From Burkholderia cepacia ATCC 25416 (lineage in GTDB: Bacteria > Pseudomonadota > Gammaproteobacteria > Burkholderiales > Burkholderiaceae): 64,000 nt of DNA. The notes beneath the pieces are model-generated. The model was not told the DNA's origin. It did no database searches and was given only the letters and a program-made list of their open reading frames with translations. The stretch lies in contig NZ_CP012981.1 of assembly GCF_001411495.1 (NCBI RefSeq), positions 1,550,001 through 1,614,000 of the forward strand, given 5' to 3'. The position numbers and the translations under genes are program-made. Shown here one piece after another: positions 1 to 64,000 of this stretch. Within the stretch, counting starts at the first letter, position 1. Each line of letters begins with the position of its first letter.

Positions 1-350
1 CCGTAGTTGTTCGGCAGCTCGACGACGGAGCCCTGCACGACGCCGCCCGCGCGCTTCGCGCGTTCGAGCGCCGCGACGACCGATTCGCCGGCGTTCAGGT
101 AGACGAGTACGCCGTTCGCGCTCGGCTTGATCTGCTGCGGATCGAACACGATGCTGCCGCCCGTGCTCGATGCGTCGCGGTCGAACGTGGCCATCGGCAC
201 GCCGCCGATGACTTCGCGCTGCAGCGTCGTTTGCAGCACGGTTTCGTAGAAGCGGATCGCCCGGTCGAAATCGAGGGACGGAATGTCGAACCACGCGATC
301 GCGCGCTCGGGGGTGGCAGTGGCGGTGGCAGTTGCAGTTGCGGACGTCAT
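1..350 (-). CDS. VOC (glyoxalase/bleomycin-resistance) family protein, 3' end outside the window
   Basis: The reading frame starts at 350 and runs off the left edge with no stop, giving 116 visible residues. After a Thr-Ala dipeptide repeat at residues 4-12 it reads AIAWFDIPSLDFDRAIRFYE, the typical first strand and helix of a VOC metal-binding fold. A second beta-alpha unit (VLVYLNAGESVVAALERAKRAGG) follows. VOC proteins include glyoxalases, dioxygenases and resistance proteins. The visible part resembles the small single-domain 'PhnB-like' members whose substrates are usually unknown, so no reaction is assigned. The C-terminal metal ligands are not in the window. Confidence 0.8.
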   Translation of the reverse strand, partial: MTSATATATATATPERAIAWFDIPSLDFDRAIRFYETVLQTTLQREVIGGVPMATFDRDASSTGGSIVFDPQQIKPSANGVLVYLNAGESVVAALERAKRAGGVVQGSVVELPNNY

Positions 351-436
351 GACGAGTTCCTTGTTGCGTTGTTGTTCGGGTTCGGTGCGGAAACCAGCCT
401 TGCATTGCGCCGGGATTGCAGTGTGATCGCGGTCTG

Positions 437-454
437 CTGACACCGTATTGTCAG
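437..454. promoter_or_regulatory. Perfect dyad CTGACA-N6-TGTCAG, possible operator
   Basis: Two 6-bp inverted half-sites separated by 6 bp lie about 90 bp upstream of the VOC start codon. The size and symmetry fit a dimeric regulator site, but no regulator gene is visible next to it. The role is inferred from position only. Confidence 0.3.
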
Positions 455-714
455 TAGAGGTCGGGAACGATCCGCCGCACCGGCTGGTCGTCACGTGGCG
501 CATGCCGTCGGGGGAGAGTGGGGAATCGCGCGTGACCTGCGTCGTGAAGCCGACCGTCACGCACGACGGGCTGGTGCCGGGCTCGGAGATGGGAGAGGGA
601 TCGCGGGATTCGCGGCGGGTGGCCGGTCGTGCCGTCGAGCCGCAAGACACTGCTCGAGACGGGGCAGGCGCTGCCGTTCACGACGGGGCGCCGGGAGAAG
701 TCGAAGCATTGAAA

Positions 715-758
715 CGGAACGACGCCGTTGCCGCGGATGCGGTAACGGCGTCGTTCCG
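715..758 (-). terminator. Hairpin downstream of the RNA methyltransferase
   Basis: A perfect 15-bp stem (715-729 with 744-758) encloses a 14-nt loop. It begins 51 bp past the stop codon of the minus-strand methyltransferase. On the minus strand the stem is followed only by TTTC, so it is a long-stemmed terminator with a poor T tract. Confidence 0.6.
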
Positions 759-808
759 GTTGTCGCGCAGGGGCCGTATCGGCGGCCCCGTCGCGACCAT
801 GATGCGGA

Positions 809-2110
809 TTACGCGTCGCCTTCCGGCGTGGCCGGGCGCGCCTTCACGCTGCCGGCGATCAGGTCGAAGCGGAACAGCCGGCATTCGAGCGCGCCGTTGA
901 ACAGCGGCGTCTTGGCCGATTCGCGCAGCCGCAGCTGGCCCGGCAGCGAACGATCGGACGTCAGCAGGAACGCCTGCCAGCCCGTGAAGCGCTGCTTCAG
1001 CGCATCGCCGAGCGCGTTGAAGAATTCGCTGTCCGGTGCGTCGGTGTGGGTGCGGCGGAACGCGTCGTCGTTGCCGCGGTTGCGGCCCGTCTCGCGCACC
1101 TCGCCGCGCGCGCTGCGGCCGCGCACCTCGATCCGCTCGCCGTACGGCGGGTTCGCGAGGATGATGCCCGGGCCGTCGCAGGGCGGCGTCATCCCGCGCG
1201 CGTCGACCTGCTTGAGCCACACCGACGGCACGCCCGCGCGCTCGAGGTTCGCACGTGCCTTCTCGAGCATGTCGCCGGAGATGTCGCTGCCGTACACGCC
1301 GAGCGCTTCGCCGCGTTTGCCGCGCGCCGCACGCTTCGCGTCCAGCGCCGGGACCTTCAGCCCCTGCCATGCGGTGATGTCGTATTGCTTGAGTTTCTCG
1401 AAGCCGAACCGGCGCTCGACGCCGGGTGCCACGCCGAGCGCGATCTGCGCGGCTTCCGCGAGGAACGTGCCGCTGCCGCACATCGGGTCGTACAGCGCCG
1501 TGCCGGGCGTCCAGCCCGTCAGGCGCAGGATGCCGGCCGCGAGGTTCTCGCGCAGCGGCGCCGCGCCCTTGTCGAGGCGCCAGCCGCGCTTGAACAGCGG
1601 CTCGCCCGACGTGTCGAGGTACAGCGTGCACTCGTTGGCCGTCAGGAACGCGAACACGCGCACGTCGGGCGCACCGGTATCGATGCTCGGGCGCGCGCCG
1701 GTCTTCTCGCGCATCCGGTCGCAGATCGCGTCCTTCACGCGCAACGTCGCGAATTCGAGGCTCTTCAGCGGCGACTTGATCGCGGTGATGTCGACGCGCA
1801 GCGTCTGCGTCGCCGCGAACCAGCGCTCCCACGGCTGCTCGAGCGCGAGCGCGTAGACGTCCTGCTCGTTGCGGTAGGCGCGGTGCGCGATCTTCAGCAG
1901 GACCCGGCTCGCGATCCGCGAATGGAGGTTCGCGGCCATGCCGGCGGCCCAGCCGCCGCTGAAGTGGACGCCGCCCGGCACCTGCGCGCCCGCGGTGAAC
2001 GGCGCGCCGTTCAGGTGGCGGCCGGCGATTTCGGCCAGCTCGGCGGCGAGCGCCGCTTCGAGGCCGCGCGGGCAGGGGGCGAAGAATTCGTACAGGGTGG
2101 GCGAGGACAT
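809..2110 (-). CDS. THUMP-domain class I SAM-dependent RNA methyltransferase (RlmL N-terminal type)
   Basis: The 433-residue protein is predicted to methylate guanine N2 in RNA, as the RlmL half of E. coli RlmKL does on 23S rRNA. A THUMP RNA-binding domain spans roughly residues 60-170. The Rossmann methyltransferase domain carries DPMCGSGT at 208-215 (SAM binding) and the catalytic NPPYGER motif at 320-326. A low-complexity Arg/Gly/Asn insert follows that motif. Start MSSPTLYEFF at 2110 is chosen because the upstream extension to 2245 is Ala/Pro-rich without domain content, and a TACAAT -10-like box (2141-2146, minus strand) lies within it. The exact rRNA target is not shown by sequence. Confidence 0.9.
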   Translation of the reverse strand: MSSPTLYEFFAPCPRGLEAALAAELAEIAGRHLNGAPFTAGAQVPGGVHFSGGWAAGMAANLHSRIASRVLLKIAHRAYRNEQDVYALALEQPWERWFAATQTLRVDITAIKSPLKSLEFATLRVKDAICDRMREKTGARPSIDTGAPDVRVFAFLTANECTLYLDTSGEPLFKRGWRLDKGAAPLRENLAAGILRLTGWTPGTALYDPMCGSGTFLAEAAQIALGVAPGVERRFGFEKLKQYDITAWQGLKVPALDAKRAARGKRGEALGVYGSDISGDMLEKARANLERAGVPSVWLKQVDARGMTPPCDGPGIILANPPYGERIEVRGRSARGEVRETGRNRGNDDAFRRTHTDAPDSEFFNALGDALKQRFTGWQAFLLTSDRSLPGQLRLRESAKTPLFNGALECRLFRFDLIAGSVKARPATPEGDA

Positions 2111-2263
2111 AAGGCGGGTGAGGACGTGCAAAAGTCCACTATTGTACGCGGCGCGGGCGGCCGGGGCCGGCGTTGCGTCGCGTTTCGGTGCCGCGGGCGC
2201 CGCGCATGCGTGCCGGGGGCGGCCCGGCGGCGCCCGGGCGGGCACCGCCAGGCCGCCGCGGGC

Positions 2264-4393
2264 TCAGTGCGAGCCCGGCTGGCCGGCGCGGGCGGCCGGG
2301 CTGCTGCCCGGCCAGAACAGCGCGAGCGGATTCGACAGCACCGTGCGGACGATCGCGGCGACGAGCGCGCGCACCTTGGTCGGACGCAGGCTGCGCGAGC
2401 GCACGGCCATCGTGAACGCGAGCGCGAAGCTCACGAGCACGTTGAGGATCGCCATGCTGAGCACGCCGGCGCCGGCCCACCACAGCTCGGGGGTGCCCAG
2501 CGCGTCCTTGCCCAGCACGCCGAGCGCGATCCCGATCGAACCGGCCGACAGCGTCACGTGCCGCACCTCGAACGGGAACATGAACACGGTGACGATCGCG
2601 GGGATGAGACCGAGCATCAGGCCGAGGCCGACGTTCGCGACCACGCCGGCCACGTTCGACCGGCAGAAATGCGCGAGCTTCGCGGCGCCGGCCGCGCCGA
2701 GCGTGAGGCGCAGCCGGCGGTTGTACGTGAGCGCGTCGCCGACCCGGTGCAGCACGAACCAGTTGTCGGCCCAGCCCGCAAGCAGGCTCGACGCCCACAG
2801 CAGCACGCCGGTCAGCGCCGCGTAGAGCGGCGTCGGGCCGAGCAGCGAGAACGAGTGCAGCGTCGCGTGCGCCTTCTCCGGCGAGATCAGGTTCGCATGC
2901 AGCAGGTTGCTGGCGAACAGCTGCACCAGCAGGCACACGGGCAGCACGACGAGCACGTTGCCCGAAATCGCGGCGGCCTGCGTGCGGATCAGCGCGATCA
3001 CCGATGCCACGAACGCCTTCACGCCTTCGTCGTGGCCCGTGTCGTCCAGCTCGCGCGCGAGCGTCGGCGCGGTCATCGCAGGCTGCTTGGTCGCGAGCGT
3101 GAAGTGCAGGAAGTGCATCAGCATGAAGCTGGCCGCGTAGTTGATGCCCGCGAGCAGCCCTTCGAGCATCGACTGCAGGTGCGCGCCCGTGATCGCGAAC
3201 TTCACGCACACCGTCACGACGGTGACGAGGCCGCCGCCCGCGGCCATCCGCAGCATCTTCAGGTACTCGGCGCGGCCGCGCGAGATGTAGTGCTCGCCGG
3301 TGTCCGCGTTGGTTTCGACGAGCTTGCGCGCGAACAGCGAGAAGTTGCTGCGCACGAGGTGCGACACGCTCTGGCTGTTGTGGTTCGCGTCGACGAGCTC
3401 GGCCGTCAGGTGCGCCATCCCGTGCAGGTCGTCGCGCGCCATCCACGCGTTGAGCAGCATCTCGGCGCGCAGGATGCGCATGCGCATCCGCTCGACCTGG
3501 AACACGATGTCGACCGACACGCCGTTGCGGTACAGGTGCGAGAACACCTCGTCGACGGCGATCCGGCATTCGTCGAGCAGCACGCGCAGGTAGTTGACCT
3601 CGTGCAGCAGCTTGCTCGGGTCGCCGCCGTCCTCGACGGCCGCGTGCGCGGTCTCGACCGCGAGCATCGCGCGCGTGAGGCGGTAGAACGGCTGCGTTTC
3701 CAGCGGCTGGCGTTCCAGCGGCTTGCGCGCGTCGTCGTCGGAGAGCCGGCTGCGCACCGTCTGCGACAGGCCGGTCGAGCTGATCTGGCAGGTCAGGTTG
3801 TGCAGCGCGGCCAGCAGGTCGCGCGAGAACGAACCCGGCTCGTGGCGCTCTTCGTCGGTGACGTCGAACGAGAACAGGTCGGCGAGGCGCGTGAGGAGAT
3901 CGTCGGGCAGCGCGTCGATCCATTGCGCGTCTTCCGGCGTCGGGAACATCAGCGTGAAGAGCGCCGACAGCTCGCGGCGGTTCGGCGCCGGCGGGATCAG
4001 CGACGAGTCGATCCGCTCGAACAGCGCGCCGAAGAAGCCCGAGTGCACGGGCATGCCGGCGTCGCACAGGAGCGAGATGCCGTCGCACTCGCGCAGGATG
4101 CCGCGCAGGATGCGCGCGGCGTGCGCCTTCCATGCGGGGTTGCGATCGAGCACGTGGAACAGGTAGCGCAAGCGCGCGTGGGCCGGATACGCGCGCGCAT
4201 CGGCGTCGCGATCGGCCGGCGCGTCCTGCATCGTGCCGGTGCGGCGCAGCCAGTGCGCGAGCTCGATCAGCCATTCGCTGCGCTCGGCGTACGACGCATC
4301 GGCGTCGGCGTGCGCGAGCAGCGCATCGAGCTGGTGACCGGCATTGCGCGACGCGCGCCACTTCTTGATCAGGGTCGTCAGGGAACGAAACAT
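2264..4393 (-). CDS. Gcr-type 'site-specific recombinase' family protein, probably a multi-pass membrane protein
   Basis: A 709-residue protein starting MFRSLTTLIKK at 4393. It belongs to the family labelled SpecificRecomb/Gcr after a neisserial protein. The N-terminal half is soluble-looking and helical. The C-terminal half has many long hydrophobic stretches (for example NVLVVLPVCLLVQLFASNLL and VGLGLMLGLIPAIVTVFMFP), consistent with an inner-membrane protein. No tyrosine- or serine-recombinase catalytic motif is visible, so the database name should not be read as proven activity. No ORF above it suggests an operon; it is apparently transcribed alone. Family membership is fairly sure, function unknown. 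Confidence 0.75.
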   Translation of the reverse strand: MFRSLTTLIKKWRASRNAGHQLDALLAHADADASYAERSEWLIELAHWLRRTGTMQDAPADRDADARAYPAHARLRYLFHVLDRNPAWKAHAARILRGILRECDGISLLCDAGMPVHSGFFGALFERIDSSLIPPAPNRRELSALFTLMFPTPEDAQWIDALPDDLLTRLADLFSFDVTDEERHEPGSFSRDLLAALHNLTCQISSTGLSQTVRSRLSDDDARKPLERQPLETQPFYRLTRAMLAVETAHAAVEDGGDPSKLLHEVNYLRVLLDECRIAVDEVFSHLYRNGVSVDIVFQVERMRMRILRAEMLLNAWMARDDLHGMAHLTAELVDANHNSQSVSHLVRSNFSLFARKLVETNADTGEHYISRGRAEYLKMLRMAAGGGLVTVVTVCVKFAITGAHLQSMLEGLLAGINYAASFMLMHFLHFTLATKQPAMTAPTLARELDDTGHDEGVKAFVASVIALIRTQAAAISGNVLVVLPVCLLVQLFASNLLHANLISPEKAHATLHSFSLLGPTPLYAALTGVLLWASSLLAGWADNWFVLHRVGDALTYNRRLRLTLGAAGAAKLAHFCRSNVAGVVANVGLGLMLGLIPAIVTVFMFPFEVRHVTLSAGSIGIALGVLGKDALGTPELWWAGAGVLSMAILNVLVSFALAFTMAVRSRSLRPTKVRALVAAIVRTVLSNPLALFWPGSSPAARAGQPGSH

Positions 4394-4863
4394 AAACGGA
4401 ATAGCGAAAGCCCTCGGCGGGCGGGTTCGGGATGCCGGCCGGGAAACGGCGCGGCGCCGGGGAGAACGGGTGAGACGGGGCAGGTTGCCGGACGATGCGA
4501 GGCGACCCGCGATGCGGCTGCCCCGCTGCGGTGCACGGTGCGGGCGCCGGGCGGCACGGCGGTCGGGCCGAACACGGCCCGGCGCCGCTGGCTGGCGCGC
4601 ACGACGAGCGGCGCGGGCCTGAAAGTGCGTAGGATCGTCAATCGGGCCGGAAAACGCAAGCCGACCGCGTTGCACGAAGCCGGTTCCGGCCGACTTTGAC
4701 AAACAATGTCATGGCCGTCCGGCCGGGGAGCGCGATGCGGGGCCGGGGGCCGGCCGCGGCAGCGCATCGCCGATGGCGGCCGGCGGTCGCTATCGGACGC
4801 GCCGCGCTGGACGAAGCCGCGCAGGCGCGTACGCCGTCGAGCGTTCGCCTGCGCGCCGCACGC
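4394..4863. other. 470-bp intergenic region between pqiC and the Gcr-like gene
   Basis: No gene is supported here; open frames are Arg/Ala-rich shadows. A 9-bp inverted repeat (4819-4827 with 4846-4854, 18-nt loop) lies just past the pqiC stop and could help end that transcript, although no T tract follows. The promoter of the 4393 gene must lie in the right part of the region's minus strand, but no clear -35/-10 pair was found. Confidence 0.45.
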
Positions 4864-5589
4864 TTACGCGCCGGACTTGCCCGTCGCGCCGGCGTCGCCG
4901 CCCGGCGCCGGATTGGCCGGGCACGGCACGACCGGCGCGGCGGCCGTCTTGCCGCCGGCCGCGGGTGCCGCGGCAGCCGATGCGCCACGGCGCGCGGCCA
5001 TGGCACGCACGCCGGCCGCGGCTTGCGTGGCGATCACGTCGAGCGCGCGCCGGTGGCCGGCGACGAGTGCGTCGTAGCCGTCGGCGACCGGTTCGGCGAC
5101 GCTCGTGCGGCAGGTCATCACGGCCTGCGTGGCGAGCGAGCGCACGCTCCACACCGCATCGACCGCCGCCCGTTTGCCCGGCCACGACTCGAAGCGCTGC
5201 ACGTTCACGCTGATGCGATACACGGGCACGCCGGGCGGATACGCGGAATTCGCGACGTCGATCGTGCCGAGCCGCGCGGCGAGATCGTCCGACAGCGCGC
5301 GGCGGATCTCGTCGGCGGGCGGCGACGCCCAGCGTTCCTGCTCGAGCACGTCGACCTGCGCGGCGTTCTTCTGCACGACCAGCTGGTTCTTCGCGACCTG
5401 CTCGGGCACGCCGACGGACGGCACCTCGATCAGGAACGCCGGGTTGGCCGGCGCGGTGCGCAGCGGCGCCGCGGCGTCGGCCGGGCTGAGCGTGTAGAAC
5501 CGCGCGGGCGGCGAGCTGCACGCGGCGAGCGCGAGGGCGGCGGCAACCGCCGCAGCACCGCTCGCGAAACCGTTCACGCGTGTCGTCAT
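4864..5589 (-). CDS. pqiC: PqiC-like ABC-type transport auxiliary lipoprotein
   Basis: A 241-residue lipoprotein with an N-terminal signal ending in a lipobox (LALAAC, Cys24), predicted to anchor in the outer membrane. The body matches the DUF330/PqiC fold: FYTLSP near the mature N-terminus and a region around VDVLEQERWASPPADEIRRAL. In E. coli PqiC forms the outer-membrane end of the PqiB needle that spans the periplasm for lipid transport. The start overlaps the pqiB stop by 4 bp (ATGA), so translation is coupled. The C-terminal 40 residues are a low-complexity Ala/Pro/Gly tail specific to this lineage. Confidence 0.88.
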   Translation of the reverse strand: MTTRVNGFASGAAAVAAALALAACSSPPARFYTLSPADAAAPLRTAPANPAFLIEVPSVGVPEQVAKNQLVVQKNAAQVDVLEQERWASPPADEIRRALSDDLAARLGTIDVANSAYPPGVPVYRISVNVQRFESWPGKRAAVDAVWSVRSLATQAVMTCRTSVAEPVADGYDALVAGHRRALDVIATQAAAGVRAMAARRGASAAAAPAAGGKTAAAPVVPCPANPAPGGDAGATGKSGA

Positions 5590-7205
5590 GGTTGATCTCC
5601 TGGCTTGCCCTTGAGCAGCGATTCGGGGTGACGCTCGAGGTAGTCGGCGAGCGCGTTCAGCGATTGCAGCGTGCGCGTGAGTTCCTTCAGCGCGCCGCGC
5701 ACGTCGGACTGCAGCGGCGAATCCTGCTGCAGCGTCGCTTCGGCGGTCGAGAAGGTCTGCTTCGCGGCCGACAGCGTGTCGCGCGCTTCCGGCGCGACCT
5801 GCGTGTCGAGCTGCTTGAACAGCTTGTCGGCGTTCGCGAGCGCGCTGTTCAGGTTCGCGCCGATCTGGTCGAACGGCACCTTGTCGAGCTTCTTCGCGAT
5901 GTCGGCGACCTGCAACTGCAGCTCGTCGAGCGTGTTCGGCACGGTCGGCAGCTCGAGCGGCTGGCGGGCCGTGTCGATCTTCACGGCCGGCGCCTTCGGG
6001 AAGAAGTCGAGCGCGACGTACAGCTGGCTCGTCAGCAGGTTGCCGGTGCGCAACTGGCCGCGCAGCCCGTGCTGGACGAGCCGCTCGACGATCTCGCGGC
6101 GGGCCGGTTCGCCCTTGCTCTCGATCGTTTCGCGGAAGCGCCGGCCGAGGCGTTCCGGATAGATGTTCATCGTCACCGGCATCAGGAAGTTCTTCGTCTT
6201 CGGATCGAAGTCGATACCGATGTTCGTCACTTCGCCGAGCACGATGCCGCGGAAGTCGACCGTCGCGCCGACGGCGAGCCCGCGCAGCGACTGGTTGAAG
6301 TTCATCACGACCTGCAGCGGCTGGCCGTCCGGGTCGCGCATCGCGTCGCCCTCGTCGGACGCGAGGCGGAACGTCGTGTTGTTCGGCGCGGTCGTGCCGG
6401 AGCCCTGGTTCGGCGGCGTCTGGAACGCGATGCCGCCGAGGATCACCGTCGCGAGCGACTGCGTGTTCAGCTTCAGGCCGCTCGAATCGAGCCGCAGGTC
6501 GACGCCGCTCGCCTGCCACCAGCGCGAGTTGATGCCGACGTACTGGTCGTACGGCGCATTGACGAACACGTTGAACGTGACGCCCGTGCCGTCCTTGTCG
6601 AGCGAGAAGCCGACCACCTGGCCGACCTGCACGCGGCGGTAGTAGACCGGCGAGCCGATGTCGACCGAGCCGAGCGAATCGCCGCGCAGCACGTACTGCG
6701 TGCCTTTCTGGTCGCCCGTGACGGCCGGTGGCGTCTCGAGGCCCGTGAAATCGGTCAGCGTGTCCTGACCGCGGCCGGCGTCGACGCCGATGTACGCGCC
6801 CGACAGCAGCGTGCCGAGCCCCGACACGCCGGTCGCGCCGACGCGCGGCCGCACGATCCAGAAGCGCGAGCCCTTGACCGCGAAGTCCTCGGCTTCCTTC
6901 TTGAGCTGCACCTGGACGAGCACGCGCGACAGGTCTTTCGACAGCTTGATCGTCTTGACCATGCCGATCTCGACGTCCTTGTACTTGACCTGGGTCTTGC
7001 CGGGCTCGAGCCCTTCGGCGCTATGGAAGCTGATCGTGATTTCCGGGCCGCGTTCGCGCACGGACTTGATCACGAGGCCGATGCCGATCAGCGCGGCGAT
7101 CAGCGGCACGAGCCAGACGAGCGACGGCAGCCAGCCGCTTTTCGTCGAGATCGTCGGATCGGGCGGCCGGGGCGCGTCGTGCTGCGGGCCTTGTGGACTA
7201 TTCAT
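5586..7205 (-). CDS. pqiB: PqiB-like MCE-domain intermembrane transport protein
   Basis: A 539-residue protein with one N-terminal transmembrane helix (about residues 27-47) followed by three MCE repeats, each opening with a strand of the type ISFHSAEGLEPGKTQVKYKDVEIG. A long helical C-terminal segment (about 430-530) would form the needle. MCE proteins of this type make hexameric tubes that carry phospholipids between inner and outer membranes. It sits between the two PqiA halves and pqiC, with ATGA overlap to pqiC and an 8-bp overlap with the upstream pqiA gene, so the four genes form one tight operon. Confidence 0.92.
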   Translation of the reverse strand: MNSPQGPQHDAPRPPDPTISTKSGWLPSLVWLVPLIAALIGIGLVIKSVRERGPEITISFHSAEGLEPGKTQVKYKDVEIGMVKTIKLSKDLSRVLVQVQLKKEAEDFAVKGSRFWIVRPRVGATGVSGLGTLLSGAYIGVDAGRGQDTLTDFTGLETPPAVTGDQKGTQYVLRGDSLGSVDIGSPVYYRRVQVGQVVGFSLDKDGTGVTFNVFVNAPYDQYVGINSRWWQASGVDLRLDSSGLKLNTQSLATVILGGIAFQTPPNQGSGTTAPNNTTFRLASDEGDAMRDPDGQPLQVVMNFNQSLRGLAVGATVDFRGIVLGEVTNIGIDFDPKTKNFLMPVTMNIYPERLGRRFRETIESKGEPARREIVERLVQHGLRGQLRTGNLLTSQLYVALDFFPKAPAVKIDTARQPLELPTVPNTLDELQLQVADIAKKLDKVPFDQIGANLNSALANADKLFKQLDTQVAPEARDTLSAAKQTFSTAEATLQQDSPLQSDVRGALKELTRTLQSLNALADYLERHPESLLKGKPGDQP

Positions 7206-7827
7206 GGTGATTCCCTGAGGTTTCGACTGGATCCCAGATCAGGCGGGGATCGAACTGCATCGACGCGAGCATCGTCAGGATCACGACGGAACCGAACGCG
7301 AGTGCGCCGGGGCCGGCCGTGATGACGGCGAGCGAACGGAAATGGACGAGCGCGACGGTCAGCGTCACGACGAAGATGTCGAGCATCGACCAGCGGCCGA
7401 TGCGCTCGACGATCCGGAACAGCCGCGTGCGCTGCTGCGGCCGCCATGCGGTGCGGCGCTGCGCGCTGATCACGAGGATCAGCAATACGCCGAGCTTGAG
7501 CATCGGCACGAGGATGCTCGCGACGAACACGACGACGGCGAGCGGCCAGTCGCCCGACACCCAGAAATAGATGACGCCGCTCATGATCGTGTCTTCCTGC
7601 GAGCCGACGATCGACGCGGTGCGCATGATCGGCAGCAGGTTCGCCGGAATGTACAGGATCGCGGCCGCGAGCAGCAGCGCCCACGTGCGCATCAGGCTGT
7701 TCGGCGTGCGGAAATGGAGCGCGCTGCCGCAGCGCGCGCAATGCGCGTGCGGATGGTCGAGCGTCTGCACGAGCCCGCACGTGTGGCAGCTGACGTAGCC
7801 CTCGCGGGCGGCGGTCGGGATCGTCAT
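7198..7827 (-). CDS. pqiA: PqiA-like inner-membrane protein, second half-size copy
   Basis: A 209-residue protein carrying a zinc-ribbon-like cysteine set at its N-terminus (Cys14, Cys17, Cys30, Cys33) and about four transmembrane helices. E. coli PqiA is roughly twice this length and contains two such modules in tandem. Here the modules are separate genes: this one matches the C-terminal module. Its start overlaps the stop of the first half-gene by 4 bp, and its end overlaps the pqiB start. PqiA is the inner-membrane partner of the PqiB tube; the pathway is envelope lipid homeostasis, induced in E. coli by redox cyclers. Confidence 0.88.
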   Translation of the reverse strand: MTIPTAAREGYVSCHTCGLVQTLDHPHAHCARCGSALHFRTPNSLMRTWALLLAAAILYIPANLLPIMRTASIVGSQEDTIMSGVIYFWVSGDWPLAVVVFVASILVPMLKLGVLLILVISAQRRTAWRPQQRTRLFRIVERIGRWSMLDIFVVTLTVALVHFRSLAVITAGPGALAFGSVVILTMLASMQFDPRLIWDPVETSGNHHE

Positions 7828-8486
7828 CGGCGGGCGGCTTCCGGCAACGGGGGTGCGTCGGGCTGCCCGGGCGAGCGCCCGGCGCGCAGGTCGTCGACGA
7901 TGTCCCACAGCGTGCGCGGATCGAACATCAGCACTACGGCGATCATCAGCGTGAGCGCGGCGAACGCGAACAGCGCGGCTTCCGGCACGACGCGCGCGAG
8001 GCTCACCATCTTGACGATCGTGACGAGGATCCCGAGCATGAATACCTCGATCATCCCCCACGGCCGCACCATCTCGATCGCGCGTAGCACGAGGTTGAAA
8101 CCGGGCGGCACGACCCCGCGGCGGATCGGCAGCAGCAGGTACAGCAGCGCGGCCATCTCGACGAGCGGGAACAGCACGGTCGAGCAGAACACCATCACGC
8201 CGACGATCGCCATGTCCTGGCGCCACAGCGAGTCGATCGCGCCGATCAGCGTGGTCTGCACGCGGTTGCCGTTCACGTCCATTTCGAGGATCGGGAACGC
8301 CTGGGCAATCGTGAACGTGATCAGTGCCGCGAGCGCGAGCGCGCAGATCCGCTCGATCTGCGCCGCGCTGTTGCGATAAAGCAGCGCGTCGCAGCGCGGG
8401 CAACGCGCGATTTCGCGGCCGCTCAGGCGCGGTTTGTGCAACAGTGCGTCGCACTCGTGACAGGCAATCAGGTCGTATCGTTGCAT
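7824..8486 (-). CDS. pqiA: PqiA-like inner-membrane protein, first half-size copy
   Basis: A 220-residue protein with a Cys4 zinc ribbon (Cys9, Cys12, Cys29, Cys32) and about four transmembrane helices. It corresponds to the N-terminal module of the long E. coli PqiA. The start MQRYDLIACHECD at 8486 places the first cysteine pair at the same distance from the N-terminus as in other PqiA proteins. It is the first gene of the pqiA-pqiA-pqiB-pqiC operon. A TTGACA box and an extended -10 lie upstream (8546-8577). Confidence 0.88.
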   Translation of the reverse strand: MQRYDLIACHECDALLHKPRLSGREIARCPRCDALLYRNSAAQIERICALALAALITFTIAQAFPILEMDVNGNRVQTTLIGAIDSLWRQDMAIVGVMVFCSTVLFPLVEMAALLYLLLPIRRGVVPPGFNLVLRAIEMVRPWGMIEVFMLGILVTIVKMVSLARVVPEAALFAFAALTLMIAVVLMFDPRTLWDIVDDLRAGRSPGQPDAPPLPEAARR

Positions 8487-8545
8487 GGAAAAGGCAGTTG
8501 TGCGACGGCCGGGGACACGCGTCGACGGGGCCGGAACCCGCGCCA

Positions 8546-8577
8546 ATCTTACCAAAAGGGCCTTTTCGGCGTGTCAA
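8546..8577 (-). promoter_or_regulatory. Putative promoter of the pqi operon
   Basis: On the minus strand a perfect TTGACA (8572-8577) precedes an extended -10, TGGTAAGAT, whose hexamer is at 8546-8551. The spacer is 20 nt, longer than ideal, but the TG extension would compensate. Position is about 60 bp from the first pqiA start codon. Confidence 0.4.
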
Positions 8578-8744
8578 GGATCGTGCGGTTTGTGACCGGC
8601 CGGTAACATGACGGGAAGCTGTCGGCCGGCTGACATGCCTGTCCTCAGAGTCCGCGCGCGTCAAAAGGTTGCGGTAGCATGGCGCCCTTGACAAGCGTCG
8701 GACGAATGGCCGGCGCGGCTGTTCGCTGAACTGAGGAATCCAGG

Positions 8745-9305
8745 ATGGTATCGAAATCGCCGCCGGCCGTGCCGGCACGTTATGCGCATACCGCGATCGC
8801 GCTGCACTGGCTGATCGCGCTGCTGATCATCTGCGGCTTCGCGCTCGGCTGGGTGATGACCGACATCCCCGGCTTCACGCCGACCAAGCTGAAGTACTTC
8901 TCGTGGCACAAGTGGATCGGCGTGACGGTGTTCGCGCTGGCCGTCATCCGCGTGCTGTGGCGGGCGACCCACGTGCCGCCGCCGCTGCCGGCCGATACGC
9001 CGGCGTGGCAGCGCGTGGTATCGCACGGCGTGCACATGCTGCTGTACGTGCTGATGATCGTGATCCCCGTGACGGGCTACCTGTACAGCTCGGCCTCGAA
9101 CATCCCGGTCGTCTACCTGGGCATCGTGCCGCTGCCGCGCCTGATCGACCCCGATCCGGTGCTGAAGGAAACCTTCAAGACGCTCCACGTGTCCTTGAAT
9201 TACATTCTGCTTGCGCTCGTCGCGATGCACGTGCTCGCGGCGCTCAAGCACCAGTTGTTGGACCGCGACGGCCTGCTGTCGCGGATGCTTCCCTTTGCCA
9301 AATGA
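8745..9305 (+). CDS. Cytochrome b561 family protein
   Basis: A 186-residue four-helix inner-membrane protein of the bacterial cytochrome b561 (CybB-like) family. Helix 1 begins HTAIALHWLIALLIICGFAL, and haem-ligand histidines recur (HW in helix 1, SWHKW, HGVHMLL, LHVSLNY and AMHVLAALKHQ). These proteins bind two b haems and move electrons from quinol to periplasmic acceptors. The next gene begins 8 bp downstream and encodes a periplasmic YceI protein, an association seen in many proteobacteria, where YceI binds isoprenoid lipids. The start has AGGAATCCAGG just upstream. Confidence 0.92.
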   Translation: MVSKSPPAVPARYAHTAIALHWLIALLIICGFALGWVMTDIPGFTPTKLKYFSWHKWIGVTVFALAVIRVLWRATHVPPPLPADTPAWQRVVSHGVHMLLYVLMIVIPVTGYLYSSASNIPVVYLGIVPLPRLIDPDPVLKETFKTLHVSLNYILLALVAMHVLAALKHQLLDRDGLLSRMLPFAK

Positions 9306-9313
9306 AGGATCCC

Positions 9314-9874
9314 ATGAAAGTGTCTTTCTCCCGCTCCATGCTGACCGCGCTCGCCGCGGTGTCACTTGTCGCGTCGGGCGCGGCGCACGCCGATGTCGAT
9401 CTCGCGAAGAGCAAGGTGTCTGCCGTATCGAAGCAGATGAACGTGCCGACCGAAGGCGCGTTCAAGAAGTTTTCCGCGCAGGTGAAGTTCGATCCGGCGA
9501 AGGCCGCGCAGGGCAGCGCCCAGATGACGATCGACGTCGCGAGCTATGACCTCGGCGACAAGATGTACAACGACCAGGTCGCCGGCAAGGACTGGTTCGA
9601 CGCGAAGGCTTTCCCGCAGGCGACGTTCGTGTCGTCGGCGATCGCACCGGCCGGCGGCAACAAGTACAACGTGACCGGCAAGCTGACGATCAAGGGCAAG
9701 GCCGAAACCGTCACGGTGCCCGTCACGGTCACGCAGAACGGCGCGACGCAGACGTTCGACGGCGTGCTGCCGATCAAGCGTTCGGCCTTCAACGTCGGCA
9801 CCGGCGAATGGAAGGACACGTCGGTCGTCGCGGACGAAGTGCAGATCAAGTTCCATCTCGTCGCCACGAAGTAA
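9314..9874 (+). CDS. YceI family periplasmic protein (first copy)
   Basis: A 186-residue secreted lipocalin-like protein with a cleavable signal peptide ending AHA near residue 26. The YceI beta-barrel core follows ([30 protein letters not shown]). Family members bind long polyisoprenoid chains such as quinone precursors. Start 9314 has AAGGA at proper spacing; an in-frame ATG at 9302 overlaps the cytochrome b561 stop and would add four residues. It is co-transcribed with the cytochrome gene upstream and a second YceI gene downstream. Confidence 0.92.
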
Positions 9875-9938
9875 GCGGCGAACCATCGCATCACCCGAAT
9901 GCCGCGCGAGGGCGCGGCGCCGTTCCAAGGAGAAAGAG

Positions 9939-10520
9939 TTGAAAAAGCATCTGATGATCGCCGCGGGCGCACTGGCTGCCACGCTGTCGTTCTCGGCATT
10001 CGCCGACAGCGCAACCTACCAGTTCGATCCGTCCCACACGTACCCGAGCTTCGAGGCCGACCACTTCGGCGGCCTGTCGGTCTGGCGCGGCAAGTTCGAC
10101 AAGTCGAGCGGCACCGTGACGCTCGATCGCGCGGCGAAGACGGGTACGGTCGACGTGACGACCGACATCGCGTCGATCCACACCGGCAGCGCGAAGCTCG
10201 ACGAGCACCTGCAGACGAACGAATTCTTCGACGTCGCGAAGTTCCCGCAGGCGAACTACAAGGGCACGATCAAGTTCGACGGCGACAAGCCGGTGTCGGT
10301 GGTCGGCAACCTGACGCTGCATGGCGTCACGAAGCCGTTGACGCTGAAGATCGACTCGTTCAAGTGCATGCCGCATCCGATGCTCAAGCGTGAAGTGTGC
10401 GGCGTCGACGCGGTCGGCGAATTCAGCCGCGACGATTTCGGCCTCGACTACGGCAAGCAGTACGGCTTCAAGATGAAGACGAAGCTGCTGATCACGGCCG
10501 AAGCCGTCAAGCAGCAGTAA
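9939..10520 (+). CDS. YceI family periplasmic protein (second copy), TTG start
   Basis: A 193-residue protein with a clear signal peptide ([22 protein letters not shown]) and a YceI domain that opens with [19 protein letters not shown] and contains two cysteines. The start codon is TTG at 9939, chosen because AAGGAG lies 6 nt upstream and because the signal peptide begins there; no ATG gives a sensible N-terminus. It is only distantly similar to the preceding YceI copy, so the pair is probably two subfamilies and not a recent duplication. A strong terminator follows. Confidence 0.92.
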
Positions 10521-10531
10521 TACTGCCAGCC

Positions 10532-10603
10532 GGGCCGGCCGCCGCGCCGGCCCGTCGCGCGCCAACCGCCGCGTTCCCGTTCCACGGGCGCGGCGGTTTT
10601 TTT
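10532..10603 (+). terminator. Double hairpin terminator after the YceI genes
   Basis: A first GC hairpin (10532-10539 with 10546-10553) is followed by a classic intrinsic terminator: a 10-bp stem 10564-10573 with 10589-10598 and a run of seven T ending at 10603. It closes the cytochrome b561-YceI-YceI operon. Confidence 0.9.
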
Positions 10604-10712
10604 GCGCGCCTATAATCGCCCGAGCGCCGCTCGCGGCGCCCGGGCGGCGCCGACGGCGCACGCGTGGCCGCGGCCGCCTCGAACAGAACGTACAACGACA
10701 AGGAGATCGCCG

Positions 10713-11990
10713 ATGCATGCCGTCACGCAGTCCCGTCCCATTGCCTCGTCGCCGCGCGTGTGGCGCGCGGTGGTCGCCGCGTCGATCGGCAATGCGCTCG
10801 AGTGGTTCGATCTCGTCGTCTACGGTTTTTTCGCGGTGACGATCTCGAAGCTGTTCTTCCCGGCCGGCAACGACACCGTGTCGCTGCTGCTCACGCTCGG
10901 CACGTTCGGCGTGTCGTTCTTCATGCGCCCGCTCGGCGCGATCGTGCTCGGCGCGTACGCCGACCGCGCGGGCCGCAAGGCCGCGCTCACGCTGTCGATC
11001 CTGCTGATGATGGCCGGCACGCTGATCATCGCGGTGCTGCCGACCTACGGGGCGATCGGCGTCGCGGCGCCGGTGATCCTCGTCGCCGCGCGGCTGATGC
11101 AGGGCTTCTCGGCCGGCGGCGAATTCGGCAGCGCGACCGCGTTCCTCGCCGAACACGTGCCGGGCCGGCGCGGCTTCTTCGCGAGCTGGCAGGTCGCGAG
11201 CCAGGGGCTCACGACGCTGCTCGCCGCCGGCTTCGGCACCGTGCTGAACGCGCAGCTCTCGGCCGAGCAGATGGCGTCGTGGGGCTGGCGCGTGCCGTTC
11301 TTCTTCGGCCTGCTGCTCGGGCCGGTCGCGTACTACATCCGCACGAAGGTCGATGAGACGCCCGAATTCCTCGCGGCGGAAGGCACCGCGAACCCGCTGC
11401 GGGACACGTTCGCGTCGCACAAGGCGCGTCTCGTCGCCGCGATGGGTGTGGTCGTGCTCGGCACCGTCGCGACCTATCTCGTGCTGTTCATGCCGACCTA
11501 CGGCGTGAAGCAGCTCGGCCTCGCGCCGTCGGCCGCGTTCGCGGCGATCCTCGTCGTCGGCGTGATCCAGATGGTGTTCGCACCGCTCGTCGGCCACTGG
11601 TCGGATACTTACGGCCGCGTGCGCGTGATGATCGCGCCGGCGATCGGCATCCTCGTGCTGATCTATCCGGCATTCGCGTACCTGGTCGCCCATCCGGGCT
11701 TCGGCACGCTGATCGCCCTGCAGGTGCTGCTCGCATTCCTGATGACGGGTTACTTCGCGGCGCTGCCGGGTTTGTTGTCCGAAGTGTTCCCGGTGCAGAC
11801 GCGCACGACCGGGATGTCGCTCGCCTATAACGTCGCGGTGACGATCTTCGGCGGCTTCGGGCCGTTCATCATCGCGTGGCTGATCAAGGCGACCGGGATG
11901 AAGACGGCGCCGAGCTTCTACCTGATGTTCGCGGCCGTGCTGAGCCTCGCGGCGCTGGTCGTGCTGCGCCGGCGGTTCGGCTTCCGGTAA
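10713..11990 (+). CDS. MFS transporter of the metabolite:H+ symporter (MHS) family
   Basis: A 425-residue, 12-helix inner-membrane carrier. Signature pieces of the MHS subfamily are GNALEWFDLVVYGFFA in helix 1, the loop 2-3 motif GAYADRAGRKAAL, and RLMQGFSAGGEFGSATAFLAEHVPGRRG. MHS members take up organic acids such as citrate, alpha-ketoglutarate or aromatic acids with a proton; the substrate cannot be read from the sequence. Start 10713 has AAGGAG 7 nt upstream. A TATAAT box at 10611-10616 may be its -10 element, just beyond the preceding terminator. Confidence 0.9.
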   Translation: MHAVTQSRPIASSPRVWRAVVAASIGNALEWFDLVVYGFFAVTISKLFFPAGNDTVSLLLTLGTFGVSFFMRPLGAIVLGAYADRAGRKAALTLSILLMMAGTLIIAVLPTYGAIGVAAPVILVAARLMQGFSAGGEFGSATAFLAEHVPGRRGFFASWQVASQGLTTLLAAGFGTVLNAQLSAEQMASWGWRVPFFFGLLLGPVAYYIRTKVDETPEFLAAEGTANPLRDTFASHKARLVAAMGVVVLGTVATYLVLFMPTYGVKQLGLAPSAAFAAILVVGVIQMVFAPLVGHWSDTYGRVRVMIAPAIGILVLIYPAFAYLVAHPGFGTLIALQVLLAFLMTGYFAALPGLLSEVFPVQTRTTGMSLAYNVAVTIFGGFGPFIIAWLIKATGMKTAPSFYLMFAAVLSLAALVVLRRRFGFR

Positions 11991-12008
11991 CGGGGCAGGC
12001 GGCGCGCG

Positions 12009-13571
12009 TCAGTTGCCGGCGCGCTCGCACACGGGCTGCGCGGGCATCAGTTGCGGCTTGGCGTCGACCGTTCGCACGGGGCGCCCCGCGAGCGCGGCAA
12101 GGGCCTGCCCGAGCTGCCAGTCGGAGGCCGTGCCGAACTCGCGCTGCGGCAGCGCCGCGCTCTTCGCCGAGTCGATCTTTGCAAGCGCACGCTGCTCGCG
12201 CAGCTTCTGCCGCTCCTTGCGCACCTTCGCGAACGGGTCGGGCGCCAGCCGGTCCGCATACGGCGCGCGCGGGAGATCGGCTTCGCGGTACCACAGCAGT
12301 ACGCCGTCGACGTCCGAGTCGCGGCGCGGCGGCACGAGCCAGTCGGGCACGACGCCGTAGCCGTCCATCGGGCAGCCGTTCGGCCGCAGGTTGCGCGCGA
12401 ACGTGAAATTCAGGCGCGTACCGTCGATCAGGTCGACGCCCGTCTGCGCGAGCCCCTTTCCGTAGGTCGGCATGCCGAGCAGCTTCGCGCGGCCGAGATC
12501 CTTCAGCGCCGCCGCGGTCGCTTCGGCGGCCGACGCGCTCTGTCCGTCGACGAGCACGACGAGCGGCACGGTGTGCCACCAGTCGTCGGCCTGCAACGGC
12601 GCGAGCGGATCCTGTCCGTGCATGACCGGCAACGCGTAATCGGGCCAGTTGGTCGTGTAGCGGCGACGGTTGGCGTCGCCGCGCTCGACCGTCACCATCG
12701 CGGTGCGATCTCGGCCCGCGTACAGCGCGGTGATGCCGATCGCCGCATTGAGCGCGCCGCCGCCGTTGATGCGCAGGTCCAGGATCACGCCTTGCACGGG
12801 CGGCCCCGCGCGGCGTGCGGCCTGCACCGCGTCGATGTAGGCGCCGACGGCGGGTTCCGGAAAGCTCGACAGCCGCGTGTACAGGATGTCGCCGGCGAGC
12901 CGTTTCGCGGTCGCAGGGTGCGGCTTGAGGATCGTCCGCACGGGCGCGAAGCTCAGCATCGCGTGCGACGGGCCGCGCTGTACCGTGAGCTTCAGCGGCA
13001 CACCCGCGTCGCCTTTGGCGAGCTTGGTCAGGTCGTCGGCATCGATGCCGACGACGCTCGTATCGTTCATCGCGACGACGAGATCGTCGGGGCGCACGCC
13101 GGCCTGTTCCGCGGGCGCGTCGGGAATCACGTCGACGATGTGCAGCCCGTCGGGCCGCGTCTCGAACACGATGCCGATGCCGGGCGTGCCGTCGCGCGCG
13201 CGCCGTTCGTCTTCGCGCCGCTCCTGCTCCTCCTTCGCATCGAAGAAACGCGCGTACGGCAGCGTCTTGATTCCCGCGTGGGTCGTGGCGTCGAGCAGCG
13301 CGCCGATGTCGACGTCGGTCAGGTGCTGCCGCTTCAGCACTTCCACCGCCGCCTTGAGCTCGCAGATCTGCGGCTCCCAGTCGGGCGGGCAGGGCGAAGG
13401 CGGCCGGGCGGTGGCGGGTGAGGCGGATGACGAGGATGAGGCGGCGGGAGCAGAAGCGGGCCGGGCGGGCGCCGGCTGTTGCGCACCGACCGGTGACGCG
13501 CACGGCAGGAACGCGGCCGTGGCGGCTGCGCAAACGGCAAGGCGAAGAACGGCACGCGTAGAAGGCATCAT
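12009..13571 (-). CDS. S41 family (carboxy-terminal processing) serine protease, exported
   Basis: A 520-residue protein with an N-terminal signal peptide ending near SPVGAQQ, a Pro/Ala/Ser linker (residues 33-60), a PDZ-like domain (about 130-210) and an S41 protease domain. The catalytic Ser is in DGQSASAAE (Ser345 by comparison with Tsp) and the general-base Lys in TYGKG (Lys372). Such enzymes cut C-termini or misfolded proteins in the periplasm. An unusual charged run (KEEQERREDERRARDG) interrupts the region before PDZ. Start MMPSTRAVLR gives a proper signal peptide. A TACAAT box on the minus strand at 13641-13646 is a possible -10. Confidence 0.88.
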   Translation of the reverse strand: MMPSTRAVLRLAVCAAATAAFLPCASPVGAQQPAPARPASAPAASSSSSASPATARPPSPCPPDWEPQICELKAAVEVLKRQHLTDVDIGALLDATTHAGIKTLPYARFFDAKEEQERREDERRARDGTPGIGIVFETRPDGLHIVDVIPDAPAEQAGVRPDDLVVAMNDTSVVGIDADDLTKLAKGDAGVPLKLTVQRGPSHAMLSFAPVRTILKPHPATAKRLAGDILYTRLSSFPEPAVGAYIDAVQAARRAGPPVQGVILDLRINGGGALNAAIGITALYAGRDRTAMVTVERGDANRRRYTTNWPDYALPVMHGQDPLAPLQADDWWHTVPLVVLVDGQSASAAEATAAALKDLGRAKLLGMPTYGKGLAQTGVDLIDGTRLNFTFARNLRPNGCPMDGYGVVPDWLVPPRRDSDVDGVLLWYREADLPRAPYADRLAPDPFAKVRKERQKLREQRALAKIDSAKSAALPQREFGTASDWQLGQALAALAGRPVRTVDAKPQLMPAQPVCERAGN

Positions 13572-13719
13572 CGGGACCGCACGTTGGAACGGAGGGCGAA
13601 GGTGCTGTCCCGCCGGCGCACGGCCGGCGGGACGGTCACGATTGTAGCCGACGCGAGTGACCGGGCCGAGCGAGCGGGCTGCGCGTTCCTCGCCGGCGGT
13701 ACGGGCGAACATACGGGCG

Positions 13720-13746
13720 AAAAAAAACCGGCCCAACCGGGCCGGC
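13720..13746 (-). terminator. Terminator of the queA-tgt-yajC-secD-secF direction
   Basis: On the minus strand a 7-bp CCGGCCC/GGGCCGG stem (13728-13734 with 13739-13745, 4-nt loop) is followed by eight T. It lies 30 bp past the secF stop. Confidence 0.9.
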
Positions 13747-13775
13747 TTTTCGTCCGTGCCGAAGCAGCGTGGCGC

Positions 13776-14726
13776 TTAAACCTGCGCGCCTGCGTTGGGA
13801 TCGTCCGGATCGTGCGCGGTCTTCTTTTCCTTGATCAGGTCTTCGCGCTTGATGCCGAGCCACATCGCGAGCGAGCCCGCGACGAACACCGACGAGTAGA
13901 TGCCGAACATGATGCCGACCGTCAGCGCGAGGGCGAAGTAGTGCAGCGTCGGGCCGCCGAAGAAGAACATCGACAGCACCATCATTTCGGTCGACGTGTG
14001 CGTGATGATCGTACGCGACATCGTGGTCGTGATCGCGTGGTTGATCACTTCCTGCACGGTCATCTTGCGTTCGCGGCGGAACGTTTCGCGGATCCGGTCG
14101 AAGATGACGACCGACTCGTTGACCGAGTAGCCGAGCACCGCGAGGATGGCCGCGAGCACCGCCAGCGAGAACTCCCACTGGAAGAATGCGAAGAAGCCGA
14201 GAATGATCACGACGTCGTGCAGGTTGGCGATGATGCCGGCCACCGCGTACTTCCACTCGAAGCGGAACGACAGGTAGATCACGATGCCGATCACGACGCA
14301 CGCGAGCGCGAGCAGGCCGTCGGTCGCGAGTTCGCGGCCGACCTGCGGGCCGACGAATTCGACGCGTTGCAGCGTGACGTCCGGGCTCTGTGCCTTCAGC
14401 GCGCTCATCACCTGGTCGCTCTGCTGAGCGGACGTGAGGCCTTCCTTCAGCTGCAGCCGGATCAGCACGTTGCGCGACGTGCCGAAGTTCTGCACCTGCG
14501 CGTCGACGTAGCCGAGCTTGCCGAGCGTCGCGCGCACGGGTTCGAGTTCGGCGGCCTGCTGGTACTGCACCTCGATCACCGTCCCGCCGGTGAATTCGAC
14601 GGACAGATGCAGCCCGCGGTGGAACAGGAAGAACACGGCGGCGAGGAACGTGACCAGCGAGATCACGTTGAACACCAGCGCGTGCCGCATGAACGGAATG
14701 TCTTTACGGATGCGGAAAAATTCCAT
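13776..14726 (-). CDS. secF: Protein translocase subunit SecF
   Basis: A 316-residue inner-membrane protein with six transmembrane helices and a periplasmic loop after helix 1. It contains the SecF signatures SVEFTGGTVIEV, YVDAQVQNFG, and GYSVNESVVIFDRIRE in helices 4-5. SecF and SecD form an RND-like motor that uses the proton gradient to pull secreted proteins across the membrane. It follows secD by 16 bp in the same operon. The start at 14726 gives the usual N-terminus MEFFRIRKDIPFM. Confidence 0.97.
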   Translation of the reverse strand: MEFFRIRKDIPFMRHALVFNVISLVTFLAAVFFLFHRGLHLSVEFTGGTVIEVQYQQAAELEPVRATLGKLGYVDAQVQNFGTSRNVLIRLQLKEGLTSAQQSDQVMSALKAQSPDVTLQRVEFVGPQVGRELATDGLLALACVVIGIVIYLSFRFEWKYAVAGIIANLHDVVIILGFFAFFQWEFSLAVLAAILAVLGYSVNESVVIFDRIRETFRRERKMTVQEVINHAITTTMSRTIITHTSTEMMVLSMFFFGGPTLHYFALALTVGIMFGIYSSVFVAGSLAMWLGIKREDLIKEKKTAHDPDDPNAGAQV

Positions 14727-14742
14727 GGTCTTCTCCGGGGCC

Positions 14743-16764
14743 TTATTGGGTCGAGCCCGGTTTCTTCGGCGACACGCTTTGCTGCGCGCGGTTGCGCAGC
14801 TGCGGCTTGCCGGTGCGCGGCGCGTTGCCCTTCGCGGGCGCGGCGAGCTTCGCGGCACGCGCGGTGTCGGTCGCATCGTCCGCCTCGGCGAACGGTGCGG
14901 CGGCAGCGGCGCCTTCCGGCTTCCACACCTGGCCGATCGCGAGCGACTTCAGCTTCTTGCGGCCGCCGTACCAGAGGTTGACGATCCCGCGCGAGAAGAA
15001 CACCGCGGAGAACATCGACGTCAGGATACCGAGGCAGTGCACGATCGCGAACGCGCGAACCGGGCCCGAGCCGAACGCGAGCAGCGCGAGGCCGGCGATC
15101 AGCGTCGTGACGTTCGAGTCGAGAATCGTCGCCCATGCGTGCGCGTAGCCCGACTGGATCGCGAGCTGCGGCGGCTGGCCGGCGCGCAGTTCTTCACGCA
15201 CGCGCTCGTTGATCAGCACGTTCGAGTCGATCGCCATACCGAGGGCGAGCGCGATAGCGGCGATACCGGGCAGCGTCAGCGTGGCCTGCATCAGCGACAG
15301 CACGGCGACGAGCAGCAGCAGGTTCACCGACAGGCCGATCACCGAGATCACGCCGAACAGCATGTAGTACGCGATCATGAACACGGCGATCGCGCAGAAG
15401 CCCCAGATCACCGAGTGGACGCCCATCTTGATGTTGTCGGCGCCGAGGCTCGGGCCGATCGTGCGCTCCTCGATGATGTCCATCGGCGCGGCGAGCGAAC
15501 CGGCGCGCAGCAGCAGCGCGAGGTCGGCCGCGGCCTGCGGCGTCGGCTGGCCCGTGATCTGGAAGCGGTCGCCGAGCTCCGACTGGATCGTCGCGACCGT
15601 CAGCACCTCGCCCTTGCCCTTCTCGAACAGCACCATCGCCATCGGCTTGCCGATGTTCTCGCGCGACACCGCGCGCACCGAGCGGCCGCCCGCCGAATCG
15701 AGGCGGATGTTGACCGACGGACGCTGGTGATCGTCGAAACCGGCCGATGCATCGATGATGCGGTCGCCCGTGAAGATCACTTCCTTCTTCAGCAGCACGG
15801 GCGCCTGGTTGCCCTGCGTGAACAGTTCTTCGCCCGGCGGCACCGGGTCGTTCGGGTTCGGGTGCGTGTTGATCGGGTCGGCGAGGCGTGCCTCGAGCGT
15901 CGCGGTGCGGCCGATGATGTCCTTCGCCTTCGCGGTGTCCTGCACGCCCGGCAGCTCGACGACGATACGGTCGCTGCCCTGCTGCTGCAGGATCGGCTCC
16001 GACACGCCGAGTTCGTTCACGCGGTTGTGGAGCGTCGTCAGGTTCTGCTTGAGCGCGGCGTCCTCGACGGACTTCTGCACGGCCGGCGTAAACGTGCCGA
16101 CGACCTGCGTGCCGCCGCCGCCAGGCTGGGTCGCCCATTGCAGTTCGGTGATCGACAGCGCGAGCACCTTGCGGGCGTCTTCCGCCGTCTGCGCATCGCT
16201 GAAATTGACGACCACGGACTGGTCGACGCGGCTCACGCCGCCGTCGCGGATGTTCTTGTCGCGCAGCAGCGTGCGCGCGTCGGACGCGTCGGAATCGAGC
16301 TTCTTCGTGAGCGCGCCCGTCATGTCGACCTGGAGCAGGAAGTGGACGCCGCCACGCAGGTCGAGGCCGAGATACATCGGCAGCGCGTGCAGCGCGGTCA
16401 GCCAGCGCGGCGACGCGCTCTGCAGGTTCAGCGCGACGACGTACTGGGGATCGTTCGGGTCGGCGTTCAGCGACTTCTGCAGCAGGTCCTTGACGCGCAG
16501 CTGCGTATCGGTGTCCTTCAGGCGCACGCGGATGTTCGCGTTGGTCGCCGTGTTCTCGAAGGTGACGTCGTCCGGCGTGATCTGCGCGGCGGCGAGCGCC
16601 GATTCGACCTGGGTCAGCGTGGTCGAGTCGAGCTTGACCGTGGCCTTGCCGCTCGACACCTGCACCGCCGGCGCTTCGCCGAAGAAGTTGGGCAATGTGT
16701 ACAGAAGGCCGATGGCGAGCGCCACGACCATCACGACATATTTCCAGAGTGGATAACGATTCAT
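14743..16764 (-). CDS. secD: Protein translocase subunit SecD
   Basis: A 673-residue subunit of the SecDF translocation motor. Helix 1 is WKYVVMVVALAIGLLYTLPNFF, followed by a large periplasmic P1 domain. GLDLRGGVHFLLQVD is the highly conserved D1 motif. Helices 2-6 carry ALGMAIDSNVLINERVREEL, with the Asp that contributes to proton flow. The C-terminus has a lineage-specific Ala/Lys-rich cytoplasmic tail (about 50 residues). yajC lies upstream and secF downstream. Confidence 0.97.
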   Translation of the reverse strand: MNRYPLWKYVVMVVALAIGLLYTLPNFFGEAPAVQVSSGKATVKLDSTTLTQVESALAAAQITPDDVTFENTATNANIRVRLKDTDTQLRVKDLLQKSLNADPNDPQYVVALNLQSASPRWLTALHALPMYLGLDLRGGVHFLLQVDMTGALTKKLDSDASDARTLLRDKNIRDGGVSRVDQSVVVNFSDAQTAEDARKVLALSITELQWATQPGGGGTQVVGTFTPAVQKSVEDAALKQNLTTLHNRVNELGVSEPILQQQGSDRIVVELPGVQDTAKAKDIIGRTATLEARLADPINTHPNPNDPVPPGEELFTQGNQAPVLLKKEVIFTGDRIIDASAGFDDHQRPSVNIRLDSAGGRSVRAVSRENIGKPMAMVLFEKGKGEVLTVATIQSELGDRFQITGQPTPQAAADLALLLRAGSLAAPMDIIEERTIGPSLGADNIKMGVHSVIWGFCAIAVFMIAYYMLFGVISVIGLSVNLLLLVAVLSLMQATLTLPGIAAIALALGMAIDSNVLINERVREELRAGQPPQLAIQSGYAHAWATILDSNVTTLIAGLALLAFGSGPVRAFAIVHCLGILTSMFSAVFFSRGIVNLWYGGRKKLKSLAIGQVWKPEGAAAAAPFAEADDATDTARAAKLAAPAKGNAPRTGKPQLRNRAQQSVSPKKPGSTQ

Positions 16765-16799
16765 GAGGGAGCCGAACGGGTGGTTGGCGTGAAAGCGTC

Positions 16800-16858
16800 G
16801 CGTCCGGCGCCGCGGCGGCCCGCTCTCTCAGGCGGGCACGGCGCGGGATGCCGGACGC
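16800..16858. other. Nested inverted repeat between yajC and secD
   Basis: An outer 9-bp stem (16800-16808 with 16850-16858) encloses an inner 6-bp stem (16818-16823 with 16832-16837). There is no T tract. It lies in the 106-bp yajC-secD gap, so it could tune relative expression or mRNA stability within the operon; this is inference. Confidence 0.5.
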
Positions 16859-16870
16859 TCGGTGAAGGGC

Positions 16871-17194
16871 TTACAGCGACTTGATCGTGCCCTTCGGCAG
16901 AATGGTCGTGACCGCGGCCTTCTGCACGGTGATTTCGGTGCCTTCGGCGATCTCGACGCCGATGTAGCCTTCGGTGACCTTCGTCACCTTGCCCACGAGG
17001 CCGCCGCTCGTGACGACTTCGTCGCCCTTGGCCATGGCCGCGAGCATGTTGCGGTGCTCCTTCTGACGCTTCATCTGCGGACGGATCATGATGAAGTAGA
17101 GCACGGCAAACATCAGGATGAGCGGCAGGAAGCTCATCAGGCTCGATTCGGCGCCACCGGCACCTTGCGCGAACGCGTTGGAAATGAACGGCAC
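16871..17194 (-). CDS. yajC: Preprotein translocase subunit YajC
   Basis: A 107-residue single-pass membrane protein. The hydrophobic segment around residues 19-39 (LMSFLPLILMFAVLYFIMIRPQ) is followed by the conserved cytoplasmic part RPQMKRQKEHRNMLAAMAKGDEVVTSGGLVGKV. YajC associates with SecDF and SecYEG. It lies directly upstream of secD, as in most proteobacteria. A TGGTAGAAT extended -10 on the minus strand (hexamer 17236-17241) is about 40 bp upstream, suggesting the sec genes can also be transcribed independently of tgt. Confidence 0.96.
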   Translation of the reverse strand: MPFISNAFAQGAGGAESSLMSFLPLILMFAVLYFIMIRPQMKRQKEHRNMLAAMAKGDEVVTSGGLVGKVTKVTEGYIGVEIAEGTEITVQKAAVTTILPKGTIKSL

Positions 17195-17235
17195 GTTGGT
17201 CTCTCCGTAGGGGAAGATCGAAAAATAAGCCGGTT

Positions 17236-17244
17236 ATTCTACCA
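17236..17244 (-). promoter_or_regulatory. Putative extended -10 of a yajC-secD-secF promoter
   Basis: On the minus strand TGGTAGAAT (hexamer at 17236-17241) sits about 42 bp upstream of yajC. No good -35 is visible at 17 bp, as is acceptable for an extended -10. The flanking 233-bp tgt-yajC gap is AT-richer than the genes, which supports a promoter here. Confidence 0.35.
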
Positions 17245-17427
17245 CCGGCCCCATGCGCAAACGGCTCGGCAAATGCGCTTTCGGATCAAGCTGTTAAAGC
17301 GCGAACCGGTACCGTTGCGACTCGTTTGGAAAGGCAATTGTAATGTTTGGCGGCCGGATTCGACAGTTGGGACGCGTTATTTAGTACTCGTCCTATGTGA
17401 CGGGCCGCGGCGCGGGCAGCCGGCCCG

Positions 17428-20031
<2,604 letters not shown>

Positions 20032-20068
20032 CTATTGTACTTGCCTTGCGAAGCACCCAGACGATCCG

Positions 20069-22390
20069 ATGCCTGTGTCACCACGCCGTTCCTCCGCTGC
20101 CGTTGCCGATTCCGCCGATCCGTTCGACGCGGAGGATGCTGCGCCGCCCGTGCACGACACGGCGGCGCGCACCGTGCCGCGCCGTGCCGGCCCGAAGCGC
20201 GGCGCCGACGGCAGGCTCGCGCAGCCGGCGGCCGCCGCGCCCGATGCCGACGGCGATGCGGCGGGCGAGGCCGGCGCGGCCGGCGCATCCGGCACGAAGC
20301 GCAAGAAGAAGCCGGCCGCCGACAAGCCCGTGAAGACCGTCGACAAGCTCGCGAAGCTCGGCCTCACGCGCTCGATCGATCTCGTGCTGCATCTGCCGAT
20401 GCGCTACGAGGACGAAACCACGCTCACGCCGATCGGCGAGCTGCTGCCGGGCGGCATCGCGCAGACGGAAGGGGTCGTGTTCGACAACGAGGTCGCGTAT
20501 CGCCCGCGCCGCCAGCTCGTCGTGAAGATCCAGGACGACGACGGCGAGCAGCTCGTGCTGCGCTTCCTCAATTTCTACGGCTCGCAGGTCAAGCAGATGG
20601 CCGTCGGCCAGCGGCTGCGCGTGCGCGGCGACGTGCGCGGCGGTTTCTTCGGGATGGAGATGGTGCATCCGGCGGTGCGCGTCGTCGAAGCCGATGCGCC
20701 GCTGCCGCAGGTGCTCACGCCCGTCTATCCGAGCACGGCCGGCGTGTCGCAGGCGTACCTGCGCAAGGCGATCGAGAACGCGGTGGAGCGCACGCCGCTG
20801 CCCGAGCTGCTGCCGCCCGAGATCCAGCGCGACTACCTGAAGCCGCTCGATGTGCCGACGCTCGAGCAGGCGGTGCGCATCCTGCACCACCCGCGCGTCG
20901 ATTCCGACGAAGCCGCGCTGATGGACGGCTCGCATCCGGCGTGGACGCGCATCAAGTTCGAGGAACTGCTCGCGCAGCAGCTGTCGCTCAAGCGCGCGCA
21001 CGAGGAGCGCCGCACGCGCGCGGCGCCCGCGATGCCGCGCCGCACCGCGAGCGATGCCGATGCGCTGACGACCCGGCTCTATGCCGCGCTGCCGTTCACG
21101 CTGACGGGCGCGCAGGCGCGCGTCGTCGACGAGATCGCGCGCGATCTCACGCTCGCGCACCCGATGCAGCGCCTGCTGCAGGGCGACGTCGGCAGCGGCA
21201 AGACGGTGGTCGCGGCGCTGGCCGCCACGCAGGCGATCGACGCCGGCTACCAGGCCGCGCTGATGGCGCCCACCGAAATCCTCGCGGAGCAACACGCGCG
21301 CAAGCTGCGCGCGTGGCTCGAGCCGCTCGGCGTCACGGTTGCGTGGCTCGCGGGCAGCCTGAAGGCGAAAGAGAAGCGCGCGGCGATCGAGGCGGCCGCG
21401 CTCGGCACCGCGCAGCTCGTGATCGGCACGCACGCGATCATCCAGGACACGGTCGAATTCGCCCGGCTCGGCCTCGTGATCGTCGACGAGCAGCACCGCT
21501 TCGGCGTCGAGCAGCGGCTCGCGCTGCGGGCGAAGGCCGCGAACGCGGCCAACGGCGCGCGCGACTTCCAGCCGCACCAGTTGATGATGTCGGCCACGCC
21601 GATTCCGCGCACGCTCGCGATGACGTATTACGCGGATCTCGAGGTCTCGACGATCGACGAGCTGCCGCCGGGCCGCACGCCGGTGTTGACGCGCCTCGTC
21701 GGCGATGCGCGGCGCGAGGAGGTGATCGCCCGCGTGCGCGAGGCCGCGCTGACCGGGCGCCAGGTGTACTGGGTGTGCCCGCTGATCGAGGAGAGCGAGA
21801 CGCTGCAGCTGCAGACGGCCGTCGAGACTTACGAGACGCTGGCCGCCGCGCTCCCGGAGCTGAAGGTCGGGCTCGTGCACGGCCGGCTGTCGCCGGCCGA
21901 CAAGGCGGCCGTGATGGAAGCGTTCACGCGCAACGAAGTGCAGCTGCTCGTCGCGACGACCGTGATCGAGGTCGGCGTCGACGTGCCGAACGCGTCGCTG
22001 ATGGTGATCGAGCACGCGGAGCGCTTCGGCCTCGCGCAGCTGCACCAGTTGCGCGGCCGGGTCGGGCGCGGCACCGCGGCGTCGGTGTGCGTGCTGCTGT
22101 ACACGGGGCCGCTGTCGCTCACCGGCCGCGAGCGGCTGAAGACGATGCGCGAGACGACCGACGGCTTCGAGATCGCGCGGCGCGACCTCGAGATCCGCGG
22201 CCCCGGCGAATTCCTCGGCGCCCGCCAGTCGGGCGCGGCGATGCTGCGCTTCGCGAACCTGGAGACCGACGGCTGGCTGATCGATCCGGCCCGCGAAGCC
22301 GCGACGCGGCTGATTGCCGCGTATCCCGAAATCGTCACGCAGCATCTCGCGCGCTGGCTCGGCGCGCGGGAGCAGTATCTGAAAGCCTGA
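20069..22390 (+). CDS. recG: ATP-dependent DNA helicase RecG
   Basis: A 773-residue helicase that remodels stalled replication forks and Holliday junctions. The wedge/OB domain lies near residues 110-200. Helicase motifs include GDVGSGKT (Walker A, residues 372-379), [11 protein letters not shown] (DExx box), [13 protein letters not shown], and the TRG motif region ending LRGRVGRG. The first 90 residues are a Lys/Ala/Pro-rich extension not needed in E. coli RecG (693 residues). The start at 20069 is uncertain because of this extension. It is divergent from queA and followed 125 bp later by oxyR. Confidence 0.96.
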
Positions 22391-22515
22391 TCCGCGGGCT
22401 GGGGCCGGATCCGGAATCGCCATTCGACGCATTCCGATGCAGAGAAACTTGGCGAACCGGTGTCACAGGGTGTATAAATTAAACCTATCGCCTGTATATC
22501 TCTGATTGACCCACA

Positions 22516-23475
22516 ATGACGCTGACTGAATTGAAATACATCGTCGCGGTCGCGCGCGAACGGCATTTCGGCCGTGCGGCCGAAGCCTGCTTCGTGAGCC
22601 AGCCGACGCTGTCGGTGGCGATCAAGAAGCTCGAAGACGAGCTGAACGTGCAGATTTTCGAGCGCGGCGCGAGCGAAGTGAGCGTGACGCCGATCGGTGA
22701 CCAGATCGTCACGCAGGCGCAGCGCGTACTCGAGCAGACTTTCGCGATCAAGGAGATCGCGAAGCAGGGCAAGGATCCGCTGGTCGGCCCGTTCCGCCTT
22801 GGCGTGATCTACACGATCGGGCCGTACCTGCTGCCGACGCTCGTCAAGCAGATGATCCAGCGTGTCCCGCAGATGCCGCTGATGCTGCAGGAAAACTACA
22901 CGCTCAAGCTGCTCGAACTGCTGAAGCAGGGCGAGATCGACGCCGCGATCATGGCGCTGCCGTTTCCGGAAACCGGCCTGATGGTGCGCCCGCTGTACGA
23001 CGAACCGTTCGTCGTCGCGCTGCCGGCCGGCCATCCGTGGGAGAAGCGCGACGAGATCGACGCCGAGGACCTGAAGCAGGAAACCATGCTGCTGCTCGGC
23101 AACGGTCACTGCTTCCGCGATCACGTGCTCGGCGTGTGCCCGGAGCTGATGCGCTTCTCGCAGACGGCCGACGGCATCCAGAAGACCTTCGAGGGCTCGT
23201 CGCTCGAGACGATCCGCCACATGGTCGCGAGCGGCGTCGGCATCACGGTGCTGCCGCGAATGTCGGTTGCCGAGATCGGCCCGCGCGCGAACGGCCCCGA
23301 TGCCGAACTGCTGTCGTACGTGCCGTTCAACGAGCCGGTGCCCGACCGCCGCGTGGTGCTCGTGTGGCGCAAGAGCTTCACGCGGATGCCCGCGATCGAC
23401 GCGATCAGCGACGCGATTTCCGCCTGCGAGCTGCCGGGTGTCGCGAAGCTCGACATGCCGGCGACGATGAACTGA
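22516..23475 (+). CDS. oxyR: LysR-type hydrogen peroxide sensor and regulator OxyR
   Basis: A 319-residue LysR-family regulator. The N-terminal winged helix (residues 1-60) reads MTLTELKYIVAVARERHFGRAAEACFVSQPTLS. The redox pair is at Cys199 and Cys208 (GHCFRDHVLGVCPEL), exactly the numbering of E. coli OxyR, so peroxide-driven disulfide switching should be intact. The likely target, katG, lies downstream in the same direction with a separate AT-rich control region. oxyR ends in its own terminator, so it is transcribed separately from katG. Confidence 0.97.
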   Translation: MTLTELKYIVAVARERHFGRAAEACFVSQPTLSVAIKKLEDELNVQIFERGASEVSVTPIGDQIVTQAQRVLEQTFAIKEIAKQGKDPLVGPFRLGVIYTIGPYLLPTLVKQMIQRVPQMPLMLQENYTLKLLELLKQGEIDAAIMALPFPETGLMVRPLYDEPFVVALPAGHPWEKRDEIDAEDLKQETMLLLGNGHCFRDHVLGVCPELMRFSQTADGIQKTFEGSSLETIRHMVASGVGITVLPRMSVAEIGPRANGPDAELLSYVPFNEPVPDRRVVLVWRKSFTRMPAIDAISDAISACELPGVAKLDMPATMN

Positions 23476-23510
23476 GCACGCTGCGGCATGCGCATGCGGT
23501 AGCCCGATGA

Positions 23511-23538
23511 ACGGGGTCTTGCGACCCCGTTTATTTTT
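23511..23538 (+). terminator. Intrinsic terminator of oxyR
   Basis: An 8-bp stem ACGGGGTC/GACCCCGT (23511-23518 with 23523-23530, loop TTGC) is followed by TTATTTTT. It lies 35 bp past the oxyR stop. Confidence 0.9.
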
Positions 23539-23539
23539 C

Positions 23540-23600
23540 TCTATCGCATAGATGAAATTAATTAAATTCAAGTAATCGATAGACGTATATAGAATCCTCT
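23540..23600 (+). promoter_or_regulatory. AT-rich control region upstream of katG, probable OxyR-regulated promoter
   Basis: About 60 bp are strikingly AT-rich in a GC-rich background. They contain CTAT (23541-23544) and ATAG (23548-23551 and 23579-23582) elements like those in OxyR sites, though the 11-bp spacing of the E. coli consensus is not matched exactly. A candidate -10 is TAGAAT (23590-23595), with a weak TTCAAG at 23567-23572. The next strong ribosome binding site is 60 bp downstream. Confidence 0.4.
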
Positions 23601-23665
23601 CCATGGATCGGTGTCCTGTCGACGACCGGTCTGCACGCTGAGTGCAAGCGTCAAAGGAGGATGTC

Positions 23666-23803
23666 ATGATGCGGTCGGTATTGCAGCACGCGCAGCGGAA
23701 CATCCCGCCGCGCGACGCGGTCGTACATCGCGCCAGGGCGGCGGTTCGCAGCCTGCGTCCGATTGCGTTCGCGTACCTCGCGGATCGTGTGTATGGCGGT
23801 TGA
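23666..23803 (+). CDS. Hypothetical 45-residue basic protein between oxyR and katG
   Basis: A short ORF starting [15 protein letters not shown] with a near-perfect Shine-Dalgarno (AAAGGAGGATGTC) immediately upstream. It is rich in Arg and Ala, has one hydrophobic patch ([15 protein letters not shown]) and no recognisable domain. It would be the first cistron on the katG transcript if the promoter at 23540-23600 is right. The strong ribosome site is the main support; it could also be a leader ORF that affects katG expression. I do not recognise the protein. Confidence 0.45.
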
Positions 23804-23869
23804 ACGCCGCCGCGCGCCGGTTCAGTGTTCCCCCGATTCACCCGCCATCAAGCCATGAGGGAGCATCGC

Positions 23870-23998
23870 ATGTCCGAAAGCTGGAATTCCGCCCGTGGCG
23901 TCGTCACGACGCCTGCCGGCAGCCGGTTCCCCGAGCGTCCCGCCCGCGGCGCATCGCAGCGGGAACGCGCGTTACAGGCCCCGCGCGACATCCCGTAG
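23870..23998 (+). CDS. Possible 42-residue ORF upstream of katG
   Basis: An ORF starting [12 protein letters not shown] preceded by GAGGGAG. It ends 120 bp before the katG start. The composition is Arg/Pro/Ala-rich, with no fold or signal that I recognise. It may simply be leader sequence; support is weak. Confidence 0.2.
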
Positions 23999-24043
23999 TA
24001 CGACAGGAGAATCAACCTGTTCCGTTTCCCATCCCCGCAATGA

Positions 24044-26305
<2,262 letters not shown>

Positions 26306-26342
26306 GCGTTGCCGTGCAGTAGCACGGTGAGGCAGTAACGGG

Positions 26343-26372
26343 AAACGGCCGGTCGTCCGGCCGGCCGTTTCG
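26343..26372 (+). terminator. Hairpin terminator after katG
   Basis: A 10-bp stem (26343-26352 with 26361-26370) has an 8-nt loop and ends in a short TTT. It lies 37 bp past the katG stop, before the small downstream ORF. Partial read-through is plausible because the T tract is short. Confidence 0.6.
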
Positions 26373-26407
26373 TCCCGATCCTGGATTTCATTGAAGGAGT
26401 GACGATC

Positions 26408-26563
26408 ATGACGCAAATGATGCTGAACATGCGCGCCGCACTGGCGGCACCGAAGGTGCGGGCGCCGGCCGAGATCGCGCGGTACGTAGTCGGATTCGCG
26501 ATCGTCGTCGGCGGTGCGGCCGAACTGGTGTCGCAGGCGCTGCACGCGATCGCCGCCGCCTGA
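26408..26563 (+). CDS. Hypothetical 51-residue protein with one membrane helix, downstream of katG
   Basis: A short ORF starting MTQMMLNMRAALAAP with GAAGGAG 8 nt upstream of the ATG. Residues 25-50 (ARYVVGFAIVVGGAAELVSQ and beyond) form one plausible transmembrane or amphipathic helix. No family is recognised. It follows the katG terminator in the same direction. The good ribosome site and absence of in-frame rare features support it being translated; a role in peroxide stress would only be a guess from location. Confidence 0.45.
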   Translation: MTQMMLNMRAALAAPKVRAPAEIARYVVGFAIVVGGAAELVSQALHAIAAA

Positions 26564-27191
26564 GCGCGGCGGAGCGCACGCCACGCTGCAGTGGCGAGCC
26601 ATACGGGTGGTGCGGTGTCTGCATGCAGGGCAACAGATTCGCGTGAATTGCTCCGGTTCGTTGAGTGAGGAGTCCGCAACATGCCCACGAAGACCCACGA
26701 TCTATCCAGATCTACCCGGTTGACGGTGCGCTGACGATATTGCTCGCGCCATCCGGACGCCACATTGGCGTTGATGTCGTGCCGGCGCGCAACAATCGAC
26801 ACCGACATGCCGGGCGCCAACGTCTCCCTGATCACATCCTGCTTGAATGCCTGCGCGTACGTCCGATGGGGATGGGCACGATTCCCTGCGTTCGACATCG
26901 TTGACTGATTACCGACCGACGCGTTGACGCCGGGAAGGGCCCGCAACTCCGGCGGTTCCGAGGTGCATCCGCTCGACGTGCTGCCTGGTTCGTCGATCGA
27001 ACGGGATCCGCATCGATCGGTCGGCGATTTTGCCGCGACGGTGATTCTCAGGCGGCGCCGGCAACGCGGCGGTTTCGCGGGCGCCGGCGATCGTCATCCC
27101 CGCGCGCACGACGCTGCGTGACAAGGCCGAGCCGTCAGCAAGCGGTGTCGGATATATTCGGCAGGTTCTCCATCATCCAGGTAGCCATTCA
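26564..27191. other. 628-bp remodelled intergenic region with transposase debris
   Basis: Apart from the IS66-type fragment at 26731-26898, no gene is supported. Short open frames (for example 26924-27121) have no domain content. With the dps remnant on the far side of ldcA, this stretch looks like a deletion and insertion scar within the former katG-dps block. Confidence 0.5.
26731..26898 (-). pseudogene. Remnant of an IS66-type transposase accessory gene (TnpA/OrfA)
   Basis: From a start at 26898 the frame encodes about 56 residues matching the helix-turn-helix of the IS66 OrfA/TnpA family: YAQAFKQDVIRETLAPGMSVS then VARRHDINANVASGWREQY. After that the match stops and the frame drifts into unrelated sequence antisense to the region upstream. 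The family protein is normally more than 100 residues and accompanied by TnpB and TnpC, none of which is here. No terminal inverted repeats were found, so this is debris and not a mobile element. Confidence 0.65.
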
Positions 27192-28061
27192 ATGGAATCA
27201 CGACGCAAGGCAGTGGGGGTGGTCGCGCCTGCGGGTGTGCCCGATCCGGAAGGCATCGCGCGTGGCATTGCGCTCGTCGAAAGTTGGGGCTTCGAGGTCA
27301 GGGCCGGCGCGCATCTCGGCAGCCGGTACCGCTATTTCGCCGGTACCGCCGAGGAACGCGCGGACGACCTGCGGCGCACCCTGATGGATCCGTCGATCGA
27401 GATCGTGTGGCTCGCGCGGGGGGGATTCGGTTGTGCGCATTTGCTTGAGCACTTGCCCGACGAGATCGCAACGCCAAAGACGATCATCGGCTTTTCCGAC
27501 GCAACGTCACTGTTCTGCGCACTCGCGGATCGGCCCGGCGTGCGTTTGCTGCATGGCCCGACATTTCACAGTCTGGCGACCAAGGTCGACGACGCGACGC
27601 GCGCCGACATTCGCGCTGTGCTGACCGGCGACGAACGCGCCGCGCTGAGTCTGCGGCATTTGTCCGGCGCCCCTGGTGCAGTGCGGGGACGTCTGTGCGG
27701 CGGCAACGTGACGGTACTCGCGAGCGTCGCGGGTACGCGCTGGTCGCTTCGCTCACGCGACGCGATCGTACTGCTGGAGGACGTGACGGAGTTGGGCTAC
27801 CGGCTCGACCGCAGCCTGACGCAACTGCGTCTGAGCGGCGCGTTCGACGGAGCCCGTGCGTTCGTACTCGGGCAATTCACGCGCTGCCCGATCCCGGACG
27901 GCGCGGATTTCACGCTCGAGCAGATGCTTGTCGACGTGCTGGGCGGCTTCGGCCTGCCGATCTACTCGGGTCTGCCGATCGGACATGAACACCGCAACAT
28001 CACCTGGCAATACGGCGGCCAGGCTGCCATCGAGAACGGCGCGATCCGATTCGGCGCGTAG
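27192..28061 (+). CDS. ldcA: LD-carboxypeptidase (peptidase family S66)
   Basis: A 289-residue cytoplasmic enzyme predicted to remove the terminal D-Ala from murein tetrapeptides during cell-wall recycling. The catalytic Ser is in [11 protein letters not shown] (Ser101 by count), the catalytic Glu in [15 protein letters not shown], and the catalytic His in [16 protein letters not shown]. The N-terminus [21 protein letters not shown] is normal for the family and length is slightly below the usual 300-310. It is wedged between transposase debris and the dps remnant, so it may have arrived with the rearrangement. The symbol is assigned by family; orthology to E. coli LdcA is not certain. Confidence 0.88.
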
Positions 28062-28080
28062 CGTCGAATCCGGAAGGACA

Positions 28081-28299
28081 GGAACGCGTACCTTCGGCGA
28101 TTTCGCGAAACTGTCGTCGGTGCCGGAAGCGAAGGGCGTGCCGGCGGCGGAAGACATGATCCGCCCGCTCGTCGAAGGGCACGAGGCCGTCGTGCGAACC
28201 GCGCGCGCGAATCTTCCCGATCGCCGACTCGGCGAGCCGACCGCCGACCTGCAGACGCATGAAAAAACCGCGTGGATGCTGCGCTCGCTGCTCGCGTAA
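28081..28299 (+). pseudogene. dps: dps remnant: last 72 codons of a DNA-binding ferritin-like protein
   Basis: The frame 28081-28299 encodes [20 protein letters not shown], then [20 protein letters not shown] and a final [15 protein letters not shown]. This is the C-terminal half of Burkholderia Dps (helices 3-4). The N-terminal half, which holds the ferroxidase ligands and the DNA-binding tail, is missing; the match begins 19 bp after the ldcA stop with no start codon or ribosome site. Relative to the usual ADLLTQRMQTHEK, the fragment reads ADLQTHEK, so about five codons are also deleted. Family match is from memory of the protein; the truncation is seen directly. Confidence 0.8.
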
Positions 28300-28507
28300 G
28301 TACGGTGCGGCCGGGGAGGGCGCGCTGACTCGCCCGATCCGGAGTGATCGAATCCGTCCCTTGATTGGCGCAAATCGTGGCCCGGCCCTGCGCAGCGGGT
28401 CCGGGCGGCCCGGGCGCGCCGGGCGGCTGCCGCCGCGGGCCGCCCCGACATGACGCGAAGCACCGCTCGGCTCTAAAATGCCGGGGTTATCTTCCCGGTG
28501 CCTCGCC

Positions 28508-29380
28508 ATGCTTGCCCGCTTTCCCCTGTATCTGCGGCTCGTCCGGATGGACAAGCCGATCGGCAGCCTGCTGCTGCTGTGGCCGACGCTCAACGCGCTG
28601 TGGATCGCGTCCGACGGCCATCCGCGCTGGCCGCTGCTCGTGATCTTCTCGCTCGGCACGCTGCTGATGCGCTCGGCCGGCTGCGCGATGAACGACTACG
28701 CCGACCGCGATTTCGACCGCCACGTGAAGCGCACGGCCGACCGGCCGTTGACGTCGGGCAAGATCCGTGCGTGGGAAGCCGTTGCGATCGCCGTCGGGCT
28801 CGCATTCATCTCGTTCCTGCTGATCCTGCCGCTCAACACGCTGACGAAGGAACTGTCCGTCGTCGCGCTGTTCGTCGCGGGTTCGTATCCGTTCATGAAG
28901 CGTTTCTTCGCGATTCCGCAGGCGTATCTCGGGATCGCGTTCGGCTTCGGCATTCCGATGGCGTTCGCGGCCGTGCAGGACACGGTGCCGACGATCGCGT
29001 GGGTGATGCTGGTCGCGAACATTTTCTGGTCGGTCGCGTACGACACCGAATACGCGATGGTCGATCGCGACGACGACATCAAGATCGGGATCCGCACGTC
29101 GGCGCTGACGTTCGGCCGCTTCGACGTCGCGGCCGTGATGGCGTGCTATGCGGCGACGCTCGGCATCTACGTGTGGATCGGCGTGACGCTCGGCTTCGGC
29201 CTCGCGTACTGGGCCGGCTGGGCGGCGGCGGTCGGCTGCGCGCTGTATCACTACACGCTGATCAAGGGCCGCGAGCGGATGCCGTGCTTCGCCGCATTCC
29301 GGCACAACAACTGGCTCGGCGGCGTGCTGTTCGCGGGGATCGCCGCGCATTACCTGCTGGCGGGTCCGGCGGGCAACTGA
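28508..29380 (+). CDS. ubiA: 4-hydroxybenzoate octaprenyltransferase
   Basis: A 290-residue integral membrane prenyltransferase that attaches the polyprenyl chain to 4-hydroxybenzoate in ubiquinone synthesis. The first Asp-rich motif is NDYADRDFD (residues 62-70) and the second is [13 protein letters not shown]. Eight or nine hydrophobic helices are visible. Start [19 protein letters not shown] at 28508 keeps the conserved [15 protein letters not shown] near the N-terminus. A TAAAAT box at 28474-28479 may be the -10. The gene is convergent with proC, separated by a bidirectional terminator. Confidence 0.97.
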
Positions 29381-29419
29381 AGCGGCCGCGCGCCGGCGCG
29401 CGACGCGATGCGCGATGCC

Positions 29420-29451
29420 AACAAAAAAGCGGCCGAGGCCGCTTTTTTGTT
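29420..29451. terminator. Bidirectional terminator between ubiA and proC
   Basis: A perfect 15-bp palindromic stem, AACAAAAAAGCGGCC with its complement, has a 2-nt centre. Runs of six A and six T flank the GC core, so it can stop transcription from both sides. Confidence 0.93.
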
Positions 29452-29489
29452 GCCGGTGCCGGAAGGGAGGCCCGGGGCGGGCGCGGCGC

Positions 29490-30302
29490 TTACGCGCGAC
29501 CGAGCTCGTCGCCCATTTCCTTCGCACGCGCTTCGGCCGCGAGCGCGCCGCGCACGATCGCGTCCTTCACGCCCTGCGCGTCGAACGATGCGAGCGCGGC
29601 GGCTGTCGTGCCGCCCTTCGACGTCACGCGCTCGCGCAGCACGCTTGCCGGCTCGCCCGATTGCGCGGCGAGTTGCGCGGCGCCCGTGAACGTCGCGACC
29701 GCGAGCGCGCGGCCCTGTTCGTCGTTCATGCCGAGCTGGCGCGCGGCTTCCTGCAGCGCTTCGATGAAATAGAACACATACGCGGGGCCGCTGCCCGAAA
29801 TGGCCGTGACGGCATCGAGCTTCGATTCGTCGTCGAACCACACGATCTCGCCGACCGCGCCGAGCACGTTCGACGCGAGTTCGCGGCCCGCCGCATCGAC
29901 GCCCGGCAGTGCGGCGAGGCCCGTCACGCCCATGCCGACGAGCGCGGGCGTGTTCGGCATCGTGCGCACGACGCGTGCGTAGTCGCCGAGCCAGCGCGCG
30001 AGATCGCTGCCGCGGATGCCGGCCGCGATGCTGATCACGAGCTGTGTCTTCAGGTGCGGCGCGAGCGCCTGCGCGACGTCCTTCAGCACCTGCGGCTTCA
30101 CCGCGAGCACGATCGCGTCGTAGTCGGCGAGCGTTGCGTCGACGGCCGCGCCGGTGCGGATGCCGAATTGCTGCGCGGCGCGTGCGCGCACCTCTTCGTT
30201 GACGTCGATGGCATACAGGCCGTCAGCGGCGACGCCGCGCTTGATCAGGCCGCCGATCAGGGCCGCGGCCATGTTGCCGCCGCCGATGAATGCGATTTTC
30301 AT
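29490..30302 (-). CDS. proC: Pyrroline-5-carboxylate reductase
   Basis: A 270-residue NAD(P)H enzyme that makes proline from pyrroline-5-carboxylate. The N-terminal Rossmann motif is IAFIGGGNMAAALIGG. Family signatures are VRTMPNTPALVGMGVTGL and the C-terminal DAVTAISGSGPAYVFYFIEAL and VTSKGGTTAAAL. It lies 51 bp downstream of yggS in the same direction, a pairing found in many bacteria. Confidence 0.97.
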   Translation of the reverse strand: MKIAFIGGGNMAAALIGGLIKRGVAADGLYAIDVNEEVRARAAQQFGIRTGAAVDATLADYDAIVLAVKPQVLKDVAQALAPHLKTQLVISIAAGIRGSDLARWLGDYARVVRTMPNTPALVGMGVTGLAALPGVDAAGRELASNVLGAVGEIVWFDDESKLDAVTAISGSGPAYVFYFIEALQEAARQLGMNDEQGRALAVATFTGAAQLAAQSGEPASVLRERVTSKGGTTAAALASFDAQGVKDAIVRGALAAEARAKEMGDELGRA

Positions 30303-30353
30303 GGTGTTCGATTGAGCGAGTGAGTGAACAGGAGGGCGGAAAGGGCGCGGCGT

Positions 30354-31052
30354 TCAGTGCGAGTAATCGCGCGCGCCGAAGATCGCGGTGCCGACGCGCA
30401 CGATCGTCGCGCCTTCGAGCACGGCCGCGTCGAGATCGGCGGACATGCCCATCGACAGCGTGTCGAGCGGCAGACCGTCGGCGCGCAACGCGTCGAACAG
30501 CGTGCGCAGCGCGCGATGCGGCACGCGTTGCGCGTCGGTGTCGCCGGCCGGTTCGGGAATCGCCATCAGGCCGCGCAGCCGCAGCGACGGCAGCGCGGCG
30601 ACCGCGCGCGCGACCTCGGCCACGTCGGCCGGTGCGACGCCGCTCTTCGACGCCTCGCCGCTGATGTTCACCTGCACGCACACGTTGAGCGGCGGCAGGT
30701 GCGCGGGGCGTTGCTCCGACAGGCGCTGGGCGATCTTCAGCCGGTCGACCGAATGGACCCAGTCGAAGCGTTCGGCAACCGGGCGCGTCTTGTTCGATTG
30801 CAGCGGCCCGATGAAATGCCATTCGAGGCTCGCGCGCAGGTCGGCGAGCGCGTCGATCTTGTCGATCGATTCCTGCACGTAGTTTTCGCCGAATGCACGC
30901 TGCCCGGCCGCATGCGCGGCGCGCACGTCGGCGGCGGGAAACGTCTTCGAGACGGCGAGCAGCGATACGGTGGCGGGATCGCGGCCGGCCGCGCGGGCGG
31001 CGTCGGCGATGCGGCGATGAACGGATTCGAGGCGGGCGGCGAGATCGGACAT
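30354..31052 (-). CDS. yggS: YggS/PLPBP family pyridoxal-phosphate-binding protein
   Basis: A 232-residue single-domain PLP protein with the fold type III barrel of alanine racemase but no known catalytic reaction. It is involved in PLP balance and in keeping amino and keto acid pools steady. The PLP lysine is Lys36 in LLAVSKTFP. Other motifs are AFGENYVQE, WHFIGPLQSNKT and LSMGMSADLDAAV near the phosphate site. Start MSDLAARLESVHRR at 31052 is preferred; an upstream in-frame Met near 31085 would add a hydrophobic stretch. A perfect TATAAT on the minus strand is at 31126-31131. Confidence 0.95.
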   Translation of the reverse strand: MSDLAARLESVHRRIADAARAAGRDPATVSLLAVSKTFPAADVRAAHAAGQRAFGENYVQESIDKIDALADLRASLEWHFIGPLQSNKTRPVAERFDWVHSVDRLKIAQRLSEQRPAHLPPLNVCVQVNISGEASKSGVAPADVAEVARAVAALPSLRLRGLMAIPEPAGDTDAQRVPHRALRTLFDALRADGLPLDTLSMGMSADLDAAVLEGATIVRVGTAIFGARDYSH

Positions 31053-31125
31053 GACGGGCACGAAAGCAGGCACGGAAGCGGGCATGTAGCGGATGCGCCG
31101 CGGCACGCGGCGCATCGATCCGCCC

Positions 31126-31131
31126 ATTATA
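31126..31131 (-). promoter_or_regulatory. Candidate -10 (TATAAT) of yggS-proC
   Basis: A consensus TATAAT on the minus strand lies 74 bp upstream of the yggS start. No good -35 is seen at 16-18 bp. It is in the short gap after glcF, which reads in the same direction. Confidence 0.3.
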
Positions 31132-31183
31132 CGGACGCCGGGCGCGAGGCCCAGGGCCCGCCCGTCATTCGTATGAACAGGCC

Positions 31184-32410
31184 CTAGCCATACAGCAGGT
31201 GCTCGACGAGCTGGATCCAGTGGGCCACCGGAATCTGCGTGCCGCTCTGCAGGTGCGCGATGCAGCCGACGTTGCCGGAGACGATCATCTGCGGCTCGAG
31301 CGCCTGCAGCTTCAGCAGCTTCTGCTTGCGCAACCGGTACGACAGCGACGGCTGCGTCAGCGAATAGGTGCCGGCCGAGCCGCAGCACAGATGGCTGTCC
31401 GCCGGCAGCCGCACGTCGATGCCGAGGGTCTCGAGCAGGCGTTCGACCTTGCCGCGCGACTGCTGGCCGTGCTGCAGCGTGCACGGCGGGTGGTACGCGA
31501 CCGTATGGACCGCACGGCGGCGCGCGAGCGTCGCGAGCTCGGCCTCGAACGCGAGCAGCACGTCGGAGATGTCGCGCGTCAGCGACACGATGCGCTGCGC
31601 CTTCTCCGCGTAGGCCGGGTCGTCGCGCAGCAGGTGCGCGTATTCGAGCACCGTCGCGCCGCAGCCCGACGCGTTCATCACGATCGCCTCGACACCCTGT
31701 TCGACATGGGGCCACCACGCGTCGATGTTGCGGCGCGCGTCGTCGAGCGCTTCGTCGTGATAGTTCAGGTGCAGGCGGATCGCGCCGCAGCAGCCGGCAT
31801 CGGGCGCGACGACGGTCTCGATGCCGAGCGCGTCGAGCACGCGCGCGGTCGCGATATTGATGTTCGGCAGCATCGACGGCTGCACGCAGCCGCCGAGCAT
31901 CAGCATCTTGCGCGTATGCGTCAGGTGCGGCCATTCGAGCAGCCGCGTGCGCGGCGGCACCTTGTCGCGCAGCCGCTTCGGCAGCAGCGGACGGACGTGC
32001 TGTCCGAGCCGCATCACCGGCGAGAACAGCGCGGCGTTCGGCACGAGGCTCGCGAGCACGCGGCGCACGAGACGCTGCTGCACGGGGCGCTGAACCTGTG
32101 CCTCGACGTGCTTGCGGCCGATCTCGACGAGCCGGCCGTACTGGACGCCGGACGGGCAGGTCGTCTCGCAACTGCGGCACGTGAGGCAGCGGTCGAGGTG
32201 CTGCTGCGTGCTGCGCGTGACGGGCGCGCCTTCGACCATCTGCTTGATCAGGTAGATGCGGCCGCGCGGGCCGTCGAGTTCGTCGCCGAGCAACTGGTAG
32301 GTCGGGCAGGTCGCGGTGCAGAACCCGCAATGCACGCACTTGCGCAATATCGCGTCGGCTTCGTCGCCGTCGGGCGTATTGCGGATGAAATCGGCGAGGT
32401 TCGTCTGCAT
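31184..32410 (-). CDS. glcF: Glycolate oxidase iron-sulfur subunit GlcF
   Basis: A 408-residue electron-transfer subunit. Two [4Fe-4S] ferredoxin motifs are visible: Cys25, 28, 31, 35 (CVHCGFCTATCP) and Cys75, 78, 81, 85 (CLTCRSCETTCP). Two CCG-type domains follow (DAGCCGAIRLHLNYH and DSHLCCGSAGTYSL). With GlcD and GlcE it oxidises glycolate to glyoxylate and feeds electrons to the respiratory chain. It starts one base after the glcE stop codon. Confidence 0.95.
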   Translation of the reverse strand: MQTNLADFIRNTPDGDEADAILRKCVHCGFCTATCPTYQLLGDELDGPRGRIYLIKQMVEGAPVTRSTQQHLDRCLTCRSCETTCPSGVQYGRLVEIGRKHVEAQVQRPVQQRLVRRVLASLVPNAALFSPVMRLGQHVRPLLPKRLRDKVPPRTRLLEWPHLTHTRKMLMLGGCVQPSMLPNINIATARVLDALGIETVVAPDAGCCGAIRLHLNYHDEALDDARRNIDAWWPHVEQGVEAIVMNASGCGATVLEYAHLLRDDPAYAEKAQRIVSLTRDISDVLLAFEAELATLARRRAVHTVAYHPPCTLQHGQQSRGKVERLLETLGIDVRLPADSHLCCGSAGTYSLTQPSLSYRLRKQKLLKLQALEPQMIVSGNVGCIAHLQSGTQIPVAHWIQLVEHLLYG

Positions 32411-32411
32411 C

Positions 32412-33500
32412 TCAGAGATCCGGATAGAGCCGGCCGCGGTTGAAGATGCGCGCGGGATCGAACGCGGCTTTCAACCCGCGGTGGATTTTCATCATCGGGG
32501 CGGGGAGCGGCGTGAACACGCCCGCGCTGCGGTCGTACGCGTCGCCCGCGCGGAACAGCGTCGCGTGGCCGCCGGCCTGCTTGGCGCTCATCCGCACGGT
32601 CTGCGCATCGGCGTCGGTGATCCACCAGCGCTGCGCGCCGCCCCATTCCATCAACTGGGTGCCGGGCAGGTGCATCGGTTCGGTGATCGACGGCAGCGCG
32701 AGACGCCACAGCGCATAGCCGGGTGGGATGCCGTGGAAGAACGGGTCGGTATGCTCGCGCAGGCCGGCCCAGAAGCGCTCGGCCTCGACCGCGTCGACGA
32801 CTTCGCCGCCGAGCAGCGTCTTCGCGGATTTCACGGCCGCTTCGGCACCCGACAGGCGCAGGACGAGCGTGCCGTTGCGCCACCCGCTCGCGCTGACGGG
32901 CAGCGGATGGCCGCCCCATTCGTTGAGCTTGCGCACCGCGTCGGTCGCGGTCATCTCGAACTTCAGCGTGACTTCGGCGACGGGCATCGGCAGCACCTTG
33001 AGCGACAGGTCGAGCATCAGCCCGAGCGTGCCGAGCGCGCCGGCCATCAGCCGCGACACGTCGTAGCCGGCGACGTTCTTCACGACCTGGCCGCCGAAGC
33101 GCAGCACTTCGCCGCGGCCGTTCATCAGCGTGACGCCGAGCGTGAAATCGCGCGGCGCACCGCAGGTGGCCCGGCGCGGGCCCGCGAGGCCGGCCGCGAC
33201 GCAGCCGCCGACGGTGGCCGCGCGGCCGAAGTGCGGCGGCTCGAACGGCAGCATCTGGCCGCACTCGGCGAGGACGGTTTCAAGCTGTGCGAGCGGCGTG
33301 CCCGCGCGGACCGTGACGACGAGTTCAGCCGGGTCGTACGACACGACGCCCTGAAACGCGCGCGTGTCGAGAATTTCGCCCTCGAGCGCCTGGCCGTACC
33401 AGTCCTTGGTGCCGCCGCCGCGAATCCGCAGCGGCCGGCCGTCGGCGCTGGCGGCGCGGACGCGGTCGGCCCATCCGGCGACGATGTCGTCCTCTTCCAT
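32412..33500 (-). CDS. glcE: Glycolate oxidase FAD-binding subunit GlcE
   Basis: A 362-residue FAD-binding protein of the GlcD-related type. The FAD-binding segment runs from PLRIRGGGTKDWYGQAL through VRAGTPLAQLETVLAECGQMLPFEPPHFG and ATVGGCVAAGLAGPRR. It is shorter than GlcD because it lacks most of the C-terminal substrate cap. It sits between glcD (185 bp upstream) and glcF. A TACAAT box on the minus strand (33534-33539) in the glcD-glcE gap may provide a second promoter. Confidence 0.95.
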   Translation of the reverse strand: MEEDDIVAGWADRVRAASADGRPLRIRGGGTKDWYGQALEGEILDTRAFQGVVSYDPAELVVTVRAGTPLAQLETVLAECGQMLPFEPPHFGRAATVGGCVAAGLAGPRRATCGAPRDFTLGVTLMNGRGEVLRFGGQVVKNVAGYDVSRLMAGALGTLGLMLDLSLKVLPMPVAEVTLKFEMTATDAVRKLNEWGGHPLPVSASGWRNGTLVLRLSGAEAAVKSAKTLLGGEVVDAVEAERFWAGLREHTDPFFHGIPPGYALWRLALPSITEPMHLPGTQLMEWGGAQRWWITDADAQTVRMSAKQAGGHATLFRAGDAYDRSAGVFTPLPAPMMKIHRGLKAAFDPARIFNRGRLYPDL

Positions 33501-33685
33501 GTTCTGTTGCTGCCTCGACTTGTTGTTCGGTCGATTGTACCGGGGTGGCGCGATTCCACATCGCGACTATCCCTAAGACCGGTATCGCGGGCCGTCTGCC
33601 CGCGTCGCCGCATGAACAGGCCGTGCGGGCACGGTCGAACGCCGCGGCATGGCCGCGGGCACCGGCCGCGACCCGCGCGGGCCGC

Positions 33686-35179
33686 TCAGAAGCGCGGCAG
33701 GTCGGGGTGCGGCAGCAGCCCGCCGCGCACGTGCTGGCGACCGTATTCGGCGCAGCGCGCGCGGGTCGGGATGCCCTTGTCCGGGTTCAGCAGCCCCGCC
33801 GGATCGAAGGCGCGCTTGACCGCGAAGAACGCGTCGCGCTCCTGCGGCGAGAACTGTACGCACATCGAATTGAGCTTCTCGATGCCGACGCCGTGCTCGC
33901 CCGTCACGCTGCCGCCGAATTCCACGCAGCATTCGAGGATTTCCGCGCCGAACTGCTCGGCGCGGTGCAGTTCGTCCGGATCGTTCGCGTTGTAGAGGAT
34001 CAGCGGATGCATGTTGCCGTCGCCCGCGTGGAACACGTTGATGCAGCGCAGCCCGTAGCGCGTTTCGAGCTGCTCGATGCGCGCGAGCAGCGGGCCGATC
34101 GCGCGGCGTGGCACGGTGCCGTCCATGCAGTAGTAGTCGGCCGAAATGCGGCCGGCGGCCGGGAACGCGTTCTTGCGGCCCGACCAGAAGCGCAGCCGCT
34201 CGTGCTCGTTGCGCGATACCTGGATGCGTGTCGCGCCATGCTCGCGCAGCACGGCCGTCATCCGCACGATCTCTTCCGCGACTTCTTCCGGCGTGCCGTC
34301 CGATTCGCACAGCAGGATCGCTTTCGCCTCGAGATCGTAGCCCGCGTGCGTGAACGCCTCGACGGCCTGCGTGGCCGGCTTGTCCATCATTTCGAGCCCG
34401 GCCGGGATGATCCCCGACGCGATGATCGCCGCGACGGCCTCGCCGCCCTTGACGACGTCGTCGAAGCTCGCCATCACGAGCTGGGCCGTCTGCGGCTTCG
34501 GGATCAGCTTCACCGTGACCTCGGTGACGATCGCGAACATCCCTTCGCTGCCGATCATCACGGCGAGCAGGTCGAGGCCCGGCATGTCGAGCGCCAGCGA
34601 ACCGAATTCGACGATCTCGCCGTCGATCGTCACCGCGCGCACGCGCATCACGTTGTGCACGGTCAGCCCGTATTTCAGGCAATGGACGCCGCCGGAATTT
34701 TCCGCGACGTTGCCGCCGATCGTGCACGCGATCTGCGACGACGGATCGGGCGCGTAGTACAGGCCGTACGGCGCGGCGGCCTCCGAGATCGCGAGGTTGC
34801 GCACGCCGGGCTGCACGGTCGCCGTGCGGGCGTAGGGATCGACTTCGACGATGCGCGTGAAGCGCGCAAGCGACAGCACGACGCCGAGCGCGATCGGCAA
34901 CGCGCCGCCCGACAGGCTCGTGCCCGCGCCGCGCGGCACGATCGGCACCTCCATGCGGCGGCAGATCTGCACGATCCGCTGCACCTGCGATTCCGTTTCG
35001 GGCAGCGCGACCGCGAGCGGCAGGCGGCGGTACGCGGACAGGCCGTCGCATTCGTACGGCGCCGTGTCTTCGTCGCGGTACAGCAGGCAGTGCGTCGGCA
35101 GCACGGCCATCAGCGCCTGCACAACTTCGCGCTGGCGCTGCGCGCGTGCCGCGCTCGACAGTTCGACGGGAGCGTTCAT
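33686..35179 (-). CDS. glcD: Glycolate oxidase subunit GlcD (FAD-linked oxidase)
   Basis: A 497-residue catalytic flavoprotein. The PP-loop of the VAO/PCMH fold is IVPRGAGTSLSGGALP, followed by GGNVAENSGGVHCLKYG. The C-terminal cap ends with the family's GEHGVGIEKLN and FDPAGLLNPDKGIP. It catalyses oxidation of glycolate (and often D-lactate) to the 2-oxo acid. It is 41 bp downstream of a second flavoprotein of the same family and is followed by glcE and glcF. Confidence 0.95.
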   Translation of the reverse strand: MNAPVELSSAARAQRQREVVQALMAVLPTHCLLYRDEDTAPYECDGLSAYRRLPLAVALPETESQVQRIVQICRRMEVPIVPRGAGTSLSGGALPIALGVVLSLARFTRIVEVDPYARTATVQPGVRNLAISEAAAPYGLYYAPDPSSQIACTIGGNVAENSGGVHCLKYGLTVHNVMRVRAVTIDGEIVEFGSLALDMPGLDLLAVMIGSEGMFAIVTEVTVKLIPKPQTAQLVMASFDDVVKGGEAVAAIIASGIIPAGLEMMDKPATQAVEAFTHAGYDLEAKAILLCESDGTPEEVAEEIVRMTAVLREHGATRIQVSRNEHERLRFWSGRKNAFPAAGRISADYYCMDGTVPRRAIGPLLARIEQLETRYGLRCINVFHAGDGNMHPLILYNANDPDELHRAEQFGAEILECCVEFGGSVTGEHGVGIEKLNSMCVQFSPQERDAFFAVKRAFDPAGLLNPDKGIPTRARCAEYGRQHVRGGLLPHPDLPRF

Positions 35180-35220
35180 GGGGTCTCCTGCAGCAGGCGG
35201 CGCGGCGTCGCGCCGCCGTG

Positions 35221-36630
35221 TCAGCACGTGAAAATCTTGCCCGGATTCATCAGGTTGCGCGGATCGAGCGCGAGCTTGATCGCACGCATCGTGTCGATCG
35301 CGTTGTCGCCGTGCTCCTTCGGCAGGAAGCGCATCTTGTGCAGCCCGACGCCGTGCTCGCCCGTGCAGGTGCCGCCGAGGCGCAGCGCGCGCTCGACGAT
35401 CCGGTCGTTGATGTGCTCGGCTTCCGCGATTTCCTCGGGCTTGTCGGGGTCGATCAGGATCGCCACGTGGAAATTGCCGTCGCCGACGTGGCCGACGATC
35501 GGGCAGGGCAGCGACGAGGCGCGCAGGTCGACTTCGGTTTCCTCGACGCACGCGGCGAGCTGCGAGATCGGCACGCAGACGTCGGTCGTCACCGCGCGGC
35601 AGCCGGGTTTCAATTGCAGCATCGCGAAATACGCGTTGTGGCGTGCGGCCCAGAGGCGCGTGCGGTCTTCGGGGCGGGTTGCCCATTCGAAACCCTGGCC
35701 GTTGTTCTGGCCCGCGAGCGCCTGCACGAGCTCGGCCTGTTCCTTCACGCCGGCCTCGGTGCCGTGGAATTCGAAGAACAGCGTCGGCGCTTCGGTGAGC
35801 GTCAGGTTCGAATGGCGGTTGATCGAGCGCACGGCGAGCGCATCGACGAATTCGACGCGCGCGATCGGCACGCCGATCTGGATCGTCTCGATCACGGTGC
35901 GCACCGCGTCGCCCATCGACGGGAACGTGCAGATCGCGGCCGATACGGCTTCGGGCAGCGGATGCAGGCGCAGCGTGATCTCGGTGATCACGCCGAGCGT
36001 GCCTTCGGAGCCGACGAACAGGCGCGTGAGGTCGTAGCCGGCCGACGACTTGCGGGCGCGCGAGCCGGTCTTCACCACACGGCCGTCGGCGAGCACGGCG
36101 GTCAGGCCGAGCACGTTCTCGCGCATCGTGCCGTAGCGCACGGCGTTGGTGCCCGACGCACGCGTGGCGGTCATCCCGCCGATGCTGGCGTCGGCGCCCG
36201 GGTCGATCGGGAAGAACAGGCCGGTGTCGCGCAGCGCCTCGTTGAGCGCCTTGCGCGTGATGCCCGGCTCGACCGTCACGGTCAGGTCTTCGGCGTTGAT
36301 CGACAGCACGCGGTTCATTTCCGACAGGTCGAGCGAGATGCCGCCGCGCACCGCGAGCAGGTGGCCTTCGAGCGACGAACCGGCGCCGTACGGGATCAGC
36401 GGGACGCTATACAGCGAGCACAGCGACACGACTTCGCGCACGTCGTCCGCGCTGTGCGCGAACACGACGGCGTCGGGCAGTTGCGGATCGAACGGCGATT
36501 CGTCGCGGCCGTGGTGGGCGCGAACGGCGTCGGCGGTCGACACGCGCTCGCCGAAGGCGGCGCGCAGCGCATCGAGCATGGCGGGGGGAAGGGGGCGGCG
36601 CGTGGCGGCCGGCGGGGCAGGGTGATTCAC
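35221..36630 (-). CDS. FAD-binding oxidoreductase, D-lactate/2-hydroxyacid dehydrogenase-like, GTG start
   Basis: A 469-residue flavoprotein of the same VAO/PCMH family as GlcD. Motifs are LIPYGAGSSLEGHLLAVRGG for the FAD pyrophosphate, ATRASGTNAVRYGTM, and a C-terminal HVGDGNFHVAILIDP with CTGEHGVGLHKMRF. The match is nearest to bacterial and mitochondrial D-lactate dehydrogenases (LDHD type). GTG at 36630 is chosen because AAGGAG lies 6 nt upstream and because frames further upstream have no domain content. It leads the cluster with glcD, E and F, suggesting joint use of D-lactate and glycolate. Confidence 0.88.
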   Translation of the reverse strand: MNHPAPPAATRRPLPPAMLDALRAAFGERVSTADAVRAHHGRDESPFDPQLPDAVVFAHSADDVREVVSLCSLYSVPLIPYGAGSSLEGHLLAVRGGISLDLSEMNRVLSINAEDLTVTVEPGITRKALNEALRDTGLFFPIDPGADASIGGMTATRASGTNAVRYGTMRENVLGLTAVLADGRVVKTGSRARKSSAGYDLTRLFVGSEGTLGVITEITLRLHPLPEAVSAAICTFPSMGDAVRTVIETIQIGVPIARVEFVDALAVRSINRHSNLTLTEAPTLFFEFHGTEAGVKEQAELVQALAGQNNGQGFEWATRPEDRTRLWAARHNAYFAMLQLKPGCRAVTTDVCVPISQLAACVEETEVDLRASSLPCPIVGHVGDGNFHVAILIDPDKPEEIAEAEHINDRIVERALRLGGTCTGEHGVGLHKMRFLPKEHGDNAIDTMRAIKLALDPRNLMNPGKIFTC

Positions 36631-36803
36631 GAACGTCTCCTTGTCAATCCGGATGAGCGCGTTGGCGCCGCCCCGGCTCCCGTGCTGCTGGGTTTCGGCC
36701 CATTCTACGCTGTAACGCCTGCTGCGCCCGCCGTCGCGGGCTGCGATAATCGCGTTCGAACGCAACCGGGCCGCGTCGCGGCCGCGCACGAGAGGACATC
36801 CGC

Positions 36804-37355
36804 ATGGGCAACCGCTTGAGCAAGATCGCCACGCGTACCGGCGACGACGGCACCACCGGCCTCGGCGACGGCCGGCGTATCGGCAAGGACGATACGCGGA
36901 TCGCCGCGATCGGCGACGTCGACGAGCTGAACTCGAACCTCGGCGTGCTGCTCGCCGAAACGCTGCCGGACGATATCCGCACGGCGCTCGTGACGATCCA
37001 GCATGACCTGTTCGATCTCGGCGGCGAATTGTGCATTCCCGGCCATACGGTGCTCGACGACACGCATCTCGCGCGTCTCGATCGCTGGCTCGCCGACTAC
37101 AACGCGACGCTGCCGCCGCTGAAGGAATTCATCCTGCCGGCCGGCTCGCGCGCGGCGTCGCTCGCGCACGTGTGTCGAACCGTATGCCGTCGCGCGGAGC
37201 GTTCGATCGTCGCGCTCGGGCGCACCGAAACGCTCAACGATGCGCCGCGACGCTACGTGAACCGGCTGTCGGACCTGCTGTTCGTGCTGGCGCGCGTGCT
37301 GAACCGTGCCGACGGCGGATCGGACGTGCTGTGGGAACGCGGCCGTGTCCGCTGA
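36804..37355 (+). CDS. PduO-type cob(I)alamin adenosyltransferase
   Basis: A 183-residue enzyme that makes adenosylcobalamin from cob(I)alamin and ATP. The N-terminal ATP loop is IATRTGDDGTTGLGDGRRIGKDD. Family motifs VGDVDELNSNLGV-like (GDVDELNSNLG) and CRRAERSIVAL with NRLSDLLFVLAR are intact. It is divergent from the lactate dehydrogenase-like gene; a GATAAT box at 36745-36750 is a candidate -10. No other cobalamin genes are nearby, so it probably supports B12-dependent enzymes elsewhere. Confidence 0.93.
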   Translation: MGNRLSKIATRTGDDGTTGLGDGRRIGKDDTRIAAIGDVDELNSNLGVLLAETLPDDIRTALVTIQHDLFDLGGELCIPGHTVLDDTHLARLDRWLADYNATLPPLKEFILPAGSRAASLAHVCRTVCRRAERSIVALGRTETLNDAPRRYVNRLSDLLFVLARVLNRADGGSDVLWERGRVR

Positions 37356-37461
37356 CCGCTGACGATTCGCCCCCTTACCCTTGCCGCGCTGCGACAATTT
37401 GCCCGAGGGGCATCGAATTTTTAAAAAGGTATTGTGTGTGCATGTTTAACGGAGAACGAAC

Positions 37462-38670
37462 ATGACCCACATCACCGCTGACCAGATGGCTCGCGTGAAG
37501 GCCACTGCCCCTGTCCTCGCCGTGCACGGCGCGACGATCACGAAGCACTTCTACCAGCGCATGTTCGCGCGCCATCCGGAACTGAAGAACCTGTTCAACC
37601 AGACGCACCAGAAGACGGGCGGCCAGCCGGAAGCGCTCGCGAAGGCCGTCTACGCGTATGCGGCGAACATCGACAATCTCGGTGCGCTGGGCGGGGCTGT
37701 GTCGCACATCGCGCACAAGCACGCGAGCCTGAACATCCGCCCCGAGCATTACCCGATCGTCGGCGAGAACCTGCTCGCCTCGATCGTCGAGGTGCTGGGC
37801 GACGCGGTCGATGCCGACACGCTCGAGGCGTGGCGCGTGGCTTACGGCCAGCTCGCGCAGATCCTGATCGGCGCCGAGGCCGACCTGTACGCGGGTGCCG
37901 CCTGGAGCGGGTTCCGTCCGTTCAAGGTCGAGCGCAAGGTGCGCGAAAGCGACGAGATCACGTCGTTCTACCTGACGCCCGCCGACGGCGGCGCGGCGCC
38001 GACGTTCGAGCCCGGCCAGTACATCACGGTGAAGCGTTTCGTCGGCGATCTCGGCGTCGACCAGCCGCGCCAGTACAGCCTGTCCGACGCGCCGCACGGC
38101 AAGTGGCTGCGCATCTCGGTGAAGCGCGAAGCCGGCAGGCCGGAAGTCATTCCGGCCGGCAAGGTGTCGACGCTGATGCACAACGGTGTGGAAGAGGGCG
38201 CGATCGTCGAGGTCACCGCGCCGATGGGCGAATTCTCGCTGAAGCGCGGCGTCGAGACGCCGGTGGTGCTGATTTCCGGCGGCGTCGGCCTGACGCCGAT
38301 GGTGTCGATGGCGTCGACGCTGGTCGACGAAGGCAGCAAGCGCGACGTGCGGTTCGTCCATGCATGCCGATCGGGCGCGGTGCACGCGTTCCGCGGCTGG
38401 CTGAACGACACGGTGCGCGAGCATGCGAACGTCAAGCGCACGGTGCTGTACGAGCTGGTCGGTCCGAACGATCGCGTCGGCGTCGACCACGATCTGGAAG
38501 GGCGCCTCACGCCGGAGCGCGTGCGGCACTACGCGCTGGTGCCGGACGCCGACTACTACGTCTGCGGCCCGATCGCGTTCATGAAGGCACAACGCGATGC
38601 GCTGGTCGCGCTCGGCGTCGCGCCGGAACGCATCAATACCGAGATCTTCGGTTCGGGCGCGCTCGAGTGA
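37462..38670 (+). CDS. hmp: Flavohaemoglobin, nitric oxide dioxygenase
   Basis: A 402-residue protein that turns nitric oxide and oxygen into nitrate. The globin domain covers residues 1-140 with proximal His85 (SHIAHKH). The FAD domain has RQYSLS at 203-208 and the NAD domain has ISGGVGLTPMVSMA, with EIFGSG at the C-terminus. GGAGAA lies upstream of the ATG. A seven-codon ORF (37442-37465) overlaps the start as ATGA. The upstream 60 bp are AT-rich (TTTTTAAAAAGG), as expected for a regulated promoter, but no clear NsrR or NorR site could be defined. Confidence 0.97.
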   Translation: MTHITADQMARVKATAPVLAVHGATITKHFYQRMFARHPELKNLFNQTHQKTGGQPEALAKAVYAYAANIDNLGALGGAVSHIAHKHASLNIRPEHYPIVGENLLASIVEVLGDAVDADTLEAWRVAYGQLAQILIGAEADLYAGAAWSGFRPFKVERKVRESDEITSFYLTPADGGAAPTFEPGQYITVKRFVGDLGVDQPRQYSLSDAPHGKWLRISVKREAGRPEVIPAGKVSTLMHNGVEEGAIVEVTAPMGEFSLKRGVETPVVLISGGVGLTPMVSMASTLVDEGSKRDVRFVHACRSGAVHAFRGWLNDTVREHANVKRTVLYELVGPNDRVGVDHDLEGRLTPERVRHYALVPDADYYVCGPIAFMKAQRDALVALGVAPERINTEIFGSGALE

Positions 38671-38698
38671 TGCGCTGACCGGCAGTCGGCGGCCCGCG

Positions 38699-38729
38699 AA
38701 AAAAAGCCCGGCGCGAGCCGGGCGTTTTT
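38699..38729. terminator. Bidirectional terminator between hmp and aroG
   Basis: A 7-bp GCCCGGC/GCCGGGC stem (38706-38712 with 38717-38723, loop GCGA) is flanked by seven A on the left and five T on the right. It can end both the hmp and the aroG transcripts. Confidence 0.92.
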
Positions 38730-38752
38730 CGTTTCGGCGCAGGCGCGGACGA

Positions 38753-39826
38753 TCAGTTCCCGCTGCCGCGCGTGACGCGGCGTGCCTTCACCGATTCCGC
38801 GAGGCCTTCGAGCACCTTCACGCTGTCGTCCCACGCGATGCACGCGTCGGTGATGCTCTGGCCGTAGGTCAGTTCGCAGCCTTCCTTCAGGTCCTGGCGC
38901 CCCTCGACGAGATGCGACTCGATCATCACGCCGACGATGCGGGCGTCACCGGCCGCGATCTGGCGGCCGATGTCGGCACAGACGGGGATCTGGTTCTCGT
39001 GCTTCTTCGAGCTGTTCGCGTGGCTCGCGTCGATCATCAGGCGTGCGGCGAGGCCGGCCTTGCCGATGTCCGCGCACGCGGCGTTCACGCTTTCCGCGTC
39101 GTAGTTGGGCGTCTTGCCGCCGCGCAGGATCACGTGGCAATCCTCGTTGCCGGCCGTCGACACGATCGCCGAATGGCCGCCCTTCGTCACCGACAGGAAA
39201 TGGTGTGGCTGCGATGCGGCTTTGATCGCGTCGACCGCGATCTTCACGTTGCCGTCGGTGCCGTTCTTGAAGCCGACCGGGCACGACAGCCCCGACGCGA
39301 GCTCGCGGTGCACTTGCGATTCGGTCGTGCGCGCGCCGATCGCGCCCCACGAGATCAGGTCGGCGATGTACTGCGGGCTGATCATGTCGAGGTATTCGGT
39401 CGCGGCCGGCAGGCCCATCTCGTTGATCTGGAGCAGCAGCTCGCGCGCGGTGCGCAGCCCTTCGTTGATCTTGAAGCTGTTGTCGAGGTGCGGATCGTTG
39501 ATGAGCCCCTTCCAGCCGACCGTCGTGCGCGGCTTCTCGAAGTACACGCGCATCACGATTTCCAGCTCGCCCTTGAAGCGCTCGCGCTCCTTCACGAGCC
39601 GCCCCGCGTACTCGATCGCCGCCTTCGTGTCATGGATCGAGCACGGCCCGATCACCACGATCAGCCGGTCGTCCATCCCGTGCAGGATGCGGTGCATCGA
39701 CTGGCGCGAGTTGTAGATCAGCTCGGACGCGGCTTCGGAGCACGCGAATTCGCGGATCAGGTGGGCGGGCGGCGTCAGTTCCTTGAGTTCGCGGATGCGG
39801 ACGTCGTCGGTGTTGTGCGGGGGCAT
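38753..39826 (-). CDS. aroG: 3-deoxy-7-phosphoheptulonate (DAHP) synthase, class I
   Basis: A 357-residue enzyme condensing phosphoenolpyruvate and erythrose 4-phosphate, the first step of the shikimate pathway. Class I signatures are VVIGPCSIHDTKAA, MRVYFEKPRTTVGWKG, GARTTESQVHRELASGLSCPVGFKNGT, and IDASHANSSKK. It is the E. coli AroG/F/H type, which is normally feedback-inhibited by one aromatic amino acid; which one is not readable here. The 5' leader of almost 290 nt contains an aromatic-rich leader peptide and an intrinsic terminator (listed separately), indicating transcription attenuation. Confidence 0.97.
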   Translation of the reverse strand: MPPHNTDDVRIRELKELTPPAHLIREFACSEAASELIYNSRQSMHRILHGMDDRLIVVIGPCSIHDTKAAIEYAGRLVKERERFKGELEIVMRVYFEKPRTTVGWKGLINDPHLDNSFKINEGLRTARELLLQINEMGLPAATEYLDMISPQYIADLISWGAIGARTTESQVHRELASGLSCPVGFKNGTDGNVKIAVDAIKAASQPHHFLSVTKGGHSAIVSTAGNEDCHVILRGGKTPNYDAESVNAACADIGKAGLAARLMIDASHANSSKKHENQIPVCADIGRQIAAGDARIVGVMIESHLVEGRQDLKEGCELTYGQSITDACIAWDDSVKVLEGLAESVKARRVTRGSGN

Positions 39827-39952
39827 GCTGTTTCTCCTTGGTTCCGGGCGCCGTTCGATCAGTGGGCGTGCGGCAGATTCATCAATTCAAGCGATTCAGT
39901 GGTTTCGGTCGGGGCCGCGGAACCGCTGCGGCGGCGACCGGGAAGCGAAGGG

Positions 39953-39983
39953 CGAAAAAAAACCGCCGGGTTCGCCGGCGGTT
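39953..39983 (-). terminator. Intrinsic terminator inside the aroG leader (attenuator)
   Basis: On the minus strand a 9-bp stem AACCGCCGG/CCGGCGGTT (39975-39983 with 39961-39969, 5-nt loop) runs into eight T. It lies 127 nt upstream of the aroG ATG and downstream of the leader peptide stop, so it would cut the transcript before aroG. Its 5' arm can instead pair with 40031-40039 (antiterminator). Confidence 0.9.
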
Positions 39984-40079
39984 TTTTCGGGAATTTCGGT
40001 TGCGCTTTACGCGCCATCAACCCTCTCGATCCGCCAGCGGTCTGAGATGCCAAAAAAAGTAAAAGTAAAACTTGGCGGA
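39974..40079 (-). promoter_or_regulatory. aroG transcription attenuator with three competing RNA pairings
   Basis: Segment 1 (40073-40079, UCCGCCA) can pair with segment 2 (40030-40036, UGGCGGA) over 7 perfect base pairs. Segment 2 (40031-40039) can instead pair with segment 3, the 5' arm of the terminator (39973-39981), over 9 bp including one G-U. Segment 3 otherwise pairs with segment 4 as the terminator. Segment 1 lies just before the aromatic codons of the leader peptide (40050-40070), so a ribosome stalled there would cover it, freeing segment 2 for the antiterminator. The pairings are seen in sequence; regulation is inferred by analogy with trp and phe leaders. Confidence 0.8.
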
Positions 40080-40082
40080 CAT
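40017..40082 (-). CDS. aroG leader peptide rich in Phe, Tyr and Trp
   Basis: A 21-codon ORF starting MSAK. Residues 5-11 are FYFYFFW (codons TTT TAC TTT TAC TTT TTT TGG), then HLRPLADREG and a TGA stop at 40017. Seven aromatic residues in a row are far above chance. It begins about 31 nt after the predicted transcription start and ends 33 nt before the terminator stem. The Shine-Dalgarno is weak. The peptide itself is probably non-functional; translation speed through the aromatic codons would report the supply of charged tRNA-Phe, tRNA-Tyr and tRNA-Trp. Confidence 0.85.
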   Translation of the reverse strand: MSAKFYFYFFWHLRPLADREG

Positions 40083-40119
40083 GACGGAGATTCGGTTCGT
40101 CAAAAAAGTTGATTCGGAA

Positions 40120-40148
40120 TTTATACCCCGTCGCCGGGCGGCTGGCAA
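40120..40148 (-). promoter_or_regulatory. aroGp: Sigma-70 promoter of the aroG leader transcript
   Basis: On the minus strand TTGCCA (40143-40148, 5 of 6 matches) and TATAAA (40120-40125, 5 of 6) are separated by exactly 17 bp. Transcription would start near 40113, 31 nt before the leader peptide ATG. The promoter lies just downstream of the tldD terminator, so aroG is an independent unit. Confidence 0.8.
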
Positions 40149-40161
40149 CCGGGGAGCGTCG

Positions 40162-40210
40162 AAAATGCGGACATTCCGCGCATTTTCTTCAAAATGCGCG
40201 GAATGTCTGC
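40162..40210 (-). terminator. Long-stem terminator after tldD
   Basis: A 20-bp stem (40167-40186 with 40191-40210) has one mismatch and a 4-nt loop, followed on the minus strand by ATTTTC. It begins 13 bp past the tldD stop and isolates the yhdP-nitrilase-tldD operon from aroG. Confidence 0.85.
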
Positions 40211-40222
40211 GCCGCGATGCGG

Positions 40223-41689
40223 TTATGCCGTACCGCCGACCGTCATCTTGTCGATCCGCAGGGTCGGCTGGCCGACGCCGACCGGCACGCTCTGGCCTTC
40301 CTTGCCGCACACGCCGACACCGGTGTCGAGCGACATGTCGTTGCCGATCATGCTCACGTACTTCAGCGATTCCGGGCCGCTGCCGATCAGCGTCGCGCCC
40401 TTCACCGGGTAGGTGATCTTGCCGTTCTCGATCATGTACGCCTCGGACGCCGAGAACACGAACTTGCCGTTCGTGATGTCGACCTGGCCGCCGCCGAAGT
40501 TCACCGCGTACAGGCCGTTCTTCACCGACGCGATGATTTCCTGCGGATCCTTGTCGCCGTTCAGCATGTACGTGTTGGTCATGCGCGGCATCGGCAGCGC
40601 CGCGTACGATTCGCGCCGCGCGTTGCCCGTGACCGGCATCTTCATCAGGCGCGCGTTCAGGGTGTCCTGGATGTAGCCCTTCAGGATGCCGTCCTCGATC
40701 AGCGTCGTGCACTGCGTCGGGTTGCCTTCGTCGTCGATGTTCAGCGAGCCGCGGCGGTTCGGCAGCGTGCCGTCGTCGACCACCGTCACGCCCTTCGCGG
40801 CGACCTGCTCGCCGATCCGGCCGGCGAACGCGGACGAGCCCTTGCGGTTGAAGTCGCCCTCGAGGCCGTGGCCGATCGCTTCGTGCAGCAGCACGCCCGG
40901 CCAGCCCGGCCCGAGCACGACCGTCATCGCGCCGGCCGGCGCGGGGCGTGCGTCGAGGTTCACGAGCGCCGCATGCACAGCGTCGTCGACGTAGCGGGAC
41001 AGGACTTCGTCGGTGAAGTAGCCGTAGTCGAAGCGGCCGCCGCCGCCGCCGGAGCCGATTTCGCGGCGGCCGTTCTGCTCGGCGATCACCGTGACCGACA
41101 CGCGTACGAGCGGGCGGATGTCGGCCGCGAGCGCGCCGTCGCTGCGCGCGACCAGCACGACGTCGTATTCGCCGGCGAGGCCGGCCATCACCTGCGTGAC
41201 GCGCGGGTCGCGGCCGCGCGCCATCTGCTCGATGCGCTCGAGCAGCTTGACCTTGGCCGTCGCGTCGAGCGACGCGAGCGGATCGGACGGCAGGTACAGG
41301 TCGCGGCCCGAGATGCCCTTCAGCGACGTGGCCGCCTTGATCTTCTGGCGGCCGCCGCCGGCCGCCGCGATCGCCTTGGTGGCCGCGGCCGCCTGCGCGA
41401 TCGCTTCCGGGGACAGGTCGTCCGAGTACGCGAACGCGGTGCGGTCGCCCGCGACCGCGCGCACGCCGACGCCCTGGTCGATGCTGAAGCTGCCCGATTT
41501 GACGATGCCTTCCTCGAGGCTCCACGCTTCGCTGCGGGTCGCCTGGAAGTACAGGTCCGCGTAGTCGACGCGATGCGTGAAGATGTCGGCGATCGTGCGC
41601 GTGAGCAGGCTTTCGTCGAGGCCGTACGGCGTGAGCAGGATGTCCTTCGCCAGCGCGAGGTTGCGGATGCCGGGTTCGATGATGTTCAT
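40223..41689 (-). CDS. tldD: Metalloprotease TldD
   Basis: A 488-residue subunit of the TldD/TldE protease, which degrades unfolded peptides and processes microcin-type peptides in E. coli. The zinc motif is VLLHEAIGHGLEGD (HExxxH). The conserved C-terminal GVGVCGKEGQSVPVGVGQPTLRI is present. Start MNIIEPGIRNLALAKDILL at 41689 is preferred; a TTG seven codons upstream would also be open. It follows the nitrilase gene by 85 bp. The partner tldE/pmbA is not in the window. Confidence 0.95.
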   Translation of the reverse strand: MNIIEPGIRNLALAKDILLTPYGLDESLLTRTIADIFTHRVDYADLYFQATRSEAWSLEEGIVKSGSFSIDQGVGVRAVAGDRTAFAYSDDLSPEAIAQAAAATKAIAAAGGGRQKIKAATSLKGISGRDLYLPSDPLASLDATAKVKLLERIEQMARGRDPRVTQVMAGLAGEYDVVLVARSDGALAADIRPLVRVSVTVIAEQNGRREIGSGGGGGRFDYGYFTDEVLSRYVDDAVHAALVNLDARPAPAGAMTVVLGPGWPGVLLHEAIGHGLEGDFNRKGSSAFAGRIGEQVAAKGVTVVDDGTLPNRRGSLNIDDEGNPTQCTTLIEDGILKGYIQDTLNARLMKMPVTGNARRESYAALPMPRMTNTYMLNGDKDPQEIIASVKNGLYAVNFGGGQVDITNGKFVFSASEAYMIENGKITYPVKGATLIGSGPESLKYVSMIGNDMSLDTGVGVCGKEGQSVPVGVGQPTLRIDKMTVGGTA

Positions 41690-41774
41690 GCGGATATCGG
41701 GGTTTCTCAAAAAGTTGTCGGGTGCTTCTGGGCAGATGGGTTGGCCGCGCGGTGTTTCAAGCGGTGCGGCGGAT

Positions 41775-42602
41775 TCAGGTCAGCACGCGATGCCGCCACG
41801 CGGGCAGGCTCTGGCGCACGTCGGCGATGCGCTGCGGATCGAGCGTGCCGCGCACGACGCTTGCGCCCACGTCGCGAACCGCGACGATCTCGCCCCACGG
41901 GTCGATCAGCATGCTGTGGCCCCAGGTGCGCCGGCCGTTCTCGTGCTTGCCGCCTTGCGCGGCCGCGAGCACGTAGCACTGGTTCTCGACGGCCCGCGCG
42001 CGCAGCAGCGTTTCCCAGTGCGCGCGGCCGGTCGTATAGGTAAATGCCGACGGTACGACGATCAATGCGCAGTCGCCCATCCTGCGATACAGCTCCGGAA
42101 AGCGGAGATCGTAACAGACGGACAGGCCGACCCGCCCGAACGGCGCGTCGAACGTCACGACCGTATCGCCCGCGCGGATCGTGCGCGCCTCGTCGAACGA
42201 CTCGTCGCCTTTCTCGAAGTTGAACAGGTGGATCTTGTCGTAGCGCGCGGCTTCATTGCCGGATGGATCGAACACGAGCGTCGTGTTGAGTACGCGATCG
42301 GGCTCCGGGGCCTTCAGCGGCAGCGTGCCGCCGATCACCCAGATGCCGTGGCGACGCGCGGCGTCCGCGAGGAAATGCTGGATCGGGCCGTCCCGGTAAG
42401 GTTCGGCGAGCGCGAGCTTGTCGGTGTCGCGGTGACCCATGAAGCAGAAGTACTCGGGCAGCAGCACGAGCTGCGCGCCTTCGCCGGCGGCTTCCGCGAT
42501 CAGGCGGCGCGCCTCGGCGAGATTGCGCGCGACGTCCGGCGTGCTCACCATCTGCAGCGCGGCGACCTGGAAGGGCGTGGCGGAACGGGTGTGGTCGGTC
42601 AT
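41775..42602 (-). CDS. Carbon-nitrogen hydrolase, nitrilase superfamily (Nit1/deaminated-glutathione amidase type)
   Basis: A 275-residue hydrolase with the Glu-Lys-Cys triad: Glu50 (LVLLPEYFC), Lys123 (YDKIHLFNFEKG) and Cys163 (LSVCYDLRFPELYR). The sequence around the triad resembles Nit1/YbeM proteins, which hydrolyse deaminated glutathione, but omega-amidase activity is also possible. It lies between yhdP and tldD, an arrangement common in beta-proteobacteria, and shares their operon (63 and 85 bp gaps). Confidence 0.92.
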   Translation of the reverse strand: MTDHTRSATPFQVAALQMVSTPDVARNLAEARRLIAEAAGEGAQLVLLPEYFCFMGHRDTDKLALAEPYRDGPIQHFLADAARRHGIWVIGGTLPLKAPEPDRVLNTTLVFDPSGNEAARYDKIHLFNFEKGDESFDEARTIRAGDTVVTFDAPFGRVGLSVCYDLRFPELYRRMGDCALIVVPSAFTYTTGRAHWETLLRARAVENQCYVLAAAQGGKHENGRRTWGHSMLIDPWGEIVAVRDVGASVVRGTLDPQRIADVRQSLPAWRHRVLT

Positions 42603-42665
42603 CGCTGGATCGGTTGCGTCATAAATGGGGTGCGGCCCGGCACCGTGCGCGGCCCGACGCGCGGC

Positions 42666-45600
42666 TCAATGGCTCGCCGCATCGGCCGGACCGTGATTCA
42701 TCTTACCCTGATCGCCCCGCACCCGCTCGATGTGCGGGTGCGCCCACGAGCCGGTGATCGTGTAGTCGAGCGCGAACGCGCGCGACAGCGTCTCCGACAG
42801 CGCGTAGTTCGCGGCCAGCACGCCGACGCCGAGCAGCGGGTTGACGATGGCCGCCCCGATCGCCGCCGCGCCCGCGCTGATTTTCGGCGCGACGTGCGCG
42901 TGCAGGTCCTGCGTCTCGGTGCCGAGATCCACCGCGCCGCGCACGGTGACGTTCGCGGGCCCGGTCATCATCGAGAAGTCGTCGGTGCGGGCGATTCCGT
43001 TCGAGATCCGGCCAGTGCCCGTGATCTTGTCGAACGGCAGCCCCTTGCCGATCACGTCGCGGAAATTCAGCGTCAGGAACCGTGCGAGGCTTTGCAGGCT
43101 CAGCACGCCGAGGAGCTTCGCCGCGCCCGGATCGACCTTCAGGATCTGGCCGTGTTCGAGGTCGAGCGCGATCTGGCCGCCGAGCGACGGCAGGTCGACC
43201 GCGGTCGGGCCGCCGAGCCAGCCGACCTTGCCGGTGACGGTGCCGTGACCGTCCGCGAGCGTGCGCGGCAGGCCGACGCGGTCGAGCAGCGCGCCCGCGT
43301 TGTCGATGTCGAGCTTGAAGTCGAACACGGTGCGGCGCGGTGCGTCGTTTTCGTCGGCGCCGCGGGCAAGCGCGCGGCGCGAGGTGCGCCAGTTGCCGGT
43401 CGCCGTCAGCTTCGCGGCCGGGTTCGACAGCTCCAGCTTGTCGAGCTGCCAGACCGGCGTGCCGGCTTCGTCGATGTTGCGCGCGTTGACGACGAGACGG
43501 CCGATGTCGTGGTTGCGCGCGACGACCTGGTCGACGATCAGGTCGATCGACGGCATCGGGCGGTCGGTCGGCGTCGGCAGGTTCATCGCGCGGCCGACGA
43601 GATCGTGCTGCGCGCTGTCGGGCACCACGAGCTTCGCGAGCCGCGCGTTCAGCACGCCCGCGCCGTTGTGGCCGCCGCCCGGCGCCCATGACAGGTAGCC
43701 CGACACCTGGTTCGACGCGATGTTCGCCTGCCAGAGCTCGTCGACGTGCGACGCGCCGACGATCACGTTTTCCCAGTTGCGCTTGAGCAGCTTCAGCGTG
43801 CCGAAATGGAGCGCGAAACGCTTCGGCGCGAAGCTCGCGAAATCGACGCGCGGCGCGGCTTGCGGCTCCTGCGCGCGCGGCGTGTCGGGCTTCAGCGTAT
43901 GGGCCAGCGCGAGCCACGCGTCGGCGTCCAGTTCGTTGACGTCGACGGCCGCGCTCACGCCGTCCTGCGGCATGTCGGGCATCCGGTGGATGCCCATCGC
44001 GCCGCGCACCGCGCGCAGCGGCTGGCCGCGCGTCGCGTCGAGCAGGTAGGTCGCGGACACGGGGCCGAGCGTCAGGTCGGCGTGCTCGAGGCGCTTGCCG
44101 TCCGCCTGCGGCGCCGGCTGCAGCGTGAAGCTGAACGGCATCGGCGTGCCGGCCGGTTTTGCGAACGGCGCGGGGAAATTCAGTGCCACGCCGGTCAGGT
44201 CGGAATGCGCGCTGATGTCGGGCAGGCGGCCCGGCGCGCCGCGCACGGCGACCTTGTACGGCGCGTCGCCGACCACGTGCTCGAGCAGCGCGGCCGCCGG
44301 GCCGTGCAGGTTCAGGCCGCGTGCGGCGTCGAGCGCGAGCCGGCCGTCGACGTCCACCGTATACGGGCCGTGCGACTGGAAGTTGCCGCTCGCGCGCACC
44401 GGGCCGCCGAGGAAGCGCCCCGACAGGTCGTGCAGCGATGCGCCGGCCTCGGTGAACCGGACACTGCCGCGCAGCGCGGACAGCGGCGGCACGCCGCTCG
44501 TCGTCAGCGTGTTGCCGCCGAACGCGAGCGCGCCTTCGATGTGCGTGTGCGGATGCGGGACGTGCTGCGGAATCGTGATCTTGAGCGCGAGCGACGCGGG
44601 CCCCTGCGCATCGATCCGCTGGCCGATATGCCCGCTCATCGTGCCGAGCGAGCTGTTGTCCGCGTAGTCGATCAGGTCGGCGAGCGGGCCCTGCGCATGA
44701 CCGTCGATGATGAGCGGCGAGTGGCTCGGGTTGCCGAGATCGTCGATGCGGCCCGCGACCTTCGTCAGCGCGACGCGCTTGTAGTGCGCACGATCGATGT
44801 CGAAGCGCAGCTTGTTCTGCGCGAGCTCGAACACGCCGTTGATCCCGTCGAGCGCCGGCCAGACGCTCGGCGTGCCGTTCGCGAGCTTGCGCGGCGGGTA
44901 CGGCGTCGGTTCGAAGCGGCCGCCGGTGAACGGCGCGACGATGTGGAACACGCCGGCGTCCGGCTCGTGTTCGAACGGGAATTTCTCGAGCGGGCCGCGC
45001 GCGACGATCGACGCACCCTTGGTCACCTGGCCGGCCTGCAGCGCGTGGCCGAGATAGTCGCGCAGGTGTTCGGACATCCCGGTCGGCAGGTAGCGCGGAA
45101 TGCGCGCCACCGACGCACGGGCGAAATCGGCACGCAGGTCGAGCGAGCCGCGGCCGTGGCCGGGGTTCGTGTACGAGCCGGATACCGCGATTTCGGCATC
45201 GGGGTTCGAGACGAGCAGGTCGGGCAGGGTCACGTCGACGCGCGCATGCTTTTCGCCGGCGGCGGGCGTGATCACCCACTTTGCGTTGCCGCGCAGCCGG
45301 TCGAACGTCAGGCGCGGCTCGTCGAATTCGCCGGGTACCGTGACTGCCGCGTTGACCGTATCGAAATGCGCGCTGCCGCCCGTCTCGTTCGCATCGACGC
45401 GGCCCCACAGGTTCTCGACGCCCGGCCAGCCGGCCCGCGGGTGGCCACGCGGCGACAGCCCGGGCGGCGGCTCCTGCGCGGCGAAGCTGATGCCCTGCAG
45501 ATCGCCGAGGAAGCGATAGCGGACGATCGGCGCGGCGCCCATGCGCCGCTCCTCGTCGGCGAGGTCGGCCCGCGCGGGCTTCGCGCGTTCGACCTCGATG

Positions 45601-46865
45601 TGATAGTTCGACACCATCCCGCGCGGGTCGATCTTGATCAGCTCGTTGCGCAGGCGCGCCGGCAGCGGCAGCCCGCGAATGAACTCGCTGAGAATGCCGA
45701 GATCGACGCGGTCGCCGACGACGCTCAACAGCTGCCCCTGGCTGGCGGTCGGCACACGGTAGCGGGCCGTCAGCGTCGACAGCGCGAGCGAGCGGGCGAG
45801 CGGTGTGCCGTCCGGCAGCGGCGGCTGGCCGAGCTCCGCGTTGAAGCGTGTCAGGTGCAGCGTGTAGTCGTGGCCGGCATCGAGCTGCATGTCCCAGCCG
45901 AAGCCGACCGTCGGCACGTCGAGCCGCGGCTGCGTCGGGCGCACGCGCAGCGCGACGTCCGCGCCCTGCAGGTCGCCGCCCGCCGAATGCAGGTGGCCGT
46001 CGCTGAAGGTGGCCCAGATCGCGTTGTCGATCCGGCCCGCGTGGATCGTGAGCGGCATGTCGAGGTAGCGCCCGAGCGTCTGCAGGTCGACCGGGCCCGT
46101 CGACAGGTACGCGTCGCCCGACCAGTTCGATGGCTTGCCGACCGGTGCGAGCGGCTTGTGCCTGAAGCGCGCGCGGAAATCGAGCGGGCCGAGCAGCAGC
46201 GTGCCGTTCGCGGGCGCCTGCAGCGCGGCCTTGTGCACGCGGCCGTCGTTGAGCACCGCGAGCCGGATGCCCGACAGCACGAGCTCCGGCGCGTCGTGCT
46301 GCGCGTCGCGCCAGCGCAGCGTGCCGCCGCGCAGCACGATCGCTTCCTGCTTCAGCAGCCACGTGCCGAACGTATCGTTGCCGCCGTGAGTGGTTGCCAC
46401 GCCGACGCCCGCGACGCTCAACGAGCCGTCGGCCGCGCGCGCGACGACGAGGTCGGGCTGGTCGACGATCAGGCTCGACAGCGCGGGCGACAGCCGCAGC
46501 AGCGACATCCAAGACAGCGCGGCCGTCGCATGCGGCACCGACAGCGCGACCTTGCCGTCGTGGCCGCGGATCGTCAGGTTCGTGAGTTCGACGCCCGGCT
46601 GCATGCCGGACCAGTTCGGGGAAAGCTTGCCGATCGAAAGCTGCGCGTGGAGCTTGTCGGACACCGCGCGCTCGATGCGCGGGCGGAATTCGTCGATGCG
46701 GGGCAGCAGTACGTAGCGCAGCCCGAGGAACGCGCCGGACGCGACGAAGTAGGTGCCGAGCCCGACTGCCAGCGTCACCCGGAACACGCGGCGCAGGACC
46801 GGATGATCGTGCTTCGGAGGTCCCGCTTCGGGCGCAGCTACGGCGGATTCCTGACGGTCGGACAT
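42666..46865 (-). CDS. yhdP: YhdP family AsmA-like envelope protein
   Basis: A 1399-residue protein with one N-terminal transmembrane helix (about residues 28-50, VFRVTLAVGLGTYFVASGAFLG) and a very long periplasmic part built of beta-rich repeats. A C-terminal AsmA_2-like domain contains LGGQIALDLEHGQILKVDPGAAKLLGVLSLQSL. In E. coli YhdP, TamB and YdbH are redundant bridges for phospholipid transport to the outer membrane. Length is slightly above E. coli YhdP (1266). It is first in the yhdP-nitrilase-tldD operon and divergent from glnE. Together with the pqi operon it makes two envelope lipid systems in this window. Confidence 0.93.
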   Translation of the reverse strand: MSDRQESAVAAPEAGPPKHDHPVLRRVFRVTLAVGLGTYFVASGAFLGLRYVLLPRIDEFRPRIERAVSDKLHAQLSIGKLSPNWSGMQPGVELTNLTIRGHDGKVALSVPHATAALSWMSLLRLSPALSSLIVDQPDLVVARAADGSLSVAGVGVATTHGGNDTFGTWLLKQEAIVLRGGTLRWRDAQHDAPELVLSGIRLAVLNDGRVHKAALQAPANGTLLLGPLDFRARFRHKPLAPVGKPSNWSGDAYLSTGPVDLQTLGRYLDMPLTIHAGRIDNAIWATFSDGHLHSAGGDLQGADVALRVRPTQPRLDVPTVGFGWDMQLDAGHDYTLHLTRFNAELGQPPLPDGTPLARSLALSTLTARYRVPTASQGQLLSVVGDRVDLGILSEFIRGLPLPARLRNELIKIDPRGMVSNYHIEVERAKPARADLADEERRMGAAPIVRYRFLGDLQGISFAAQEPPPGLSPRGHPRAGWPGVENLWGRVDANETGGSAHFDTVNAAVTVPGEFDEPRLTFDRLRGNAKWVITPAAGEKHARVDVTLPDLLVSNPDAEIAVSGSYTNPGHGRGSLDLRADFARASVARIPRYLPTGMSEHLRDYLGHALQAGQVTKGASIVARGPLEKFPFEHEPDAGVFHIVAPFTGGRFEPTPYPPRKLANGTPSVWPALDGINGVFELAQNKLRFDIDRAHYKRVALTKVAGRIDDLGNPSHSPLIIDGHAQGPLADLIDYADNSSLGTMSGHIGQRIDAQGPASLALKITIPQHVPHPHTHIEGALAFGGNTLTTSGVPPLSALRGSVRFTEAGASLHDLSGRFLGGPVRASGNFQSHGPYTVDVDGRLALDAARGLNLHGPAAALLEHVVGDAPYKVAVRGAPGRLPDISAHSDLTGVALNFPAPFAKPAGTPMPFSFTLQPAPQADGKRLEHADLTLGPVSATYLLDATRGQPLRAVRGAMGIHRMPDMPQDGVSAAVDVNELDADAWLALAHTLKPDTPRAQEPQAAPRVDFASFAPKRFALHFGTLKLLKRNWENVIVGASHVDELWQANIASNQVSGYLSWAPGGGHNGAGVLNARLAKLVVPDSAQHDLVGRAMNLPTPTDRPMPSIDLIVDQVVARNHDIGRLVVNARNIDEAGTPVWQLDKLELSNPAAKLTATGNWRTSRRALARGADENDAPRRTVFDFKLDIDNAGALLDRVGLPRTLADGHGTVTGKVGWLGGPTAVDLPSLGGQIALDLEHGQILKVDPGAAKLLGVLSLQSLARFLTLNFRDVIGKGLPFDKITGTGRISNGIARTDDFSMMTGPANVTVRGAVDLGTETQDLHAHVAPKISAGAAAIGAAIVNPLLGVGVLAANYALSETLSRAFALDYTITGSWAHPHIERVRGDQGKMNHGPADAASH

Positions 46866-47095
46866 GCGGCGGACGGGCGGCGATATGGTAGTTTTGCAGA
46901 CTGACGTTGAAATGTATCACACGGGTTCGTGCCGGCGGCCGTTGCGGCAGCGCGGCACGGGCTTTCCGGCGCGCGGTTTCGCGGCGGGCGCACGCGCGTC
47001 CCGCGATGCCGCGCCGAATCCATGGGGCTGGCCGATAGCGGGGCGCGCACGCGCCGGCCGCTGCCGGCCAGTCTTTCCGCCAGGCCCGCTTCTCG

Positions 47096-49900
47096 ATGAC
47101 CGACGCTTCCGCCCTGATCAGCACGTCCTATTCCCGATACCTTGCTCGCGCGGCTGCCGCGCGGCCCGCGCTGGCCGAACAGGTCGCCGCGTGGGCCGCC
47201 GCGCCGCTCGGCCGCGTGCAGCTCGACGCGCGCCTCACCGAGCTGCTGGCGACGCCGGCCGGCACGGCCGCGCCGACCGAGGAGCAACTGAAGCGCGCGC
47301 TGCGGCAGTTGCGTGTCGAGGCGTTCGGCGCGGTCGCGGAACGCGACCTGCGCGGGCTGGCGGACGTCGCCGAGGTCACGGGCGCGATGACCGATCTCGC
47401 CGAAGTGGCCGTGCAGCGTTCGCTCGCGCTGCTGTCGGTTGAACTCGAGGCGCTGTACGGCGAGCCGCGCGGCGCCGACGGCCAGCGCGTCGTGCTCGGC
47501 GTGGTCGGGATGGGCAAGCTCGGCGGCCGCGAGCTGAACGTGTCGTCGGACATCGACCTGATCTTCGTCTACGAGGACGACGGCGAGACGACCGGCGGCG
47601 CGCGTTCGCCGCTGTCCACGCAGGAATACTTCACGCGGCTCGGCCGGCGCCTGATCGGCGTGCTGTCCGAGGTCACGGCCGACGGCTACGTGTTTCGCGT
47701 CGACATGCGGCTGCGTCCGAACGGCGATTCGGGGCCGCTCGTCTGCAGCCTCGGCATGCTCGAGGAATATTTCTACGTGCAAGGGCGCGAGTGGGAGCGC
47801 TATGCGTGGATCAAGGGGCGGCTCGTGTCGGAAGGCGACAGCGACGCGGCGCGACGGCTGGAGTCGCAGCTCGAGTCGATCGTCAAGCCGTTCGTGTATC
47901 GCCGCTATCTCGATTTCGGCGTGATCGGCGCGATCCGCTCGCTGCACCAGCAGATCCGGCAGGAAGCCGCGCGCCGCGCGTCGATGCGGCCCGACAAGTC
48001 GGACGACATCAAGCTCGGGCGCGGCGGGATCCGCGAGATCGAGTTCAGCGCGCAGGTATTCCAGCTGATCCGGGGCGGCCAGGATGCGGAATTCCGCGTG
48101 CGGCCGACGCTCGCGGTGCTGCGCCATGCGCAGGCGCGCGGGCTGATCGGCGAGGACGTGTGCGCGCGCCTGGCCGATGCTTACAACTTCCTGCGCACGC
48201 TCGAACACCGGCTGCAGTACCGCAACGACGCGCAGACGCACGCGATGCCGGTCGAGCCGGATGAACGCGCGGCGCTGGCTGCATCGCTCGGCTTTGCCGA
48301 CTACGCGGCGCTGATGACGGTGCTGGATGAGCACCGGAACTTTGTCGAGGCGCAGTTCGACCAGATCTTCGCGGACAAGGTGAAGGGCGGCGGCCCTTGC
48401 GCGGCGGGTGACGACACGGCCGCCGCATGGATCTGGAGCGGCGCGTTGGGCGACGACGGCGAGGACGATGCGCTGGTCGCGCGCCTCGACGGCCTCGGCT
48501 TCGCCGATCCGGCCGCCGTGCTCGCGCGGCTGCGTGCGATCTGGCAATCGACGCGCTACATGGGCCTGCCGGAAAAGAGCCGGCAGCGCTTCGACAGCGT
48601 CGCGCAGCGGGCGCTCGAGGCCGCGCCGAACATCGACGCCGCGCGCCGCGACGACACGATCGTGCGCCTGTTCGACCTGCTCGAGACGGTCAGCCGGCGC
48701 GGCGTCTATCTCGCGCTGCTGACCGAGTATCCGGCCGCGCTCGACCGCGTGCTGTCGGTGCTCGGCGCGACGCGCTGGGGCGGCGGTTACCTGATCCGCC
48801 ACCCGCAACTGCTCGACGAGCTGCTCGACGACGAGGCGATCGCGAGCCCGTTCGACTGGCCTGCGTTCAAGGACGCGCTGCGCGCGCGCCTCGCGGCGGC
48901 CGACGGCCCCGAGCAGCAGATGGACCTGCTGCGGCACGCGCAGCACGCGGAGGTGTTCCGGATCCTGCTGATCGACCTGGCCGGGCAGCTGTCGGTCGAG
49001 CACGTGAGCGACCGGCTGTCCGAGCTGGCCGACGCCGTGCTCGACGTGACGATCGAAGTCGTCTGGTCCCAGCTCGCGAAACGCCATCGCGACGTGCCGA
49101 AGTTCGCGGTGATCGCGTACGGCAAGCTGGGCGGCAAGGAGCTCGGCTACGCATCCGATCTCGACCTGATCTTCCTGTACGACGACGCGGACGAGCGCTC
49201 GGCGGACGTCTACACGACCTTCACGCGGCGGCTCATCACGTGGCTCACCACGGCGACCGGGGCCGGCGCGCTGTTCGACATCGACCTGCGGCTGCGGCCG
49301 AACGGCGAGGCCGGGCTGCTCGTCACCGATCTCGATGCGTTCCGCCGCTACCAGCTGCGCGAGGGCGACGCCGCGAACACCGCGTGGGTGTGGGAGCACC
49401 AGGCGCTGACGCGTGCCCGCTACAGCGCGGGCGACGCGCAGATCGGCGCGGACTTCGAGGCGATCCGCCAGCAGGTGCTGACGACGCCGCGCGACGGCGG
49501 CGTGCTCGCGAAGGAGATCGTCGACATGCGCGGCAAGGTGTTTGCCGGCCATCCGAACCAGACCGAGCTGTTCGACCTGAAGCACGATCGCGGCGGGATG
49601 GTCGACATCGAATTCATCGTCCAGTACTGGGTGCTGCTGCACGCGTCGAGCGACGCCGAGCTGATCCGCAACACGGGCAACATCGCGCTGCTGCGCGAGG
49701 TCGCGCGCTTCGGGCTGATGGGCGAGGACGAGGCCGAGCGCGTCGGCGCGGCCTACCGGAAGTACCGGAAGCTGCAGCACAAGCTGCGGCTCGACGGGAT
49801 GGAGAAGGCGCGGGTCGATCCGGCCGTGGTGGCCGACGAGCGCGCAGCCGTGACGGCGCTGTGGGCGCGCGTGTTCGGGACGGCTGAAACGGGCGTTTGA
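47096..49900 (+). CDS. glnE: Bifunctional glutamine synthetase adenylyltransferase/deadenylase
   Basis: A 934-residue nitrogen regulator that adds or removes AMP on glutamine synthetase in response to PII and glutamine. Two nucleotidyltransferase domains are visible. The N-terminal (deadenylase) domain has GMGKLGGRELNVSSDIDLIF, and the C-terminal (adenylase) domain has YGKLGGKELGYASDLDLIFL. Each is followed by RLRPNG motifs. The last codons overlap the first unit of a 13-bp tandem repeat. It is divergent from yhdP with a 230-bp gap and convergent with recN. Confidence 0.96.
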   Translation: MTDASALISTSYSRYLARAAAARPALAEQVAAWAAAPLGRVQLDARLTELLATPAGTAAPTEEQLKRALRQLRVEAFGAVAERDLRGLADVAEVTGAMTDLAEVAVQRSLALLSVELEALYGEPRGADGQRVVLGVVGMGKLGGRELNVSSDIDLIFVYEDDGETTGGARSPLSTQEYFTRLGRRLIGVLSEVTADGYVFRVDMRLRPNGDSGPLVCSLGMLEEYFYVQGREWERYAWIKGRLVSEGDSDAARRLESQLESIVKPFVYRRYLDFGVIGAIRSLHQQIRQEAARRASMRPDKSDDIKLGRGGIREIEFSAQVFQLIRGGQDAEFRVRPTLAVLRHAQARGLIGEDVCARLADAYNFLRTLEHRLQYRNDAQTHAMPVEPDERAALAASLGFADYAALMTVLDEHRNFVEAQFDQIFADKVKGGGPCAAGDDTAAAWIWSGALGDDGEDDALVARLDGLGFADPAAVLARLRAIWQSTRYMGLPEKSRQRFDSVAQRALEAAPNIDAARRDDTIVRLFDLLETVSRRGVYLALLTEYPAALDRVLSVLGATRWGGGYLIRHPQLLDELLDDEAIASPFDWPAFKDALRARLAAADGPEQQMDLLRHAQHAEVFRILLIDLAGQLSVEHVSDRLSELADAVLDVTIEVVWSQLAKRHRDVPKFAVIAYGKLGGKELGYASDLDLIFLYDDADERSADVYTTFTRRLITWLTTATGAGALFDIDLRLRPNGEAGLLVTDLDAFRRYQLREGDAANTAWVWEHQALTRARYSAGDAQIGADFEAIRQQVLTTPRDGGVLAKEIVDMRGKVFAGHPNQTELFDLKHDRGGMVDIEFIVQYWVLLHASSDAELIRNTGNIALLREVARFGLMGEDEAERVGAAYRKYRKLQHKLRLDGMEKARVDPAVVADERAAVTALWARVFGTAETGV

Positions 49901-49937
49901 GTCGGGCGTTCGAATCGGACGTTCGAATCGGGTGTTC
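49886..49937 (+). repeat. 13-bp tandem repeat, four units, at the glnE 3' end
   Basis: Units are 49886-49898 (divergent), 49899-49911, 49912-49924 and 49925-49937, with consensus GARTCGGRYGTTC; a partial fifth unit (GAATTCG) follows. The first unit encodes the last residues of GlnE (ETGV) before the stop; the rest is intergenic. Thirteen is not a multiple of three, so unit gain or loss within the coding part would change the GlnE C-terminus. Confidence 0.85.
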
Positions 49938-49983
49938 GAATTCGTGGAGCAGGGCGGGCGCAATCGGGCGAGCGGCCGTGCGG

Positions 49984-50014
49984 AAAAAAGACCGGCGCAT
50001 GCGCCGGTCTTTTT
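49984..50014. terminator. Bidirectional terminator between glnE and recN
   Basis: A perfect palindromic stem, AAAAAGACCGGCGC with its complement around a 2-nt centre, carries A and T runs at both ends. It separates two convergent genes. Confidence 0.93.
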
Positions 50015-50039
50015 GCATTCGGCCGATGCGATGCCCGCG

Positions 50040-51689
50040 TCAGGCCGCCAGCATTTCCTTCGCGTGCTTGCGCGTCGTGGCCGTGATCTCGAGCCCGCCG
50101 AGCATCCGCGCGACTTCCTCGATCCGGTTGGCGCGGTCGAGCGCGACGACCGTCGACACCGTGCCGCCGCGCTCGTCGGCGCCCTTCGCGACCTGGAAGT
50201 GGTGGTCGCCGCGCGCGGCGACCTGCGGCAGGTGCGTCACGCACAGCACCTGGCGATCGCGCCCGAGCTGGTGCAGCAGGCGGCCGACCACTTCGGCGAC
50301 GCCGCCGCCGATCCCCGTATCGACTTCGTCGAAGATCAGCGTCGGCGTCGGGCTCGCCGCGCTTGCGATCACTGCGAGCGCAAGGCTGATCCGCGCGAGT
50401 TCGCCGCCCGACGCGACCTTCGCGAGCGGCCGCAGCGGCACGCCGGGGTGGCCGGCGACCCGGAATTCGACCTGCTCGAGCCCGTGCGGGCCGCCGTCGG
50501 CGAGCGGGACGAGCGCGACTTCGAAGCTTCCGCCCGCCATCGACAGTTCCTGCATGCCGGCCGTGACGGCCGTGCCGAGCGCCTTGGCGGCCTGCGCGCG
50601 CGCCTTCGACAGATGCCCGGCATCGGCGAGGTAGGCCTCTCGCGCCTTGGCCTGCGTCGCCTCGAGCGCACCGAGATCGGCGGCCGCGTCGAGCGCGGCG
50701 AGCTGCGCGCGGCGTGCCGCGTGTTCTTCGTGCAGCGTGTCGGGCGGCAACCGGAACTTGCGGGCGGTCGAGTGCAGCGCATCGAGGCGCGTTTCGACCT
50801 GCGCGAGCCGCTCGGGATCGAGATCGACGCGCTGCGCATAGTGCGACAGCGAGTAGACGGCTTCCTGCAGCTGGATCTCGGCCGGTTCGAGCGACGCGAG
50901 CGCGTCGCCGAGCGCGGTGTCGTAGTCGGCCAGGCTGCGCAGCTTCGACACGATCGCACCGAGCTGCGCGAGCATCGCGTCGTCGGCCTCGGACAACGCG
51001 TTGAGTGCGCCGCGCACGCCGTCGATCAGGTTCGCCGAATGCGACAGGCGCTTGTGCTCGTTGCTGACTTCGTCCCATTCGCCGGGCTGCGGCGCGAGCT
51101 TGTCGAGCTCGGCGAGCTGCCACGCGAGCTTTTCGCGTTCGAGCTGCAGCTCCCGCTCGTGCGCCTTCGCGGCCTCGATCGCCTGCGCCGCGTCGCGCCA
51201 CACGCGCCACGCGCGCGCGACGTTCGCCGCATCGGCGACGAGCCCCGCGTGCGTGTCGAACAGCTCGCGCTGCGCGTCGGGCCGCATCAGCAGCTGGTGC
51301 GCATGCTGGCCGTGGATGTCGACGAGCATTTCGCCGAGTTCGCGCAGTTGCGCGAGCGTCGCGCTGGTGCCGTTGATGAACGCGCGCGACCGGCCGTTCG
51401 CGTCGATCACGCGGCGCAGCATCACGGTGTCCTCGGTGTCGAACGCGTGTTCGTCGAGCCAGCGCGCGACGCGGTCGTGCGGCGTGAATTCGGCGGTGAT
51501 GTCGGCGCGGCCGCAGCCGGTGCGCACGACGCTCGCGTCGGCACGTTCGCCGAGCGCGAGGGCGAGGGCGTCGATCAGGATCGATTTCCCGGCGCCGGTT
51601 TCACCGGAAAAGACGGAAAAGCCGCTGTCGAATTCGAGATCGAGCGCGGCGACGATGACGAAGTCGCGGATCGAGAGGTGGCGGAGCAT
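50040..51689 (-). CDS. recN: DNA repair protein RecN
   Basis: A 549-residue SMC-like ATPase that helps repair double-strand breaks. Walker A is FSGETGAGKSILIDAL (around residues 28-42), the ABC signature is KVASGGELARISLAL, and Walker B is LIFDEVDTGIGGGVAEVVGR. A coiled coil lies between (about 150-380). It is 19 bp downstream of nadK and in the same direction. SOS control is usual for recN; no LexA box was identified here because the gene would share the nadK promoter. Confidence 0.96.
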   Translation of the reverse strand: MLRHLSIRDFVIVAALDLEFDSGFSVFSGETGAGKSILIDALALALGERADASVVRTGCGRADITAEFTPHDRVARWLDEHAFDTEDTVMLRRVIDANGRSRAFINGTSATLAQLRELGEMLVDIHGQHAHQLLMRPDAQRELFDTHAGLVADAANVARAWRVWRDAAQAIEAAKAHERELQLEREKLAWQLAELDKLAPQPGEWDEVSNEHKRLSHSANLIDGVRGALNALSEADDAMLAQLGAIVSKLRSLADYDTALGDALASLEPAEIQLQEAVYSLSHYAQRVDLDPERLAQVETRLDALHSTARKFRLPPDTLHEEHAARRAQLAALDAAADLGALEATQAKAREAYLADAGHLSKARAQAAKALGTAVTAGMQELSMAGGSFEVALVPLADGGPHGLEQVEFRVAGHPGVPLRPLAKVASGGELARISLALAVIASAASPTPTLIFDEVDTGIGGGVAEVVGRLLHQLGRDRQVLCVTHLPQVAARGDHHFQVAKGADERGGTVSTVVALDRANRIEEVARMLGGLEITATTRKHAKEMLAA

Positions 51690-51708
51690 GGTGTCGGGCG
51701 GAGCGGCG

Positions 51709-52611
51709 TCAGGACGCCTTGTCGTCTTCGTTCGAGGCGTGTTCGTTCCAGTGCAGCTTCTTGCGCAGCGTCGCGTAGTAGCTGTAGCCGATCGGGTGCA
51801 GGAACGGCACTGTGTGCTTCGAGCGGCGCACCTCGATCGTGTCGTTCAGCTCGAGCGACGTGAACGACTGCATGTCGAAGTTCACGTTGACGTCGCGCCC
51901 GCCGACGATCTGGATCGCGATCTTCGAATCGTCGGGCAGCACGATCGGCCGGTTCGACAGCGCGTGTGGCGCGATCGGCACGAGCACGATGCCCTGCAGC
52001 TGCGGATGGAGGATCGGGCCGGCCGACGACAGCGCGTAAGCAGTCGAGCCGGTCGGCGTGGCGACGATCAGGCCGTCCGAACGCTGGTTGTACATGTACC
52101 GGCCGTCGACCGACGCGCGCAGCTCGACCATCCCGGAGAAGCCGCTGCGGTTCACGACGACGTCGTTGAATGCGAGCGCGTGGTAGATCGGTTCGCCGTC
52201 GCGCATGATCCGGGCCTCGAGCAGCGAGCGCTCCTCGCGCTCGAACTTGCCCGACAGGATCACCGGGACGAGTGCCTGCATGTCGGCCGCCGCGATATCG
52301 GTGATGAAGCCGAGCCGCCCGTGGTTGATCCCGATCAGCGGTGTCTTGTATGGCGCGAGCTGACGGCCGATGCCGAGCATCGTCCCGTCGCCGCCCAGTA
52401 CGACCGCCACGTCGGCGCGCGCCCCGATTTCGGCCGGGGTCAGCGCCGGGTAGCCGGTGATGCCGATCTCGCGCGCGGTCTCGGCTTCGAAGACGACTTC
52501 GAAGCCCCGCTTGGCGATGCAGGCGGCCAGCGTGGCGAGCGGCTCGGCGATGTTCGGCGTGTTGCTCCGGCCGACGAGCGCGACAGTGTTGAACTGATTA
52601 CCGGTTTTCAT
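51709..52611 (-). CDS. nadK: NAD kinase
   Basis: A 300-residue enzyme that phosphorylates NAD to NADP. Motifs are [29 protein letters not shown], and [22 protein letters not shown]. Start [15 protein letters not shown] at 52611 sets the first beta strand close to the N-terminus. It is divergent from hrcA with a 131-bp shared region, and followed by recN, a conserved order in Burkholderia-type genomes. Confidence 0.96.
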
Positions 52612-52742
52612 GCCGGCATTACACCATAGCTCGTTGACGAAAAGAACCGGCTGTGCGCTGACGGGGCCGGATCGGGTCGGCCCGCGCATCGGTGGCCGAC
52701 GCCACTCGCCGCGGTCGCGCGGTTGCGCTAAAATTTTCCACC

Positions 52743-53765
52743 ATGCTAGATCCTCGCGCACGAACCCTCCTGAAAACCCTGATCGAACGGTATATCGCCG
52801 ACGGTCAGCCAGTCGGATCGCGCACGTTGTCCCGTTACTCCGGGCTCGAGCTGAGCCCGGCGACGATCCGCAACGTGATGTCCGACCTGGAGGAGCTCGG
52901 CCTCGTGTCGAGCCCGCACACGTCGGCCGGCCGCGTGCCGACGCCGCGCGGCTACCGGCTGTTCGTCGACACGATGCTGACGGTCGAGGTGCCGATCGAC
53001 GCCGAGGCCGTCGCGCGGCAGGTGCAGAACACGCTGCAGGCCGGCGAGCCGCAGCAGCGCGTCGTGGCGGCCGCTGCGAGCGTGCTGTCGAACCTGTCGC
53101 AGTTCGCGGGCGTCGTGCTGACGCCGCGCCGCAGCCACGTGTTCAAGCAGATCGAGTTCATGCGCCTGTCGGACAAGCGCATCCTGCTGATCATCGTGAC
53201 GCCCGAGGGCGACGTGCAGAACCGGATGCTCGCGACGCCGCGCGACTACTCGCCGTCGCAACTGACCGAGGCGTCCAACTACATCAACGCGCATTTCGCC
53301 GGACTGTCGTTCGACGAGGTGCGCCGTCGCCTGCGCGACGAGATTGACCAGTTGCGCGGCGACATGACCACGCTGATGCATGCGGCCGTGACGGCCAGCA
53401 CCGAGGTGCCCGACACCGAGGACACCGTGCTGATTTCCGGCGAGCGCAACCTGCTCGAGGTGGCGGATCTGTCGTCCGACATGGCCCGGCTGCGCAAGCT
53501 GTTCGACGTATTCGACCAAAAGACGGGCCTCCTGCAACTGCTCGACGTGTCGAGCCACGCCCAGGGCGTGCAGATCTTCATCGGCGGCGAATCGACGCTC
53601 GTGCCGATCGAGGAAATGAGCGTCGTTACCGCCCCTTACGAGGTGAACGGGCAGATCGTCGGCACGCTCGGCGTGATCGGCCCGACCCGCATGGCGTACA
53701 ACCGCGTGATCCCGATCGTCGACATCACCGCGCGGCTGCTGTCGCTCACGCTGAGCCAGCAGTAG
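52743..53765 (+). CDS. hrcA: Heat-inducible transcription repressor HrcA
   Basis: A 340-residue repressor of groESL-type heat-shock operons through CIRCE operators. The winged helix is at the N-terminus ([21 protein letters not shown], then [17 protein letters not shown]). The dimerisation GAF-like part includes the C-terminal [30 protein letters not shown] box (52729-52734) lies only 8 bp before the ATG and no Shine-Dalgarno is visible, so the mRNA may be leaderless or nearly so. No CIRCE element was found in this window. Confidence 0.96.
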
Positions 53766-53865
53766 CCTGCGAGCGCCAGCCCGATCCCGCCCCGTCATCG
53801 TGCCGCGGCGCCGCGTGCGCCGACAGTCGGCCGAACGGCCAGCCGACCGGCGCGAGGCGGCCCGC

Positions 53866-53871
53866 TATAAT
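53866..53871 (+). promoter_or_regulatory. Candidate -10 (TATAAT) of hemH
   Basis: A consensus TATAAT lies 41 bp upstream of the hemH ATG. The hexamer 17 bp further upstream (CCGACC, 53843-53848) matches TTGACA at three positions only. Confidence 0.4.
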
Positions 53872-53912
53872 TGAGAGCCGTCCGGTCCCGTGCCCCGAGC
53901 ACGTTCTTGCCC

Positions 53913-54986
53913 ATGCGTTTCGATCTTGAGCCGCCTTCGAGTATCGCGGCTGCCCATCGCATCGGCGTGCTGCTGATCAATCTCGGCACGCCCGATGCGC
54001 CCACGCCGCGTGCCGTGCGGCGCTATCTGGCCGAATTCCTGTCGGATCCGCGGGTCGTCGAGATTCCGCAGGCCGTCTGGCAAGTGCTGCTGCGCACGCT
54101 GATCCTGCCGCTGCGCGGCCGCGCGTCCGCGAAGAAATACGCGGCCGTCTGGATGCCCGAGGGCTCGCCGCTGCGCGTGCATACCGTGCGCCAGACCGAC
54201 GGCGTGCGGCACCTGCTCGCGTCGAACGGTTATCAAGTGCAGGTCGACTACGCGATGCGCTACGGCAGTCCGAACATTTCGCACGCGCTCGCGCAGTTCA
54301 AGCGCGCCGGCGTCGAGCGCGTGCTGCTGATGCCGATGTATCCGCAATACTCGGCGTCGACCACGGCCACCGCATTCGACGCCGCATTCGACGCGCTCTC
54401 GCGCATGCGCAACCAGCCGGAGGTGCGCACGATACGGCACTACGCAGACCATCCGGCCTATATCCACGCGCTGGCCGAGCAGGTGCGCCAGTATTGGGCG
54501 CAGCACGGCCGGCCGGACTTCGCGGCCGGCGACAAGCTCGTGCTGAGCTTTCACGGCGTGCCGAAGCGCACGCTCGACCTCGGCGATCCCTATCACGACC
54601 AGTGCCAGCAGACGGGCGCGCTGCTGATGGCCGCGCTCGGGTTGTCGACGACCGAGTGCCGCGTCACGTTCCAGTCGCGTTTCGGCAAGGCCGAATGGCT
54701 GCAGCCTTATACCGCGCCGACGCTGCGCGAGTTCGGCGAGGCCGGCGTACAGCGGGCCGACGTGTTCTGTCCCGGTTTCACGGCCGATTGCCTGGAGACG
54801 ATCGAGGAGATCGGCATGGAGGTGCGCGACGAGTTCCTCGCCGGTGGCGGCAAGGCATTCCACCGGATTCCGTGCCTGAATGGCGCGCCCGCGTGGATCG
54901 GCGCGCTCGGCGAGATCGTCGCCGAGAATCTGCAGGGCTGGCCGGTCAAGGCCGCGCAGCCCGAAACGGTGGGTGAGGTGCGATGA
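53913..54986 (+). CDS. hemH: Ferrochelatase
   Basis: A 357-residue enzyme inserting iron into protoporphyrin IX, the last step of haem synthesis. Motifs are [23 protein letters not shown] at the N-terminus, [34 protein letters not shown] with the catalytic His, and the C-terminal [17 protein letters not shown]. Start [18 protein letters not shown] at 53913 is preferred over a TTG at 53871 that would lie in the promoter. The stop overlaps the hslR start (ATGA). Confidence 0.96.
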
Positions 54987-55390
54987 ATTACAAGATTTCG
55001 ACCGAACCGGGCGCGAAGCTGCGCATCGACAAATGGCTGTGGGCGGCCCGGTTCTTCAAGACGCGCTCGCTTGCGACCGATGCGGTCGACAAGGGGCACG
55101 TGAAGATCGGCGGGGCTGCAGTCAAGCCGGCGAAGGAAGTGCGCGTGGGCGACGAGGTCGAAATTGCGATCGACGGCGTCGTCTGGCACATTGCCGTACT
55201 CGGCGTGTGCGACGTGCGCGGGCCGGCGAGCGTCGCGCAGACGCTTTACGAGGAAACGGAAGCGGGGCGGGCCGCACGGCTCGCCGAACTGGAGCGGCGC
55301 CGCACGTATCGCGAGCCGGCGGCCGAATTGCACGGCCGGCCGACGAAGCGCGACCGGCGCATCATCGACAGATTTTCTGGTGGGAGCTGA
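54983..55390 (+). CDS. hslR: Heat-shock protein Hsp15-like, S4 RNA-binding domain
   Basis: A 135-residue basic protein with an S4 domain at about residues 13-70 ([42 protein letters not shown]). Hsp15 binds stalled 50S subunits carrying nascent tRNA and helps recycle them. It overlaps hemH by 4 bp. Its last 29 bp overlap, on the opposite strand, the end of a small exported-protein gene. Position just before grpE fits a heat-shock neighbourhood. Confidence 0.93.
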
Positions 55391-55523
55391 ACATCTGGTC
55401 GAACGTCGCCCGCGCGCTCCCGTATTCGGTCGTGCGGTCGGTGACGGCTCCCGACAGGCAGATGGTGGTGGTGCCGGCAATGAGTACCAGCGCGACCACC
55501 GATATCGCAAAGGTCAGTTTCAC
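55362..55523 (-). CDS. Hypothetical 53-residue membrane or exported peptide, GTG start
   Basis: A small ORF whose N-terminus (VKLTFAISVVALVLIAG) is a signal-anchor or signal peptide, followed by TTTICLSGAVTDRTTEYG and ending KICR, with two cysteines. GTG at 55523 has GAGGGGAGT just upstream. That ribosome site lies within a 5-bp hairpin (55530-55534 with 55540-55544), which could hide it. The 3' end overlaps hslR by 29 bp in antisense. No family is recognised; the hydrophobic N-terminus and ribosome site are the support. Confidence 0.5.
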   Translation of the reverse strand: MKLTFAISVVALVLIAGTTTICLSGAVTDRTTEYGSARATFDQMFSSHQKICR

Positions 55524-55879
55524 GGTACTCCCCTCGAGAAGGGGTGAAAACGGCGCCAGGTGGTGGTTGTAAGGCGTCGGTCAGCTAAGGGTAAACACGC
55601 TTTTCCGACGCTTGAGTGGAGTGTAGTGCAGCGGGACTGTGCCAAGCTAGTACTTGCCAGGTAAGCGTTGTTACAGCCCGTTTCGCCTGCTTTGGCGGAC
55701 TATGCGTGCGATGCACCGGTGCGACGCGCGGTTGTTTCGCGGCATTGGAGAATGCCGGCGAATAACCCTCTTGAAATCGCAGTTTTCACCCTTATTTGCA
55801 CCAGCAATGTGCGGTGCCGCCGGGTATACGGTCCGGCGGTTGCCGATTTGGCTTCAACCTCTAATCGACTTTCAGCGAC
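55524..55879. other. 356-bp region between the small exported ORF and grpE
   Basis: No gene is supported. The right half holds a perfect 7-bp hairpin (55740-55746 with 55751-55757, loop GGAG) directly before a sigma-32-like promoter (55770-55797). The left end holds the ribosome site hairpin of the minus-strand small ORF. Confidence 0.5.
55770..55797 (+). promoter_or_regulatory. Putative sigma-32 (heat-shock) promoter of grpE
   Basis: CTTGAAA (55770-55776) matches the RpoH -35 exactly; CCCTTATTT (55789-55797) resembles the -10 consensus CCCCATNT after a 12-nt spacer. Transcription would start about 75 nt before the grpE ATG. Confidence 0.55.
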
Positions 55880-56425
55880 ATGGAAAACACGCAAGAGAAC
55901 CCGTCTACCCAATCGGCCGAAGATATCGGCAGCGAGAAGCAGGCGGCGCAAGGCGCTGCTCCCGCCGCCGAAGCAGCCGACGCGGCGCTCGCGGAGGCTC
56001 AAGCCAAGGTCGCCGAGCTGCAGGAGAGCTACCTGCGGGCGAAGGCCGAGACCGAGAACGTCCGCCGCCGCGCGCAGGACGACGTCTCGAAGGCGCACAA
56101 GTTCGCGATCGAGAGCTTCGCGGAGCACCTGCTGCCCGTGCTGGACAGCCTGGAAGCGGCCGTCAACGATACGTCCGGCGACATCGCGAAGGTGCGCGAA
56201 GGTGTCGAGCTGACGCTGCGCCAACTGACGAGCGCACTCGAGAAGGGCCGCGTCGTCGCGATCAACCCGGTCGGCGAGAAGTTCGATCCGCACCAGCACC
56301 AGGCGATCTCGATGGTGCCGGCCGAGCAGGAGCCGAACACCGTCGTCACGGTGCTGCAGAAGGGTTACACGATCGCCGACCGCGTGCTGCGTCCGGCGCT
56401 CGTCACCGTCGCGCAGCCGAAGTAA
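55880..56425 (+). CDS. grpE: Nucleotide exchange factor GrpE
   Basis: A 181-residue DnaK cochaperone that releases ADP. The N-terminal tail is disordered (residues 1-38); a long coiled-coil helix follows (about 40-90). The C-terminal beta domain ends with [17 protein letters not shown] and [18 protein letters not shown]. It begins the grpE-thioredoxin-dnaK-dnaJ run, behind a heat-shock type promoter. Confidence 0.97.
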
Positions 56426-56435
56426 GGGCGTCGCG

Positions 56436-56846
56436 ATGGGGCCCGCCGGCGTCGATCCGGCCGCATTTGACGCGTTCGACATGCAGGCGCTGGACGCCGG
56501 CACGTTCGACGCGGCGATCGACGGCGCGGGGGACGCGCTTGCGGTGGTGTTCTTCTGGGGCGTCGACTGCTTCAACTGCGAGATCGCGAAGAAGGCGATG
56601 CTCGCCCAGCCCGACGCCATCCGCGCGCTGGGCTTGAAGTGGTTCCATTGCAACGTGTACGAACACCACCAGCTGGGGCGCCGCTTCGGGCTGCACGGTG
56701 TGCCGACGTGGTTCTTCTTCCACCGCGGCAAGCGGCTCGGCCGCGCGACGGGCTGGCATGGCCTCGCGCAGTTCCAGGCGGCCGTGTCGGCGGCGCGCGC
56801 GAAAATCGCAGCGGCGGGCAGCGATCCCCTAGCCGGCGGCGATTGA
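56436..56846 (+). CDS. Thioredoxin-fold protein between grpE and dnaK
   Basis: A 136-residue cytoplasmic protein with a thioredoxin core. The active site is WGVDCFNCEIAKKAM (Cys45, Cys48), that is CFNC in place of the CGPC of true thioredoxin. The cis-Pro segment is HGVPTWFFFHRGKRLGRATG. No signal peptide is visible. It starts 10 bp after the grpE stop, so it should be co-transcribed and heat-inducible. A redox-linked chaperone role is an inference from position. The family is thioredoxin-like; the exact subfamily is unknown. Confidence 0.85.
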   Translation: MGPAGVDPAAFDAFDMQALDAGTFDAAIDGAGDALAVVFFWGVDCFNCEIAKKAMLAQPDAIRALGLKWFHCNVYEHHQLGRRFGLHGVPTWFFFHRGKRLGRATGWHGLAQFQAAVSAARAKIAAAGSDPLAGGD

Positions 56847-56877
56847 AAAAATTTAATATCCGCATCGCTCGGCGGGT

Positions 56878-56905
56878 CTTGAAAACGGATCGGCCGGACG
56901 CATTT
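56878..56905 (+). promoter_or_regulatory. Putative sigma-32 promoter of dnaK
   Basis: CTTGAAA (56878-56884) is separated by 13 nt from ACGCATTT (56898-56905), which matches 6 of 8 bases of CCCCATTT. It lies in the 147-bp gap before dnaK, which is AT-rich. dnaK may thus have its own promoter besides read-through from grpE. Confidence 0.5.
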
Positions 56906-56993
56906 CGGGAACAGAGTTGAATTCTGGCGCGCGAAACCGCCCCAAAACGCGGGGTTTTGCGCAGCAAACAAGCATTTCTGGAGATTAGGAAAA

Positions 56994-58946
56994 ATGGGAA
57001 AGATCATCGGTATTGACCTCGGCACCACGAACTCGTGCGTTGCCATCATGGAAGGCAACCAGGTCAAGGTCATCGAGAACTCGGAAGGCACGCGCACCAC
57101 GCCTTCGATCATCGCCTACATGGACGACAACGAAGTGCTCGTCGGCGCGCCGGCCAAGCGTCAATCGGTGACCAACCCGAAGAACACGCTGTTCGCAGTG
57201 AAGCGCCTGATCGGCCGCCGCTTCGAAGAGAAGGAAGTCCAGAAGGACATCGGCCTGATGCCTTACAGCATCATCAAGGCCGACAACGGCGATGCATGGG
57301 TCGAAGCGCACGGCGAAAAGCTCGCGCCGCCGCAGGTTTCGGCGGAAGTGCTGCGCAAGATGAAGAAGACGGCCGAAGACTACCTCGGCGAGCCGGTCAC
57401 GGAAGCCGTGATCACGGTGCCGGCGTACTTCAACGACAGCCAGCGCCAGGCAACCAAGGATGCCGGCCGCATCGCGGGCCTCGAAGTCAAGCGGATCATC
57501 AACGAGCCGACCGCAGCCGCGCTCGCGTTCGGCCTCGACAAGGCCGAGAAGGGCGACCGCAAGATCGCCGTGTATGACCTCGGCGGCGGTACGTTCGACG
57601 TGTCGATCATCGAAATCGCGGACGTCGACGGCGAAATGCAGTTCGAAGTGCTGTCGACCAACGGCGACACGTTCCTCGGCGGCGAAGACTTCGACCAGCG
57701 CATCATCGATTACATCATCGGCGAGTTCAAGAAGGAGCAGGGCGTCGACCTGTCGAAGGACGTGCTCGCGCTGCAGCGCCTGAAGGAAGCCGCTGAAAAG
57801 GCGAAGATCGAGCTGTCGTCGAGCCAGCAGACCGAAATCAACCTGCCGTACATCACGGCGGACGCGTCGGGCCCGAAGCACTTGAACCTGAAGATCACCC
57901 GCGCGAAGCTGGAAGCGCTGGTGGAAGATCTCGTCGAGCGCACGATCGAACCGTGCCGCATCGCGATCAAGGACGCAGGCGTCAAGGTGTCGGACATCGA
58001 CGACGTGATCCTGGTCGGCGGCCAGACGCGCATGCCGAAGGTCATGGAGAAGGTGAAGGAGTTCTTCGGCAAGGACCCGCGCCGTGACGTGAACCCGGAC
58101 GAAGCCGTCGCGGTTGGCGCGGCGATCCAGGGCCAGGTCCTGTCGGGCGACCGCAAGGACGTGCTGCTGCTCGACGTGACCCCGCTGTCGCTCGGTATCG
58201 AGACGCTCGGCGGCGTGATGACGAAGATGATCAGCAAGAACACGACGATCCCGACGAAGCACGCGCAAGTGTATTCGACGGCGGACGACAACCAGGGCGC
58301 CGTGACGATCAAGGTGTTCCAGGGCGAACGCGAAATGGCAGCCGGCAACAAGCTGCTCGGCGAGTTCAACCTCGAAGGCATCCCGCCCGCACCGCGCGGC
58401 GTGCCGCAGATCGAAGTGACCTTCGACATCGACGCGAACGGCATCCTGCACGTCGGCGCGAAGGACAAGGCGACCGGCAAGGAAAACAAGATCACGATCA
58501 AGGCGAACTCGGGTCTGTCCGAGGCTGAAATCGACCAGATGATCAAGGACGCGGAAGCGAACGCAGCGGAAGATCACAAGCTGCGCGAGCTGGCCGATTC
58601 GCGCAACCAGGGCGATGCGCTGGTCCACAGCACGAAGAAGGCGCTGACCGAGTACGGCGACAAGCTGGACGCGGGCGAGAAGGAAGCGATCGAAGCGTCG
58701 CTGAAGTCGCTCGAGGAAGTGCTGAAGGACACGTCGGCCGACAAGGCTGCGATCGACGCGAAGGTCGAGGAACTCGGCAAGGTTTCGCAGAAGCTCGGCG
58801 AAAAGATGTACGCCGACATGCAGGCCCAGCAAGCGGGTGCGGCCGGCGCAGCGGGTGCAGCGGAAGGTGCGGCCCACGCGGGCGGCGCGCAACAGGCTGC
58901 CGACGATGTCGTCGACGCCGAGTTCAAGGAAGTGAAGAAGGACTAA
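56994..58946 (+). CDS. dnaK: Chaperone protein DnaK (Hsp70)
   Basis: A 650-residue Hsp70. The N-terminus [20 protein letters not shown], the ATPase motifs [16 protein letters not shown] and [12 protein letters not shown], and the linker [19 protein letters not shown] are all present. The C-terminus has an Ala/Gly-rich tail and ends [14 protein letters not shown], as in proteobacterial DnaK. It folds and protects proteins with DnaJ and GrpE. Codon use is strongly biased, as expected for high expression. Confidence 0.99.
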
Positions 58947-58968
58947 GCCGGGTTGCCCCGGTGCCGCA

Positions 58969-58995
58969 CGCCGCGCGCGCAACACGCGCGCGGCG
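58969..58995 (+). other. GC hairpin between dnaK and dnaJ
   Basis: A perfect 11-bp stem CGCCGCGCGCG/CGCGCGCGGCG (58969-58979 with 58985-58995) has a 5-nt loop and no T tract. It lies 23 bp after the dnaK stop. It may protect the dnaK mRNA 3' end or lower dnaJ expression relative to dnaK; both are inferences. Confidence 0.6.
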
Positions 58996-59214
58996 CGGCT
59001 GACGGGCTGGCTGACAAGCGGTCTGTCTTTCCTTCCGGATGGCCGGATCGACTCCACGCCTGGCGGGCTTTGCGGCCCTCCGGGCACATTTGTTTTTTGG
59101 CGGGTGCTGCACGAGCCGTCCGCGGACGGGCGCAGCGCCAGACGAGTCGAGAGACTTTACTGCGGGCGAAAGGAGCCGCCGCGTGCGCGATGCGTGGCGG
59201 CACAGTGAATCGAT

Positions 59215-60351
59215 ATGGCGAAACGGGATTACTACGAGGTTCTGGGCGTCGCGAAGAATGCGAGCGACGACGAAATCAAGAAGGCATATCGCAAGCTTGC
59301 GATGAAGTATCACCCTGACCGCAATCCGGACAACAAGGATGCGGAAGAGCATTTCAAGGAGGTGAAGGAAGCCTACGAAATGCTCTCGGACAGCCAGAAG
59401 CGGGCCGCGTACGACCAGTACGGCCATGCGGGCGTCGATCCGAACATGGGCGGTGCGGGCGCACAGGGCTTCGGCGGCTTCGCGGATGCGTTCGGCGACA
59501 TCTTCGGCGACATCTTCGGCCAGGCCGCGGGCGGCGCCGCGCGCGGCGGCCGTGGCGGCCCGCAGGTGTATCGCGGTGCCGACCTGCGCTACAGCATGGA
59601 AATCACGCTCGAGCAGGCCGCCCACGGCTACGACACGCAGATCCGCGTGCCGAGCTGGGTGTCGTGCGAGGTCTGCCACGGGTCGGGTGCGAAGCCCGGC
59701 ACGAAGCCGGAAACCTGCCCGACCTGTCATGGCCAGGGCACGGTGCGCATGTCGCAGGGCTTCTTCAGCATCCAGCAGACCTGCCCGAAGTGCCACGGCA
59801 CGGGCACCTACATCCCCGAGCCGTGCGTGCATTGCCACGGGTCAGGCAAGGTGAAGGAAACCAAGACGCTCGAAGTGAAGATCCCGGCCGGGATCGACGA
59901 CGGGATGCGCATCCGCTCGGCCGGCAACGGCGAGCCGGGCATCAACGGCGGGCCGCCGGGCGACCTGTACGTCGAGATCCACATCAAGCCGCACTCGGTG
60001 TTCGAGCGCGACGGCGACGATCTCCACTGCCAGATGCCGATCCCGTTCACGACCGCCGCGCTCGGCGGCGAGATCGAGGTGCCGACGCTGGCCGGCCGCG
60101 CATCGTTCCCCGTGCCGGAAGGCACGCAGTCGGGCAAGACGTTCCGGCTGCGCGGCAAGGGCATCAAGGGGCTGCGTTCGAGCATCGCGGGCGATCTGTA
60201 CGTGCACGTGCAGGTCGAGACGCCCGTGAAGCTGACCGACAACCAGCGCGACCTGCTCAAGCAGTTCGAGAAGTCGCTGGCCGAGGGCGGCGCGCGTCAC
60301 AGCCCGCAGAGCAAGAGCTGGTTCGACCGTGTGAAGAGCTTCTTCGAGTAA
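59215..60351 (+). CDS. dnaJ: Chaperone protein DnaJ (type I Hsp40)
   Basis: A 378-residue DnaK cochaperone. The J domain is residues 1-70 with HPD at 33-35. A Gly/Phe-rich linker follows (about 75-115). Four CxxCxGxG zinc repeats run from CEVCHGSG to CVHCHGSG at about residues 149-206, and the C-terminal substrate domains end at 378. The gap to dnaK is 268 bp, unusually long for this pair, and the ribosome site is weak. Confidence 0.98.
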
Positions 60352-60364
60352 CTCGAGTAACAGC

Positions 60365-62287
60365 ATGACTGAAGGCAACGAGAGCGCGTCGTTCGCGCTC
60401 TTGGACGATTGTGACTCGACCGCGTCCGCGCGGTCGAGTCGTTTGTATTCGGGATTCGTGCGCGAACGCGTGTGCACGGATCCGGCGCGGCTCGACGCAG
60501 TCGATGCGGCGGTGGCGCAGGACCTGCGCGACGGGCTGCATGCGGTCGTCGTCGGCGATTACGAATTCGGACGCAACCTGCAACGGGCGCAGCCGGGCCA
60601 TGCCCCGCTGCGCTTTTTGCTGTATGCGCGCTGCGAACGCCTGTCGCGCGACGAAGTCGACGCGTGGCTCGCGCAGCAGGACGGCGGCAGCGACGCGCCG
60701 TCGATCGCGGGTGTCGCGCATGTCGCGAAGAGCGTGTCGCGCGATGCGTTCGATGCGGCGATCGCCGCGGTGCACGACGCGCTGCGCGCGGGCGATTCGT
60801 ATCAGGTCAACTACACGTACCGGCTGAACTTCGACGTGTTCGGCACGCCGCTCGCGCTGTACCGGCGGCTGCGTGCGCGCCAGCCGGTGCGCTACGGCGC
60901 GCTGGTCGCGTTGCCCGACGGTGCGTGGGTCGTGTCGTGTTCGCCCGAGCTGTTCGTCGAGAAGCACGGCGACGTGCTGCGCGCGCGGCCGATGAAGGGC
61001 ACCGCACCCCGTTCGGCCGACCCTCGCGACGATGCGGCGGCGGCCGCGTTCCTCGCGAACGATCCGAAGAACCGCGCGGAAAACGTGATGATCGTCGACC
61101 TGCTGCGCAACGACGTATCGCGGATCGCGCGCACCGGGACGGTTCGCGTGCCGGCGCTGTTCTCCGTCGAGCCGTATGCGTCGGTGTGGCAGATGACGTC
61201 GACGGTCGAGGCCGGCTGGCGCGAAGGGACGACGTTCGCGCAGATGCTGCGTGCGCTGTTTCCGTGCGGATCGATCACGGGCGCACCGAAGTACAAGACG
61301 ATGCAGTTGATCGATGCGATCGAGTCGACGCCGCGCGGCCTCTATACGGGCGCGATCGGCTGGCTTGACGCCGCGAAGCAAGGCGCCGATTCCGACGCGC
61401 CGGGTGAGCGCCTGGCCGGTTGTGGCGATTTTTGCCTGTCGGTCGCGATCCGGACGCTGACGCTCGATGCTACCGGTGAAGGTGCGACCGGTGCCGAAGC
61501 ACGCAATCCGGCAACGCCAACCGCCGGCCGGCGCCGTGGCACGATGGGGGTCGGCGCGGGCATCGTGCTCGACAGTGTCGCGGCCGACGAATATGCGGAG
61601 TGCGAATTGAAAGCACGATTCCTGACGGATGCCGATCCCGGCTTCCAGCTGTTCGAAACGACCGCCGCCACGCGTGCGGACGGCATCCGGCACCTCGATC
61701 GTCATCTCGCGCGGCTGCAGCGTAGCGCGGATGCATTCGGCTTCCGCTTCGACCCCGAGGCGCTACGCCGCGAGATCGACGCGCGCTGCGCGGCGCTCGA
61801 CGGCGACGTCACCTACCGGATGAAGCTCGCGCTCGCGAAGGACGGCACGGTCGAGATCGTCGCGGCACTGCTCAAGCCGCTGCCGGCGGGGCCGGTCGGC
61901 GTGTTGCTGGCGTCCGCGCACGGCTTCGCATCGACCCGTGCGAGCGATGCGCTGCTGCTGCACAAGACGACGCGCCGCGCCGAATACGATCGCGCGTGGC
62001 AGGCGGCGGAGGCGCTCGGGTGCTTCGACATGCTGTTCGTCAACGAGCGCGGCGAGGTGACGGAAGGCGGGCGCTCGAATGTGTTCGTGAAGCTTGACGG
62101 CCAGTGGGGAACGCCGCCGCTGGCGTCCGGCGTGCTGCCGGGCGTGATGCGTGGTGTACTGCTCGACGATCCGGCACTAGGCGCAAAAGAGCGTGCGCTG
62201 ACGCTCGACGATGTGCTGAACGCGGATGAGTTGATGATCTGCAACGCGTTGCGCGGGCCGATGGTGGCGCGGCTGATTCACGGCTGA
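60365..62287 (+). CDS. pabB-pabC: Fused aminodeoxychorismate synthase component I and aminodeoxychorismate lyase
   Basis: A 640-residue fusion for 4-aminobenzoate (folate) synthesis. The PabB half (to about residue 415) has SYQVNYTYRLNFDVFGTPLALY, LRARPMKGTAPR, ENVMIVDLLRNDVSRIA and the chorismate-binding FPCGSITGAPKYKTMQ. The PabC half (about 420-640), a fold-type IV PLP enzyme, has FQLFETTAATR, LLLHKTTRRAEYDRA with the PLP Lys, and FVNERGEVTEGGRSNVFV. The two steps convert chorismate plus glutamine-derived ammonia to aminodeoxychorismate and then to PABA and pyruvate. The glutaminase PabA is not in the window. Confidence 0.94.
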   Translation: MTEGNESASFALLDDCDSTASARSSRLYSGFVRERVCTDPARLDAVDAAVAQDLRDGLHAVVVGDYEFGRNLQRAQPGHAPLRFLLYARCERLSRDEVDAWLAQQDGGSDAPSIAGVAHVAKSVSRDAFDAAIAAVHDALRAGDSYQVNYTYRLNFDVFGTPLALYRRLRARQPVRYGALVALPDGAWVVSCSPELFVEKHGDVLRARPMKGTAPRSADPRDDAAAAAFLANDPKNRAENVMIVDLLRNDVSRIARTGTVRVPALFSVEPYASVWQMTSTVEAGWREGTTFAQMLRALFPCGSITGAPKYKTMQLIDAIESTPRGLYTGAIGWLDAAKQGADSDAPGERLAGCGDFCLSVAIRTLTLDATGEGATGAEARNPATPTAGRRRGTMGVGAGIVLDSVAADEYAECELKARFLTDADPGFQLFETTAATRADGIRHLDRHLARLQRSADAFGFRFDPEALRREIDARCAALDGDVTYRMKLALAKDGTVEIVAALLKPLPAGPVGVLLASAHGFASTRASDALLLHKTTRRAEYDRAWQAAEALGCFDMLFVNERGEVTEGGRSNVFVKLDGQWGTPPLASGVLPGVMRGVLLDDPALGAKERALTLDDVLNADELMICNALRGPMVARLIHG

Positions 62288-62306
62288 ACACCGACCTGAA
62301 CGCGGA

Positions 62307-62756
62307 TTATTTCCGCGGCGTACATTGCCAGCTTTGCACGATGGCGTGCCCGTGCCTGTAACGCGCGACGCAAGTCTGTGCCTGTTTGCCGAGCGGCCGT
62401 GCGATCACGACGCTCGTATTGCCGTAGTCACATGAGACCCAGTAGTCTTCACGGTTTTCGGCGAGCGACCAGACATAAATGTCGCTCTGGGACTCGGAGC
62501 GCGAGCGGTTCGGCAGCAACGAAGTCATCCGGTCCGGTGGCCCCGACCAGAAGGTGACGCTGGCAAGCGGATATGTGCTTTGCGTGTCGAAGTTTTTCCA
62601 GCCGTCGGGTGGTTGACCGTCGAGCTGCTGAGTAACGGCGACGCGTGCGGGGCAATCTGTTGTCGCAGCGGACGCAGGTAACGTGATGAGCGGACCGTAT
62701 GCGAGCATGGCGATGGCGAGCTGCCGATACGGTGCTTGGCGGATGCGCATCGTCAT
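62307..62756 (-). CDS. STY0301-like exported protein, candidate periplasmic immunity protein
   Basis: A 149-residue protein with an N-terminal signal peptide (LAIAMLAYGPLITLPASA near residues 13-30). The mature part resembles the STY0301 family: an early TDCPARVAVTQQ, then ASVTFWSGPPDRMTSLLP, then YWVSCDYGNTSVVIARPL with later cysteines (TCVARY, WQCTPRK). Its start codon overlaps the stop of the upstream gene (ATGA). A secreted protein translated directly after a cytoplasmic-looking cysteine hydrolase fits an immunity protein guarding the periplasm. Family assignment is from memory; function is inference. Confidence 0.7.
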   Translation of the reverse strand: MTMRIRQAPYRQLAIAMLAYGPLITLPASAATTDCPARVAVTQQLDGQPPDGWKNFDTQSTYPLASVTFWSGPPDRMTSLLPNRSRSESQSDIYVWSLAENREDYWVSCDYGNTSVVIARPLGKQAQTCVARYRHGHAIVQSWQCTPRK

Positions 62757-63133
62757 TTCACGACCGAAAATGCATCGGCGTTATTGCTCGGATCGATGTA
62801 ACGGCCATTTTTGTCCTTGCCTTTGAACGGAATGCATCGTCTCTGAATTGCCTTGAGTGAGCGCCATTGTTCAACGACGTAGATACCGCGTACATCCTGG
62901 CTCAGATAGAACGCAGCATGATTGCCATGCGATCGGCTTGGGTAGCGATCGTTCTCGAAAGTTGCAATGACGGTCCCGACGCGGATACTCCGGTCGCCCG
63001 CTGCCTTCCTTTCCGGTCGCCAGATGGCGGTGGGGCCGACGGACGTATAAATTTTGACCAGTGCGACGCATTCTCCGTCGCCTGCCAGCTTTTGCCCGAC
63101 GAGGTCAGCTGCCTTTTCATACACATGAGCCAT
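62753..63133 (-). CDS. BPSL0067-like cysteine hydrolase, candidate peptidoglycan amidase effector
   Basis: A 126-residue protein without signal peptide. It carries an NlpC/P60-CHAP-like catalytic pattern: Cys22 in GDGECVALVK and a downstream His in SHGNHAAFYL (His69 or His72), with Gln89 in VVEQW as possible third polar residue. The C-terminal PSNNADAFSVV is typical of the BPSL0067 family. Known type VI secretion amidase effectors share this architecture and are encoded directly before a periplasmic immunity protein, as here. Both genes are AT-richer than their neighbours, a sign of transfer. The amidase and secretion roles are inferred. Confidence 0.7.
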   Translation of the reverse strand: MAHVYEKAADLVGQKLAGDGECVALVKIYTSVGPTAIWRPERKAAGDRSIRVGTVIATFENDRYPSRSHGNHAAFYLSQDVRGIYVVEQWRSLKAIQRRCIPFKGKDKNGRYIDPSNNADAFSVVK

Positions 63134-63142
63134 CTTTCACAC

Positions 63143-63161
63143 GCCTTCGATTGACGAAGGC
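63143..63161 (-). promoter_or_regulatory. Hairpin just upstream of the amidase-like gene
   Basis: A perfect 7-bp stem GCCTTCG/CGAAGGC with a 5-nt loop ends 9 bp before the start codon at 63133. It would sit in the 5' leader close to the ribosome site. A further short dyad TTGTC-C-GACAA at 63215-63225 could be an operator. Neither has a known regulator. Confidence 0.35.
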
Positions 63162-63321
63162 TTGATGGTCGCAGCGACGAAGAAGAGCGGAAATAGGACG
63201 AGTTAGAAAGTACACGTTGTCCGACAATGCAGTATGAGAAACAGCGTACCGCATTGCCGGCCACGTCAGCGAGTGTGCGTCGGCGATCGCCGACAGCGCG
63301 CCCGCGGCGCTGCCCTCCCGA

Positions 63322-64000
63322 TCAGAACGAATGTTCCGCCCCAGGGAACGAACCATCCTTCACCGCGTGCACGTACGCTTCGACGGCCGCCTGAATGTTC
63401 GGCTGACCCTGCATGAAATCCTTCACGAAGCGCGGCCGCTTGCCGGGGAACACGCCGAGCATGTCGTGCAGCACGAGCACCTGACCCGAGCAGTCGACGC
63501 CCGCGCCGATGCCGATCGTCGGAATCTTGAGCATGTGCGTGACTTCGGAGGCGACGAGCGTCGGCACGGCTTCGAGCACGACGAGCTGCGCGCCCGCATC
63601 CTCGATCGCGCGCGCGTCGCGCAGCAACTGGGCAGCACCGGCTTCGGTCTTGCCTTGCACCTTGAAGCCGCCGAACGCGTGCACCGATTGTGGCGTGAGG
63701 CCCACGTGCGCGCATACGGGCACCGCGCGCTCGACGAGGAAGCGGATCGTCTCGGCGAGCCATTCGCCGCCTTCGAGCTTGACCATCTGCGCGCCGGCAC
63801 GCATCAGCTTGACGGCACTCGCGAACGCCTCGGCCGGCGTACCGTACGTGCCGAACGGCAGATCGGCGACGACCAGCGCGCGCGGCTGCGCGCGGGCGAC
63901 ACAGGCGGTGTGATACGCGATGTCGTCGAGCGAGACGGGCAGCGTGGTCGTTTGGCCCTGCAGCACGTTGCCGAGCGAATCGCCGATCAGCAGCACGTCG
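63322..64000 (-). CDS. panB: 3-methyl-2-oxobutanoate hydroxymethyltransferase, 5' end outside the window
   Basis: The C-terminal 225 residues of ketopantoate hydroxymethyltransferase, the first step of pantothenate (coenzyme A) synthesis. The sequence enters at [20 protein letters not shown], a Mg-binding region, and continues with [41 protein letters not shown] and [13 protein letters not shown]. The stop is at 63322; the start lies beyond the right edge. It reads in the same direction as the amidase-like pair, 188 bp upstream of it. Confidence 0.97.

Follow-up and report, generated by a model that had tools for sequence, protein, structure and literature searches.

The aroG gene of Burkholderia cepacia ATCC 25416 is very probably controlled by a classical ribosome-mediated transcription attenuator, as judged from its upstream region and from the corresponding regions of related bacteria. 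On the minus strand of the window (the whole 64,000-nucleotide stretch of DNA that was analyzed), we found the end of tldD, a strong hairpin, a promoter, a leader open reading frame (ORF), a terminator, and aroG, in that order (Table 1). The promoter matches 10 of 12 consensus bases, the predicted 5' untranslated region of the leader is 31 nt long, and the leader ORF in the window has no Shine-Dalgarno sequence. The terminator stem, of 7 bp plus two A-T pairs, amounts to 9 bp (13 with further A-U pairs), is followed by eight T's at 39962 to 39955, and lies 128 nt from aroG. The promoter, the 21-codon ORF, the terminator, and the pairing segments had been named in an earlier reading made from the letters alone (the sequence-only reading); all of them exist, with coordinates right to within two bases, and both pairings that it had claimed, 7 bp between segments 1 and 2 and 9 bp with one G-U between segments 2 and 3, can be read in the sequence. 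Its terminator, placed at 39953 to 39983, keeps the 9-bp stem and the eight T's, but the T run ends at 39955 and not at 39953. An automatic scan of the window listed neither this promoter nor this terminator, we assume because TATAAA lacks the final T that the scan required and because the A-T pairs extend into the T tract.

TABLE 1 Positions of the aroG leader and its neighbors in the window
Feature	Position	Strand	Description
tldD stop	40223	-	TldD by NF008006
Sigma-70-type promoter	40120..40148	-	TTGCCA 40148-40143, 17-bp spacer, TATAAA 40125-40120
Predicted transcription start	~40113	-	From promoter position
Leader peptide ORF MSAKFYFYFFWHLRPLADREG	40017..40082	-	21 codons plus stop; ATG 40082-40080, TGA 40019-40017
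Sensor codons 5-11	40050..40070	-	TTT TAC TTT TAC TTT TTT TGG = FYFYFFW
Segment 1, TCCGCCA	40073..40079	-	7 bp with 40036-40030; can sequester segment 2
Segment 2, CGCTGGCGG	40031..40039	-	5' side of antiterminator; 9 bp with segment 3, one G-U
Segment 3, CCGCCGGCG	39973..39981	-	Terminator 5' arm and antiterminator 3' side
Intrinsic terminator	39955..39983	-	CCGCCGG 39981-39975 / CCGGCGG 39969-39963, 5-nt loop, T run
aroG, class I DAHP synthase, controlled gene	38753..39826	-	Family profiles and structure match

The hairpin between tldD and the aroG promoter has 17 bp (window positions 40156 to 40222; region, -36.3 kcal/mol). It sets aroG apart from tldD in the window and probably is the tldD terminator. 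AroG scored above the cut-off for NF006723 and TIGR00034, also matched DAHP_synth_1, and matched the E. coli Phe-regulated enzyme 1gg1 with an E value of 2.6e-156. The residue aligned with Ser211 of E. coli AroG, the site that separates Phe-type from Tyr-type enzymes, is Ser, so that a Phe-inhibited enzyme is likely to stand under the aromatic-sensing leader. Three further DAHP synthase genes of the same genome (C2, C1, and C3, that is, L002, L003, and L004; 54 to 61% identical) have no such leader, and the 400 nt upstream of these paralogs hold no short ORF with more than three aromatic residues in eight; one of four isozymes would therefore be under this control.

The attenuator would work as follows. 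RNA polymerase would start near 40113, and a ribosome would begin on the leader. With charged Phe- and Tyr-tRNA (and here Trp-tRNA) plentiful, the ribosome would pass FYFYFFW and cover segment 2, segment 3 would then pair with segment 4 to form the terminator, and the RNA would end near 39955. With aromatic charged tRNA scarce, the ribosome would halt at codons 5 to 11 and leave segment 2 free to pair with segment 3 once the latter is made, so that the terminator arm would be held and the polymerase would enter aroG. Comparison of sequences suggests that the leader lets aroG be transcribed mainly under shortage of Phe, Tyr, or Trp. The elements, their linkage to aroG, the conservation of the codons, the co-variation of the arms, and the geometry under an assumed ribosome footprint are read from sequence; we infer the start and end of the transcript, the translation of the leader, the response to starvation, and a kinetic decision between the pairings.

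To model the ribosome, in the window only, we removed the RNA up to its front, assumed to lie 14 nt from the P site. Among the codons tried, the 2:3 pairing formed with the A site at codon 12 or earlier (P of ~1) and did not form with the A site at codon 14 or later; since the last aromatic codon is codon 11, each aromatic codon tried would be a permissive stall site. The calculated energies were -19.3 kcal/mol for the terminator hairpin, -31.2 kcal/mol for the antiterminator region, and -12.3 kcal/mol for the protector region. At equilibrium, the terminator wins in the complete RNA even with a stalled ribosome (P of 0.956 to 1.0), and the antiterminator would therefore have to act as a kinetic trap. 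Thus, the earlier claim that a stalled ribosome frees segment 2 holds under the assumed footprint, but the claim that it prevents termination does not hold at equilibrium. In the unfinished RNA with no ribosome on it, 2:3 is favored over 1:2 (P of 0.999). The distance from the end of segment 2 to the stop codon is ~20 nt in xanthomonad leaders, and masking of segment 2 by a ribosome at the stop codon is less certain there.

An orthologue of aroG was present in 61 of 61 Burkholderia genomes searched, in every case preceded by the leader and its terminator. The leader consensus of these 61 genomes is MSAK[FL]YFYF[FY]W[HY]LRPLADRE[GE]. The exact motif CTGGCGG occurs in 59 of the 61 leaders, as does TCCGCCA under a rule that looked within 40 nt of the start of the ORF; for one or both of the two leaders in which TCCGCCA was missed, that start had been placed too far upstream. 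Among the best 80 of 591 named contigs, ranked by AroG similarity, one automatic rule found leader and terminator in 45, to which an eroded (L016) and a diverged (L037) leader add two. Among these 80, the same rule found no leader with terminator at aroG in Enterobacterales and Vibrionales or at most loci of Rhodocyclaceae and Methylotenera.

A covariance model (R1) built on 46 aligned leaders (alignment A1) extended this distribution. At an E value of 1e-5, R1 matched 115 of 150 Burkholderiaceae genomes, 57 of 250 Burkholderiales genomes, 5 of 274 genomes of the GTDB class, and 25 of 99 genomes of a xanthomonad family; at 1e-4, it matched 49 of 398 genomes of the phylum and 12 of 121 genomes of an alphaproteobacterial order. 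These genome sets overlap. The matches span Burkholderiaceae, Oxalobacteraceae, Alcaligenaceae, xanthomonads, and some alphaproteobacteria, the family or order names of some of the genomes being taken from likeness to named loci. In its own genome, R1 gave one strong match (E value of 6e-23); the next (0.004) covers the terminator part alone, and most of the further weak matches are to the terminator end of R1. We viewed the surroundings of the best-scoring matches of each search (up to 30 per search; n = 109) and found 108 of the 109 directly before aroG and the remaining one before tyrS. In the first set of 101 loci (to which the own genome contributed its full-length match only), all 101 had an AroG gene, 62 to 100% identical, directly downstream on the same strand at a distance of 17 to 179 nt, with the terminator at a median of 49 nt before aroG; the second set of 8 loci comprised 7 with AroG and one, the weakest, with tyrS.

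The tyrS match (L278:1501-1670; E value of 1e-5) lies before a second tyrS (TIGR00234) in a genome whose other tyrS is 51% alike. Its leader reads MIKTAATFVYFYYVTSIPAAA and is apparently leaderless, and its terminator is GCCGCC/GGCGGC. No similar leader was seen at the 29 loci inspected out of 61 other tyrS matches from the same alphaproteobacterial order (flanks of 1,500 nt assumed; three shorter).

The codons of the leader appear to be under selection. We counted changes in 33 distinct Burkholderiaceae leaders fitting one register, with indel variants left out. Codons 5 to 10 showed 34 synonymous and 3 nonsynonymous cells (one of the three a change from Phe to Tyr), where ~11% synonymous would be expected under random single changes; because the rows are related, this count is not a probability. 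Within Burkholderiaceae, the aromatic run whose conservation the sequence-only reading had proposed to check is therefore kept by synonymous change at these codons. Codons 13 and 15 to 20 each keep one codon in 30 to 33 of the 33 rows, synonymous sites included, and codon 14 varies freely. Codon 11 is Trp in 30 of the 33 leaders and has been lost in three.

For a wider sample, we took 242 upstream regions (some places fetched twice), found a leader in 211 and a leader with terminator in 207, and dereplicated the leaders to 68 that were less than 90% alike. Phe and Tyr codons occur in all 68, and Trp codons occur in 39. The earlier proposal that the F, Y, and W codons sense the whole aromatic pool therefore does not hold in general, Trp being optional. 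These counts leave considerable room, if somewhat less than an even chance, for the same switch to report Phe and Tyr only, or Phe only, with the Trp codons incidental. In the accessible text of PMC11802643, Tyr availability is without effect on the Corynebacterium glutamicum aroR leader, which contains Phe-Tyr-Phe, and this favors a Phe-only switch. Pointing the other way are the retention of the Trp codon in 30 of the 33 distinct Burkholderiaceae leaders and the model, in which, under the assumed geometry, a ribosome stalled at the Trp codon would still free segment 2.

The competing helices are kept across the 68 leaders. The 2:3 duplex score was 20.09 for each leader's own pair of segments and 18.66 for swapped pairs, with 0 of 20,000 permutations as high, and shuffled segments reached 13.09. 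In an alignment of the 68 rows (A2), which was fitted to the terminator stem, 2:3 had 24 cells changed on both sides, versus 11.1 in shuffles (0 of 500 as high), and a covariation score of 0.112 versus 0.079 (1 of 500 as high); 80.3% of the 2:3 cells were paired, and the register beat all slid registers on both paired cells and score. The terminator pairing (3:4) had 39 such cells versus 11.6 (0 of 500 as high) and 95.8% of cells paired. The measures least inflated by relatedness were unexceptional: pairs changed on both sides numbered 4 versus 3.5 for 2:3 (273 of 500 shuffles as high) and 3 versus 2.4 for 3:4 (215 of 500), and further pair types numbered 13 versus 10.8 (35 of 500) and 8 versus 6.6 (58 of 500), respectively. 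There is little variation in the core pairs, and few positions therefore carry the covariation; at four of the nine pairs of 2:3, 18 to 47 of the 68 rows are unpaired. The most telling cases of pairing are two leaders outside A2 (L257 and L261), in which segment 2 is AGCGGT, the terminator arms are CCGCTA and TAGCGG, and the 2:3 pairing is kept.

The check proposed in the sequence-only reading, covariation of all three stems, thus came out above shuffles for 2:3 and 3:4, but 1:2 is mainly a feature of Burkholderiaceae. The 1:2 protector hairpin has 7 to 8 bp in Burkholderia and close kin, and inside the ORF it beats shuffles (p < 0.1) in 8 of 10 Burkholderiaceae leaders (p of 0.00 to 0.01 in these eight; not in L013 and L202) and in 7 of 58 others. 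Overall, 15 of the 68 leaders reach p < 0.1, with ~7 expected. Outside Burkholderiaceae, 1:2 pairing is about what chance gives, and with 7 of 58 leaders there at p < 0.1 we rejected it as a universal part.

A hairpin flanking segment 2, pyrimidine-rich before it and purine-rich after it, was tried as a substitute protector and rejected (own pairs, 11.13; swapped, 10.82; 2,492 of 20,000 permutations as high); RNAalifold gave no such hairpin for all 68 rows and weak hairpins in single families. The purine-rich stretch after segment 2 is itself conserved (A2 columns 70 to 80; window positions ~40030 to 40020) and reads TCGAGAGGG here, GGAGGAAGG in xanthomonads, and TGGAGAAGCGG in Oxalobacteraceae; no pairing partner was found for it.

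Taken together, the linkage to aroG at 108 of 109 matches, the synonymous constraint, the fit of each leader's own 2:3 pair, and the geometry of the model support the attenuator that the sequence-only reading had proposed. These same results bear on its rivals. It is very unlikely that the terminator mainly makes a small RNA (~155 nt) or a peptide acting in trans and that aroG control is secondary. Such a case exists in Sinorhizobium meliloti, where both rnTrpL, the RNA produced by termination in the trp leader, and the leader peptide have activity in trans, according to the portion of PMC7298713 available; but the tie to aroG at 108 of the 109 best-scoring matches would be needless for a trans-acting RNA, and the alternative pairing inside the leader is kept. 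Slightly less probable again is a nascent arrest peptide, in which FYFYFFW in the exit tunnel would stall the ribosome on binding an aromatic compound and not through tRNA shortage. The aromatic run and its flanking residues are indeed well conserved within Burkholderia, but conserved side chains would be expected of an arrest peptide, whereas from family to family the aromatics vary in order and number (SFYWYYF, HFFFFFYF, and NYFWYFSY) and the residues downstream change frame. The GGCGG core is found in one leader frame in 50 of the 68 rows and in each of the two others in 5, and 8 rows lack it, so it is not the peptide past the aromatic run that is kept. The leader matched no Pfam or NCBIfam family at an E value of 0.1.

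Chance has also to be considered. Only one of 352 ATG ORFs of 10 to 45 amino acids on both strands of the window has at least five aromatics in eight residues, and it is the leader; five block-shuffled windows contained no short ORF with at least six in eight. None of 200 shuffles folded as well as the 161-nt leader RNA (z of -3.33). Six successive Phe or Tyr codons (TWY x6) occur at two places in the 8.6-Mb genome, the second an all-Phe pyrimidine run, versus three places for the reversed control pattern, so the bare run proves little. The comparative data, by our reading, are strong evidence for the leader, and they exclude an aromatic ORF arisen by chance beside a terminator that acts constitutively on some incidental transcript: lone terminators are common, the weak genome matches of R1 mostly cover its terminator end, and the six-codon run is no rarer than its control, but against this stand the presence of both leader and terminator in all 61 Burkholderia genomes, the synonymous constraint, the own-pair fit, and the linkage to aroG at 108 of 109 best-scoring matches.

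Loss of the leader in close relatives that keep aroG had been named in the sequence-only reading as counting against it, and we found such loss at seven Burkholderiaceae loci with small genomes. R1 had no match in 35 Burkholderiaceae genomes, of which we searched 20 for AroG; 15 of the 20 had an AroG-like gene, at 18 places. At five of these places (L256 to L259 and L261), R1 had overlooked a leader that has diverged. At seven (L253 to L255, L260, and L262 to L264; AroG 67 to 80% identical), the leader is absent, a tldD-like gene ends 32 to 94 nt before the AroG match, and the genomes measure 1.7 to 2.8 Mb. At the other six (L265 to L270; AroG ~50% identical), no leader was seen. Within the loci inspected, leader loss occurs in reduced lineages, and we read it as secondary. 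In the locus labelled Candidatus Burkholderia humilis (L016:1317-1459), the leader is eroded, with a frame shift after the fifth aromatic codon; segment 2 and the terminator are still present. Elsewhere, aroG in an Anaerolineae-labelled bin (L057:1300-1500) is preceded by an aromatic leader (MSRYFSFFSWYGYFAAG...) and an unrelated long hairpin, which is possibly an independent attenuator.

Many leaders outside Burkholderia may lack a 5' untranslated region. The best promoter score was 9 or more for 23 of 67 leaders, versus 4.7% of shuffles. Among 60 leaders whose promoter score was at least 7, 29 have a -10 box ending 5 to 10 nt upstream of their ATG, versus 9% of shuffled sequences, and leaderless leader mRNAs are therefore predicted, for example, at xanthomonad and alphaproteobacterial loci. 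Leaders that do have a 5' untranslated region, that of the window among them, carry no Shine-Dalgarno sequence there. The median anti-Shine-Dalgarno energy was -1.9 in the 68 leaders and -1.8 in shuffles; 8 of the 68 reached -4 kcal/mol or lower, versus 22% of shuffles, and aroG itself did so in 24 of 35 cases.

On a quick AroG tree whose root was not inferred (105 rows: 69 with leader, 35 without, and 1 not counted), leader presence requires 8 changes, compared with 29.4 after shuffling; no fewer than three of them are forced by starred branches. One starred group holds 24 genes of alphaproteobacterial, xanthomonad, and Alcaligenaceae type, all with the leader; no star supports its placement relative to the remaining betaproteobacterial rows. 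This pattern suggests joint transfer of the gene and its leader into xanthomonads and alphaproteobacteria. We tentatively advance, at slightly less than even chances, a broader proposal: that the leader belongs to an ancient proteobacterial cis-regulatory family that moved between classes with its gene; that its core is the two competing helices, most lineages needing no segment 1; that in many the mRNA begins with its own AUG, so that one ribosome both senses Phe and Tyr (often Trp) and protects; and that attenuation by several end products at once is, in these bacteria, the ancestral control of the first step in the aromatic pathway. If the attenuator reading is right, many Betaproteobacteria, xanthomonads, and some alphaproteobacteria would use one mixed-codon attenuator at DAHP synthase, and unannotated short transcripts and a missing small ORF would gain names, a predicted signal, and a test. 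The family would also be an example of a regulatory leader travelling with its gene and would allow attenuators that have the textbook protector hairpin to be compared in nature with others that lack it.

For DAHP synthase, through which the pathway to Phe, Tyr, and Trp is entered, the usual textbook model of control is repression by TyrR and TrpR in E. coli. The trp and pheA leaders are classical attenuators, and the aroG leader would work like them. The enterobacterial Phe_leader (RF01859 in Rfam) is a Phe leader with terminator and antiterminator in the aromatic pathway and controls pheA. Membership in it was rejected, the window scoring 18.4 bits against a cut-off of 55 (E value of 1.2). 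Rfam gave nothing at the gathering cut-off over the whole window, and 20 subthreshold matches in the leader region, none at its own cut-off. Short transcripts from 82 5' untranslated regions are described for Burkholderia cenocepacia in the available part of PMC5688073. Neither "aroG" nor "deoxyheptonate" appears in the main text of PMC5688073, PMC4603805, PMC4035088, and PMC10175445. We found no description of this aroG leader in a search with subscription literature largely outside it, so that an earlier mention is possible; the predicted-attenuator website used in PMC1173090, going by the part of that paper available, may list some of these loci.

Among the closest counterparts is a C. glutamicum leader, aroR, situated before aroF, on which Neshat et al. 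are said to have reported in 2014. Like the aroG leader, aroR has an aromatic leader peptide (Phe-Tyr-Phe) before a DAHP synthase operon, and stalling raises transcription, as given in the accessible sections of PMC11802643 and PMC4046766; it differs, on a comparison by description, in belonging to an actinobacterium, in having three aromatics with no Trp mentioned there, and in responding to Phe and not to Tyr. The uORFC-13-1 motif before Acholeplasma aroF, as presented in the available text of PMC8632094, likewise combines a U run coding at least one Phe, a terminator, and DAHP synthase, but it is a different RNA motif, predicted only, from 24 sequences of one genus and the environment. Attenuation has also been proposed for proteobacterial DAHP synthase genes, for E. 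coli aroF in a paper that PMC8632094 cites for the hypothesis and for the Vibrio DAHP synthase-tyrA operon in Table 7 of PMC1173090 (predicted attenuators), in both cases for other genes and other lineages than here. The sequence-only reading had set attenuation of DAHP synthase by a mixed aromatic leader apart from E. coli repression as a different solution. The idea of attenuating DAHP synthase genes is not new, these partly available sources giving a demonstrated case in Corynebacterium and predictions for Acholeplasma, Vibrio, and E. coli. Finally, trpL/rnTrpL of S. meliloti is, like the aroG leader, a ribosome-mediated attenuator, and its leader mRNA starts with its own AUG, as predicted for many non-Burkholderia aroG leaders; by the portion of PMC7298713 at hand, it differs in sensing Trp, in controlling trpE(G), and in having products known to act in trans.
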